In this document: positions 1 through 64,000 of the stretch, piece after piece | How positions within the stretch are numbered: position 1 is the stretch's first letter | Layout of the letters: every line of letters starts with the position of its first letter | From: Buxus sempervirens | Lineage: Eukaryota; Streptophyta; Magnoliopsida; Buxales; Buxaceae | Length of the DNA: 64,000 bases | NCBI GenBank assembly: GCA_947561395.2 | Contig: OX387187.1 | Coordinates: forward strand, 37,119,829 to 37,183,828 | Reading direction: 5' to 3' | The notes under the pieces: generated by a model | Database searches by the model: none | Told to the model about the DNA's origin: nothing | What the model saw: the letters and a program-made list of their open reading frames with translations, nothing else | Program-made: the position numbers and the translations under genes

Positions 1-95
1 GCGCTCCGTCGACAGCGACCTTCACATACGTACAGCTGCTGATCAACGCATTCCTCCTGAACGATCTCATTGGTGGCCATCCAACCACTTGAGCT
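1..95 (-). CDS. Aux/IAA auxin-response repressor, internal exon (partial, runs off the left edge)
   Basis: Aux/IAA proteins are nuclear short-lived repressors that bind ARF transcription factors and are degraded through TIR1/AFB when auxin is present. The minus strand from base 94 reads [15 protein letters not shown], which is the domain II degron (family consensus VVGWPPVRxxRxN). It is followed by [10 protein letters not shown], the start of the PB1-type domain III, where the family usually continues PYLRKVDL. The exon opens after a good acceptor (TTTCAG at 96-101) in phase 1 and stays open to the edge. The degron carries Met where Val is usual. The domain I (LxLxL) exon was not found in the kilobase upstream, so it may lie beyond a longer intron or be lost. 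An out-of-frame ATG at base 80 gives a meaningless peptide and was rejected. The family assignment is strong; whether the gene is intact cannot be seen. Confidence 0.82.
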
Positions 96-1130
96 CTGAA
101 AGCCGGAACACAAAATTCAAAACCCAACATTAACAAATATAATTAACCTTTTCTTCAAGAATTGAACAGTTCTTGTAATCTTACTTTGCAGTGGACTGTT
201 TCCCGGCTATCGATTGAGACTCCACTGTGAGTCGTCACTCTTAATCGACTGAGAGTCTTGAGACTGAAAGAGGGAATAGGGATTCAGGGAAGGAGAGAGA
301 GAGAGAGAAATAGAGGAGGGGTGGGGGACTGGGAGAAGGGGGAAATAGGGAGACGGGAAGGCGCAGCGGCGCCGTTTGGACGGCTCAGAACAGGCGGATT
401 CCGCCAGGCACGGTTGCGGAACCCTTAAAAAAAACATAAAACGGAAGAAGAAGAGAGCGAGATAGAGAGAAAGGGGGATAGAGGGGGTAGGCAAGGGATA
501 CCTGGGTGATGCCGCCTCCTCCTCCTCCATCACCGGGAAGATAGGTAGAGCCGTAGAAGAGAGGGAAAGTGCGAGAGAGAGGGAGAGAGAAAGACCGCAC
601 GGCGCCTTCGAGGGAGTAAGAAAGAGGAATAGTCTCGAAGGGCTGCGGGAGAGAAGAAGATTGATCAAAGCTTGTTGATCGGGGTCAGGAGCCTTCTTCA
701 CAGAACGAAGCCCCAATTTTTTTTTTCTTCTCGCCAGAAGTTTGGAGCCTTCTCGAACCCTCTCGACAGTAGCTCTTTCGGGAAACAACAGAGCATCAGT
801 GTAGAGAAGGGAGAGACAGGGAGGGTTCAGAGCTTTCTGGAACTCTCGACTGGAACTGTTTCGGGAACGACGGAGTTTTTTTTTTATTTTTTTGTGAGGC
901 TCGGGCACGCCAAAGCACGCGAGGCTGTCCCGAGCCTCCGAAGCAACGGGGGGTTGACACGTCAAGCGCCACCCCCCTTTCGCTTAATATATAGATTCCG
1001 TGGATGGTGTTCTTTTGCCTCCGACTATAAATTTACATTTACTTTGGTAAGTGGGTGGTTGCTTTTTAAGTGGTCCAACTTGAAAAAGCACGAACAGCTT
1101 TTTTTTTTTTTTTTTTGGTAATGAAAAAAA
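96..1130 (-). promoter_or_regulatory. Upstream/leader region of the Aux/IAA gene, GA/CT-rich, with TATA-like box
   Basis: On the minus strand this stretch is rich in CT runs, typical of plant 5' leaders. A TATA-like TATATATTAAG is read from 993 to 983, and TTGACACGTCAA (954-965) combines inverted TTGAC W-box cores with an ACGT core. A possible donor (CAAA followed by GTAAGA, near 184-190) could join the Aux/IAA exon to an upstream exon, but its frame hits a stop quickly. A short ATG-initiated stretch (MEEEEAASPR, near 510-538) ends at a GT site. No domain I motif was found. The long open frames here are low-complexity Ser/Leu/Pro and are not believable proteins. Confidence 0.35.
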
Positions 1131-4100
1131 AAGCACGAATTGCTTGGCAGCAACTCACTTAAGCAACGCAGCATAACATTTCGTCAGATATAAAACGCTG
1201 ATGATATTATCCGACAACGGCGTACATTGGTATCAATTTTGTCGACAACACGAGTCAGCTACATAAATATGAGATCATATCCCCTTTTGTTAGAAAATTT
1301 TCTGGTCCAACGGCAATGTATGTATCCACGTTAGCTTCACACATACACATAAACACATGCATTACTATTGGAGTAACAGATCATCCAACCCAGGACTAGA
1401 GCAGATTTCAAATCCATAAATATGGTGTTGGCGTGTAATAACCGGAAAACGGGTGTTAAAGTAGATCGTACAGCCACGTGTTCATTATCGTTTGAGGACA
1501 ATTAATCAGGGAACCATAAGTGGGACCGCCTTCTGTTTGTTTATGGAGTTATTACTAGTAGGAGACTCCAACTCCGTTGGTAGTAAATTTGTGGGACCCA
1601 CTTAAATAAATAGACTAATCTAATAGATATCATGTTATTCTAAATAGGTAGTTACAACGTATTTAAATTGGAATGTGGGAAGAACAGTTGTGGTATGGTG
1701 GGGGATTATTTTGTTTGGAGATAATAATGTCTGGAAAAAAAATTGGATGACCAAAATCTAGAGGGCATATTTCTCCCTTTTCTCTTTATTAATAGTATAG
1801 ATAAATGTGCACACGACTAGGAGGCTGTATCAAATTTGCTAGACCGTTTCATCTTGTGCCACTTAGTGGTACCAGTCTAAAACATGCGGATGGATGCTCC
1901 ATTTCAATAGGGAAGTCCACACCCCAAAAAACATCCCAGTAGGATTTTGTCTCTAGAAGAAATGCTCTCCAAATTTCCTGCAGCCCTTCCTCCTTCAAGT
2001 AAGACACATGGTTTGTGTTACATTTAAGTGATCGTGAGATGTTGCCATATAGAGCATCTCACGGTTTGTGCTTTTCATTGTTTGTGTGGGACTTTTTGAA
2101 AAAACACAAATAGTTAAATGCTTCACATAGCAGCATCTCTCACTGCAACTATAGTATAACAATGCAGTAAATGTAATCCCATTTATTACTGAATTTTTCT
2201 ATGGGTGGGTCCCACGAACCATGTGTCTTTGTTTTCCCTACTTTCTTCTTTCTTTGGAGCTTAGCTTTTTCCTCGGCAGCAATAATTGTACTTTCACTAG
2301 CTTGAAAATCGTTTTCCTAACAATACCCCTCCCAAATTGGAGCTGAGTCTTATATCCCTAATTTAATAACCGCCCTTATATGGCTGTCCATATACCTATA
2401 GGTTTAAGTTCATACATATAGGTTTATACTTGCAGGACAATTTCCTACATTTATTTAATGATCGTTATACGTACAACAGTTTTAGACAATTTCAATCCAT
2501 TATCTAAGATGAGTAAGAAATTTGCTGACCCAAGTTGGGATAACCTGTTAAGACATGAAGCTTTTGGGAAATAGGATTAATTTTTCCTGTTGTTTATGCA
2601 ATATCAAATACAATGACAACTAGATTGGGCTAAACTTGAACCAGCCCCTAATTTGATTTTTGTAATAACAAACCCTAATCATTAGGGGTAGGGCATCGAA
2701 GGTTACCCATTTAACCCTGCCTATTGCTGTCCTTATTATTTAACGAGCAAATACAACCTCTTCGACAATAACAATGGTAACTTGATGTAGGTTATGGGTT
2801 CAAAACCCGCTAGGATTGCCCAACTGGTAAGGAAAGAACCTTGGGATGAACTATAAAACAAGACATCCTGGGTTTAGAACCTCCCATACTCCCTAATTTA
2901 AATGGTACATGGGCCTTGCGGGTAGGTTCACATGTCTGGGGGTTTACTTCCTTAGGGTGGGTTCAATAGAGGCCCTGCCTAGGATAGGTTCCCACGTTAT
3001 CAAAAAAACCTTGATACAGTATTCTGTAAATAGCGGTGGTTTCGCAACATCTCTAACCTCTGGCATTTTTGGGCTAAGTGTTTGCAATATGACCCAGTCC
3101 TCATTCTCATTTTAGCAAGTATAAGCTTTTCTATCACGCATTAGATACTCAGATAAAACCAAAAAAAATATATATATGTCATTATTTATGCACATAACAT
3201 TATGGAATTTGACCCTGTAAAGCATGTTTAGACACGGTATGAAAACTGGAGTTCTGGGCTGGGCGAGGTCATGCTTATTTTTTCTTAACCAATCAGGCCA
3301 ATATTTAGATGGGTTATAACCTTACAAAACCCAAACGCTCTCACATTCATGGCTTCCTCGCTGGGACCATCCTATTAGTCCTGACCGTCTGATGAATTTG
3401 GATCAACGTCATTGTGTTCTTGAAATTCACCATTGTTCACATGACATCACTGCGTTTTTGTTAGAAAACTAGTGGTGGGAGGTAGGGGTAGGGTTTAAAT
3501 TTGAAAGTAGAAAGAGCGGCGGATATAGTGGTTAACAGAGAAAAATTTTAAGCCAAACTACGAAGGGTCGTTTGTGGTTCACAAGGTTCTGTCCAAAGGA
3601 ACACTAGTTTTATAAGTGATGGACGGAACTATTTTTCCTGAACTGATAAATACGAACACAGTCAAATTAAACGCAATAAAATAATCAATATTCCCTTTAA
3701 ATATCACTCATCGTCTAAAGAAAGAACAAGCTGGGAGTATTGGGATTTTAAACAAGAAAGTACCTTGTGGATGAGATTAAAAAAATAGAAAAAAGTAAAC
3801 TTGTAAATATACAGCAACATTGATGATATGAGTGACTATAATTAATAAAGATTGATGCTTTGATAAGAAACTGATCTCAATATTTGGTAAACAGGATTCA
3901 CAGATGCAAAACAGAATGATAATTGTTAGTGCAATGTGCTTAGACTTGAAACCCAAAATATATGACATTAAAAATTAAGAAAAATGGAAAGAAATTGAAA
4001 AAAAAAAAAGCAGGGGAAATATAAGACTGAAAAGTCAAATGGAGTTCTCATCACTAACATACACAAAAATTTGTAAAGAGAAGAAAAGACCCCAATATAT

Positions 4101-5600
4101 CCACAGATTCCACAGCCTCATTATATGATAGTTTCTTGAAAAAAAAGAAAAAAGAGAGAGAGAGGAAAAATTGGGAAAACACTTGGTGCACAAAAGGATA
4201 TAAACAGTATTAGGCCTGTGAAGTACTTTAGTTGTCTCATTAAACTCAACAATAACAAACTCAAAGTAATGGGATAAAGTTCCACAAACGGATGCGAAGT
4301 TGTCATTCGCAACCGGTCTCCTCCAATGTTTTCCATATTTCGTTGGATTCTGTCTTGGATTACGCGCTTTGTGCTTGTTTTGCGTTTCCTAAAATTAATC
4401 ATGAGAACAGTTCACGCTAAAAGGTTGGTATGATGGTCATGGAAAACCTTGTAATTAGACCACGAATATGTTAGTTCAGTTGATTTCATGGCTTTGCAAG
4501 TAACTTAAAAAGATTTAAAATTAGCAGCTGCATCCTCCTCCTTCAATTGCAACCATAACAAGAACAATTGATAGTGCAGAACAGGTTCATATGGCGTTCT
4601 AACTTCCTTGATAAGGACGAAAGCCTTCAATCTCACTAATTAACTAATGAAAATTGATCATAAGCAGCTGTTGAAATTTAATACAAAGATCATGCAGTTA
4701 ACGAGGTACGTGTATCTCGTATCAACAGCCAAAAACACATAAATGTAAAATAATAAGCAACAAATGAAAGATCTTGATCAAACACTCACAAAACAGGAAA
4801 AAAAAAGTGGAAAATATTGCCAATATTACAACCACCAATGTGAAATCTAACTCATGATTGCTGGTGCATTGGTTTCTTCCAAGTAACAATGAAAACCATC
4901 AACCAGGTGTTCCTTTTACCTGAAATTAAATAGACAGTTGTACTCAAGACATCTCGCAAGTTTAAAGTACCCAATATTGTTGAATATAAAATTCTTTAAA
5001 ATGAGGAAAATGGAAATTAAGATAAATAGAAACCCTTCTAAAACTCTAGGAAAAAAAAAACAACAACAATTGAAAAGGCTTTCACACTTTCCAACCTTCA
5101 AAAATATGTCAACTTTAGTAATTGTTTGATGGGGATGTTGACTCAAATGATCAATGGTGGAACTAACAGTCTTATTGGTCATATACATATTTAGGTAGCA
5201 TATGCTCAATTTGTTAAAGGGAAGCCATAGGTGATACTCGATGTAGAAATCTCACACTTACTTTGATCATGTCTGAGCGAATTATTCTGTTGTGTCTTTG
5301 GATTAGAAATCCAAATTATGCTTGCTGAAGAAATTTCATCTTAGGAACACAATATGACAATTAAAAATATATAATAAAGATGAGAAAAGAAAATAAATTT
5401 AAGAAATTGGATCATCAACTCATACCTTATGCATACAAGGAAAATCTAATTTCGATTTTATAGTAAAAGGTAGACATTGAAATAGAGAATAAGTAATTGG
5501 CATTTATAAAGGAGTAAAGACTGTTAAGATCTCAGAAGAAAGTAGAGAGAGTGAAGAAACTTACAAGTCAAATTATTCTTCAATTCTTAAGCCCCCCGAT
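1131..5600. repeat. Non-coding copy of the NLR-array flanking module
   Basis: No credible gene. Long stretches match other parts of the array: 2300-2600 matches about 22,475-22,830, 3740-3960 matches about 23,210-23,430, and 4770-5470 matches 16,080-16,330, 26,500-26,780 and 8660-8900. The order of these blocks is the same as downstream of the intact NLR, so this is a duplicated module whose NLR has been lost. An empty target site for the CACTA element lies at 5134-5136. Around 2690-2740 is a degenerate repeat (taggggtagggcat) that recurs near 6230, 12,630 and 16,360. Confidence 0.6.
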
Positions 5601-5608
5601 TATAGAAA

Positions 5609-5632
5609 TTATTGGGTGAGAACCGTGGGAAT
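5609..5632 (-). pseudogene. Last codons of a deleted NLR gene
   Basis: The minus strand reads IPTVLTQ followed by a stop, matching the C-terminus IPTVRAQ of the NLR-derived gene at 9046-11094, and the downstream DNA (5400-5608) matches 8820-9045. Upstream of these codons the sequence switches abruptly to DNA homologous to TTL intron 5. The whole NLR body and the TTL last exon have therefore been deleted from this module, leaving a 24-bp stub. Confidence 0.6.
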
Positions 5633-5647
5633 TAATTGAATTTTTCT

Positions 5648-6130
5648 ATAGTATGTGCTACAACGCTCTATAGTATGTGCGTCCAATACTTTTTTCACTT
5701 TTTGGAGTCTGAATTGATAAAGATTGCTATAAACTGTAGGAATATAAAGACCACAGACTATAGCGGAGTTGCTTAATAGCAGTTGAAAGGCACAAAGCCG
5801 GAAAGGAATGGCATGGAGACTTTGAGGAAACAGATGTAAGTGGCAAATTTTGTGGAAGCAGGGAAGAGCTCTGAACAGATTAGGCATGACTTGCATAAAA
5901 TAGTGCATGAGACAGGACAGAAAAACCTTTATGCCAGCAGCACACATGATGGAATCATCCATTGGACTCTGGACAATAATGTGCAAGGCACAGCCAAAGA
6001 AAAAAAAAACACCAAGAGCATTTGGCACACATTTACAATTTAATCCTTAAATGGTTTATTCAAATCAATATAAAGTACATAAACTACCTTCTGCTTTAGA
6101 TGCAAGGGTACTGCAAGACTGGCCACTGGC
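5648..6130 (-). pseudogene. TTL fragment: intron 5 plus the end of exon 5
   Basis: This segment aligns colinearly with 31,118-31,581 of the functional TTL gene and differs by scattered substitutions and small indels. It covers most of TTL intron 5 and the last ~40 bp of exon 5, including the exon-5 donor (AGAAG followed by GTAG). TTL homology ends exactly at ggccactggc. The same end point occurs in the second copy at 12,377-12,536, so both descend from one truncated capture. It cannot encode an enzyme. Confidence 0.8.
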
Positions 6131-6320
6131 TGGAGTAAAACAATCTCTTGGGCACTGCTTAATTTATGAATAATATGTCAAATTTTGCATATTATTAAAA
6201 TAATACTAAACCAGTGCGTTGGGTTAAATGGGTAACCTGCCCCGCTTATAATGGTAAGTGTTCAGTATTGTCGGGTTACAGGCAGGTTAGTGTTTACCTC
6301 AACCCTAGCCCGAACCTGAA
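6131..6320. repeat. Repeat block shared with 12,537-12,730
   Basis: Directly after the TTL fragment, this AT-rich block ends with the string aaccctagcccgaacct. It is nearly identical to the block after the second TTL fragment. It contains gggttaaatgggtaacctgcc, a dispersed motif also seen inverted at 2700 and 16,380. No coding potential. It marks the right boundary of the duplicated unit. Confidence 0.55.
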
Positions 6321-6601
6321 ATTAAATAGACACAAGATATCTATCAAGTATACCCAATATTGTTGAATATATAATTCTTTAATATGAGGAAAATTGAAAT
6401 TAGGGTAAATAGAAACCCCTCTAAAACTCATCATATAAGAAACTATGATGACTTATAAAAGAAAATGTATGAAATCCTTAAAATTGTCTTTTGATATAAA
6501 AAAAAAAAAAGTTTGTATCCATCAAATGAGAACAATTGAAAAGGCCTTCGCATATTCCAACCTTTCTTAAAAAATTTCTTTAGTAATTATTTGATGGGGA
6601 T

Positions 6602-7012
6602 CACTACAAAAAAATTTCTTAAAAAATTTCTTTAGTAACTATTACCGGCGGTAAGGACTCTCGCCCCAAACAATGCTGACGGTAAAGGTTTTAGCGGCGG
6701 TAATTTTATTACCGCCGCTATTTCTAGGTCATTACCGTCGGAACAATACCGCCGGTAAAAAAAAATATTAAAAAAATAAAAAAGCCACATAATGACTTTT
6801 AGCGGCGGTAATTACTGCCGGTAAAAATAACAATTTAAAAAAATAAATTAACTACTTTTACCGGCGGTAATTTCGGCTTTTAGCGGCGGGAATTTACCGC
6901 CGCTAAAAATAAAAAAAATAAATTAACGACTTTTACCGGCGGACATTACCGCCGCTAAAAACTATATTAAAAAAATAAAAAAAATTTGCTGCCGCTGTTC
7001 GGCAGCAAAGAT

Positions 7013-7088
<76 letters not shown>

Positions 7089-8657
7089 AGGGAGAGGGAG
7101 GGAGGGAGGGAGGGAGGGAGGGAGGGAGAAAAAGAGATATAGAGAGAGAGAAGGATATAGGCATAGAGAGAGAGTGAGAAATAGAGAGAGAGAGAGAGAA
7201 AGAGAGATAGAGATAGAGAGGGAGAAAGAGAAAGAGAGAGAGTGAGCCCTTGGAAGAAATCTGTAGAGAGAGAAAGAGTAACATGTTAGTGAGAGAGTAA
7301 ATTTGGAAAAAAGAAAAAGGAAATATAAATGAAGGGTAAAAAAAAATGCATACCTGTAGTTGGATTGCAAGAAAAAAAACAAGAAGAAGGAGACAAGTTG
7401 AAGAAGAAGAGGTTGGGTTCGTATATATAGAAGAGACTTTTAGCGGCGGTAACAGGCTTACCGCCGCTACAAGTCGAATAACATTTGAAAATTGGCGCTT
7501 TAACTTTTAGCGGCGGTAGCTTACCGCCCCTAAAAGTCAAACAAAAATTCATTTGATTTCGCGCGCAGGAAAATTGCTGCTTTTGCTTTTACCGGCGGTA
7601 GTTCCCGCCGCTAAAAGTATAACAAAAATTCATTTGATTTGGAACTGGCGAAAATTCCCGCTTTTACTTTTACCGGCGGTACGTTCCCGCCCCTAAAAGT
7701 CGATTTCCCTTTCCAATTTTAGTGGCAGTTAAGTTTTTTTAAAAAAATCAAAAAAGTTCTTTACCGGCGGTTAAACCGCCGGTAAATAACGTGTTATCGG
7801 GTTTTTACCGGCGGTTTTAAAAACCGCCGGTACAAAGTTCACCTAGTTTCACCTAGCCAAATTTTTTAAGGGCAGTAATCGCCTTACAGCCCCTAAAAGG
7901 GTCTTTTAGGGGCGGTAAAAAGCTTACCGCCGCTAAAAGTCATTTTTTGTTTTTTTATAAATGTCTTTTACGGGCGGTAATAGACTTACAGCCCCTAAAA
8001 GGGACTTATAGGGGCGGTAAAAAAGCCTACCGCCGCTAAAAGTCATTTACATTTTTTTTAATAAATGGACTTTTAGGGGCAGTACTTTGTTTACCGCCGC
8101 TAAAAGTAATTTTTCGTTTTTTAATAAATGGCTTTTAGGGGCGGTAATGAATGTACCGCCGCTAAAAGTAAATTTTTTTTTAATATATGCTTTTTAGGGG
8201 CGGTAATGGGTTTACGGCCCCTAAAAGGGACTTGTAGGGGCGGTAATGAGTATACCGCCGCTAAAAATAATTTTTCGTTTGTTAATATATGGCTTTTAGG
8301 GGCGAGAAGGATCTCACCGCCTCGGAAAACCAGCTTTTAGGGGTGGTAGGAGGATTACCGCCGCTAAAAGTGTTATTACCGACGGACTTCTATCGCCGGG
8401 AATAAGGCTTTTTGGCGGGAGCTTCCCGCCAACTTTTTGCCGACGGTAAGTATTTTACCGCCGGTAAAACTTATATAGCGGCGGTACCTACCGCCGCTAA
8501 AGGCTATTTTGCGCTGAAAAATGCGCGCCATAGAATTTTCGCGCAAAAAAAATGGTAGATTAATTTTTGGGGGCGGGAAGTGCTTTTACCGCCGGTAATA
8601 GTGCTTTTAGCGGCGGGAATTAGGTTACCGCCGCTAATGCTCCTCTTTTTTGTAGTG
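6602..8657. mobile_element. Non-autonomous CACTA (En/Spm-type) transposon, 2056 bp
   Basis: The ends are CACTACAAAAAA and its exact complement TTTTTTGTAGTG, and the 3-bp sequence GAT is duplicated on both sides (6599-6601 and 8658-8660). These are the hallmarks of CACTA elements. The paralogous module at 5134-5136 shows the uninterrupted site (ggggatgttgac), which proves insertion. The interior has about forty copies of a short motif in both orientations (tagcggcggtaa, taccggcggtaa, ggggcggtaa), typical of transposase-binding subterminal repeats. From 7900 to 8360 they form palindromic units every 60-70 bp. No transposase gene is present; apparent reading frames come from the GA repeat at 7014-7250. 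It lies in the 3' flank of the NB-ARC-less NLR gene. Confidence 0.93.
7014..7250. repeat. GA/GGGA microsatellite inside the CACTA element
   Basis: About 65 bp of uninterrupted (GA)n is followed by (GGGA)n and then imperfect GA-rich DNA. It gives rise to spurious Leu/Ser and Arg/Glu reading frames on both strands. Confidence 0.95.
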
Positions 8658-8660
8658 GAT

Positions 8661-9045
8661 GTTGACTCAACTGATCAGCGGTGGAACTAACTGTTTTATT
8701 GATCATGTCTGAGCGATTTATTCTGTCATGTCCTTGGATTAGAATTCAAAATTATGCTTGCTGAAGAATTGTCATCTTAGGAACACAAGATGACAATTTA
8801 AGAAATATAATAAAGATGAAAAAAGAAAATAAATTTAAGAAACTGGATCATCAACTCATACCTTATGCATATATACAAGGAAAATCTGATTTAAATTTTA
8901 TAGTAAAAGATAGACATTGAAATAAAGAATAAGTAATTGGCATCCATAAAGGAGTAAAGAGTACTATTAGATCTCAAAAGAAAGTTGAGAGAGGTAAGAA
9001 ACTTACAAGCCAAATTCTTCAATTCTTAAGCCCTGACCATAGCAA
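8661..9045 (-). other. 3' flank / probable spliced 3' UTR of the NB-ARC-less NLR
   Basis: This continues the module interrupted by the CACTA element (6321-6601 on the other side). It matches 5137-5608 and parts of 26,560-27,255. On the minus strand a donor (GTAAGTTTC near 9000-9008) lies about 40 bp after the stop codon, and another GTATGAG follows near 8855-8870. The homologous GTGAGTTTC follows the intact NLR at about 27,208-27,216. This suggests introns in the 3' UTR of both genes, which is an inference. Confidence 0.4.
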
Positions 9046-11094
9046 TTATTGAGCGCGAACCGTGGGAATGTAGTGCGTTTTCTCATCTTCTCTTTCAAAA
9101 CAGACAGAATGAATGTGCTTAATCAACCAATGGTCCTCTCCACCTTTGTTTTCATCTCCTTCTACCTGGTCTGGGTATGGATGTAACCTCTTGATGAAGC
9201 CCTCATTCACGCGACAGAAGCGAAGGTTCCGAAGTGTTTTGAGGTACTGAAATCCTTGTGGAAGCTTTCTGAAATTTGGGCACCGTCCTATCCTAAGACG
9301 TTTTAGGTTTTGCATCATACCCTCTTTCACCTCACAAAATTCCTCCAATTCCAACATATTATGTATGAATAGAAATTCGAGCTGAGGAAATGGGCCACCC
9401 AAACTCATCTTATTTCCAGTATAAGTATTACGAAGATCAAGGACTTTCAGACTAGGCAATTTTGAAAGGTTGCTCATTGGATCATCCTTTAATTTGCAGC
9501 CATACAAACGAATTGACCGGAGACAATTGAGGAAGCCTATCCATGGAGGTAACACCTTCATGACTCCGATCAAAGCCAATTTCTCAAGATAGCGTGGAGG
9601 TGGAGACATGTTGTCCAAATCAAGATACGGACCCTGTATTCTCAACTTGCGAAGGTTTTGCATCTTCTTAATATGGTAACATAGCTCCATACAATTTCGT
9701 CTTTTAACAATTTGAAGAGTCAATTTTCTTATTCCTGTTAAGAACTCCAGTTGTCTTATTAAAAACTTATCGGCAAGCACTCCAGACAATGTTTGTAAGT
9801 CGCTGGATCCAATAACAAGGTCCTGCAAACTCAAATAAACTTTATCTTTTCGATTTCCTAAAAGAAGATGCCTTAGTTTTGGGAACTTCCCTTGTAGCAT
9901 TCCAAATGGAAAACTTGTAATTAGTGTATTCCGAATATCCAACGTCTGTAAGTTGTACAAGTTTTGCAGTGAAATGGGAAGGTTAGATACCCGTGTCCAC
10001 CTTATACTAAAGTATCTCAAGTGAACCAAATCGCCCACTTCCTTAGGCAAGTACTCAAGGAATTTATTTCCCGACAGTTCCAACACCCTCAATTGCTTGC
10101 AATTGAACAACAAAGGAAAGAGAGTCTCGCAAGGTAGCTCTGAAAATGTCAAGAAAGAGCGGGTGTTCAAATAAGCCATGTTCTTTTGAACACTTACCTC
10201 ATCGCTATAAATTGCCACACGACGTTGTCCCTTGAAGACTATGTCACCGCTTAGCTTGTTAAGAATATCACCAAATTCTTCCTTCTTCAACATGTCAATC
10301 ACAGTATTCCGATTGAGATCATGCACTCGACAACCTTTTAGCCCAACATTCCTAGGCCATTTGTTGTCAACTTGAAGCATGCCCCTATAAACCAGCTCAG
10401 AAAGGTAGTCATAGGCAACCTCTTCTAGTGTTTTGCCAGTTTGATTCTCTACAATGCCTTCGGCCACCAATATGCGAATCAACCTTGATGTCTGGATTCG
10501 AGAACCCTCCGGGAACATACCACAATATAAGAAACAAGATTTTATTATAGAGGGATCGTAATTGTGGCTTAAGCTTGGACCCATTCTATCAGATTCATCC
10601 CCAGAACGAGAAGATGGTGCATCACGAGGGGGTGAGCTTGGACCGATTACTTGGAGGTTGTATCGATTCTTCCTCTCAGAGATTTCGTTCAGTTCTCTTT
10701 TAATATTTAGAATCTTGGAATGAAATTGATGGCACAGAAAAATTTTCTTTAGAAGAAAACATAGATGTGAGATACAGAATTGGAGATCTAGACAACCAAG
10801 ATTTGCTTGTCTTCTGGAGTCGCTGATTTCTTGCATGTTAACCACGAACGCTTCAAGAACTTCATCCACCTCATTGGCCTTGATTCTTACTTGAGCCAGC
10901 CACTCTCTGACTGTATCTTTTCTCACGCTTGTCTGCTCCGCTTCTCTGAAGAGGGCCTCCATAGAGGAAAGCTCATAGCTGATGAACCTTAAATCATTCT
11001 GGATTTGCAATTGCCCTTCGATAATAGAACCTACTTCTGCACTTGCAAACTCTCGCAATTTGTCCACAACAATCGACACTACTACTTCTGCCAT
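9046..11094 (-). CDS. CC-LRR protein derived from a CC-NB-ARC-LRR gene by in-frame loss of the NB-ARC core
   Basis: A 682-residue uninterrupted frame. Residues 1-150 are an Rx-type coiled coil (MAEVVVSIVVDKLREF; EDVID-like motif VDEVLEAF at 76-83). Residues 151-175 are a Pro/Ser/Arg-rich linker. The protein then resumes at RNBS-D (CFLYCGMFPEG, 187-197), followed by an MHD-like VHD and about 12 LRRs. The P-loop, kinase-2, RNBS-B and GLPLA motifs are all absent: compared with the intact paralogue at 27,256-30,057, about 240-250 residues are missing. Nucleotide-switch activity is therefore impossible. It could act as a decoy, helper or regulator, or be an expressed relic. The start was chosen to match the paralogue; an in-frame ATG 48 codons upstream (11,238) also exists. 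No stop or frameshift is present, which is notable for a protein with no ATP-binding core. Confidence 0.85.
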   Translation of the reverse strand: MAEVVVSIVVDKLREFASAEVGSIIEGQLQIQNDLRFISYELSSMEALFREAEQTSVRKDTVREWLAQVRIKANEVDEVLEAFVVNMQEISDSRRQANLGCLDLQFCISHLCFLLKKIFLCHQFHSKILNIKRELNEISERKNRYNLQVIGPSSPPRDAPSSRSGDESDRMGPSLSHNYDPSIIKSCFLYCGMFPEGSRIQTSRLIRILVAEGIVENQTGKTLEEVAYDYLSELVYRGMLQVDNKWPRNVGLKGCRVHDLNRNTVIDMLKKEEFGDILNKLSGDIVFKGQRRVAIYSDEVSVQKNMAYLNTRSFLTFSELPCETLFPLLFNCKQLRVLELSGNKFLEYLPKEVGDLVHLRYFSIRWTRVSNLPISLQNLYNLQTLDIRNTLITSFPFGMLQGKFPKLRHLLLGNRKDKVYLSLQDLVIGSSDLQTLSGVLADKFLIRQLEFLTGIRKLTLQIVKRRNCMELCYHIKKMQNLRKLRIQGPYLDLDNMSPPPRYLEKLALIGVMKVLPPWIGFLNCLRSIRLYGCKLKDDPMSNLSKLPSLKVLDLRNTYTGNKMSLGGPFPQLEFLFIHNMLELEEFCEVKEGMMQNLKRLRIGRCPNFRKLPQGFQYLKTLRNLRFCRVNEGFIKRLHPYPDQVEGDENKGGEDHWLIKHIHSVCFEREDEKTHYIPTVRAQ

Positions 11095-12376
11095 TTTCAC
11101 TCTTCGATTCCTCGATCGTAAATGAAAATTATCTGATTTTTGGAGAAGAAAGGCGCAGATTGGAGCAGACGGTGAAGAAATGGAAGCAGGAAGAAGATAA
11201 AATAGTAGTGATTGACCTTTCAGTGCCGGAACCAACATGTTGGTGTTCCTTCGTCGATTTCTTAAATCTAAAACAGCAGGGGTCCAGTTGGAATTGGAAG
11301 GACGAGTAAAATATCAGGAAAATTGGTTTTTAATGATACTTTTTCTAAACAATTGAGATTCAGTCCTGAAATTATTGTTAATTGAGAATTAGTAATAATG
11401 GTTAAACATAATTAAAAATAAAAATTATTGTTAATTGAGAATTAGTAATAATGGTTAAACATAATTAAAAATCAATATTATTTTACTATGACAAGAAACA
11501 TTTCTTTTGAAAATACCCTCAAAAGACTTCCAAACTTCACTTATAAGAATATGATTCAAAAGACTTGCAAACTTCACTTTTAAGAAAATGAGTAAAAAGG
11601 TTTCAAAGTTTGGAATTTTTGAAATAAACTTTTCATGAACATTAAAAATGATAGTGAGTCCTAATTATTTTAAAAGTATAAAAAGGTCTTTAAAGTCTTT
11701 TAAGGGTATTTTTGAAAAACAATTTTTATGGACATTAAAATGCCACTGATTCCTAATTATTTTAAAAGAATATCATTATTTCTCATTTAACAAGATTATA
11801 GTGACTGAATCTGAATTATGTCAAAAGAGTATCGCTAATAACCAATTCTCCCTAAAATATTGTTGGCACATGTTAAAGCGAAAGTCGCCAATCTACGCGC
11901 TCCAACACGAAGTTTTTTTTTTATTTCTCCGCCCCCTTTTTTTGACCCAACTACTGCTAAATTTTTTTTTCTAATAACCATTTTTTCGATATAAATTAAT
12001 GTACTACATTCTAAATCCTAGTGTGAATTCAATGAATTTGTTCAGCAGCCTGAAAATTTAGCATCTCTTCATGTGAAGTTGTTCCCCGTTAATAAGGCCA
12101 AATTGCAATAGCTTTGGTTGTCGTCTACTAAGAAATTAGATTAGACTTGTGTTTTATGTCAGCATTGATATCACGATTTATATTATACAATTTTTATTAT
12201 ATCATAAATCAAAAACCTTTTTCATTTATATACTGATTGGTCTTTCTCTTAATTTCAACCTTTTCCCTTATATTTATATAATAGATACTTGTCTCTTAAT
12301 GACAATTAAAAAATTTTAAGTAAAAAAATTTATAAATATAAATTTTTTCTCTCAAGAGGGCATGCATAGAGGAAAT
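11095..12376. other. Upstream region of the CC-LRR gene with AT-rich repeats
   Basis: The first ~230 bp is the likely promoter/leader of the CC-LRR gene. From 11,318 to 11,850 it holds repeat DNA of the gatactttttt / attagtg type, which recurs at 16,886-17,120, 20,740-20,995, 21,670-22,110 and 34,745-34,990. A 53-bp tandem duplication (attattgttaattgagaatt and onward) starts at 11,371 and 11,424. No gene seen in the remainder. Confidence 0.5.
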
Positions 12377-12536
12377 ATAATGTGCAATGCACAGCCAAAG
12401 AAAAAAAAAACATGGCACCAAAAGCATTTGGCACACATTTCCAATTTAATCCTTAAATGGTTTATTCAAATCAATATAAAGTACATAAACTACCTTCTGC
12501 TTTAGATACAAGGGTACTGCAAGACTGGCCACTGGC
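12377..12536 (-). pseudogene. Second TTL fragment: part of intron 5 and end of exon 5
   Basis: This 160-bp piece matches 31,415-31,581 of TTL and 5985-6130 of the first fragment, including the exon-5 donor. TTL homology ends at the same base (ggccactggc) as in the first fragment, followed by the same non-TTL block. The left part of the fragment is lost. It is non-functional. Confidence 0.78.
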
Positions 12537-14140
12537 TGGAGTAAAACAACCTCTTGGGCACTGGTTATTTTATGAATAATATGTCAAATCTACATATTAT
12601 TAAAATAATACTATACCAGTGCAGTGGGTTAAATGGGTAACCTGCCCCACTTATAATGGTAAGGGTTCGGTATTGTCGGGTTACAGGCAGGTTAGGGTTT
12701 ACGGTTAGGGTTTACCTCAACCCTAGCCCGAACCTCACCTTAAAATATTAAAATAATAATTTTTATATATATAACATATAAAAAATTTTATTTATATTTT
12801 ATGAATAATATGTCAACTCTATATATTCAATTAAAAGAATATTATATTGCATTTTATAGTACAATCAGGTAAACCCCAACCCGCGTTGTTGCCAACAAGA
12901 TGGGGGGTGGTTTAGTATGGGCCAAACCCTTAATAGGAGCATGTTAGGATTTTGCCAAAACCCATCCTAAACCTGCTCTGTTGCCATCCCTAATACCCAA
13001 ACACATGAAGAATGCACGTAGTGGCTCTTGTATTCTCTTGGCATCCAAACACATTATTTACAGGCTATGCGAAGTAATAGTTGCCTCAGATTTCCCAAGT
13101 GATCCATCTAAAGCACTCTACAAATTGATATGAACACAACAACATTAAATTGATAAAAAACTTCCTTCTCCAATCTAAGGAATGAACTTGTTCAAATTAG
13201 GTAATCCAATTCTAAGCTAATAAGAATACTTAGAGAGTAGTCAAAAAAGAAGCCTTGTCCCAAGTCCTACCTAGGAAGTTGTACGACAATCACCAAAAAA
13301 ACGCTTGATTTTAACTTCTACTTCTGAGCCACAATCAGATCACCTGTAATCACCCTGTGGATGATTAATTTCCTCAAGCTGATGACAGTCTTCTACGATC
13401 TTTCCAAAGGCATCCAAACTGATTGGTCAGAAGGGTAAAATCCCACTTTTTGGTTGTTGAAATGTAGTGGAATTTGCCGTAGCATCCTTCGATTGTAGAT
13501 GCAGCAGGATGAGAAAATAGAGGATTTCAGTTTCCCTTTAAGTAAGGGCTAATCTAAAATATAGCTAATCAGGGATGGAGGGTCCTAATTAGTGAAAATT
13601 CTGAAAAATCTCAATAGAGGGATGCTCGCATCAAATGTATACCGATAAATCCACTAAAGGGTCACCGTTTTTCAGCTGAGCCATGGGTCATCACAAAGCC
13701 AAAAACAACAGAGATCAAATTTAAAAGGTTCAATCAACACGTTTTCTGAAAAATGTTTATCACTACAGATTCTATCCATCATTGTATGTTCTCTTCTATT
13801 TTTCAATATAAATGTCACACCCAACAAAAAAAAAAGGGTAAGACAGAAGGACAGGAAAACAAAAAGCAGTAACGGAAGGAAAAGAGGAAAGAAAAAGTAA
13901 AGATTCAGTTCTTTTTTAAGGCTGTCAAAAATATCCCTCCAGTCAATGTACTTGCAACATGCTCAAAATGTTGGGTCATTTCTTGGAAACTTTAAGTAAT
14001 AAAAGATAACAAAAGGCAAGATCTGAAACTTTTATTGAGGAAAAACGCAATCGATGTACAACCATGGAACTAATACGAAGAACAATTTCGAAGTAGAAGA
14101 ACGACCATCAAAGAATTAGGGATTGCCTTTATAGCAACCT
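12537..14140. other. Gene-free interval between NLR modules
   Basis: It begins with the block shared with 6131-6320, continues into AT-rich DNA, and near 12,965-12,995 has gttgccatccctaa, the terminal sequence of a hAT family, without a recognisable partner end. From 13,000 to 14,140 I see no gene, no terminal repeats and no match to the other modules. Confidence 0.4.
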
Positions 14141-14319
14141 GTTTCTTGACGAGAATGTATACCAACGGCAGTTACAAGAGAGAGAAAGAGGGAGGGAGAA
14201 GGGAAAGAAGATTAGGGGGAGATGAGAGAAACGACGGCGGAGGCAGCAGAAGAACGGGAAAAACAGAAAAGAAGGAAAAGGGATTCGAGGGTTTTGCGGT
14301 TTTCGAGGGTTTTGCGGTT

Positions 14320-14430
14320 GCGCATAGATTTTTAGCGGCGGTAACTAAAAATTGCCGCCAGAAGAAGCAGAAAAGGGGTCCGGTTGTGCATGGATTTTTA
14401 ACGGCGGTAACTAAAAGTTGCCGCCTCTCC
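14320..14430. mobile_element. Fragment with CACTA-type subterminal motifs
   Basis: Two units, tttttagcggcggtaac...ttgccgcc and tttttaacggcggtaac...ttgccgcc, closely resemble the subterminal palindromes of the CACTA element at 6602-8657. No CACTA terminus was found on either side, so this is a relic or internal fragment of a related element. Confidence 0.45.
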
Positions 14431-15087
14431 TTTAGCAGTCGGAATTGATGCCATGGGAAATTTGCTAACACGGGAATTGCATCTAAATGAGAAAAAACAT
14501 GGAAAATGGATACGGAATTTCCTATTGGAATCCGCATCATTGTTGGAGGTCCAATTGAGCAAATTAGCCATATCCATCGGGGAGGTTTACATATATGTCT
14601 CCACAATTGGAGCAGATGTAACTCTTGAAACATCATATTCTCTCTCTTCCACATGAACATGCCCTTTTTTTTCCAATGGTTTTTTTAGGCTCACGTTTTA
14701 ATAATTTATTTGTAATCAATAAATTTTTAAAGTAGAAAATATTTGAATTTTTCTTTAATTAAAATATATCTTATATGCACATGGACATATCCCTTTTCTT
14801 CAATTTTATCTTTAATTAAATTAAAATTATTTAAATAATTGTTATATTTTCAGAGTCCTAGAACCCATAACTATCTTTAACTAAATTAGTAATTAAAGAT
14901 ATACTTCTCTCTTTTTCAAGAAAATTTGTTGAATCTTGATTGCTGGTATCTTTGCATTGACAAGATCTCTGTGACCCTATCTGATTGGTGACAAGATAAA
15001 ACAAGTTGACCCGATTGTATTATAATATGTTAAAATTATTCACGTCTAGGAGACGAGGAGCACTCCATTGTGAAGAAGCTGGCTAAT

Positions 15088-15170
15088 GAAAGCTTTTTTT
15101 TTTTTTTTTGGTAGGCTGGCTAATGAAAGCTTTTTTTGTTTTTTGGTAGGCCTGGCTAATGAAAGCTTAT
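15088..15170. repeat. Three-copy tandem repeat, about 35-40 bp unit
   Basis: The unit ggctaatgaaagctt, followed by a T-run and ggtaggc, occurs three times in a row. The copies differ mainly in the length of the T-tract. Confidence 0.75.
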
Positions 15171-15769
15171 CCAATTAATGAGAACAACTCCATCATTAAT
15201 GCATGATGGATGATAATTTTATTATTTTCACTTAAAAATTTTTTTTTACCAATAGCTAGAAAACAGTCAATAAAATACTAAATCATTGTTGTTGTTAAAA
15301 TCTTAGACCATGAAGGGTTACTAGAATGCTTACAAATGTTAACAAAACATCCCATTATTATATAATGTAGCATTTATTTTAAATTATTTTTAAAAATATA
15401 TTTTTTTTAAAAACATGTGTTCCCCTACATGTAAAACAACTAGTAAGGATTCATTACAAAAGCGCTTCCTTCGAAAGCGTGACAAACATATAGGTTTTTT
15501 CCAAAAATATCCTTATATATAATTTTATCTTATATATTTATTATGAATAAATTTGTCTTTTATTTTCACTTTCCAAAAAACACCTTCAACAATTTTTTTG
15601 TCCCTTACACAATAAACTTTTATCTACATATGTGCAGTGCTACACGTGTACCCCGCTAGTAACAAGGAAGAGGTTTTTTCTAAAAGACTCGAATTCTCAT
15701 GCATGCTTGGCAAGTTGTGGATTTTTCTATCACAATACATTCAATATTAATATATATAAAAACCTGTCA

Positions 15770-16760
15770 ATAATTATGCACATATATATAACAATGTAGA
15801 TTTTGGCCTTAAAGAGCATATTCATAGATGGTATGATGTTTCCATGCATACTTATCAAAACTCTGTCCTAGGTCAGGCCTACTTTTGAAAAGAAAAAAAT
15901 AAATAAAAAAGGATAATTCCCTCCACAGAACAGGATGTGTGCAGGTTCAAATTCCTTGATAAGGAGGAAAGCCATCGACTTCAACATGCATAGTCCATGC
16001 ATTGATGATAGTATAAGCATGTATCTTGACCAAAATAATACAAGCCAACACAAAATATAAAGAAACAAGCAACAAATGAAGGATCTTGATTACACACTCA
16101 CAAGCCTATATAGAAATTAAAAAGGAAAACAAATGGCATGTAGTATCACAATGACAAGTGAGAAATCTGAATCATGATTCGAGAAGAAGAAGAAGATATA
16201 GTAGGTGCTGCATTGACTAGTTCCAGTATCAATGAAAGGCAGCCATACACCAGGTGTCCCTCTAACTGAAATTAAACACACAGACAATTAAAAAACTCAA
16301 GGCATCTCTGAGGTTTATAGGATTGGATACCCAATATTGTAATAACAAACCCTAATCATTAGGGGTGGGGCATGGCAGGTTACCCATTTTATATGTCAAG
16401 TTAGCTCCTGGGAAATTTTGAAATTCCGGAGAAAAATTTTTCCCCAATTTTCTGATTAAACAAACAGAGCCTTTGTGAATATTAAGTACCGTTAAATCAA
16501 GACTAATGTGTAACCTAAGATGATAGTGCATTCAATTGGGATGTTGAACAAGAAAGTACCTTGTTGCTGTATAGCGACGTATGTTGGTGCCAATTTGTCT
16601 GATTTGCTACAAAGCCATGGGATCATTATCGTTGGTGGTCAACCAATCCCAAAACCACTCTGACTGGGAGGCTGTACACAAATTTCCTACAGCCCGAGCC
16701 CGCCCTTAAGCAAGGTGCATAGCTTTGCTCCCGCAAGCCATATATTGTTTTCTAAATTTT
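15770..16760. repeat. Degenerate NLR-flank module without an NLR
   Basis: Blocks here match the NLR downstream modules in order: 15,780-15,850 with 3180-3240, 15,940-15,975 with 4590-4630, 16,060-16,340 with 4750-4975 and 26,480-26,740, and 16,480-16,570 with 23,140-23,230. The NLR coding part is completely missing, so this is at least the third decayed module of the array. Confidence 0.55.
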
Positions 16761-16885
16761 TTTATTGGTGATTCCCATGAACCAGGTGTCTTGTTTTTTC
16801 TCTATCCTCTCTGATGAATGCATTTTGGGTAAATTAGATTTTACTATACTTTATCAAAATAATTCAAATTCAGTCGATCAAATCT

Positions 16886-17120
16886 TGGTAATTGGTTTTT
16901 AGTGATACTTTTTTAAAATAATTGATAATTAGTGTATGTTCATTAAGAGTTTCTTCCAAAAATGCCCTCAAGAGACTTTGAAAACCTTTTCAATCATTTT
17001 GTTATAAATGAGGTTTGCAAGTCTTTTGAGGGCATTTTTGAAAAAAAAAACTCTTAATGATTAATAAAATGATACCGATTCTCAATTATTTTAAAAAGTA
17101 TCACTAAAAACCAATTTTCC
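16886..17120. mobile_element. Fold-back MITE
   Basis: The ends are complementary: ggtttttagtgatactttt at the left and aaaagtatcactaaaaacc at the right. Inner arms also pair (tgccctcaagagactttg with the later cttttgagggcattttt). No coding capacity. Related copies lie near 11,318, 20,740, 21,670 and 34,745. A target duplication was not identified with certainty. Confidence 0.65.
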
Positions 17121-17248
17121 CATGCATTTTTGGAGTTGCCTTTTCTTTAAAAAAAGAAAGAAAAAAAAACAAAGCGCGTTCCATTATTGCAGAAAATAGC
17201 GATTCGCATCCCCTAAAACTTAGCTGTATACACCCCCTCACATTCAGT

Positions 17249-18682
17249 TAGAGCTGTAAGTTTGGCCCGGACTGCCCGAATCCCACCCAACCCAGCCCGA
17301 TTTAAGAAACAAGTTTGGGTTTGGGTTTGGGCTGGGCTCAATCTTGAGCCCGAAGTTGAGTTCGGGCTGGGCTCGGGCTCACAAGGTATAACCTAAGAAA
17401 ACCCGAATAACCTGAAATATATGTACCACTAAAACCCCATCATGCAAACCTCCATATGATTGTCTCCTGCAAACCTAAAAGTTTCTCGTCTTCTCCCATA
17501 TCTCCACTACGAAAGTTGGAATTGCTCGCCCCTCTCACTGACTCACTGTCCCTCTCTTTTATTATCAATACCTCACATCTCAAAGACAACCTAGCTAGAG
17601 AAACCCCCAACAAAAGAGCTCGATCGGCAGGAGCTAGCAATACAGTTGCCGTCGGTGTCGCCGTCAATATAGTGGGATACAGTTCCGGCAGCAAGGGATT
17701 TGTGATTGCTCACAAGGGATTTGTGATACAGTTCCATCTCTCACAAGTCACAAGGGATTTGTGATTGCTATTTTTGTCAAATCGGGCATCTCTCTTTAAA
17801 TTGGGCATCTCATCTTTCCCCATTTGTTCACTGCTTTTAAGTACTATTTAATTCCTCTCTTTTCTAGTACTCGATCTGGATGAGATCCATTAATGTGTGC
17901 TTGTGAGGGTTTGTTTCTTTTCCTCTGCTATGCACCATATAATCTAAAACTATTTACCCCTCTTTGACTACAAAGTTAGTTCAGATATTTCAATCCCTAG
18001 TCTTTTACTGCTGGATGCAAAATTTCATTAAAATTTGATTTTTGATAAGGTATCAAAACAGAAAATCTTGTTACTTTAGTAGTATTTTATTTTATGTTAT
18101 TTTTAACATCAATATATATCCCATAAAATCTTGATTTATTGTTCTTGTTTGGTCATATGCAAATGAGTTATGTGTTTCTTACATAATTTCGTGGTTCTAA
18201 TATTTGAAACGTAGATTCTAACTCAGCAAAAAAAAAAAAAAAACCTAGATTCTAAAGCAATTGGAAGAGATAGGAAACATGAATATTAAGTCTATTTAAA
18301 ATTACAAAATTTGATTGATTTTGTAAAAGGTATTATTTTTAGATTAAGGTTTGAATACTTAAACAATGTGAAAATGCAATGAAACTAATTCTGGAATTTC
18401 AAATGGGGTAGGTCCTGTATGCAATATTGCAATTTTTGTGAAATAGTGATTGAGTGGGAAATGTAGGGATGCCTTGCTAATCAAGTATCATTGTATCAGA
18501 TAGAAAAAAAGTTTGGGCTGGCCCGAACCCAACCCGAACTCAAGAAATAATTTTAGGGTTGGGCTTGGGCTCAAAGAGTTTGGGTTAGGGTGGGCCGAGG
18601 AGAGTTTGGGTTCACCAATTTTAGTTAGGGTTGAGCCCGAACTCATTGAAACCCAGCCCAGCCCGCCCTACTTACAGCTCTA
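17249..18682. mobile_element. Non-autonomous hAT transposon, 1434 bp
   Basis: Perfect 12-bp terminal inverted repeats TAGAGCTGTAAG / CTTACAGCTCTA are flanked by a perfect 8-bp target duplication CATTCAGT (17,241-17,248 and 18,683-18,690), the hAT signature. Subterminal regions are packed with cccgaaccc/gggctcgggctc-like short repeats, the usual transposase-binding arrays. The interior (about 17,440-17,770) is unusually GC-rich and has three copies of cacaagggatttgtgattgc or its parts. It may be captured host sequence, but I do not recognise it. No transposase. Confidence 0.92.
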
Positions 18683-19330
18683 CATTCAGTGGGGGGGGCC
18701 CACACCGTACACTATAAACGATGCCCATTCAAGAAATTGGTACCCTCTACTATGACTTGAAATTGGCTGAAACCCCTTGCTGGAACATCTACTGGTCCAA
18801 CGGTAAGTGATATGTACATGTCTATAAATGATGCTGATATGTACGCCCTACCCACCGTTGGACCACCAGATATTCTAGCATAGCCTCCAGTTGATATGGT
18901 CTCCTCTAGGGCTGCAACTTAGTTCGAGTAAATCCGAAACCGACCCGAACCAAAACGACTTCTGTTCGGTTCAGTTCGGTTTTTTAAAAATTCGGTTTGG
19001 TTTTGGTCCATAAACACACTAACCTGAATTAAGTCGGTTTGGTTTTGGGTTAGGTGTTCGGTTAAACCGAATTGAACCGAAACTGAGCTGAATTATTATA
19101 TATAATATTAAAGTATAAGTTTACCCTTAAAATTTTATAGAATTACAAACCCACCCTTCTCTTAACTTAAGAGTCTTAAGTCGATCCTGTTCCCATTCGT
19201 TCAAACTTCAATCTTCTAAACCCTAGAACAATAGGACCCATTACCCCCAACTGAAGTTGGCTGCTGAGTGCCAACCACCGACCACCGATTCCCATCCATT
19301 TGTCAGTTTTCATCTGCTTCAGGTAATCCC

Positions 19331-19332
<2 letters not shown>

Positions 19333-19412
<80 letters not shown>
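19333..19412. repeat. (CT)n microsatellite in the captured leader
   Basis: About 80 bp of uninterrupted CT lies about 170 bp upstream of the ALB3-like ATG. It was probably carried with the gene's 5' leader and later expanded. Confidence 0.95.
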
Positions 19413-19418
<6 letters not shown>

Positions 19419-19585
19419 TTCCCTCCCTCCCTCCTTCCCTCACACTCGTCTCGATTGAGAAAGATTGTTGGCGCCTTCGTTCTTTCATTTTGTTTCCTCT
19501 CTCGCGCTCTCATCTTCCCTCGTCCTTGCATCACACATAAGGAGCTGAATCGAATCATCTGCAAGTGCCATAAATAGCTTAAACC

Positions 19586-19918
19586 ATGGCAAAAACCCTA
19601 GTTTATTCACTGCCTTTTCTTGGTACTGGTCTCCCTTCTCTCTCGCGCCATGGACGCCAAGTGTTTTACCATCGGGGACTCCATAGCACCAAAGTCAGAT
19701 TCAGCTTCCATGAGATTCCTCCTATTCAATCATTAAATTCTTCAATCGATTTTCATGGAATTGTTAGCTGACCGGAAGGTTTGCTTTACATGCTTGCTGA
19801 TGCCGCAGTTGCCATGGATTCAGCTTTACGTTCTGTTTCTAACTCGGTTGACAAGGCAGTTCAAAAGAGCGGAGGATGGTTTGGATCCATCTCAAATGCG
19901 ATGGAAGTTGTTCTCAAG
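19586..19918 (+). pseudogene. ALBINO3 (chloroplast thylakoid insertase) exon 1 fragment inside a hAT element
   Basis: ALB3 belongs to the YidC/Oxa1/Alb3 family, which inserts light-harvesting proteins into thylakoids. The plus strand begins MAKTLVYSLPFLGTGLPSLS, a transit-peptide-like start, then has KVRFSFHEIPPIQSL. After a single in-frame TGA at 19,769-19,771 it continues LLYMLADAAVA, then AVQKSGGWFGSISNAMEVVLK. The spacing and motifs match the N-terminal part of plant ALB3 (VRFSxxEIPP, LLYxxADAAV, AVQKSGGWFG). The frame stops at the exon-1 donor (AAG followed by GTGAAT), and the intron start follows. The transmembrane insertase domain is absent. A short tandem duplication of the exon end (gcgatggaagttgttctcaa) recurs at 19,997-20,016. 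The ALB3 identification rests on remembered family motifs and is strong. Confidence 0.82.
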
Positions 19919-20446
19919 GTGAATTAGAGGTGAATTTGTTTAGTCTGAGATTCAGCAATGGATTGTCGGCTGCTTAGTGTTGATTTTTTACTGTATGCGA
20001 TGGAAGTTGTTCTCAAGGTGAATTTTATCTTCTTCTTTTTTTCTCTGTTATATCAAAAAGTTTGATAGTCCAATGCAAATTAAAAGAAGAAACATTGTTT
20101 CTTTGAAATAGAGATGGAAGATTTTTAGATGATATTTCTGAAACGGGCCAGGACCAGTACAAAAACCAACTTTTAAAACTATGCTGAAATTATGAAATTA
20201 TAGGATGGTTAGATCTGATCCGAACCGAACCGATCTCATATAATTCGATTCGATTCGGTTTTGGTTTCGGTTATTTTATTTAACTTCGGTTCGGTTTTCG
20301 GTTTTAGGTTTTCGATTTATAATTCGGTTCGATTCAATTTTGGGTTAAATATATGTATTTTCAATTTGGTCTTGGGTTAACATCAACCCGGACCTAACCA
20401 AACCGAGTTGCACCCTTAGTCTCCTCTACAACCAAGAAAGAGGTGC

Positions 20447-20630
20447 CAACCTTTCTCGGCCTTTTGGCTAATATCAAAGCATAGTATCTATTCCTATCAG
20501 TTTAATATCTGATACGTGGGTCATCGACTTGCATGATATTAAATTAACTTTTTCGGGAGGGCCCACCTCAACTATTGTGGCTTTCAAGCGTTGCCATGCG
20601 TCGCACTAGTCGAAGGGCCTGGTGCATCCA
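20447..20630 (+). ncRNA. U2 snRNA-like sequence, probably a pseudogene
   Basis: The sequence reads ctttctcggccttttggcta, then tatcagtttaatatctgata and the ttaaattaactttttcgg region resembling the Sm site, and ends with the stem gcgttgccatgcgtcgcac, all in U2 order and spacing (~185 nt; plant U2 is about 196 nt). The branch-site recognition segment, normally GTAGTA after AAGT, reads catagta here, and helix I has changes too. No plant USE element (TCCCACATCG) lies within 80 bp upstream; that space is occupied by the end of a hAT element. A functional variant seems unlikely. Confidence 0.75.
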
Positions 20631-20739
20631 CTTAAAAAGAGGAAGGGGGCACCAATAATTGGACTTTCTACTTCTCTTTGGAGTTTTTGGGTTTATAAAA
20701 CAAACGTTACAAACTTTTTATTGAATTGGGAATTCCATT

Positions 20740-22110
20740 ATAAGTTGCGAATATTGGTTTCTAGTGATAATATTTTTAAAAATAATTAAAATTCAATCAC
20801 CTGATTCTCGAAAGACTTGTAAATAATATGTTTGTTATCGTCTCAAGGTTAAAAAGTTTTTTAAGGGCATTTTGGGAAGAAATCCTTTTTATCTAAAATG
20901 ACACTCATTCTCAATTATGTTAAAAAGGTCTCATTTTTTTCCAATTTCCAAAAATTAGGTGGGGTAATTTTTGAAAGTATCACAAGAACCAATATACCCT
21001 TATAATCGTTTTTATGTGGGGCATACATGAAAACGCATTGATCATAGGATGCCACTGATCATAGGATGCAGCATGCGGCAACAACTCACTGCGTAACATT
21101 TCATCACATTTCATAGGTTGATGATATTGCTAACCATGTGATCATTGTTGTTTGAGGTCAATCAATCAGGAACCCATTAATCACTTACTCTTTCTCTTTG
21201 TAGGTCCTTCAAATTCGCATGACAGCGGACTAACTCAGACGAATCTGATGGGTTTCCATAAAGTTTTCTGGCCTTGGCCATATGCCTGAATTTGATCGTG
21301 ATTGGTGCAAAAACTAATATGAGGTTGTCGGTTGCGTTTCTAGTTATCTAGACCTAATTATGATGTCTGATTTTGGTTGTTTTATGTGTTCAATGGTGGA
21401 TTCAGCACTGTATAATGTATTCTTTACTTTTGCAAATGAAATGGCCTAGTTATGGCCTTCCACCAAAAAAAAAAAAGAAGAGAGAGAGAGACCATATCAT
21501 CAGCAAATTTCCTACAGCCCACCCTTAAGCAAGACACATGGCTTGCACATTTCTTTTGGTGCCAAAACCAAGTGGTTCGATGAAACTAGCAACTGGGATG
21601 TGCTTTGAGATGTGAGCCCCGTATTGAAATGGGCGGTGTGGAAAAAATTTTGTCCCTCCCACAAACTATTTATTTTCGGAAAAATTAACTTCTAGTTATG
21701 TTTTAAAAAATTATTAAAATTTAATCATAAAAGTTTTCATTTTTTACTTTTTGTATATCTTTATCAAAATAATTAATTTTTAGTGATATTTCAATGTTAT
21801 GAACAAATTCTTCCAATAATACCCTTATACCACTCATTCACACGACTTATACAAGTCAATAAAATAACTTGTACTTTTTATAATGGCTTGTACAAGTCAA
21901 TAATATGACTTTTACCTTCTATTGACATTGTATTAACTTGTATAAGCTATTTGAATGAGAGATGTAAAGGCATTCTTGAAATAATTGGATTGTAATAGTG
22001 AAATATCACTAAAAATTAATTATGTTGATAAAGGTATACAAAAAAGTTAAAGTTCAAAGTTTTCTGACTGAATCTTAATAATTTTGAAAAAGTATCACTA
22101 AAAATTAATA
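20740..22110. repeat. Repeat-rich gap with fold-back MITE copies
   Basis: 20,740-20,995 and 21,670-22,110 are members of the gatactttttt...aaaaagtatcac family; the second has complementary ends and nested inverted repeats (cttgtacaagtc type, 21,840-21,960). Between them, 21,070-21,560 matches 1140-1230 and 1960-2010 of the first module. No gene seen. Confidence 0.5.
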
Positions 22111-24437
22111 TTTCCATTATTCGCCACCGAATTTTTCATTTGGTGGGTGCCACAAACTAGGTGTATTGGTTTCTTCTTTTATGAGTGCTTTTTTGGGGAC
22201 AATATCGAAGTTGGCTTTTCCTAAAAAGAGACTTCCATTATTGCAAAAAAAAAGAAGAAGAAGAAAGCTGTCCTCCACTACCAAGATGAAGAGGCTCCCA
22301 GAGATTAGTCGGTTGAGCGTAAGCGAGTCCAGATACCCTGAGTTCCAAGAAACAAAAAAAAGATGAAGAGGGCTCCGATAATTGTGCCTTTTACTTTTCC
22401 TTAGATCTTGGCTTTTGCGGGTTAGGGCGAGCACTTTGCAGCGAGGACCTTGGGAGAGGGGGAACCTTCAGTGGCTTGAAAATCATTTTCCTAACAATAC
22501 CCCTTCTAAAATTGGAACTAACTCATTTATCCTTAATTTGATAACTGCCTTTGTATGACTGCCCATATACGTATAGGTTTAAGTTCATACATATTGGTAT
22601 ATAGTTGTAGGATAATTTCATACATTTATTTAATGATCGTTATACGTACAATAGTTTTAGACAATTTCAATCCATTATCTAAGATGAGTAAGAAATTTGT
22701 TAACCCAAGTTGGGATATCTTGTTAAGACATCACGTTTGTGGAAATGGGATTAATTTTTCCTGTCATTTGTGCAATATCAAATACAGTGACAATTAGATT
22801 GGGCTAAACCTAAACCAGCCCCTAACTCAATTTCTGTAATAACAAAAAAGTCCTGCAACCCTGTTTTTTTTTTGGCTAACATTCACTTCCAAAAAAAGTC
22901 CTGCAATTCTTTTCAATTTTACTTTTTGTTACCGCCACATGTCATAATTAACTGCCAACAATATCTTTGTTTCTAATTCTTTTGACATAACGCTTTGTGT
23001 CCTCTTGAACAATAAGGATGGTAATTTGATGTAGGTTCTGTAAAGAGTGATGGTTTTGTAACGTCCTTAACCTTTGGCATTTTGCACTAAGTGGTTGCAA
23101 TAAAACTCAGTCCTCATTCTTATGCTAGCAAAGAGAGCCTTTGTGAATATTAAGTATTGTTAAATCAAGACTAATGTGAAATTTAAGATGACAGTGCATT
23201 ACATTGGGATGTTGAACAAAAAAGTACCTTGTGGATGAGATTCAAAAAATAGAAAAAGTTAAATTTGTAAATAGACAGCAACATTATAATACGAGTGACT
23301 ATAATACAGATTGATGCTTTGATTAGAAACAGAGCTAAATATTTGGCGAACAGGATTCAGATACGCAAAACAGAATGACAATTTTTGAGAGCAATGTGCT
23401 TCGACTTGAAACCCAAAATATTTGACATTAAAAATTAATAAAAATGGAAAGATATTGAAAAGAAAAAAAAAACAGGGGAAATATCTGTACTACTTATAAA
23501 GAGAACTGGCCAAATTCTGGCATGATAATCAGTGCCTAAAATGCCTCCGCTAAAATAGATAACTACCTTCCCTGTGGTCTTAAATACATTGATTACTACT
23601 TCTTGGTTGTTGTTATGCCAAAAATATCTCACTTAACTATTTAAGCCATATTCCTTGATTTTGTTGCACCAACGTGATGTGTCCTCAAGTCTCAACTTTC
23701 ATTAGTTATCTAAAATTAGTTGCTCAAGTGAGATTTACCTTTAATATCAAAATTCAAAAGCATCCTAAATGTACTCCTATACCATGCCACGTTTACATTA
23801 CCAAATACCCAAAATTCGCCACGTAGGCAATTACTTTCCTTCTTCAAAACTTCCTACTTGCAAAAGAATCCTCAAACAAAGTAAAGATTAGATCATGTGT
23901 CATTTAGATTTCTAATTAGAATGATCCATTTTTTTGTTTAAATAAAAATTGGTGTTAATCGTGAAGCTGAAAAATCCTATTCTAAAAGAGAAATAACATT
24001 TTCTTTTTAGATAATCTTTACCTGTTTATATTTTAACATTTTCCATTTAGATAATAATTACCTATTTATCTTTACTAATTTGTTTAACTTTCTAATTTGA
24101 ATGATTCAATCCAATATAGACCACATACTTTTATTTTATTTTATATTCCAACATCAATAATTCATGATTGTTTTCTAAAACAGATAATATTTTCTAGTGA
24201 ATCAAAATTTAAAAATCTTATCTATTGTGCTTTCCTTTAGCAAGTCATGTTGTCTCAAAATAAATTAGGAAATTGGATTGTCATCTCACACTTTATAAAT
24301 ACTAAGAAATGACAGTTCCAACCTTATTATAAAAATAGGCATTAAAACGAAGAGGAGATAATTGTCATTTTTAATTAAACACGATTATATCTCACATGAA
24401 AGGGGAGTGAGAGAGAAGATGAAACTCACAAGTGAAG
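22111..24437. repeat. NLR-flank module copy
   Basis: 22,475-22,830 matches 2300-2640 and 23,140-23,470 matches 3650-4010 in order, so this is another duplicated module. The region 23,640-24,300 is AT-rich and holds nothing recognisable. The final part (24,240-24,437) matches the 3' flank of the intact NLR at 27,030-27,235, directly adjoining the NLR remnant. Confidence 0.55.
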
Positions 24438-24587
24438 TTTTACAATCGTCTGACTATAGGCCATTTTCAGTGGGAAAGAAGATTGAAAAGGGATTCAAAG
24501 TCTCCATGAACTCCATTAATAGTGACACTGGGAATGTGATGGATCAACCAATGGTCCTCTCCACCCTTTCTGTCATCTCCATCCCCT
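24438..24587 (-). pseudogene. NLR C-terminal remnant
   Basis: The minus strand reads GDDRKGGEDHWLIHHIPSVT, nearly identical to the C-terminus of the intact NLR (GDDRKGGEDHRLIHHIPIVK). It continues in the same frame toward the end of the protein, then into matching 3' flank. On the upstream side the homology is cut off by a MITE at about 24,583. Only about 45 codons of the gene remain. Confidence 0.8.
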
Positions 24588-25015
24588 AACATTTGGTAAA
24601 GGTACATTTACACCCTTGACATTTGAAAAAAAGATCCCCTAACATTTGAAATATATACCAGTAGCACCACTGCTGTTAACTGGAACTTCAATATCATTAA
24701 AATATGGTCTAAAGTCTAAACTGATCAAAATAACCTTAATTAAGCCCTATAATTGTTTAAAGGGAGTTCTAATATGACATGGAATGTGTTTAATCCTTGG
24801 GAAAAATGACGAAAAAAAATTGGAAAAAATGAATGCTATGACATGAAATGTGTCTAATTAAGGTTATTTTGTTTATTTTAGACCAAATTTTAACAGTATT
24901 GAGTTTATAGTTAACGGTAAGGGTGCTAATTGTATTTTTCTTCGAATGTCAAGGGATGTTAGTCACTTTTTCAAATGTCAAGATTGTAAGTGCACCTCTA
25001 CCAAATGTTAGGAGG
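24583..25015. mobile_element. MITE with ~50-bp imperfect terminal inverted repeats
   Basis: The left end CCCCTAACATTTGGTAAAGG and right end ACCAAATGTTAGGAGG are complementary, as are the next segments (cccttgacatttgaaaaa and tttttcaaatgtcaagat). It sits exactly where NLR homology breaks off, so it either inserted into the gene or marks the deletion end. A target duplication was not certain. No coding capacity. Confidence 0.7.
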
Positions 25016-27255
25016 TGTAAGTGTAAATTTCCCAATATATATATTATGCACAAAACATTATGAATTTTGGTTTTATATAAAATTCGTGTTTGGGCTAGGC
25101 CAGGTCACGCTTATTTATGGTCAATAAATTCGACCCAATTTTTTTACGAGCCTATGATGGTAAACTAGGTTACGCATCCCACAACCCAAATACTCGCACA
25201 ATCATATGAAGTTTCCTAGGGGGCTATTTTATCATTCAAAGCCTCCTCAGATGAGAGAAGACTCCTAATGCAGATAAATAAGCTCGACCTAGCCTAATAC
25301 AGATAATCTAAAACAATACAAACATCAAAAGAAAGATCTTGATCACACACTGACAAGTCTAGAAAAAATTTTAAAAAAATGCCAAGTATCACAAACTATG
25401 GTATACGATTCATTTTAAAAAACGGGAAAATTATGAAAAATGGTCAATTTTTAAAAAATATTTATAAAACACAGTCAACTAAGATGCCAAATTGCATAAA
25501 GGGCCACTTTTTAAAAATAATAGACCTAAAGGGTCACTTTTCGAAAGAATTAAAAAATAGTATCATTTTGCTATTGGCAAAACAAGCCTGAGTCCACATA
25601 TGATGCGTTTGTATCCCACGTAGAATGTGCTTGTGTCCCATATAAGAAGCTTGCATCTCATGTACAATGCACTTGTGTTCCAAGTAAAGTGATCATGTAA
25701 TTTAATTTCGATAGAAGTTTTTTATAATTATACACAAAAAGTGACCCTTTTCTGCAATTTGGCATTTAGCGAATTATTTTTATAAATATTTTTAAAAAAG
25801 TGACCCTTTTTTTTTTATAATTTTTCCTTTAAAAATATTTACTTGGTCTCTTAAAATTCTGGGTATCAGCCCATCGTGATACCGTCGGCTGATACTTTTC
25901 GCTATCAGCCGATACTTCGAAAAAAACTTTGGTGTCAAGCCAATATTATGTATCACCTCGAGCAGATACCGAGTCTAATCGATACTGAAAGCCTTGAAGA
26001 GGAATTCAATGCCTCGATCAAAAGGGGCACCTAGTCTCTTGTTTTAATGAGCCTATGATGGTAAACCACGTAACGTATAATCTCAAATACTCTCACGTTC
26101 ATGGTTTCCTAATGGACCAACTTACCATTCCTAAGCGTCTCACGGATTTGGATCAAACAACATTGTGGACTGAAATCAAATAAGCCTACGCTAAACAAGT
26201 CTTCCACAAAATCTGCGCCGTGCTTATTAATTTTGTGTTCCTTAGGTTATAATTTAGTAATGTTCAAGCTAAAATTAAAATTTGTATGATGGTTGCCGAA
26301 ACCTCATACAAAATTGAATATACAAAGAAAAGCAGAGCCCCATCATATCCATTTCATAGTATAATCCAAGCCCAACTATTGAAACTTAGTTGAAAAATCA
26401 TGCAGTGATAGCTTTATAAGAATCTCATGTCTGTAGCTCTAGCCACCAGAATAATACAAAACAACACATTAATGTAAAATAACACAAGCAACAAAAGAAA
26501 GATCTTGATCATACACTCACAAGTCTAGAAAACAGGAAAAAAAAAGGCCAAGCCCACAATGATTTTGAATGTAAAAAATAAATCATGCTTGGCAAAGTGG
26601 AAGACACAGTAGCTGCTTGGCACATTGATTAGGTTCAGTATCAATGAAAACAATACATCAAGCAGGTGCACCATTATTACCTGAAATTAAAGAGACAATA
26701 AAAGTCAAGGCATCTCTAAAGTTTAAAAAAAGGCACCCAATGTTGCATGATTCTTCAAACATAAGGAAACTGGACATTATCATTAAACAAAACCCCTATA
26801 AAACTCTCAAAATGTAATCCCCTAATTTCACATTGAGTAGAATATATATATATATAAAGAAGCATTAAAGGAAAGAGGATAAATAAAAAAAAGTGCGAAG
26901 AATAAGCTCTTAGGGATTTTATATATATATAAAGCTCTCAACTGAGAAGCCTAAAAATAGAAAGGAATAGTTTTGACTATGTAGAGAAATAATGAAGATG
27001 ATTCTAAAAGTTAAAAAGTTTCACATAAAGATGAGAAAAGAAAATAAATTAGGAAATTGGATTGTGAACTCACACTTTATAAAAATACTAAGAAAAGATA
27101 GTTCCAAGTTTATTATAAAAATAGACATTGAAACAAAGAGGAGATAATTGGCATTTATAAGATTAGATCTCACATGAAAGGAGAGAGAAAGAGAGAGAGA
27201 GAGAGAAAAAGAAACTCACAAGTGAAATTTTCCAATCGTTGACTATAGGCCATCT
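25016..27255. other. 3' flank of the intact NLR with a fold-back repeat
   Basis: 25,030-25,210 matches 3170-3340. A fold-back element with complementary AT-rich ends (gaaaaatggtcaatttttaa / ttaaaaaagtgaccctttt) spans about 25,418-25,832. From 26,480 onwards the module downstream of NLR genes is present, with a donor-like GTGAGTTTC at 27,208-27,216 on the minus strand about 40 bp past the NLR stop, suggesting a 3'-UTR intron. A short (GA)n lies at 27,182-27,205. Confidence 0.5.
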
Positions 27256-30057
27256 TCACTGGAAATTAACCATGGGAACGCGTTTTCCGTCAATCTTGAC
27301 TATGGGAATGTGATGGATCAACCGGTGGTCCTCCCCACCTTTTCTGTCATCTCCTTCCACTTCACACGGACGCAACCTCCTGATGAAGTCCTCATTCATG
27401 TCATCGATGAAAAGGTTCTCGAGTGCTTTGAGGTGTTGAATCCCATGTGGAATCTTTTTCAACTTTGGGCATACTCCCATCTCAAGAGTAACTAAGCGTG
27501 GCATCGTGCCCTCTTTTATCTCACTCAACTCCTCCAATTCCGACATATCGCCTATACATAGATATTTAAGTCTGGGAAATAGCTCCATACAACCATCACC
27601 CCAACTCATCTTTCTTCCATCGTAAGCACCAAATAAGTGAAGGACCTCCAGACTTGGCAATTTTGAAAGGGTGCTCATTGGATCCTCCTTTAATTTGCTA
27701 TACACCAAACGGATTGTACGAAGACAGTTGAGAGAGCCTATCCATGAAGGTAACTCCCACTTAATGATTCCCCACAAATATAATTTCTCGATGTAGCGTG
27801 GGGGTGGAGACATGGTTTCCAGATCAAGACAATCAGTAGTGCACTCCATTCTCAAGACGCGAAGGTTTTGCATCTTCTTAATACGAGAACATAGCTCCAC
27901 AGAGTCTTGTCCTTTCACTTCAAGAATCAATTTTCTCAGCCCGGTTAAGTAGTCCAGCTGTCTCATTAAACTTTCATCAGCACGTGCTCCGGACAATGTC
28001 TGCAGGTTGATTAAGTTGTTGGGATCAATCGTCAAGTTCTGAAAACTGAAGTACTCTGCTCCATACCTTCGCCATTTTAGAAGAAGGTGCCTTAATTGTG
28101 GAAGCTTTGCAAGTAGCATTCCTTGTGGAAAACTTTGAACTAGTGTATCCCGAACATCCAATGTTTGTAAATTGTACAACTTTTGCAAGGAAATAGGAAT
28201 TTCAGATACACGTGTCCTCCTTATACTCAAATAACGCAAGTGAATCAATTCTCCCACTTCACTGGGCAAGTGCTCAAGGGATACGATTCCTGACAATTCT
28301 AACACCCTTAGTCGCTTGAGATTTGACAACAAAGGCCGCAATATTGTCTCATTTGGTAGATCTATCACTGAAAATGTCTGGAAGGAGCGAGTGTTGAGAT
28401 GAACCATGTTGTATTGAACACTTAACTTACTGCTATGAATCGCCACACGACGTTGTCCCTTTAAAATTATGTTACTGCTTTGATCATCGAGAATTTCACC
28501 AAATTCTTCCTTCTCCATCATGTGAATGGCAATATCCCGCATGAGATCGTGCACTTGAATACGTTTTGGCCTCCACGCCACGAGATCACTGTCAAATTGA
28601 AGGAATCCCCTATCAATGAGCTGAGAGAGGTATTCATTTGCAACCTCCTCCAATGTTTTTCGAGGGTGACTTTCTACAAGACCTTCAGCCACCCATACAC
28701 GAATCAATCTCGATGATCGGAATTCATAATCCTCCGGAAACAAGCCACAATATAAGAAACAATATTTCAATCGAGGAGGCAAGTAGTTGTAACTTGTCAA
28801 AAGGACCCCATTTAGTTTTTTTAGTTCTGGATTGTGATTCAAGTCCCAATCTAGATTCTCCATGACCTTATCCCACTCTAATAAACTACAACTTTTTTTT
28901 GACATGAGACCTCCAATGACAACAATTGCCAACGGCAAGCCATTACATTTTCTGAGCAAAGCTTCTACTGTTTGCCTCAAGTGATCTGGACAACACCTTT
29001 GTGGGGTGTTCCTAAAAGCCTTTCTACAGAAAAGTTCCCAAGCCAATTCATGGGACAGTTGATGCATATGATGAACTTTGCAATCCTCATCAACCGGTTT
29101 AGTTATATCTTCTAAGCGAGTTGTGAAGATAACCTTACCTTCTCCTTCACGAGGCAATGCACATTTGATTGCTTCCCAGACTTTGGCATCCCAAACGTCA
29201 TCAAGGACTAAAAGATACCTTTTACCCTCCAAATAGCTGTGGATATGCCCGACTAAGTCCTCCGTATTCGGAACTACCTCATTTTGACTTTCATGGAATT
29301 GTGTAAGCATCTGTCGTAAATTCTGTTGCATTTTAAAGTCTTGGGATACAGAGATCCAAGCATAGCAATCAAACTTTCCCTTGATGTTATTGTAAACCCT
29401 CTTAATAAGAGTAGTCTTGCCCGAACCTCCATGACCAACCACTGACACAATTAGGCGGTGATGGTGTTCCTCTGTTAACCACTCTTGTATTTGCTTCACA
29501 TCTTTGTCAATGCCTATGACATCAACTTCCTCCTCAAAAGGATATGATGCAACGGGATATCCTTCATCTTCCTGACTTGAGCTTGTACCAATTCCTTCGA
29601 GGTTGTATCGATGCCTTCTCTCAGAGATTTGTTGGAGTTCTCTTCTGATAGTTAGCATCCGAGTATGAAATTGACGGCGCAGAAAAAATTGCTTTAGAAG
29701 AAAACTTGGAGATGAGATGCAGGACACGAGACGTCGGCAACCAGTGCCTCGTATGGAGTTGTCAATTACAAGCATTCGAACGATGAATTCTTCAAGAACA
29801 TCCTCCACCTTATAGGCTTCATCTCTCACTTGAGCCACCCACTCTCTCACAGAATCATCCCGTATGCTTTTCCGCTCCGCTTCTCTCAAGAAGGCCTCCA
29901 TGGTTGAAAGCTCATCCTTGATGAACTTGACATCATCGCGTATCTGAAATTGGCCTTGGACCAACGAACCTGCTTCACCAATCACAAAATCTCCGAATTT
30001 GGTTACAAGAAACTCTCCCAATTTGGTTACAAGACCCGATACCAATGCTTCTGCCAT
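27256..30057 (-). CDS. Full-length CC-NB-ARC-LRR (NLR) disease-resistance-type protein
   Basis: Intracellular immune receptor of the Rx-type coiled-coil class, 933 residues in a single exon. The coiled coil (about 1-150) has the EDVID-like VEDVLEEF (84-91). The NB-ARC is complete: P-loop GHGGSGKTT (208-216), kinase-2 YLLVLDDVW (281-289), RNBS-B FTTR (311-314), GLPLA (373-377), RNBS-D CFLYCGLFPED (433-443) and MHD-like QVHDL (501-505). LRRs fill about 530-900, ending in a polar tail. All switch residues are present, so it looks functional; the MHD motif is VHD, a common variant. The start ATG at 30,057 follows the MAEALV pattern of the paralogue. It is the only intact member of the local array. 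The start lies 416 bp downstream of the TTL stop on the same strand. Its pathogen specificity cannot be inferred. Confidence 0.96.
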   Translation of the reverse strand: MAEALVSGLVTKLGEFLVTKFGDFVIGEAGSLVQGQFQIRDDVKFIKDELSTMEAFLREAERKSIRDDSVREWVAQVRDEAYKVEDVLEEFIVRMLVIDNSIRGTGCRRLVSCISSPSFLLKQFFLRRQFHTRMLTIRRELQQISERRHRYNLEGIGTSSSQEDEGYPVASYPFEEEVDVIGIDKDVKQIQEWLTEEHHHRLIVSVVGHGGSGKTTLIKRVYNNIKGKFDCYAWISVSQDFKMQQNLRQMLTQFHESQNEVVPNTEDLVGHIHSYLEGKRYLLVLDDVWDAKVWEAIKCALPREGEGKVIFTTRLEDITKPVDEDCKVHHMHQLSHELAWELFCRKAFRNTPQRCCPDHLRQTVEALLRKCNGLPLAIVVIGGLMSKKSCSLLEWDKVMENLDWDLNHNPELKKLNGVLLTSYNYLPPRLKYCFLYCGLFPEDYEFRSSRLIRVWVAEGLVESHPRKTLEEVANEYLSQLIDRGFLQFDSDLVAWRPKRIQVHDLMRDIAIHMMEKEEFGEILDDQSSNIILKGQRRVAIHSSKLSVQYNMVHLNTRSFQTFSVIDLPNETILRPLLSNLKRLRVLELSGIVSLEHLPSEVGELIHLRYLSIRRTRVSEIPISLQKLYNLQTLDVRDTLVQSFPQGMLLAKLPQLRHLLLKWRRYGAEYFSFQNLTIDPNNLINLQTLSGARADESLMRQLDYLTGLRKLILEVKGQDSVELCSRIKKMQNLRVLRMECTTDCLDLETMSPPPRYIEKLYLWGIIKWELPSWIGSLNCLRTIRLVYSKLKEDPMSTLSKLPSLEVLHLFGAYDGRKMSWGDGCMELFPRLKYLCIGDMSELEELSEIKEGTMPRLVTLEMGVCPKLKKIPHGIQHLKALENLFIDDMNEDFIRRLRPCEVEGDDRKGGEDHRLIHHIPIVKIDGKRVPMVNFQ

Positions 30058-30473
30058 TGGCACCTCCTGAATTGCTTGTATCAGAAACAGGAATTATGTT
30101 ATTAATGGAGAGGAGAGGCACAAGCAGGATTCGTTTTCCATCGGAGAGGAGAGAATAAAAAGAGAGTTGCTTTTGGAAGTAGAAGGAAGGAAGCTATTCC
30201 ATGAGTAAATTGAGGACCGGCAGCTTGAGTACAATGCACTACAAGTTGGAATATCTTGAAAGAACAAGTTATACGTACCCAGATTCTTCTTCAAAAATGG
30301 TAGAGAAGAATTACAAAGAACATAAATCAAACTTATTTCTTTTGATCAATACAAGAACTATTTAAAAAATAAAAAGAAAGAAAAATAAATCACAAGGATC
30401 TGGAAGTGTTTGCAACAGCACACTTCAGTTCATTTACAGAACATTTAACTTGACTGTCATAACAACAGAACTC
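30058..30473 (-). promoter_or_regulatory. Short TTL-NLR intergenic region: TTL 3' end and NLR promoter
   Basis: Only 416 bp separate the TTL stop from the NLR start on the same strand. This space must hold the TTL 3' UTR and polyadenylation site as well as the NLR promoter and leader. AT-rich stretches near 30,330-30,400 (minus strand aataaattatttt-like signals) could serve polyadenylation. No clear TATA box was fixed. Confidence 0.4.
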
Positions 30474-31962
30474 TCAGCTTCCACGGTAAGTCGTAAAGGA
30501 GAATGGTGACAACAGCAGGGGTACATGAAAATGTTCAAGCCTCTGGGACTCCTTGATCTCAAACACGATGGTGACATAGGGAAAGAAGCCAACTGGGGAG
30601 TACTTCCCGGTGTTAAAACTTATCCTGTAAAACCCCGGTTCCACAGCATCCACCATGTCCATTAGACTGCCACATCGTCCATCATGGTTTGTAGTTGAAG
30701 ACCCTAGAAACACCCAACCTCCTATACTTGGATCACCAAACAACTGGCCTGGTTGAGTTCCCTTCCACGTCTCCAATTGTACCTCAATGCCAGAAGCTGG
30801 ACCACCCCGAGCGACATCCAAGACATGAGTTGTGATGGGAGGGCGGGTCCTTGCTGGGATTGGAGATGTTTTCCCGGCAGGAGCATCAGCAGCGGTTGTC
30901 ACATGTGCTCCAATGATACTCACACGATCTTCTATGAAGAATGAAAAGATCGCAACAATCATGTCATTTAGTTTATAAAGCGGACAAGTGATCATTCTCA
31001 ATGACCCCAAAAGTAGTCCAGTGGAGACAAATTTGACTTGTTTTGGGATTGACACAGAAAGTCACTTCAAATCATCTGTATCATCTTAGAGAGTATCTTA
31101 GCAGAGAAAAATCAAGAGTATGTACATCCAACACTTCAATTTTTGGAGTCTGAATTGATAAAGATTGCTATAAACTGAAGGAATATAAAGACCACGGACT
31201 CTAGCTGAGTTGTTAAATAGCAGTTGAAAGGCAAAAAGCTGGCAAAGGGCATGGAGACTGAGGAAACAACATGAATTGGAAAATTTTGCAGAAGCAGGGA
31301 AGAGCTTAGAACAGAATAAGCATGACTTGGATAAAATAGTGCATGAGACAGGACAGAAAACCCTTTATGCCAGCAGAACACATGATGGAATTATCCATTG
31401 GACCCTGGACAATAATGTGTAATGCACAGCAAAAAAACAAAAAAACAAAACCAGGGCACCAAGAGCATTTGGCACACATTTCCAATTTAACCCTATAATG
31501 GTTTATTCAAATTTTAAAATATAAAGTACATAAACTACCTTCTGCTTTAGATGCAAGGGTACTGCAAGACTGGCCACTGGCCAAAGCAGTTCTCCCTTTG
31601 GCCGAAAATAGCTTGGCCAGGCGTAGCTCAGTGATCTTCATCTGCTCCTGAGCTGCAATCTCAAATTCAATTATGGGCCGGTTTGGATAACGTTTCTGTA
31701 AGAGACATGCAAAAGACAACCATGAAGTAATGTGATTCCATAATAATTGATTTGTCAACTAAAGGCATGAAAAGTCAGTAAAGTATCTCCTCTCGCTAGT
31801 ACAAGTTACAGGCACAGAGTCAGCTACAGCATGTCCCACAGATATTAAATTTTAGTTGTGAACATAACCTTCCTAAGAAAACAACAATGACCAAAATATG
31901 AGCCGCGTACATTCCATGGGTTGGTTTATGCATGGAAAATTTTCAATTCATAATCTAAAAGC

Positions 31963-31993
<31 letters not shown>

Positions 31994-34684
31994 TACATGC
32001 ACACATATAAGAGAGGGGGAGAAGGGACAGACAGACGTGTTTGTGTGTGTGCCTGTGAAAGAGAGAGAGCTTTTTCTTGTGTATTAGTATTTTAAAGGTC
32101 TCAGCAACTTTCAATGAACTTTTGAGAACGTCACGTGAAATACAGCTAATTCCCAAAATTTAGTCATAGGGCTCAACAGACAGTTCATATTTGAGAACAT
32201 AAGTTGTCTTAAGGCAATAATAATAAATTAATGCAGACTATCTTACCTTCAATTCAGCAAGTATTTCAGAAGTAGTCCTCCCAGATGCGCATATAAGGAA
32301 AACAATTCCAAACTTCTGCTTGTACCTAGCATTCCATTCATGTAATCCCTGAAAAGACAATGAGCTTAATTCTCAATTAGCTCCATCAAACATTTCTTTC
32401 CACAAGAAAGTTATCAAGTTTCAGTATGCACAAACTAGTTCATAAATAGGGCCACGATTCCTATAAATTTGAAACTGGAAGGAAAAGAGACTTAGCAGGG
32501 CCTATTATATAGGTCCTTTGACTATGCTTAGGTAGAGTGTCAACCAAGAAATTGGAGCCAGATGGGTCAGATGCAATTTCTGTAGGTTGCCCATTAAATC
32601 TATGTTGACTACCACCGAAGTTCCCTTGTCCCCAATAACATTTTGGCAGGCACAATCATCAGATGCTTGTCCAAATAAGTATTATAAATGATTGGCCAAA
32701 TGAACTAGCAATGGCCGTAGGTGTTTACGTTGTTAGCTTATAAAATATTTTCAATTTTCATTTCGTTAACTTTCTGTACACAAACCTGCAAGCTAGAATC
32801 AGTAGCAGTTGCCAATGCAGTTGATTGTTCTCCTTTGCTCCACCTATGGATCACCCACCACATCTTAGCTAATACCACAAATTTTAATCCCAACAGGATT
32901 GAAACATTCAAAAAGATACAATGTATCACAATTGATATATACAGTAGTCAGTGGGGAAAAGGAGGAAAACAAAAGAAGGGATATGGCAATAACAGAATTG
33001 ATGGCTCGATGCTCAATCAAAACTAGACGCAGAATATGACGAAAAATGTCAGATCCATTAATGATCAACCCAAAGGGCAGGCTAGTTGCACAGTGATAAC
33101 AACAAATTCACAAAACTTCCGTTCTCTCAAACATCAGAGGGTGACAATATTCAATCAAAAAAGTCTAATGCCTCTTTTCTTTTCATTTTATATTGGCATT
33201 CATTTCATCGTCGGGGGCCACATATGTATCATAGGTCACTTTTCAACTCAACCTTAATGATAACAAAAAGCTATTGTTGCCTCAATCACACAACCACAAA
33301 TTAAGTTTTCATTTCTTTACAAAGCCAAACAAATTGATATCAGCTCCACTGCAGGATGCTCCCACCACTGCGCAGGGTCTGGTAAAGAATTGATTCCAGC
33401 TTAGCGTCAAAAATCTATTCACTTCCATCTCATTCCATCTAATACCACACAGCTCTTGTACCAATTGTAACAAGCAGAAATTAATTGTTGCAGAAAAAAT
33501 CTATTAAGGAAGAAGAAGACAACCACTTAAAAGGATGGTCGTGCACCCTATGAGGTCCAAAGTGGGAGATTTTCTACCTAAATCTTCATTTTTTAAATTT
33601 TCATTTATGCTAATTTAACTCATAACTACAAAATATACAAAGAACCCTTATTAATCACGAGATAAAAGAAACAACTATACTTAATCCTAACCAACAAATA
33701 CTATTTCAAAAATAAATAAAAATATATTTTTTTGAAGAGTAAAATAAATAAAAATACATATTTCCTAATATATTCATAACAAATACATTCATGCTTCAAA
33801 GACCTTAAAGGTATTTAAAAAAAAGAGGGCTGATTTTATTCCTATCAAGAATCCCTAGAACTGCAAAATATCTTACTCGAAAGTGTAAAAATCTTTTTCA
33901 ATTTTTTTTTCTTTTGGGTGTAGAAAGACATTCCAAGAAAAATCAGACATCTGACTGCTTTCCTAGGTCACATATAGAAATTAATACGAAGAATACACAA
34001 TAAATTCATGAGCTCAATTTCAATGAAACCTCTCCCCTTTAATGCCCAAGCTCTGACAAACAGGAGATGGAAGAACATAAGTATACTTTACCAAAAATGT
34101 CGAATAGCAACGAAGACATATTGAGCCATTTCAACTCTGTCAAACAACGATCATAAATGTCGACTACTTCATATTATAGAAACCGAACCAAGACAGTAAA
34201 ACAAGAGAGTGAAACCCCAAATCGATCAAATCTCAGCAACGCAGGAACAGAAAAAGAAAAGCACAGAATCTGGAAATCCATATTTCGAACAAATATTCAA
34301 CCTTAACTCAAAATATCATCTAAAACCCTCCACCAGTTCGACTTAAGGAAAGGAATATGAAACTCAACTGTGCACTGTCTTCGCTTTTCTGATTAGCAGA
34401 GGACGAATCCCCGATCTGTGGATGAGCTGCGAAGGCTTCAAGCCAGCCATTAACATCAACCTGAGAAACCCATTAGATTTAGAAAGAATTAAATGGAGAG
34501 ATAGTCCTAACGAATATGGGAAGAACACAGTGATAGTAAGGCCCACCTTATTAAACCAAATGTCTCTTGCAGCTTCCACGGCCTCTTCCAAGCCGGAAAA
34601 AGGAGCGGTGCCGGCCATCTCGCCGGCGAATCTGGTGCTGCCGCAGCATGCCAGGAAATCCTTCTCTTGAAACACAGACTCCAT
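30474..34684 (-). CDS. TTL: Uric acid degradation bifunctional protein TTL (OHCU decarboxylase + 5-hydroxyisourate hydrolase)
   Basis: Converts 5-hydroxyisourate to OHCU and then to S-allantoin in the purine breakdown/ureide pathway, mainly in peroxisomes. Six coding exons give 334 residues (Arabidopsis TTL has 324): 34547-34684, 34369-34460, 32786-32843, 32247-32348, 31539-31695 and 30474-30931. All junctions are GT-AG and phases agree. Residues 1-180 are the OHCU decarboxylase domain with AAHPQIGD (catalytic His59) and FEIAAQEQMKITELRLAKLF. The transthyretin-like hydrolase domain starts with THVLDVARGGPA (His218) and ends in the diagnostic YRGS. RVSIIGAHV (185-193), at the start of exon 6, resembles the internal PTS2 of Arabidopsis TTL, which is removed there by alternative splicing. 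Exon-2 donor GTTGAG is weak but fits the frame. Parts of intron 5 and exon 5 are duplicated at 5.6-6.1 and 12.4-12.5 kb. Confidence 0.95.
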
Positions 34685-36232
34685 CACTCTGATGATGAAA
34701 AGCGACACCGTTCTGACTTCTGAACGCGAGTGACTAATGGGGAAATTAGTTTTAAGGGTTACTTTTTCAAAAAAATTCAATTCAGTCGTTAAAGATTTTG
34801 ATAATTGGAAACTAGTGATACTTTTTTAAAATAATTTAAAATTAGTGTCCGTTAATAAAAATTAACTTCCAAAAAAGCCTTTTGGTAATTAATTTTGTCC
34901 TTTGGTTTGTTACAACTTACAAGTAAGGTTTGCGAGTCTTTCAAAGCCATTTTTGGAAAAAGCTATTTATGAACAGTAAAATCACACTAAGCAGATTCAC
35001 AAGCCAGGTTAAGCCATGCAAAAGCTTAGTTATCTTTTCGTGAAATTGAATTATATCACTTCAGCCCTTTTTCTCTTTGGGAAGAATCTCATCTAAGATT
35101 AATGTGATAAGAACTTTTAAATGCTCTCTAGTAAGTATTATATGAATACTACACGCGAGTGTAAATTATTAATTAAGATATAGAAATCAATGTAAAAAGA
35201 AAAGAGAGGCTTTTCGGGTAACAAATGTTGATCGAGAGTTCCATTTATAAGAGTATGGATATGGATTAGATGCAGGTAAAGATATGTCCTTACGTAAAGC
35301 AAGTAGAGGCAAATTTGGAATCATTGAAGCGGTAGCTATCAAAGCAAGAAAAAAAAAGGGTCTGCTTTGTAAAGAAATGCGAAGAACAAAATAAAACTAG
35401 GACCGTAAACAAGTCAAGTTAAGGTGATCTTTGCCTACCTTACCTCAAATTCATAAATCTTTGAGCAAAGCTCAAGCTTGGCTTAAACTTGTTAAAAATT
35501 TTGAGCTCAAGCTATAATTACTTTTTTCAAGAGGGTTCAAGGTTGGCTCAGGGTTACAAAATTATATAGAGAGATATCTAAACATATTTTTTTAGGAAAC
35601 CCCTAAACAAAATCATGATATAGTAAAGAAACCCCGTCATCTGTGAATGAGTCACGCATGTATCTTTACCGAACTACGTAAATTGCTTGTCTTCATTTAA
35701 TTTGATTGCCTACCCTAGTTTTGCTGTTATTTCTCAATATAGATCCAAACATTTTTTTCTCCCTCTTTCCTCCGAATGCTCATTGGTTGCATGTAAAAAT
35801 CTTGCATAGATTCTCAGTATCCCAACGGAGCCATAATAGTTAAAAACTCAAAAATTTCTGTTAAGCCCTCTAGCTTTACTGCTCTCAGCTTTTAAGGGTT
35901 GGACCTCAAAACTCTTGATTGCTGATACTGTTTTATTCAAGTAACGAAATTATTCGATGAATCAACCAAACAAGACTATGATATATTCAGTTAAAATCAT
36001 CAAGCACAGACCTTAAACATTATAAAACTGGAGAGGATATTAAAATCTAATCTAAATCTTACCTTCAATTCTGAAGAAATAAAGAACAGTTGCACAAACA
36101 TTAAACTCTTCATGTTGGCCAAGAAATATCTGAGATTGGCTTAAATATATAACCCCAATCATCCAGAGTTACAACGAAAGCCAGCGCATATGAGTAAATC
36201 AAGAAAACATGAATCACAATAAGAAAACTGTA
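34685..36232. other. Gap between bL12m 3' end and TTL start
   Basis: This must hold the TTL promoter/leader and the bL12m 3' UTR. About 34,745-34,990 is another copy of the gatactttttt repeat family, so a repeat sits within 60-300 bp of the TTL start. 35,405-35,560 contains degenerate caagctcaagcttggct-like short repeats reminiscent of hAT subterminal DNA, without identified ends. No gene seen. Confidence 0.4.
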
Positions 36233-36877
36233 TCAGTCCATGACAACCTTTGCACCAACAGCCTTCATCTTCTCAATTATTTGTTCACCTTCCTCCTTTG
36301 AGACACCTTTCTTAATCACCGATGGCGTCTTCTCAACTAAATCCTTTGCTTCCTTGAGACCCAAATCGGTGAAACTTCTGACCTCCTTAATTATTTTGAT
36401 CTTTGAAGCTGCTTCATATGACTCTAACCTTAACTCAAAGACGGTCTTTTCAGGTTTCTTCTCCTCCTTTGCAGTTGCGGTCCCCTTCATTGCCATTCCA
36501 GCCAATCCAGAAGCACCTGGTTTCATGACTCCAACAGTTGGTGGCTCCTTCATACCTAGTTTCTTCATTAAAATTGATGAAAGCTCAGCAACTTCAACCA
36601 ATGTGAGACCCGAGACTTCATCAACAAGCCTGAAAACTCGATCAGTTGGAGGACTACGGTGCTCTGTTGGATCGAAATTCTCCGGGTCATAATCAGTAGG
36701 AAGTCTTCTTTGATCAATCATTTCTAGTTCTTCTTCTTCTTCCTCCTTCGCAGGGACAGCGAAGTTTCGACAATTCCAATTCAACTTAATTGGGCTTACT
36801 GCCATCGAAGAACAAAATCTGGATTTCCAAGAAACTCCATTTTGCAAACAACTCCGTAATCTCAAAATCAAAGCCAT
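36233..36877 (-). CDS. bL12m: Mitochondrial large-subunit ribosomal protein bL12m (L7/L12)
   Basis: Component of the mitoribosome stalk that recruits translation factors. A single-exon frame of 214 residues. Residues 1-40 are Arg/Ser-rich without acidic residues (MALILRLRSCLQNGVSWKSR), a mitochondrial presequence. An acidic plant-specific segment follows, then the dimerisation region (VDEVSGLTLVEVAELSSILM, 86-105), a Gly/Ala hinge (about 115-135) and the C-terminal L7/L12 domain (TVFELRLESY..., 145-214), with KIKIIKEVRSFTDLGLKEAK as the conserved factor-binding core. The start is the first ATG in frame; seven codons upstream are open from a GTG, which is not a plant start. The lack of coding introns is usual for this gene family. 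Confidence 0.94.
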   Translation of the reverse strand: MALILRLRSCLQNGVSWKSRFCSSMAVSPIKLNWNCRNFAVPAKEEEEEELEMIDQRRLPTDYDPENFDPTEHRSPPTDRVFRLVDEVSGLTLVEVAELSSILMKKLGMKEPPTVGVMKPGASGLAGMAMKGTATAKEEKKPEKTVFELRLESYEAASKIKIIKEVRSFTDLGLKEAKDLVEKTPSVIKKGVSKEEGEQIIEKMKAVGAKVVMD

Positions 36878-39060
36878 TTTCAGTTCTTTGAGGGCCACCT
36901 TAAATCAATGAAGAACTAAAAGGGGTTCTCACCAACTAAAATCGAAAAGAATGTAGGTTCTTCAAAGTTTAACGAGGGAGTATAAGTACAACCAGGAAGA
37001 AGCATAAGAAAAACTGTTTTGTTTTGTGAGGTGGTGTTCAGTTTAGTTTAAAGGAGTTGGTTTTTCTCTTCCACATCACTCCTAAGCAGGTTTCTAAACA
37101 GGTAAGCTTTGGTGCACCATCTCAGATTCCATGGTTCTACGGCAACATCAAAGTACTTCTGCACCTTCCTCTCAATGATGCAACCTACATTGGAAAAAAA
37201 ATTCAAAAAATAAGAACAAAATAAATAAATTGGAAAAACAAACCTAAAATCATAGTGAAGAAAAATAGAATATAAAGTTCCCTAGCTTATTTCAAAATCT
37301 AGACAAATTATCATAAAATAATCAACCCAAGAAATACAAAAAACAGTATGAAATTACAACTGATTCAAGGAATAGAGAAACAAATAACAACCATAAAACT
37401 GAAACGACAAAAAAAACAACTTTTGGGACCACAATGCTAAACCAGGTTATTTGCCATTGAAAGCAGCACTCTCTAGAATAGATGTAAATTCAAGAACGAC
37501 TTAAAGCAATGCCATGACAAAACTTTTCGTTTGAAAGGATGAAACTAAATACAGCTAAATAAAAGATTACAGAAGAAAACGGAGCTAATTGAAATCAAAA
37601 CACTTCTCTATATAAAGGGCTTTCATAAGATTCATAACCCACAAATGTCAATGCCACAAATGCCCTCAAAACATTATATGTATACAAATTCATGATAGTA
37701 TGCAACAAGAAGGAAATGTTCAGACAACTTGTCTCAAACAATCCATTGCCTTTGACAAAGAAGAACTAAATCTGGACTATTCGTTCTACCTTATGTATGA
37801 TGAAACTCACTTCTTTGCTTTTGTTGGAGACATACTAAAATCAGTTTTCTTAATAAATTATCCGAGACAACTAAATAGACATTCATAAATACTTCAAAAT
37901 TTTGTTCATTACGAAATAAAAATAGTATTCAAAAGAATTATTTGAAATCATTCGACATACAAAGAACGTTAGTTTCATCCATCCTCTATTTAGCAGATTT
38001 AATGAACTGATAGAGCAAAATACACAGAATAGTACACCTACGATTCTTAACTTGCTTCATTGAATGATATCAACCAACCTAGCTCTAAACGTAAAAGGTT
38101 CATGGATGGAGTGATAAGGATGAAATGTTCCATAAATTTTTTTTAACTGAGAATTGTGAAAAACAGATTCATCTCCATGCTAACTGTGGTTTAAAGCCCT
38201 TAAGAAAAGAAAATCAACTAACTAAATCTAGAGGACCTCTTATGTAAATAATAGTGTAATATAGCTGCACAAGGAATAAATTATTCGATCTTCTAAAGGG
38301 GCCAAACCCAAATTAAAAGCAAGTATTTAGCAATAAATTGGAAGAACAGCGATACCTTGATTTGGAAAATAAAATCTTTGCACTAAAAAATGAGTCCTAT
38401 AGATTGACAAACAAAAGATCACTTGAAAATAAAACAGACCGGAATTAAAAGCTAAGTTGAAAAAAAAAATAGGTAAACAAAACCAAAATAATCAGATTAG
38501 TTTTCGAGAAAGAAGAGGATACGGATGAAAGAGTGAACAAAAGATTCTAACGGCTACAGAAACTATATAAATAAACAGAAAGGAAAAATTGTACACCTCA
38601 AATAATTCGGATTTATTCGCAAAATCAGACAGTGGCTCTGGTAGGATATCTGATAACAAAATGCTTTGCGCATTAGTGACGAACAACCACGAAACCCACC
38701 ATCTGCCTCGCCGGAGATAGCTGCAATTGCACAGTAGACCAACAAAATCAAAACATGGGTTTATAGCCGATTAACAAATTTCAAATGATCGACGGAGCCC
38801 TGAGATAGTTCGCCGGATGTTAGAAGTCGGTCGAGGAGCTTCGCCGGAAACCAGAGTTCTTCAAAGTCGCCCGTGGTCGTAGGGCTCACGCGTACAGAAA
38901 GCGCTGGCTGCTAGAAAGAGATAAGAGAAGAGGAGAATAGAGGAGATAACTGTCGCGGGAGTCTCGATTTCTTCTCACCAAATCCTATTAGGGTTACAGT
39001 TCGGAGAGCTTTCAGAAGAACTGAGCAGCTCACACCCTCTCTTTCCGTCACTCGTTTCAT
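36878..39060 (-). promoter_or_regulatory. Leader/promoter region upstream of bL12m with probable 5'-UTR exons
   Basis: The GC-richer, CT-rich DNA at 38,750-39,050 resembles a promoter and first exon on the minus strand. Splice-like sites suggest exons ending near 38,600 (TTTGAG followed by GTGTAC) and starting at 37,184 (CCAATGTAG followed by GTTGCATC). Joined, they give a short open frame ending SLRGRCRSTLMLP with a stop at 37,137, but no upstream ATG was found. It could be 5' UTR of bL12m or part of a separate small transcript. The rest of 37,200-38,560 is AT-rich intron-like DNA. Confidence 0.35.
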
Positions 39061-40286
39061 TTTTGGGAAATTACGAAAAAAGTTACTTTTGGTCAGTATT
39101 TATAAAAACAGCCAACAAAAAACTTATTTCCAAAAAGTATCATTTTTTACAAAGATTTAAATTACAGATCACTTTTCAAAAATAATTAAAATATAAGATC
39201 ATTTACAAAATGAGATTTTTGATAAACAGTTTTTATAAATACAGGCAAAAAGGAAATTTGCTTTGTCATAGAATCATATGGGCAAAGTAACTTTTCAGAG
39301 GAGCCCAACTTTTCCACCAAAACGCTCTCAAAAAGTTTTCAAATGCTTGTTAACAAGGACTGCCTCATTCATGCAAGCCGGAATTTGGATACAATGGTCA
39401 TTAACTTAAATCTTCTCTTATTTAGTTATCCCTTCACTTGATACACCTTCTAACTTGATCTAAGTCACCTAGAAAATAAGTTAAATTTCTAATTAAAACT
39501 ATGGAAGTCTCTGCATCCATGTAGCAAGACCACATGTGAAAATATATAGTTCCTGCCTTAAGCGGTGGGATCATTTTCACAATTTTCCCTTGTGCTAGTT
39601 CCTTTCATGTTTTTCTTTTCTTTTTTTTTTTTTTTTTTGGCTCTTCTCATTTATTATATTTGCCCCTGATACCTGATGTTATATAATTAGATGGCATGCC
39701 CAAAACAATTGAAAATACATTCCCTGAAATAACACTAACCTCCATTGTTAAAGTTGTAAAATCAACAAAATCAATAATTTAAAATTCTTATCCCTCGTTA
39801 ATTTAATTTTTATTTAAAGTAGTGAAAATTTAAATGACCATGGTTTTTATATTGATTATTGCTATCTTTAAAACTAAGAAAAAAATTAATCAAAAATATC
39901 AAAATCTTTAAACTTTTTATACTTGAAGAAGAGTAAATTCATCAGTAGATTTTCTCAAAAAAATATATGACAACATATTAGATTCAAAATTAAACAGGAA
40001 GAGTGTACAATAGAGTTGATAGATAATACTTCATTTAAATACATTTCACTTCGATAATGCACATATATTTTTATCAGTAGATTTGCTCTGACAGTTGAAC
40101 ATATCATTTTAATTGACAAATTCACAGTCTACCCAACGATGGACTACAAATGTATCCCCATCAATAACATGCAGTGAGTAGCATTATTAAGGAGAGTTGG
40201 TCAAACTCCAATGCTGAAATTTCATCTTACAAGTTTTTGCGCCCTAAGTTCTGCATTACAAACTTCAGAACCATCTACAAGGATCT
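39061..40286. other. Intergenic gap between CHY1 and the bL12m leader
   Basis: 39,068-39,300 contains AT-rich repeat DNA with partly complementary ends (cagtatttataaaaacagcc / acagtttttataaatacagg), similar in style to 25,418-25,832. A poly-T tract lies at 39,619-39,639. The CHY1 3' UTR must lie at its right end. No gene seen. Confidence 0.4.
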
Positions 40287-43200
40287 TCAAAGCTTTGCCA
40301 TAGCAGTTGCAGGTAAGTTGGATCTGGCAGGGAGCTTTAAATCTTCCCACTCTTCATCGTCTACCTTGGAGAAGTACCGATCCACCATATCATTGCTGAT
40401 TTGCTCTAATTTAGATGGCTCCCACTGCAATAATCAAGAAACCAATATATAAACATAAAATCTTAGTCTATATTTCCACTGGGAATAAGGATCAAATAAT
40501 TCATGAAACAGGGGGAAATAAAAAAGAAAAGAACGGTCTTCAACCTTTGGTTTTGGAGTTCCGAGATCACTCTGAACTCCAAAATTCAAAATTCAAGTTG
40601 ACTGGGAATAAGGATCAAATAATCCATGAAACGGGGGGAAATAAAAAAGAAAAGAACAGTCTTCAACCTTTGGGTTTTTGTCCTTGTCCAACAAGATAGC
40701 CCTGCAACCCTGCATTTTGAATTTTGGAGTTCAGAATGATCTCGGAGATGTAGGATTTTCAAAAAGTAGTTGCTAATGAGTTTGATCCAGAAACCTCAAA
40801 GAAATCGTTGCTGACTTCTCTTCGCATGACATGGCAGCACACTCTGTATTCCCGGACAAGACACTGGCCTACACCTTGCAATCTTCCTTCTCTGATCTGG
40901 CATTGTACAACCCCCAATGATTTATACAGTATGAGTGCAAAAACTTCAAAAGCTATTTAATCATTTAATTGTTGATCTAAGACCCAGACTTATAAATAAA
41001 TAAATAAGTAAATCAATACTCAGTTCCTTAATGTTTCAAGACAATTAAATGCTTAGACTTTATATTGCCATAAAGAGGGGAGAGGAGAGGATGTGGAGGT
41101 TTGATTAAATATCAGATGAAAAATCAGTGTTTAATAGGTGAACGATGAAAAATTAGGAATGGAAAACTATTAATTTCCCCATAATGCTTAAAGTTAGAAG
41201 TCCAGTTCTATAAGGCTATAGGAGATCAAATCAAATGCTAAAAGCAATTATATAATATGCTGCCTGGTTTTATAGGTAATGTTAAGAATCCATGGATTTG
41301 GAAATGGACATGTTTCACTTTCTTCCACTACAAGATGCAGTGCATGAATTCATTAAAAAGAAAATTTTCATTACTTAGTCAACAGAAACTATCATTCGTA
41401 CCTTTTTAAGTACACCTTTGAGTCTATGTCAGATTCTTTCACATGGTCAAAGCTAATGATCTAACTGATAGATTAGCAAAATCATAATTAGCAGAGAATC
41501 CAGTTTTGGGAGGAACTTTTATTAGTAGTACTTTGTTTAGCTCTTCTTTGATTTCTTTTTCGTTCCACAGTGGACTGATAGAATTCAAGATATTTCTACC
41601 GGGCTACGTTCAGTCTGCCACAATTTGAGGGAAAGGAAACTTTAGTTCAACTTTTTATCATCTTCCGGGAGTTCATAAGAGATGGAATTGTTATTTAGGT
41701 CATGTCTTTCAAAATGTCTGAATTTTCTGTCAAAACACCAGAAGAATCTTCCCTTCAAAAGAACAGGGGAAAACTTTGAAAAGAAAGTATACTTAGCCTC
41801 TGTGGCCTAAGCAAGCACAGCTTCAGGAAAAGGAGAGAGAGACAAGGCCACATAGGTAGCGAAAATCTTGCTATGCACTAGTTGCCATCCCCATCCGGAT
41901 TGGAAACGGACTGTGAATCAAGTACTTTATGGCTCTTCTGGTCTAGCAAAGAAACCCAAATGACAGGCCTATAAATTTGAGATTCAGAAGTTTATTAGAA
42001 AAATTGAATATGGAAAATCAAATGAAAAAGTGGCCCTGAAGCAGCAGATATACAAAGACTCAATTTGAAAAACGGGTTTTTTGAAATCAGCAGGAACATG
42101 AAAGATGGCTTTTACAACCACAACATTTTGTTTAGCAACACTACAGTCATCAAATGAATTCAAAAAGCTACTCACATAGTTATAATACAAAAAAATATGT
42201 GCATATATTTATCTATATTCATATTAATATATTTATTTATATAATATAGCCTCTCATTGATGATGAACGCAACCCCACACCCACACCCACCACCCCCCCA
42301 CAAACCCACCCACAAAAACAAAAACACACACACACACCCACCCACCTTGCTCTCTCTGTCACTCCTCTCTTTTCCCTCCCTCCCCCTCCTTTCTATTTTT
42401 TTTCTTGAAACAAGAAGCAGGGAGGCAACTGGGTATTCAGGTTTGCCACCTCCCTGCCCTCTCTCTCCTTCTTTTTTGTTTCTCAAGGAACAGAAACCGC
42501 GACTCCTCCATTTTTTACATATACTTTTCTCTCACAAATCCCACACGAAGCACACAATGTGCCGTGTAGAATCCAACCATTTTGATAGCATGAAGATCGT
42601 GCTGTTGATACAGTCCCGTTTGGACCGGCACAAGGTGAAATTTCGCCTGTTCTGATCAAAAGAATAAGGTTTTTAAACCTTAATGAAATCCGGTGAATTC
42701 TGTTTTAGAATCCACCAAAACTGGTGAAATTTTGCCAGCATGAGTGAAATTCACCGGGATGCAATACCTTGGCGATGTCCTAGGAGAAAGGGATGATAAA
42801 GGATTTCCACTGGGATAGAGAGGAGGGAAAGATAGAAAGGCATAAGGAAGCTATAATTGCCTATATATGAGCAAGATAGCTGAGATGATTAAAAAGATGA
42901 CATTGCGTATCTTCTTGATTGTGCAACTAAGGTAGACCAAGACATGTATCAAGAGAGATGATGTGCCTGTATGTAGTTTGAGTTTGAGAGGACAAAACAA
43001 GTGAAATATTTGGATGAAGAGAAAAGAGATATCAAAAGTATGTTAACAACTTGAGGCCCATAATGAGGATTTTCAAGTAAACAATTATGTGTGATGGTTA
43101 AACAGGACCTAATACACTCTTCCATCTTCATTACAGGTTGAATAGTGTAATTTACAAATGAGCTATGTTCTTGAAGTCAGTAAATGCATTTAATAAGATA

Positions 43201-46200
43201 AAGAATGCAAACTCAGTCATATAAATTATGGAGGAGGTTGGTGTACTAATGTGGTGTAGATAGTGACAAATGATAAGAGTACTTGTGAAGGTGAGTAATA
43301 GGGGCAGAGCTAGAAAATTAGCCCATGATGGCAAAAAATGAGTCAACAAATAAGTTAAATTACATTAAAATACAAATGTTTTAGAAGAAGTTATAACAAA
43401 AGCTATAAACACTGAATAAATAAATCCTTTTAAATTGCCCTCTACAAATCTTCATATTCTTACACCTTTAAATGATTGTTTCATTGTAAATAGTTAAAAT
43501 ATGTATTTTTCAATACATGTGACCAAACAATCATTCATCCATTAATCAGCCATCTGATTCTAGAAGTGATTCTTCACAACCTTCATAGTTGAATGCAATA
43601 GTGGTCATTGCAACTAGTAGGACTAATGCCAATATCATGAGCAGATAAACTAACGAATACAACACATTTTCTTTTGTTTCAACCATCTTTTCCACAAGGC
43701 TGAAAATTCATTACAAATTTAAAAAATCTTTGTTTAAGCAATCAATTATATAAGTTTCCAATTGATTCTCAAGTACCATAAGTTCTACTGTTGAAAATTT
43801 AATTGGATAAAATAGAGCAACAAGAATCAACCTTTGCTTGTAAAAAGAATAAAAATGTGTCACGTGGATTTAAACACACTACAAAAAGTAACAACTCGGT
43901 ACTAAACACAGTAAAATGGCTGTTGAGCTCTCAAGGTTGCATATTTGTGATCGTATAAAATAACTCAACATGATAATGACGTGTATTCGCCATTTTCTAT
44001 GCTTTAAATTGTGATCTTCCACGTGCTATAAACATCAAATTCATATAAGGAACTGTAACATTATGTAAAGAAAAAATTCATAAAGTATTGAATCCTATCT
44101 ACTATCTCTCAATATTTGCAATCACTACTTAGACATTTTTATAAGGGTCATGGCTTTCAAAATACCTTGATCTACCCATTGCAATGCCGATGACAACTCA
44201 TTTGTGATTCCTAGTATATTTCTCATCGAGTAGAAATTCAAAATAATCCATTGAATCTACTAAGAAACATGCTTCAACTCTTTTTCTAAATTCAAACCTG
44301 CTTCTATAATAAGTTCAATAACTTCGTTTATAGATGAGAATACAATATCAAGCTTACTAACATATTAAAATGTGAACGCAACGTGTCTCTCAATCCCATT
44401 TGAGATTAATCTCTTGATTTATGACTTGACCACCAGAAAGTTCTTCACTTTTAAATGCATTAATAATTTTAGCAGCATGCATCAAACATTTGCATGAAGA
44501 TCTAACAACATTCAACATATCGAGAAAAATTAGCTTTTAATAGTCATGATGAATCAAAAGATCCCGTCAATCAAGAAAAACATCTTGAACTTTTACACTT
44601 CCTTACCAATAACAATGAGGCTATTAAGAATGCAGTGTTACAAAATGCTCTAAAAATTTTGAAATTGACTGCACCTAACATTCAAAAAGATATTATCAAT
44701 GCAGTTGCAACTGAAATCGTCAACATTATTGTCAATGACCTTGGGCATGGTTTATTTTCTCCTTTACTTGACGAATCTCATAATGTATTAAATAAAAGAC
44801 AAATGATTGTTGCTTTGTGTTATGTAGATAAGAGAGGATGTATAATTGAAAGAATTTATTATATGTGCTACTGATACCAAAGACATTTTACTTAAAGCAG
44901 CTATTGATGCTTGTTTCCAAGAAATTGATTTGAGTGTATCAAATTTGTGTGCGCAAAGTTAGGATGGAGCTAATAACATGAGAGACGAGTTAAAAGGTCT
45001 CAAAACTCTTATTTTGAACAAGAATAAACTTGCTTTTGTGTTCATTGTTTTGCATATCAACTTTAATTGGCACTTGTAGCAGTTTCAAAATTAATATAAA
45101 ATTGCTTCCTTTAACTTAATTGGCGGTATTTTTAAAATTGTTAGATCCTCATGCAAATATCGTGATACTCTTCGTGAGAAACTATCTAATAAAATTACAC
45201 TTAAAAGTGGAGAATTTTCTAATGGTCAAAGCCAAAATTAAAAGATTAATCTTAAACAAGTTGGTTAAACACTTTGGGGCTCACGTCATAATCATTAGTA
45301 AGCTTGAACATTATATTCTCAAATATAATTAAAGTTCTTGAACTTGTTACGGAAAAAGTTTCAAATTCAGAACAAAAAGTTGAAGCGTATCTTATTAAAT
45401 TTAATGCATTCTTTAAAATTTGTATTCAATTTACACATAATGATAAATATATTAGAAATCGCAAATGAATTATGACAACCATTGCAACAAAAAAAAAATC
45501 AAGATATTATGAATAACATAACCTTAATCAAAGTATCTAAGAATCAACTAAAAAAGATGAGAGATAGTGGTTGAGGTCGAATACTCAAAATTTTTTTATA
45601 CTGTGATTTACATTGAGTTCCTAATAATGAAAGAGATTTTAATATCACGACATAATGCATAGGAAATAATGAATCCACATCATCATCGTTTGATGTGTTT
45701 TATACTGTCATAAATATGCAGCTTCAACAGCTCAACAACCATTTTACTGAGGTGAATATCAAGTTCATGTAGCATATTTGAATCCAAGTAACGTAATTTT
45801 TGCTCTTAACAAGTAAAACTGATCCGTCTTGCTCAAATTTATTCAACTGAATTTGCAACAATAGAGCTTATTGTACTTAATAATCAACTGGAAACTTGTA
45901 TAATTTTTATGTTCAAATAAGAAATTTTCAAAACTTAAAAGAATTTGTAGCCTTATGAAAAAGACGGTTGAAACAAAAAAAAGAAGGATATATTGAATCT
46001 AGTATTTTATCCTAGTATTGGCATTAATCTCATCAGTTGCAAAGACCACTATTGGGAAAGCGACTGCTCACTAGATAATTGATTATTTGGTTACATATAC
46101 TGAAAAAGATGTATTTCACATCATTTACACTGAGACAATCATGTAAAGGATTCAAAATATGAAAACTCGACGAGTGCAATTTTAAAAAGAGTTATTTGTT

Positions 46201-49200
46201 TGATTTTTAAAATTTTTGAAATAGATCCTTCTAAAAAAAAAATGAATGTTGCTGTAATTAAATTTATATATTTGACTTATTATTTGCCCCTTAAGAGCTA
46301 ATTTTTTTGGCTTCTCCGCCGTATACAAGAATACTAGATAGGCTTGTTACGTTTATAAATCCTAATTCAAGCACTTTATACATGTCATATTATATATATA
46401 AATTGTATCTATAAAATTTTGTATAATATATAGTATGAACATCCGACCAAGTCAGGCCGGCCCAAGATATCTCATGAATGTCCAAGCTCACCCAAAAACT
46501 AATTATGCTTTTAAGTGTCAAAAGAAAGAGAGTTTTGGAAAAACTTCCTCTACTGTATTTCCCCCATTCCATTTAAATAGTCTAATCAGCTGAGAAATTA
46601 CAAGAAATCATTAGCCATCCACATCTGTTCAACTAACCTAATATGCACAGCGCTATTTCAAAGTAGGAACGATCTATACAAGGAAATCATAAATAAAGTT
46701 ATGCCGCTCTAATTACTTTCCAAGTATGAAAGACATATAAATGGAAATCATATATACAGCTAAATAAACAGCTACACTATGTCAAGCCCAAACTTACGGA
46801 CAATCTATGGATGACCAAAGTTGTCTAAGAATGGGCTAGTCATCCCAAGCTAGGCAGCCAACCAGGCCCCTTAAAAACCTTAATCATAGGAATCTCTTGG
46901 ACTGCGAATAGCTGGTACAAACCACTACTTAAAACCATGGTTATCAGCACTATTTGTGAATTTGTATGCAAGTTCATGGAGTTTTGTTGGATGGGCAGTT
47001 AAAGCAAGAGAAGGAAATTGCTTTGGAATCTTGCTCCTGGTCTACTTTTGTGGTGCATCTCAAAAGAGAAACACCAGAATCATTGAAGACATGCAAAAAC
47101 CTACACAGAATATCAGAAGCAACATTCTGTGAACACTATTTCACTAGTGTTCGTCAGCCATCAAAGAGTTCACTAGAATGACTTGCCATGGGACCAACTT
47201 TATTTTGGTGCTTTGTTGCTGCACTTCTTTCATTAGTCATGCTGTTTTGTAATGGCTATTGTCCATGTACATTTATTGTGTACAGCAATATTAGCATTTC
47301 CGTTTCTTCAATTTATATCATCTAATAAAGCCCTTTACATTCGTGGATATAAATGAATAAATAAATTTGCAATAATATTATTTTTCTAGGCTCAACCAAA
47401 ACCTGTTTCATCCAGGCCCCCTGATCTCAAATTTAACTCTTGTAACTATTCCTCACACCAGATATGATGCTTCATTTTCCCTTCTAGGTCCAATGCAGTC
47501 AACTTCTCAGTAAGTTTAATGACTTTTTTAATGTGTTAGCTATCTTCCTAAAACCATTCCCAACAATATAGATCCAGACTGCTGACAGATTCCATATTTA
47601 ATCTTCGGCTTATTGGAAAAAATTTCTAGTAAGCAAAGCGATGCACCATACCAATCTGAGAGAAATCTTAAGACTCATGGGTGATGCATTCTTCAATGAC
47701 TGAATTGTTGCAGAGATCCAATCATCATATCCATTTACAGCCTCCCTCTCCTACAATAACAACAGTGAGAGCTGATAATTTTTATGCATAGATAGGTGAT
47801 AAAGCCCCAGTATCAAAACAAATCAGTTTCCCGCATGGAGTTAATGAGATGCATTAACTTACAAGGGCAGATAAAATTTCTTCAACTGTTCTTCTAGAGA
47901 AGCACCTGTCAATAATATTTAGCCTGCATCCAAGAATTACTGGAGGTAACTGATAAGCATCCAGGAACATATGGTAAGGTCATATTGGCTAGTAAATCAT
48001 GCCGTTTAACATATCATCTTTTCTGGGATAAGAATGATGACATCTTCATTGGCCATAAGATGTGTCACTTGATGTGGCTCTCATGGACCATGGCATGGCA
48101 CATTTCACACTTATGGTGTGCCATGTGGGAGGGTACATGTAACACTTTTGATGTACCATGTGTGACACGTGTCGTAGTATTCCATGTGGTATAAGAACTC
48201 AACCTCAGTGTATAACATGTGGCACGATACTTGACACTTTTGTGGTGCCATTTTTTTGTGGCACATACACACTTATGGCATGCCATGTGGCATATAAAAG
48301 TAGGTACTGAAATTGGAGCATGCCATGCATTATTTCTGTTCTGCTAATACAGATAAAGCTTGTTTTCCCTTCACCTACTAAGTCTCCCAATAAGGAAAAA
48401 AAACTCTCCAAATGTTAGCAAGTCTCGTAGAGGTTTGCAAAGTAAATTTTAAAAAAAAAAAAAAAGGACAGAGATAAATGAGAAGGTTTCTCTTCACAAG
48501 ATTTCTTTTTGATAGGAGGAAACTTCACCTATTCAAATGGAAACGTAGCTGCCCTATTTTCACGAAATCAAACTTTTTAATTTATTAATCATCTCATCCA
48601 ATTATAAGGGACTTTCAACTTCCTCCTTGGATGAGCGTGGCTTTTAGGAGCTTAGTTACCAATAATTTAAAAAAACATGAAGAAAAAAAAAATGAGAACC
48701 ATGGGTTCAGCTGATCAGCTCACCAGGATAATGATTCGTTAATTTATTCAAGTGAAAAAATAAATAAATAATCATGTGAACTTGGCAGCTTCATCAATGA
48801 ATTTTGGTGAGGATGGGTTCAGTTGGGCTAGTCACAGATCCAACAAGTCCTTATGAATTTTTTTTTTTCATTGTTTAAATTCCATTGGTCATGTTTAGTT
48901 TTTGATGTTTTAGGTTCTTTAGTTAAAATTTTGACTTTCTTTGTTGGCCTGTTTTAGCTTAAAATTGGATCTATTTTTTTCCCCCTTTCAAAGAGTAATG
49001 AGAATAAATATGTAGAAGTAAAGAATGTACAAGGGTAACTCCTTTAGAGGGAGTCAAAAATGGAGAAAAAGAGATAAGAAAAAAAAGAAGAGCTTAGAAT
49101 TTGATTTTTAGATCATTAGTCTAAGGAAGTTTCAGTTAGGATTATAGGATTATAAATTTATAATTTAAGATTAGTTGAGATGATTATGGTTTTATTTGTT

Positions 49201-52200
49201 AGATCAGGTTTATTTTAATTTATGATATGCATTATAACTATTTTTTATTTGAGCTCACAATTTGAATTAGATTTTTTTTTATTTTAATTAATGATTTATA
49301 TACTAGAAGACCGTTGATCTTAATCATGATTTCATGTATTAGATTAGGTTAATTAAATCATGATATCATCCATTAGATTCTTACATAAATTTTATTTAGA
49401 ATTTCAAGCATTTTTAGGTTAATTTTACTTTTTATTTCATCTATTAATTTAGATGGATTTTAATTTATGATTTCATGTATCAATTTAAGATAAATTATAT
49501 TTCATGTTTTCATTGGTTCCTTATTTTAGTTTAATTTAAAAGGCTATTTCCTATGTCTTAAGTCCATTAGTTTATTGTCATCATCATCACCACAACCCAG
49601 TTCCCACCAAAGTGGGGTTGGTGAAAACAAATCATTAGTTTAACCTATAATTTCATGTTTTTATAGTTTATTAGGCTTCTAAATTTAAACTAAGATTTCC
49701 TTGTTTTGGTATCATTGGCTTATTAGGTTTTAAATTAGCGTAAGCCATGATTTCAATTGTCTTAGGAACATAAGTTATCTAGGGATGTCATCGTTTCATG
49801 TAGAATATTGATTTCACATAGGGATGGCAAAGGTTCTGTTTCGGTTTGGTTTTGAAGAAATCCGAAACCAAACCAACATTTGTATAAAACAATTAGAAAT
49901 TGAACTGAAACCAAATCAGTGACTTTAGTATAAAACTGAAATGAACCGAAACCAAATAATAGAAACCCAAAACCAACCGTAATAGGTTTGGTCAGTCCTG
50001 TTTATCCATTTTAAACCAATAAACCTAACCATCACTAGATGGTGGTCTGACTTAAACATGTGAAATATACATAGTCAATTTAGGTTTGGTTTGAACTTAA
50101 ATCAGAAATCGAATTTATTTTTTTATAAAATAAAACTGAAACCGATTAATAACAACCTAAAACCGATCCTAATATGTTTGGTTTGGTTCGTTTATCAGTT
50201 TTAGCCAAACCATTTTCATCCCTAATTTCAAGAGATTGGGCCAATGATCCATAAACCCGATAATCAAAATATTTACTTCTTTTTTTTAGTTTTAACTTTA
50301 TTATTATTTTCTTGTTTTGGAATTTTGAATTGGTTAATTATTTTTTATTTTATATTAGTATTTATTTTATGGGTAAAAATTGGACAAGGCAACCAATTCA
50401 CTGAAGCAAGGAGGTACGGTGGCTAACACCTTGCCTACCTTCAATTGATCCTCCTAACCTGAATTGTCTGCCTAAACCAATCTGAAATTAATTTTTTTGT
50501 TATATTAATGTGTGGCTATCCACACCCCAAACTGATGGTTAGTGGCAGCTCCTGAATTTTGGGGGCATCATTTTAAACATCAATATATCCCTCAATATAT
50601 CTTATGATGTATCTCCTTTCCTTTGGAGGAGATATAAAACCACGAGTGTAATTTTGAGTATTTCCCTCAATATTTCAAGCAAGATAAATCCTTCCTTCAG
50701 GTCGCAAGATATCTAGCGATAGTTAAAACCTTGGTTGGAGGTCCATTGACCTGAAAACCAAGGTCTCACACTTAGCTCAAATTTCCTACCTGTGCTACAT
50801 TCCATACACATTTGTTTTCTATAGCATTATGGGAAGCCTTTTGATTCCAAGCAATCCCTAAACAATCCTACTCTTTCAGTCTCTCCTTACATTTGGCAAA
50901 ATCATCTATAAATACCATAAATCAAAAGCACACCCTTACGGATATGAGTGATTAATATATCCGTAATCAACATAGAGAGGTACCTGTTTTAGTCAATTAT
51001 TATTAGTGCAAGCATATGACTAAGAAACTCACATCGCCAATAATTTAAACGCTAGTTAGAACACTAAAAACTATTAAGAGAAAGTCTATGACAATAGTGC
51101 ATAATCCTAAAGAGGAATGTTTTTTTCATTAATTTTATCACGTAAATATCAAATTTTTAAGGAATGCCACTTCTTATGATTGTAAAAAATTTGGTCTGCC
51201 CCATTAAACAAAGTTCCAAATGTCAATGTTGCCAATGATGTCACTAGGCATTGGTAGATATGCGGTGACATGTTTCAGTTTGATTAAGCAAGATAAATCT
51301 CATAACTCAAAAGTATATTATCCTATATCCATAATGTTAAGTGGCCATAATGGGTGGATACTAGAGATAATAAGTAGTCATGGTAGTAACTACAGTAGCA
51401 GAAGGCGGATAGGGATATGTATGCAGATCATATACTAGGAGACACGGGTTCTCTAGAAAAATACCATATCCTCCGCCACCAAAAGGCACAGTACCATAAC
51501 CATGTGAAACAGACTCCATTAATCCCTATGTCTTCCATAAGACACCCATTAATAAATAAGGTCTCACTGTATGAAGTATATAATCTCAAGACATTTTATC
51601 AAGTTTTAAGGCATCAAAACTAGCTAAAAATTGGAAATAGCCTCATGCTGCAACATGTTACCTACACTGTTGAAAAAAGGAAAAAAAAATCAATTTCCAA
51701 CAGGTTTTCCTTATGCTGCAACATGTTACCTACATGATGGGAAAAAAGGAAAAAAAACAATTTCCAACAGGTTTCCACATGGACCACCTCAACCTCCTTG
51801 AAAGTGGAGTCATGTCATCCATATTTAAAACCATGAGTGTGACAATGCAAGTTCAAGTCTAAGCATAGCCACTATGGTCTAAAATGCCAAGGTTAGGTCT
51901 ACTGCCAGTTCAATCCTCCCAGGACACCACTCTGGCAAGACTTATACAAGGTTCTGGTATTTACCTTTTTAACCATTTACTGCTTAGAAGATTTAAGAGA
52001 ATTAAAAAAAGCTTCCTTCTTTTTATAGCAATGTCCATATTATCCTAGTACAGCAAGAGTGGATGAAATGCACCGCTCGTTTACAGTGCTTTCAAAGATT
52101 CAAGGAAGGGTAACATATCGGGAGAATTGACTTTCACAAGAAAAGTAATTAACATTTATGATCCTGTTCAAAAAATTTATAAAACCAGAAAGGAAACTGA

Positions 52201-55200
52201 AATCCCTATATCCTGAAGACTCAACAATGACCATTTAAACTTGGGCCATCTCATTCTTCAAAATTTTATACAAGTATATTGCCACTTTTCATGGTAAGCC
52301 CTTGGTCATTATTTTTGTGTGCTTGCTTGCTGCTTTTTTTTCTTAGTTCCCATCCTACACTCAATTCCAGCCCAATACATTTCATTATTATTGACCACTC
52401 AGTCAATTGGATAATTGACTCTGCCTTGTCATTTAGAATTTGCAGACATGTTCAAAGAATATTCGATGGACATCACTACTTATGCACATTGAACATCTTT
52501 CAACCCAAAATGATATGCATTATTACCACTCCATCAAAAACCAAGGCTTCTACCTACACACTTGACAATTGCAACCCAAATCATACATAATACAAAACAA
52601 GCACACAGAACCATTAATTCCATATTTCACTATCTCGATAAATGACAGCATGGACATCTCCACCAACAAAATAGTTAGCAAAAAGCATAGTTCACTTATA
52701 ATACAGTAGAATGGAAGAGCATAATACCTGTGATATGAGCTCTTCTCTTTCAAAGGCGGTTGCAATGAGAATTCATCTATAATTGCAGAAACAACAGCTG
52801 GATTGCTCGTACTTGTCTTAGATAACGCTTCTTCTAACAAATGCAATTTCTGTTCACAGATAAAACAAGGAATTACAAAAAGTTCCGAGAAAATAAACCA
52901 AGCTTTTCCCCAATACATGGAAAATCACTGCATGGTCTTTAAGACTCTAGCAACAATTAAAAAGAGTCATTATCCATTAATAGCATCATAAGAACAAAAA
53001 AATTCTTTTGATATGCACAAAAAATCATCTGCTTTCAATCAAAAAGATCCATTTTTTTCCTTTTTTCAACATTTGGAATGCCTTTTCCTTACTATATTTT
53101 CTCATTCAATTCTTGACGTATAGCAGGAAAGAGAGAGATTGAACGGGAAGAAGAAACTGGAATTTACATCCCAAGATAGGGGTTATTCCCGAAACATGAT
53201 TTTTTAGGATATCTTTTTTGGAACATAGATTTTCACCCACTAAAAATATAAGTACATAAATAATTTATATCTCTTAATTACTGATAAAGTAAATAAATAC
53301 ATAAATAAATAAATAAATGGCTTATAGAAAGTAAAATTTCCTATTCAGTGTAAAATATCAAGTTGACCAAGTTTTTTATAATTAACATAGATACATCATA
53401 CATGAGGAATGCTCATGAACACTAATGGTGCAGACCTCAAGTAATTACTCTGATTCAACAAAACAATCACAAGAACAAGTTCATTTTCCAATTCATTATT
53501 CTATAGTATTCATAAAGTCACCAGAGTGCATGGAAGAGTTATGGAAAGAATAAGTAGCCATTAAAAGACACTTCATCTAATACCAAACAAAACTGATCAC
53601 ACTACTTTTACATCCAGAATGGACTTCACTTCAGGTTGCTATATTTTTTTTATATAAAACTATAATGGAGCCTATTATTCAACAAAATAAATAATCACCC
53701 AAGAAATATACCACTGCGGGAACAAAGTGAGTAGCAAGGCCACAGGCAAGCATTTCAGAACCCTCCAACCTTGCCCCTGTAAGACCAACATATTCTCCTG
53801 GAAAGAGGTATAGATGGAAAATGAAAGATTAACAAATAGAGAAATATTAAACTTATCTAAAATTTTGAAGCTAGAGTAACCACAGATTTGCATGTGCCAA
53901 TTTAAAACGCAAAATATCAACAGATTACTAATTAAAAGGGCTATCAATTCTTTAATAAACACTAATGCTTCTTTATTAAACCAAAAGAAACTATTATTAG
54001 ATAATTTGCCTACGCCCTATGAGGACTTATAGATGGCAGAACTGAGTGATCGATATGTGTGTGCGTGTGTGGGTGTGAAGGATAGGATAAATATACCAAA
54101 GAAACCAGGGAGCCTTGATAGGAAATAGGAAGCACCAACATCTGGAAATAATCCCAACGATGTTTCTGGCATGGCAAAAACCTGTAAGAAGTCAACTACT
54201 GGGTTAAACACCAGCAAAAAAAACAGCAACAAGACAACATACCAATGCAATAGGAAAATTTAAAAAGAAGAGGGGTTGTAAATGATTGTATTCATTATTT
54301 ATAAGAAAGGTTCAAGATTAAAAATTTATAGATATTTAAATCATCATGATATAAGCTAGCAGATCCTCTTTTAAGTGCTCTGGATTCAATAGATAAATTT
54401 GAAGTAAAAATCACATTACGACATCAGAATCAAATCATACTTCTTCAGGGAGCTCAATAGAGTGCATACCATTTTTTAATTATTTGGGCCATACAGTCTA
54501 AATTGTGAATACATAACAAAAAAACATAATAACTAGATCTCATAATTTTTCGAATTTTTGTCAGTTTAGATGATAAAAACTCTATAAAAAAAAGCGACAA
54601 GAAAAAACTAAAAGGAAAAGATATACAGAGGCTAAGTCCAATGCAAATATAAAGCATATAGAGACTAGCAAGAAAAAATAGCAACAAACAAGGACGATGC
54701 AACATCACAAACAATCCAAGTCATTGACAAAAGGGAAATTGATCATTTTTTAACTCTGGGATTGCTGCCAACCAAGAAACTAAAGACGTGGCCATCTTCA
54801 AAATGAAATCTACATCATGCTCCTCCCTATCATAGGTCCTAGCATTCCATTCCTCCAAAGAGCTCAATAAATACACAAAGGGCAAGTATTCCAGATAAGA
54901 AGCAGGATGGTGTGTGTTAGGAAATATTTTTAAAAGCCCTTTTTTAGGCGGGCTTGGTCATGTATGAGAATTTTCGAGCTAGCTCGACCTAGCCTGATGT
55001 TTATACCGTCTATTATAAATTATATTACAAATATAATTTATTATTTATTTATCATATGTACTTTTAAAAGGCTTGAATTAGGATTTTGAACCCTCAAAAC
55101 GCATCTTCCACAACAGGAGGAAGCAGCAGCAAATGATTTCAAACCTACTCATCACTTTTTTATTTTTTTTCCCTCACCTAATTTCTTTCCATATTTATAC

Positions 55201-58200
55201 TGGCTTCATCTTTTTTTATTTTTTTTCTCACCTATTTTATATTCATCAGAACTCTTTCTTATCTCTCTTTCTCCTTCTTTTTACCCAATGTAATCTCTTA
55301 TATAGCTACACGTCGTTTTAGTATCTAATAATAATAGATCTCGTTTTGTTTTAGTAAGATAATAATAGATCAAATTTTCTCATAACATGATCTATTATTC
55401 ATTTTTTTTTTAAATAATACATCATGTTTTTTTGCATAAATAGCCAAAATAATATTAGTTTGACGGTTTTTTAATAATAGTTCAAATTATTTCAATTTTC
55501 CTAAACAATCATGATAATAATAGATCATATTATGAAAAACTCGACCTATTATTATTTTAGTTCAGAGAATAATACCAGTTTTTTGGGGTGACACCATTCA
55601 AGCAGAGCTCCTAGCCTTTCTAACAGGCTTCTCAGAAGTGAGGTGGCATGGGTTTAGAGATTGCACGGTGAAGAGAGATTCTGCTAAGATCTTTATGTGG
55701 ATGTTGTCAGATATCATGGGCTCTTGGAGGCCGTCCCATTTTATTAGGAGAGCAAGATCTCTGGCACAGGAGTTGAACATCTCGTTCAACCATGTTCCAA
55801 CTTCCAAGCCCACTATTATAGAATCAGATTAGTAGCTAAAATGCGACCTTAGAGAACAGAGTTCTCCTCTGCACGGGGAGTTTTTAGGGGAGTTGGGGGT
55901 TTAGGGTGACCATGCTAGGAGATATAGTGGGGTTCTAAGGATGTTCACATGGGGTTTTGGGATGTATTATTTTCAGCAGCATTTTGTTTAATGCATGGGT
56001 CCTATTGTACATTTTTATCTTTTAATACACACACACACACACACATATACACATCTTCATTATTCATCAAAAAGGCAAAAAAAAAAACAAATGCCATATC
56101 CTACCCACTTAGTTGGTCAGCCACATGATATCATGTTCCTCCATCCCAGTCTATCAAAGATCTGATGCAGTGTGTCAGTTTTGGAGGATGCCCAAGCACA
56201 AAATTGAGTGATCATTCAAGATCCATGTCATAGTAGATTTACCATAGTTTTATACTGGCTACCAACCCAACACAACTATTTTCTTGAGCTTGGGAATGGA
56301 ATGTCCAAAACATATAGCAGTTGAGAGGGGTATATATAAGAAAGAAAAAAAACAGCAATTTAATCATTTTTTAACACTGACATGAAATGCCAAATTCAAA
56401 TTTATTTAACATGAGAGACAAATACCGTATTTTCTGTGGCAACACGGAATAGACCATGCACTGAAACTCCAGCACCACCTCCCATGACAATTCCATTGAG
56501 TATTGACACCTTCAGTTTAAGTTTGCACATTAATATTTGATATAAAGATAAAAGAAATGCCTAATTTAATAGGAAAAAAAAACAATCATGAATAGAACAA
56601 TTCATCCAGAAACATTTTGGAAAACAGAACCACACTCAAGTAATGAATCACCTGGGGCTTACTGTATGTTGCCATCACATAATTTAAGGTGTATTCTTTG
56701 CCAAAAAATTCAGCACCAAATTTCCAACTACCTGATCATAAGGACATTAGGATTAAATAGCTACACAGCACAACAAACAGGAACTTTTACCTTTAGTTAT
56801 TAAACGAGCCACGGCTGCAACATCACCACCAGCACAAAATGCCCTTCCGTTCCCCTGCCACCAGAAGACCGTAAATACAATATTTACTTATTACACTAAA
56901 GCATATATTTGAAAGCACATGAACGCACAGAGAGATGCACATACATGCTTGTACAAGCATAAGATGAAAAAATAGAACCATTATTATGTTCACTTTTCGG
57001 CCATAAATAAGCACCTGTATATCTATGTGTGCGTCCACTTGCGTGGGTATAAGACAATCAAAATAAACTTTGGGAAACAGAAGTGAACACTTCAAGCAAT
57101 CTAGCATGAATTTTTTGGTCGAAAAGGAAGAAAAGATAATAGTCACATTCAATCTATATTAGATATATAAATTAAATGAAATACCCATTGAGGAAAAAAT
57201 TCACTACACACAACGAAAACAACTCGGCCGGTTCGGTCCGGGTTGAGCTCAATCCATGACCAAGCCGGAAGCGTTGGACATTAACCCAAATCTAAACTGA
57301 ACCGAAATAAAAACCGAAGCTATCAAACCGAAAACTAAAACCGATTTAAAACATAAAACCCTAAACCTAAACCAAACCGAAACAAATCTAAATTCGGTTC
57401 GGTTCTAGTTTGGAGATGGGCAATCAAATGGGAGTTTTGGCTCACCATATTGTGGCTAGGCCTCGATATTGGCTCGCCATAAGGGCTTTGAGCCCAAGCA
57501 TTTTTTATAAGCAATCGGCTAGGAAAAATGACTTCCCCAGCTAATGTGGGACTAAGATTTGAGCCCGTTAAGAATGACTCAGTCCCACGTATGCTTCGCG
57601 TGGCACAAAGGAAACCTTAGTCCCACGTCAGTTTGGAAAGTCATTCTTCCCCAATTGATTGCCTATAAAAGGCCTGAAGGAGCATTTATCCCTCATGTGA
57701 TGCTTGTTTCAACAGGTGCCATGTGGATATTAGTAATATAATATTAAATAAAATTATAACACAGATAATGTATATAGAAATATTGGGTTTCGGTTCGGTT
57801 CAGTTATATTTAACTTTCAACCAAAAACCAAACCAAAAGTAATTCGGTTTTGCATATTTAAGACCAAAACCAAACCAAATGTTTTAAAACCCAACCCAAA
57901 GTGAACCAAAGTTGGTTTGGGTTGGCTCGGGTTCGGTTTTAACCAGACCAAGTTGCAACCCTACTACACACCAAAGCAAGCAAAGAGAATCTAAAAATGA
58001 TGGATAATTAATAACTTAAACTATGTTTTCAGAGGTCAACCCTTAATATATCCAAGTTCTTTCATGTTTATTCACTTTCTTTTCTTCCAATTGGAAAAAA
58101 AATTCATTCTAACAGATTTTTGTTAGAAAAATACCTTTACAATCACCAAGTTCACATTACAGTCCTTCTCATTGGCGATAAAAAGCTCCAATAGCCGAGA

Positions 58201-61200
58201 AACCTGAAAAGACATTAATAAACATGATCATCTGTTATCAATTCATTCCTACTGTAGTGCATCCAGCAAGTCAGCCATCTCTCAATCTTCATTTCCAGCT
58301 CAATCCACCTCTTAATAATGTCTAAAAATCTAATAAATGCAAGAAAAATTACATGTAACCCAGCAGGATAGAAACAATTTCATTGACAACCAAAATCTTA
58401 GACCTCAGGTTTCCTGGACCTTAGTTGGAAAAAATGCAGGTAAAAATGAAGGCAAATAGCCAAAGAATTGTGAGAAGCCAAGAAAATCAGCAAATGTTGA
58501 AGCTTCTGCATAAGCAATGGATTCAATATGTCACTAGGTGTCAATACTAGTTTAGAATAAGTCCTACAAGGTTAGAAGTGTCTATATTCATCAAAGGAGC
58601 AAAAAGTTTAGAAGTTTGTATCATGTCAATAGAAAATCGGCTCCTTATTGTCTTCTTTTAATATAAGAGTACGGTTTCAAGGTTCTACCTTCTAGTACAC
58701 ATTCAAAAAGCATAGATGGCTTGGCATGCTTCAGAATTAACTATGTTTTCATGAGTTCACGTGCAAAGAATCAACTGGCATAAAAATGGCCTTCAATATT
58801 GTTTTAATTTTAATGTATAATAAAAGAGTTATCATAAGTTTAATTAAAAAAAAGTAATAAAAAAGAAAGGTTACACACAATTCTAATAAATAAAATCATA
58901 AGTTCAAGAATCAAAATAAGTACCGAAGACAACATTTATTCCAAACTTAAAAGCGGATGATACCCTTTTTTTTTCACAGATGAAATCAAGTGACCTTAAG
59001 ACAACAAATTACATTACAAAAATTAAGCATACCATTTCAAATGAGAGGGCATTTAATTGTCGTGGTCTATTTAGTATAAATGTCCTTGCACACAAGTTCT
59101 CTTCAACCAAAACCTGTCAAATCAAGAGATGTAAGAGCTAATGAACAATAATAAGGCCTGATTTGGAATTCAAACTAGACTCAAGAAAGAGTTCCACACA
59201 CAAAATTCATTCAATAGAAGTGAAAAGGGATTACAATAAGTAAAGAACAGAATTTGTCAACATTCAAACGCATTTTGAATACTCTTTTGAAAATTCCAAG
59301 TTTCCCACCATAAAAAGCATAAATGTTCATAACAGAAAAGGTAAGTTTGCCCCAAGAGATCTTTTGTTGAATTTTTCAGCTTTTTGAGATCTGAAACACT
59401 ATAAAATGATGAGACTTTCAACCCAGTTTAATTTACCATAGAAAAAAGACTAGACAACAACAACAAGATCCATAATCCCTTGGGATCAGCAACATGAATC
59501 CTATTCTATCATCATAAGCTATCAAGAACCGTATCTTAATAGTACCTCAACCATTTTTTACTGTCATTATCCGATCCCTATCACTCTCTCTCTCTCTTAC
59601 CCCTCTTAGATCCTTCTATGAGTACTCAGAATTTTCTCACAACTACCTTCTCAGGTTTTCATTTTACATGCCCAAACCATCTTAAGCTATTTTCCTTTTT
59701 CTTATCTCTCATTTAAACAACACCTAAACACATTCATATATGTTTATTCCTAACTTTGTCCCAGTCTTCCCACACATTAATTTCAACACCATCACATCAG
59801 AAAAAATCATCTTCTTCAGGCAATATAGAAAAATTCTATGCTCATTGTGTATGCATGTAGTGCAAGCATTAAGACGCATGATATTTGTAAGTTTCATGTA
59901 TCTGCTCAAAGACTGAAATTAGGAAAGAGTCAAGAAAGGCAGAAGGATCCACTATTTGCATAATCTTATCACTAGATGCGTTCTCTACACCTATGACTCT
60001 ATTTTGAGATTTCGACAAAGTCATTTTGTCCGTTCTTTAAAATACAGAGGATGTTCTTCGAGGTTGGCTAAAAAAAAGGAGGATGACTCATTATTGAGAA
60101 GGGAAAGGATTGCTTTCATCAACCATGTCCTTGAAGGAAGAATGTACAAGGATTGTCAAAATTTTCAAAGGATAATGAAGAATGAGGATGCAGACAGATC
60201 ATTAGGAACACACCACATGGGAAACTATGCTCGACTGTCTATTAAAGCAAAGGAATAAGGCAGAGAATTAGGCAATCCATAAATAAGAACGGAAGAAGAT
60301 GGAACATCTTGCTAGTCAACTTGCTACCTTGATGAATACAAGAATAGATAAAGATAACACTATCAGCTAGTGGGAAGAGGAAAGGCCTATCATTATACTA
60401 ATGGTAGAACAGAACTTTTATCAAACTCTTGTCATATAGAGAAGCTTGACGAAGAACCATTGTATAGTGAGAATGTTTTAAAGTGGAGAAGGAAACCACA
60501 GAGCTGGTGGGCAGTTCCAATGCATACAAATAGTTCAATGTCTATTTTTCTGCTTACAAACCTATCAACACTTGAAGCACACATTGTTTCAAAGGAGGGC
60601 TCGCCTTTGATGCTTCTTTAAGTGGGTTTCTGGGAGGAAACATTGATTAGGATTCACTTGGACAAGATTTTGGGTTTACCGCTGTTTTCCATAGTGTGAG
60701 AAGGTCAACGGGAGGTCTACTGAGATTATGTGAGGATAGAAATGACAACTGATGCAAAGACAAAATAATAGCCGGCTTGATTTTTTGTGAAAGGAGAATT
60801 AATCCCCTTGAAAATCATTATTTATTATGGATTGTAGCTCAGCAGATGTATAACCTGGTTAGACGTTAAAGTCAAGATTCATCCATCACCCTAAAATGTG
60901 ATTGAACTGAGGCTTTTGGACTGTGTTTAGAAAAAGGAAAAGAAAATGCATGGGAGAGCACTTTCTCTTGTTTAGTTGGAAGGACATAGGAAGAAGACTT
61001 TTTTAAAAATTCTCTCTGGGGATCAGAACTTTTCTCCTAAGGTAGTAGTGATTTTGAAAGTAAATAAAGGAAAGACAATATAACTTCCTTTAAAACTCCA
61101 ACTTAACTCACAACCTATCTTAGCTTCTGTCAACACTAACTAAACTTGCCATAATACATGAGAACTCATCGAAAATATGTTCAAAAATTAACAAAATCTC

Positions 61201-62526
61201 TCTTTTATCTATATCTATAGCCTTACCACACTTTTTTGGGAACTAGCAGATGATGATCTATATTTCTCGCCTTATCCAAAGGTTTGAAAGCAAACATAAA
61301 TCATTTCTCCTCTCTTCTTTCGCTATTTTATTTTCTTTCCAAATCTAGATGCCAAACATAGCCCTAAGCCAAGTCAAGGTTCTTTCTTCTCCTTAACATG
61401 TGGTGGAACTTTGTTTGTTAAATTGTTAAAATAGGAAAGCCAATACAATGGAAAAGTTTGTCAAGAGGGATAAGATGATAGATTTTGACTGCAAGGGCCT
61501 GAGGGCTTTAGAAACACCTTGGAGGACCACAAGACCTAGCATGACTACAAAGGATAAATCTTGGATTTAAAATTTTAAATTCAAAAGTAGAAAATGGGAA
61601 GCAAAGAGCACATTTTAGGAAAGGAAAATCAAGTATCGATAGCCATGGTTGTCTAATTGAGCTAGTTGGCAAAAGCAAAAGCAGGAAAGGGATAGGGATT
61701 AATGATACGCGCTCAAATGTTGGCCCGGCATATTTCTTCCAATTAAGTATTTTGCCTCAAATGTGAATTACCAACTGGTGGAAAAAATTTGTGACTTTAT
61801 CACTCCATTTCAGCCATAAGGCTCATGATTTGTCTCCAGTACACCTTAACAATTCTTAATTGTTAATTGAATTCAAAGTTTGACAACCTTGATTTGGACT
61901 CTTGGAAATTTTTATGCATTAAAAAGGGTAGTTCTTCACTGTCTAGTAAAAAGGTGTATTAGGTGCCTTGACCGTTCTTCTATATTTTATGAATCAAAAG
62001 ATTTGGAGGATGAAACTTTCTTTTGACCATAAAATTAATCTATCAGTCGAAATTTCTTCCCTTTTACATCTTATTTACTCTCACCAAAAAAATTTCAAAT
62101 ATCTCGTATTTTTCGGTACATCCAACAAAAATGACGGTGAAAAAATAAATCTAACAATGATCAAGTTATTATGAAGTAAACAAATGAAGAGAAAAGGAAT
62201 AACAATACTATTATTATATCTAAAATTAAGAAATAAAATAATCAAAGATTGTGAAAAGCATGGATACCTGATTCTAAGTTTTTCTTTAATAAATATTATA
62301 CTTCTGGTAAAATATATTTCAGGATGAATCAATAATAAAAAGAGCCCATAATATTTAAGTAGTAAGATGAAAAGAAAGGAAAAAAATATTTAATAAACTC
62401 AGTATATAGAAAGAAATGAAAAGATGAAGAATGATGATGATAAGCATAACTAGACAAACCAAAAGAGGAAGAACAGAGAAAATATACCTGATCATCCCCA
62501 TTGGTAGCTGAATTGAGAGATGCCAT
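40287..62526 (-). CDS. CHY1: Peroxisomal 3-hydroxyisobutyryl-CoA hydrolase (CHY1), 14 coding exons over 22 kb
   Basis: Hydrolyses 3-hydroxyisobutyryl-CoA in valine catabolism; its loss in Arabidopsis impairs peroxisomal beta-oxidation. Exons: 62488-62526, 59033-59113, 58135-58203, 56791-56854, 56652-56731, 56426-56509, 54097-54181, 53712-53797, 52728-52849, 47863-47923, 47652-47750, 40795-40896, 40668-40709 and 40287-40424. All junctions are GT-AG, phases match and the total is 1152 nt, 383 residues (Arabidopsis 378). Crotonase-fold motifs: [13 protein letters not shown] (66-78), the oxyanion segment [15 protein letters not shown] (116-130), and [17 protein letters not shown] with Glu145 and Asp153 aligned to the family's catalytic acids. 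The C-terminus AKL is a peroxisomal PTS1. The intron between exons 11 and 12 is 6.8 kb, and the introns are loaded with transposon relics. The reconstruction is by eye from family motifs. Confidence 0.95.
40480..40750. repeat. Tandem duplication and inverted repeat surrounding CHY1 exon 13
   Basis: A ~70-bp block (ctgggaataaggatcaaata ... gtcttcaaccttt) is present at 40,480-40,550 and again at 40,603-40,672; the second copy includes the donor side of exon 13. In addition ccgagatcactctgaactcc (from 40,560) is repeated in inverted form as ggagttcagaatgatctcgg (to about 40,746). The 42-bp exon thus lies in the loop between two inverted arms. Confidence 0.8.
42240..42500. repeat. Low-complexity CA/CCCA and CT tract in a CHY1 intron
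   Basis: Runs of cacaccc, caaaaaca and cacacaca are followed by a C/T-rich stretch. It yields only low-complexity reading frames. No gene is present in the rest of the 40,900-43,500 interval. Confidence 0.7.
43560..44450 (-). pseudogene. Relic of a hAT-type transposase (ZMYM1/TTF-zinc-finger class), C-terminal half
   Basis: The minus strand contains, with stops and frameshifts, [20 protein letters not shown] then NQLETYIID, then VEKMVETKE and [18 protein letters not shown]. This matches the C-terminal dimerisation region of plant hAT-type proteins annotated as zinc-finger MYM-type 1-like. Farther upstream, NILGITNEL-like coding is visible. It lies in the large CHY1 intron, opposite in orientation to the next relic. 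Not functional. Confidence 0.7.
44570..46070 (+). pseudogene. Relic of a second hAT-type transposase in the opposite orientation
   Basis: The plus strand reads [18 protein letters not shown], then [20 protein letters not shown] and [12 protein letters not shown], the catalytic-domain start of ZMYM1/DUF4371-type hAT transposases. After frame breaks come DGANNM-like, [25 protein letters not shown] and [12 protein letters not shown] motifs in the right order. Many stops and frameshifts are present. With the previous entry it forms a tail-in pair in which two related elements face outward from about 44,500. Confidence 0.75.
48100..48295. repeat. Four degenerate copies of a 20-22-bp GC-box-like repeat in a CHY1 intron
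   Basis: Variants of acacttatggtgtgccatgt occur at about 48,107, 48,140, 48,234 and 48,268, with related catgtggc words in between. The unit is itself nearly palindromic around catg. No coding capacity. Confidence 0.6.
49050..49780. repeat. AT-rich degenerate repeat tract in a CHY1 intron
   Basis: Variants of tttcatgtattagattaggttaa recur roughly every 60-70 bp. A catcatcatcaccacaaccc...aagtggggttgg segment (49,577-49,621) resembles the common 3' tail of plant retroposons. No gene seen. Confidence 0.4.
49819..50224. mobile_element. Short non-autonomous hAT element, 406 bp
   Basis: The termini TAGGGATGGCAAAGG and CCATTTTCATCCCTA are inverted repeats, with flanks ATTTCACA and ATTTCAAG (six of eight bases shared) as the decayed 8-bp target duplication. 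The interior consists of aaccgaaacc / ggtttggttt short repeats. It sits in the intron between CHY1 exons 9 and 10. Confidence 0.82.
51642..51777. repeat. Tandem duplication of about 68 bp in a CHY1 intron
   Basis: The block atgctgcaacatgttaccta ... caatttccaacaggttt occurs twice in direct succession with only a few differences, indicating a recent duplication. Confidence 0.85.
55588..56045 (+). mobile_element. L1-type LINE 3' fragment (RNase H region)
   Basis: The plus strand encodes [10 protein letters not shown], then [20 protein letters not shown] and [17 protein letters not shown]. This follows the RNase H tail of plant L1 elements (AELxAL...W...S..I...NVSFSHV). It is truncated on the left and followed by T-rich DNA and a (CA)n tract, the usual 3'-end context. 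It lies in the intron between CHY1 exons 6 and 7. Confidence 0.65.
57212..57963. mobile_element. Non-autonomous hAT element, 752 bp, with degenerate left end
   Basis: A perfect 8-bp duplication CTACACAC flanks the element (57,204-57,211 and 57,964-57,971). The right end CCAAGTTGCAACCCTA is a normal hAT terminus; the left end aacgaaaacAACTCGG has lost its first bases but aligns inside. Both sides carry aaccgaaac / ggttcggttt arrays. The middle (57,420-57,740) is non-repetitive (caatcaaatgggagttttgg...) and of unknown origin. It lies in the intron between CHY1 exons 3 and 4. Confidence 0.85.
59452..59720 (-). mobile_element. RTE-type LINE 3' end fragment
   Basis: The minus strand reads LRWFGHV-like coding, then after degenerate sequence [12 protein letters not shown] followed by a GTTGTTGTTGT tail. 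This is the conserved end of RTE-clade reverse transcriptases in plants. It has frame breaks, lies in the first CHY1 intron and is non-functional. Confidence 0.75.
59721..62487. other. Remainder of CHY1 intron 1
   Basis: About 2.8 kb with no recognised feature. Two short plus-strand open frames (59,956-60,258 and 60,370-60,621) have ordinary composition but no known motif, and the second has no upstream signals. They may be decayed transposon coding sequence. Confidence 0.35.
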
Positions 62527-63420
62527 GATTGTTTAGCGAAGCTCTGATAGCAAAGAAAGTTAGATTTGATAAACAGAGCAGTGATAGCTGAAATATGGGA
62601 AGATTAACTACAATTTATTGTGCCTGCATGCTCTATGATGTGTTTCAACCAAGCACACTAGACAATTAACTGCATAATTTTGAGAATTAACCCTGACACT
62701 CCCATTAAGCATGAAATAGCTGAGAAAACTATCAATACACCGATTAACACACTGATAATACACCTGCCCAAAATATTCTATCCCAACAACACATGCATAA
62801 AATCCCACTTAATTTTGCTGTATGCATTTTCCATATCCAGTTTACACACGAAACTGGCAATCCCTGATCTCTCTCCTCAATTCCTTCATTCTTAATCGGT
62901 TTACTGTTATGGATTTGATAGACATAAATAAAAGAAGTGCTCATTACCATTCAGATAACAAATATCTCCTAAAAGAAAACCTAACGAACTACAATTTGAA
63001 TCGAGCTGGATTTTGCATATAGGTAAAGCGTAAAGAATAAATTAAATAAAACTCCAACGATACTGATTATCCTCTCTCCCGTATTAATACCAAAACTCCA
63101 ACGATATTGTAATTTTAAGAAGAAAAAAACGCAATATTGCGCAATTAATCAGATAATTCGAACGATTTATTTCAGCATTAGATAATTCGGAAACAATATT
63201 GAGAAATCATGTGTGGTTTAATCACTTGAATTGGCCATTTTGAAGCTTAAGGACGATTCGAGAGAGAATAGATGGACACAGGACAGAATATACGAATAAA
63301 ACGGTTTCTTAGTTACAGAATCTTTGTTCAGCGTTTCTGGACAAGAAACCTGATGCAGGAAATATACCTTGAGCAGAAAACGTTTTTGCCGTCTTCGACT
63401 CCAGAACTCCACAGTCCTGC
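62527..63420 (-). promoter_or_regulatory. CHY1 leader with probable 5'-UTR intron and promoter
   Basis: An acceptor (TTGCTATCAG) lies just upstream of the CHY1 ATG, so the start exon would be 62,488-62,543. A donor (CTCAAG followed by GTATATTT) at 63,366-63,368 fits a leader exon to its right and a ~820-bp 5'-UTR intron between. This follows from splice-site appearance only. Confidence 0.4.
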
Positions 63421-64000
63421 AATGGAGAACGAAACGCCGGATCTTGATGCGGTAAGGTTTGGGATTCAAATCCAACAAAAGTAAATAAATAATTATATAT
63501 ATCATTGTGAAAGTTTTAATGGTTTTTCGCTTTTTAAAATAACTATTTTATTAATTATTAAATCAACACAATAGACTTTTACAAATTATAATCTTCCTAC
63601 GTAAAGATATCATATTGTTTAAGTGTGTTTCAAAAAATATTATAATAGTTACATATTCCATAAAATCCTAAATATAATTATTTAAGTAGATTTGTCTGAA
63701 AATTTTATTGGATGTACATTTCTAGTTTTAGAATATCTGGTCCTTTTGTTTATGTAATCAGAAAACTAAAATTATTATAATCAACTATTTATTAAGATTT
63801 ATCTTTCAAATATTAAAAGAGTTTTTATAATGTTGAAAAGATTTGACTTAAATTATTAAAAATTTTATATACCATTTCTTAAATAATTTTAAATATTATG
63901 ATCGCAAATAAAAATGGAATTTTAACATTCTAGTTCTAAATAAAATTAACAACTAAAAGTCCCTCTTTAAATAAGTATTTTTTTATGTATTAAAATTAGA
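63421..64000. other. Right-edge region, no confident gene
   Basis: On the plus strand ATGGAGAACGAAACGCCGGA (from 63,423) runs ten codons to a GTAAG donor-like site and could be the first exon of a divergent gene leaving the window. The rest is very AT-rich with nothing recognisable. Confidence 0.25.

Follow-up and report, generated by a model that had tools for sequence, protein, structure and literature searches.

Pack-MULEs capture pieces of genes, and a tie to gene 5′ ends has been reported for them. According to the parts of the literature drawn on here, their cargo is GC-rich and they insert at the 5′ ends of genes (PMC4858842). Template-switch models have been put forward for animal Pack-TIRs, and the sections cited here call their use for plant Pack-MULEs worth exploring (PMC8277862). 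A different model, tandem insertion followed by remobilisation, was proposed for Pack-CACTA elements and, in the passages considered, extended to hAT elements (PMC8903248; PMC13317346). The cited portion of a 2026 review states that DNA transposons may capture pieces of unlinked genes by a mechanism still to be discovered (PMC13317346). A preliminary description of the present locus held that hAT captures are reported less often; this is a fair assessment, yet such captures are already known, as described in the cited parts of the reports on Hatvine-6 in grapevine (PMC2528002) and on Pack-hATs in maize and rice (PMC8903248).

The stretch of DNA analysed here, referred to as the window, is 64,000 nucleotides long (C9:37119829-37183828) and comes from a genome of 676 Mb in 247 contigs. 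It contains a hAT element loaded with the first exon of ALB3, which we compare below with its donor gene, with a second loaded copy and with a family of elements that have the same ends and carry other genes.

Results

A hAT element loaded with ALB3 exon 1

Direct reading of positions 18907-20418 identified a non-autonomous hAT element of 1,512 bp with the perfect 8-bp duplication GTCTCCTC on both sides. Terminal inverted repeats (TIRs) of the TA/CAGGG type are hAT-type ends. Here the element ends are TAGGGCTGCAAC... and ...GTTGCACCCTTA, with sub-terminal repeats of the CCGAACC/GGTTCGG type, and the other elements displayed have similar TIRs. The ALB3-like part opens with an ATG at 19586 and has an in-frame TGA at 19769-19771; the exon ends in CTCAAG at 19918, and the splice donor GTGAAT follows from 19919. 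On re-reading, the element, its duplication, the hAT-type ends, the leader with exon 1 and the intron start, and the single in-frame stop were exact to the base in the preliminary description. The features are as follows, where el n denotes a coordinate inside the window element (el 1 = 18907).

18899-18906, unstranded: left target site duplication GTCTCCTC (score 8/8)
18907-20418, plus strand: whole non-autonomous hAT element, 1,512 bp (self-match of 100% in the genome search)
18907-19165, plus strand: 5′ terminal part conserved in the family, with TIR and sub-terminal GGTTCGG-type repeats (el 1-257/259)
19097-19102, plus strand: TATATA, TATA-box-like (sequence motif only)
19218-19225, plus strand: AAACCCTA, presumed telo-box-like motif (motif match)
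19327-19412, plus strand: CT-only tract in the element leader, 86 bases
19496-19996, plus strand: captured ALB3 segment with 5′ leader, exon 1 and start of intron 1 (alignment to donor and second copy)
19586-19918, plus strand: coding part of captured ALB3 exon 1, broken by TGA (reading, tblastn, alignment)
19896-19925, plus strand: exon/intron-border repeat, first 30-bp copy (repeat search)
19995-20026, plus strand: exon/intron border, second, apparently templated copy (19995-20024 identical over 30 bp; the join shares 2 bp, AT)
20027-20193, plus strand: filler of 167 bp, common to both ALB3-carrying elements (alignment)
20194-20418, plus strand: family-conserved 3′ terminal part with TIR (el 1288-1512, also in elements with other cargo)
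20419-20426, unstranded: right target site duplication GTCTCCTC (score 8/8)

We take AAACCCTA to be the telo-box-like motif of plant 5′ leaders. Two further observations concern the surroundings of the element. A U2 snRNA-like sequence (20448-20632, plus strand; RF00004, 90 bits against a cut-off of 46) starts 21 bp past the right duplication. The sequence has diverged and is perhaps a pseudogene that the insertion of the element severed from its promoter. Elsewhere in the window, the minus-strand frames 27256-30093 (945 aa) and 9046-11313 (755 aa), the second of which looks shortened, presumably belong to coiled-coil NLR resistance genes.

The donor gene and a second loaded element

The genome was searched with the whole element, and the best 40 of 1824 candidates were scored, giving 49 matching pieces. 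One place on contig C1 matches el 590-1090 at 90% (E 4e-196), and one on C14 matches el 1-385 at 85% and el 511-1512 at 87%. The Arabidopsis ALB3 protein served as a tblastn query and matched the window at 19685-19921 (E 5e-19). On C1, exon 1 and later exons of ALB3 are present in order in the fetched stretch L010, with matches spanning query residues 1-340, residue 340 being where that stretch ends. The donor gene thus lies elsewhere in the genome (C1) than either loaded element (C9, C14). A search of the genome with the Pfam 60KD_IMP profile gave no match, presumably because the exons are short.

The C14 place, found by the search for further copies that the preliminary description had suggested, is a second ALB3 carrier (L009 4525-3152, minus strand), with the same ends, cargo and junctions and with its own perfect duplication, TTAGGATC. 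As the second element has this cargo and these junctions in common with the window element and a differing perfect duplication of its own, ALB3 was captured a single time, and transposition of the element with its load came afterwards. The window element is a transduplication of ALB3 exon 1 and its leader by a hAT element; with the gene on C1 and a second loaded element on C14, the core of the earlier reading holds. The cargo includes intron sequence, which shows copying from DNA and rules out a retrocopy.

About 5 kb upstream of ALB3 on C1, promoter and exon 1 of the gene are present again as a tandem duplicate (L011:5071-7220), which two hAT-like inserts interrupt. One of these inserts is distantly related to the window family and has a 7/8 duplication; the other was recognised by eye. 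This duplicate was also considered as the source of the cargo. It differs from each element by about 12%, against 7-9% for the ALB3 donor, and is without the leader stretch that is present in both elements, and capture from it is not favoured.

A family with common ends and different interiors

Altogether 46 stretches (L009-L054) were fetched, nearly all from two genome searches (the best 40 of 1824 and the best 40 of 1904 candidates), so that the sample is non-random and selected by similarity to the queries. Elements were paired if both ends were present and the duplications matched in at least 5/8 positions at one of three offsets. This gave 39 end-paired elements, in 38 fetched stretches and the window. 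The other eight stretches were left out: the ALB3 gene itself (L010), L015, which has both ends without a 5/8 duplication, and six with one end (L014, L016, L025, L030, L044, L051). With 5/8 as the minimum for pairing, the duplications match in 8/8 positions in 30 of the 39 elements, in 7/8 in eight and in 6/8 in one. Sizes range from about 0.69 to 2.0 kb in 37 of the 39.

The 5′ part el 1-257/259 recurs at 83-84% in L018, L019, L020 and L021, whose interiors differ, and 3′-end matches range from 77 to 91% among the 49 pieces from the best 40 of 1824 candidates. By interior similarity we set up 23 groups, about half of which are without a cargo name. L027 (C10) and L028 (C11) have interiors that are 99.6% identical and the same duplication, a segmental duplication or assembly artefact; for these reasons the two are not independent. 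Pfam hits of 280 open reading frames from 24 representative elements included no transposase. With host gene DNA between the ends, no transposase in these representatives and, for ALB3, a donor elsewhere and movement together with the cargo, the features of Pack-TYPE or Pack-hAT elements are present. The preliminary description had imagined a copy-number family of such elements. This stands for the element family, with its 39 end-paired members, and not for the ALB3 cargo, which is present in at least two elements (best 40 of 1824 candidates).

Named cargo pieces lie mostly in sense

Cargo was named by database match or by its donor.

ALB3: window element and C14 element, sense (donor alignment)
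Histone H2B: L018 and L045, with L020 by similarity, sense (E 2e-14)
PAP2, complete frame: L036 el 390-1121 and L043 el 420-1151, sense (E 1e-15)
PAP2 cargo sequence of L036: L036:607-1797, minus strand
Ca-ATPase N-terminus: L037, sense (E 7e-10)
SnRK2 (SRK2E-type kinase) exon 1: L017, sense (E 2e-14)
FtsZ N-terminus: L034, with L038 and L053 by similarity, sense (3e-4 against PDB; Pfam only 0.014)
Kinase piece and Redoxin: L015, a relative without a clear duplication, both sense (E 2e-9 and 3e-7)
GH17 piece: L037, directly after the leader, antisense (E 2e-15)

Further cargo, all read in sense, was named by eye, and we assume it to be WRKY-like (L021, L052), SPT5-like (L048), eIFiso4G-like (L041) and PERK-like (L022, L024, L026). 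PrxII, LPP-beta, ACA and Raf-like are likewise presumed refinements of the family matches, and we take the PAP2 cargo to be lipid-phosphate-phosphatase-like. A PDB search with the eIFiso4G-like and WRKY-like pieces yielded nothing usable. The H2B-carrying element L018 ends with the SPT5-like piece that L048 carries alone; elements may thus exchange cargo or carry chimeric cargo.

Eight of the nine named cargo pieces are in sense and one, GH17, is antisense (p = 0.04); with the two pieces of L015 counted once, the ratio is 7/8 (p about 0.07). This sense bias is suggestive, not proof, and the GH17 piece makes it less than absolute. Stop-free frames of 24 representatives were scanned on both strands, comprising all 146 frames with a length of 48 residues or more on the minus strand and 134 of the 176 on the plus strand (those of up to 53 residues were dropped). 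The minus strand gave GH17 at 2e-15 and three matches at 0.005-0.008. On the plus strand, PAP2, histone, Ca-ATPase, kinase and Redoxin matched at 1e-15 to 3e-7, and PEN-2, at 0.001, is among the weaker matches and unexplained.

Such a bias could arise by ascertainment, if the leader came from an ancestral transposase gene and captures occurred either way, the sense ones being easier to recognise or slower to decay. The recognised cargo is few and query-selected, and one clear antisense piece exists, all of which suits this explanation. At E < 1e-6, however, a single minus-strand match is set against five plus-strand matches (two in one element), even with the looser length limit on the minus strand, and we regard ascertainment as unlikely, if not strongly so.

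A common leader in front of the cargo

TATAWA occurs at el 150-280 in 38 of the 39 end-paired elements (counted without a control), AAACCCTA at el 200-480 in 29 and a CT run of at least 20 bases at el 230-620 in 22. Counted by interior group, AAACCCTA is found in 19/23 and the CT run in 16/23, against 1/23 and 2/23 in windows of equal length from the 3′ half. Because the leader is common by descent, these counts measure conservation of the module and not independent gains. A CAG/GTAAT-like putative splice donor was also seen by eye in the family 5′ module.

Similarity between elements with different cargo stops near gene starts in several groups. AAACCCTA is followed by the H2B ATG in L020 and L045, the CT tract by ATGAAACAT in L029, L033 and L047, and the CT tract by the presumed SPT5-like leader in L048. 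In L018 and L036 the similarity stops further upstream, and in L037, contrary to the pattern, the GH17 piece in antisense directly follows the leader.

The PAP2 frame is complete, with 223 residues, and open in both L036 and L043, each of which has its own 8/8 duplication. Over 224 codons including the stop, there are 12 synonymous and eight non-synonymous single changes between the two, and one further codon carries two changes, a pattern that departs from neutrality (p = 0.002, with the two-change codon counted as two non-synonymous changes). One pair is not enough to claim coding constraint on PAP2, and codon counts for the ALB3, FtsZ and L029-group cargo gave no consistent sign of it.

Judging from these sequence features, the family might act as a mobile promoter-leader trap, a tentative reading to which we give somewhat less than an even chance. 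Its 5′ module, with a TATA-like box, AAACCCTA, a CT-rich tract and a splice-donor-like site, looks like a plant 5′ leader. In the course of repair synthesis, the module would anneal to host 5′ leaders by short CT or telo-box matches and copy them in sense, which would place the host start codon under the element leader; some of the fusions may then be kept under coding constraint.

Scars of the ALB3 capture

The junctions described here stem from one capture and one aligned donor, ALB3, with the overlap measured at the right junction. Homology to ALB3 begins at about 19496, within CTCTCTCGCGC, a CT-rich part of the 5′ leader of the donor, and reaches 19996, past the start of intron 1. At 19996 the copy jumps back by 88 donor bases at a shared AT, and the exon/intron border is copied a second time over 30-32 bp (19995-20026); after 20026, 167 bp of filler lead to the family 3′ end. 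A repeat search identified the exact 30-bp repeat 19896-19925 = 19995-20024, whereas no exact repeat longer than 14 bp arose when el 481-1400 was shuffled 300 times by mononucleotide. Both elements have the repeat twice, spaced 99 bp apart in the window element and 88 bp apart in the C14 element, whereas the donor stretch has it a single time. The repeat reads as a scar of synthesis with template switching, while the 2-bp AT overlap alone could be due to chance.

Capture would have taken place during break repair or at stalled replication within a parent element. The growing strand would leave the element leader in CT-rich sequence, enter ALB3 in its likewise CT-rich 5′ leader and copy the gene in the sense direction into intron 1. 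It would then slip back 88 bp on this template, which would produce the 30-32-bp repeat. A further switch into the filler and a re-joining to the element 3′ end would complete the loaded element, which could then spread by cut-and-paste with transposase supplied in trans.

Alternatively, two neighbouring hAT insertions may have flanked ALB3 exon 1, their outer ends moving as a unit with the DNA between them. This model is proposed for Pack-TYPE elements in the cited parts of PMC8903248 and PMC13317346, and a relative of the family, together with a second hAT-like insert, is indeed found in the exon 1 tandem duplicate (L011). Against it, the right junction has a 30-bp switch-back repeat and unrelated filler, neither of which this model would lead one to expect, and the ALB3 donor has no element end at the capture borders; this makes two-element remobilisation improbable.

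We consider it very probable that this is a Pack-TYPE non-autonomous hAT family, in which capture presumably occurred by template switching during repair or replication and was followed by transposition, and which carries several genes, mostly in sense behind a TATA / AAACCCTA / CT-rich leader.

Divergence and decay of the two ALB3 copies

When both elements were aligned with the donor and the tandem duplicate, nine sites united the elements against the other two sequences and one site conflicted. Since junctions, filler and derived changes are common to both elements, the capture predates the split of the two copies. In aligned bases, the cargo differs by 6.8% between the elements, by 8.8% between window and donor and by 7.0% between C14 and donor; over the whole element, window and C14 differ by 9.4%. 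The window copy has the stop TGA at 19769, and the C14 copy is missing bases right after the ATG. Relative to the donor, the window copy has four synonymous, 14 non-synonymous and one multiple codon change, and the C14 copy seven and nine, a less clear result. The codon changes of the window copy look unconstrained, and the ALB3 cargo appears to be a pseudogene undergoing decay.

It is conceivable that the element was kept because its ALB3 copy yields small or antisense RNA that regulates ALB3. Identity between cargo and donor, at 91% (window) and 93% (C14) of aligned bases, would be enough for pairing. The cargo is in sense to the element, however, and a sense cargo behind a promoter-like leader does not favour antisense RNA against ALB3. 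Both copies, moreover, decay independently, the window copy with seemingly unconstrained codon changes, and we judge such regulation highly improbable.

There is next to no chance that a real ALB3-like gene at the window locus was broken by hAT insertions, the case named in the preliminary description as its refutation: leader, exon and intron start do keep their natural order, but the ALB3 part lies entirely within one duplication-bounded element, the same loaded element sits on C14 with a different duplication, and the later exons are in the ALB3 gene on C1.

Discussion

The ALB3 cargo goes back to one capture from another contig, and the scars of this event can still be read in both loaded elements. 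With other genes in sister elements that have the same ends, a single genome thus allows junctions, strand and microhomology to be counted. If the leader-to-leader sense pattern is true, it would explain why captures favour gene starts and would offer a route to new promoter-gene fusions, for which PAP2, with its complete frame in two mobile elements, provides a concrete test case. Pack-MULEs resemble the present family in capturing gene pieces and differ from it in superfamily and ends.

Capture by hAT elements is known; what would be new is a leader that picks up the 5′ ends of genes in sense. Among titles and abstracts of the open-licence literature, we recognised no report of sense-oriented hAT capture, which is no proof of absence.

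According to the parts of the report drawn on here, Hatvine-6 is similar to the present family in that its ends are common while the rest is often unique or in few copies, and in that it matches genes including introns and exons (PMC2528002). In the same parts, Hatvine-6 members have a transposase in common, whereas none was seen in 24 representatives of the present family, and they have a 9-bp duplication and 13-bp terminal repeats, compared with an 8-bp duplication here (PMC2528002). Unlike the present family, Hatvine-6 is given no orientation or leader pattern in that portion of the text (PMC2528002).

The Pack-hATs of maize and rice, as described in the sections considered, are likewise non-autonomous, with terminal repeats and a duplication, host coding DNA inside and multi-copy clusters (PMC8903248). 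Those sections contain no mention of a sense bias of the cargo and ascribe capture to tandem insertion and remobilisation (PMC8903248), whereas the present element bears what reads as a template-switching scar. In this respect it resembles animal Pack-TIRs, for which the gap-filling and FoSTeST models, as set out in the cited passages, combine breakpoint microhomology and template switching with subsequent transposition into multicopy elements that carry cargo (PMC8277862).
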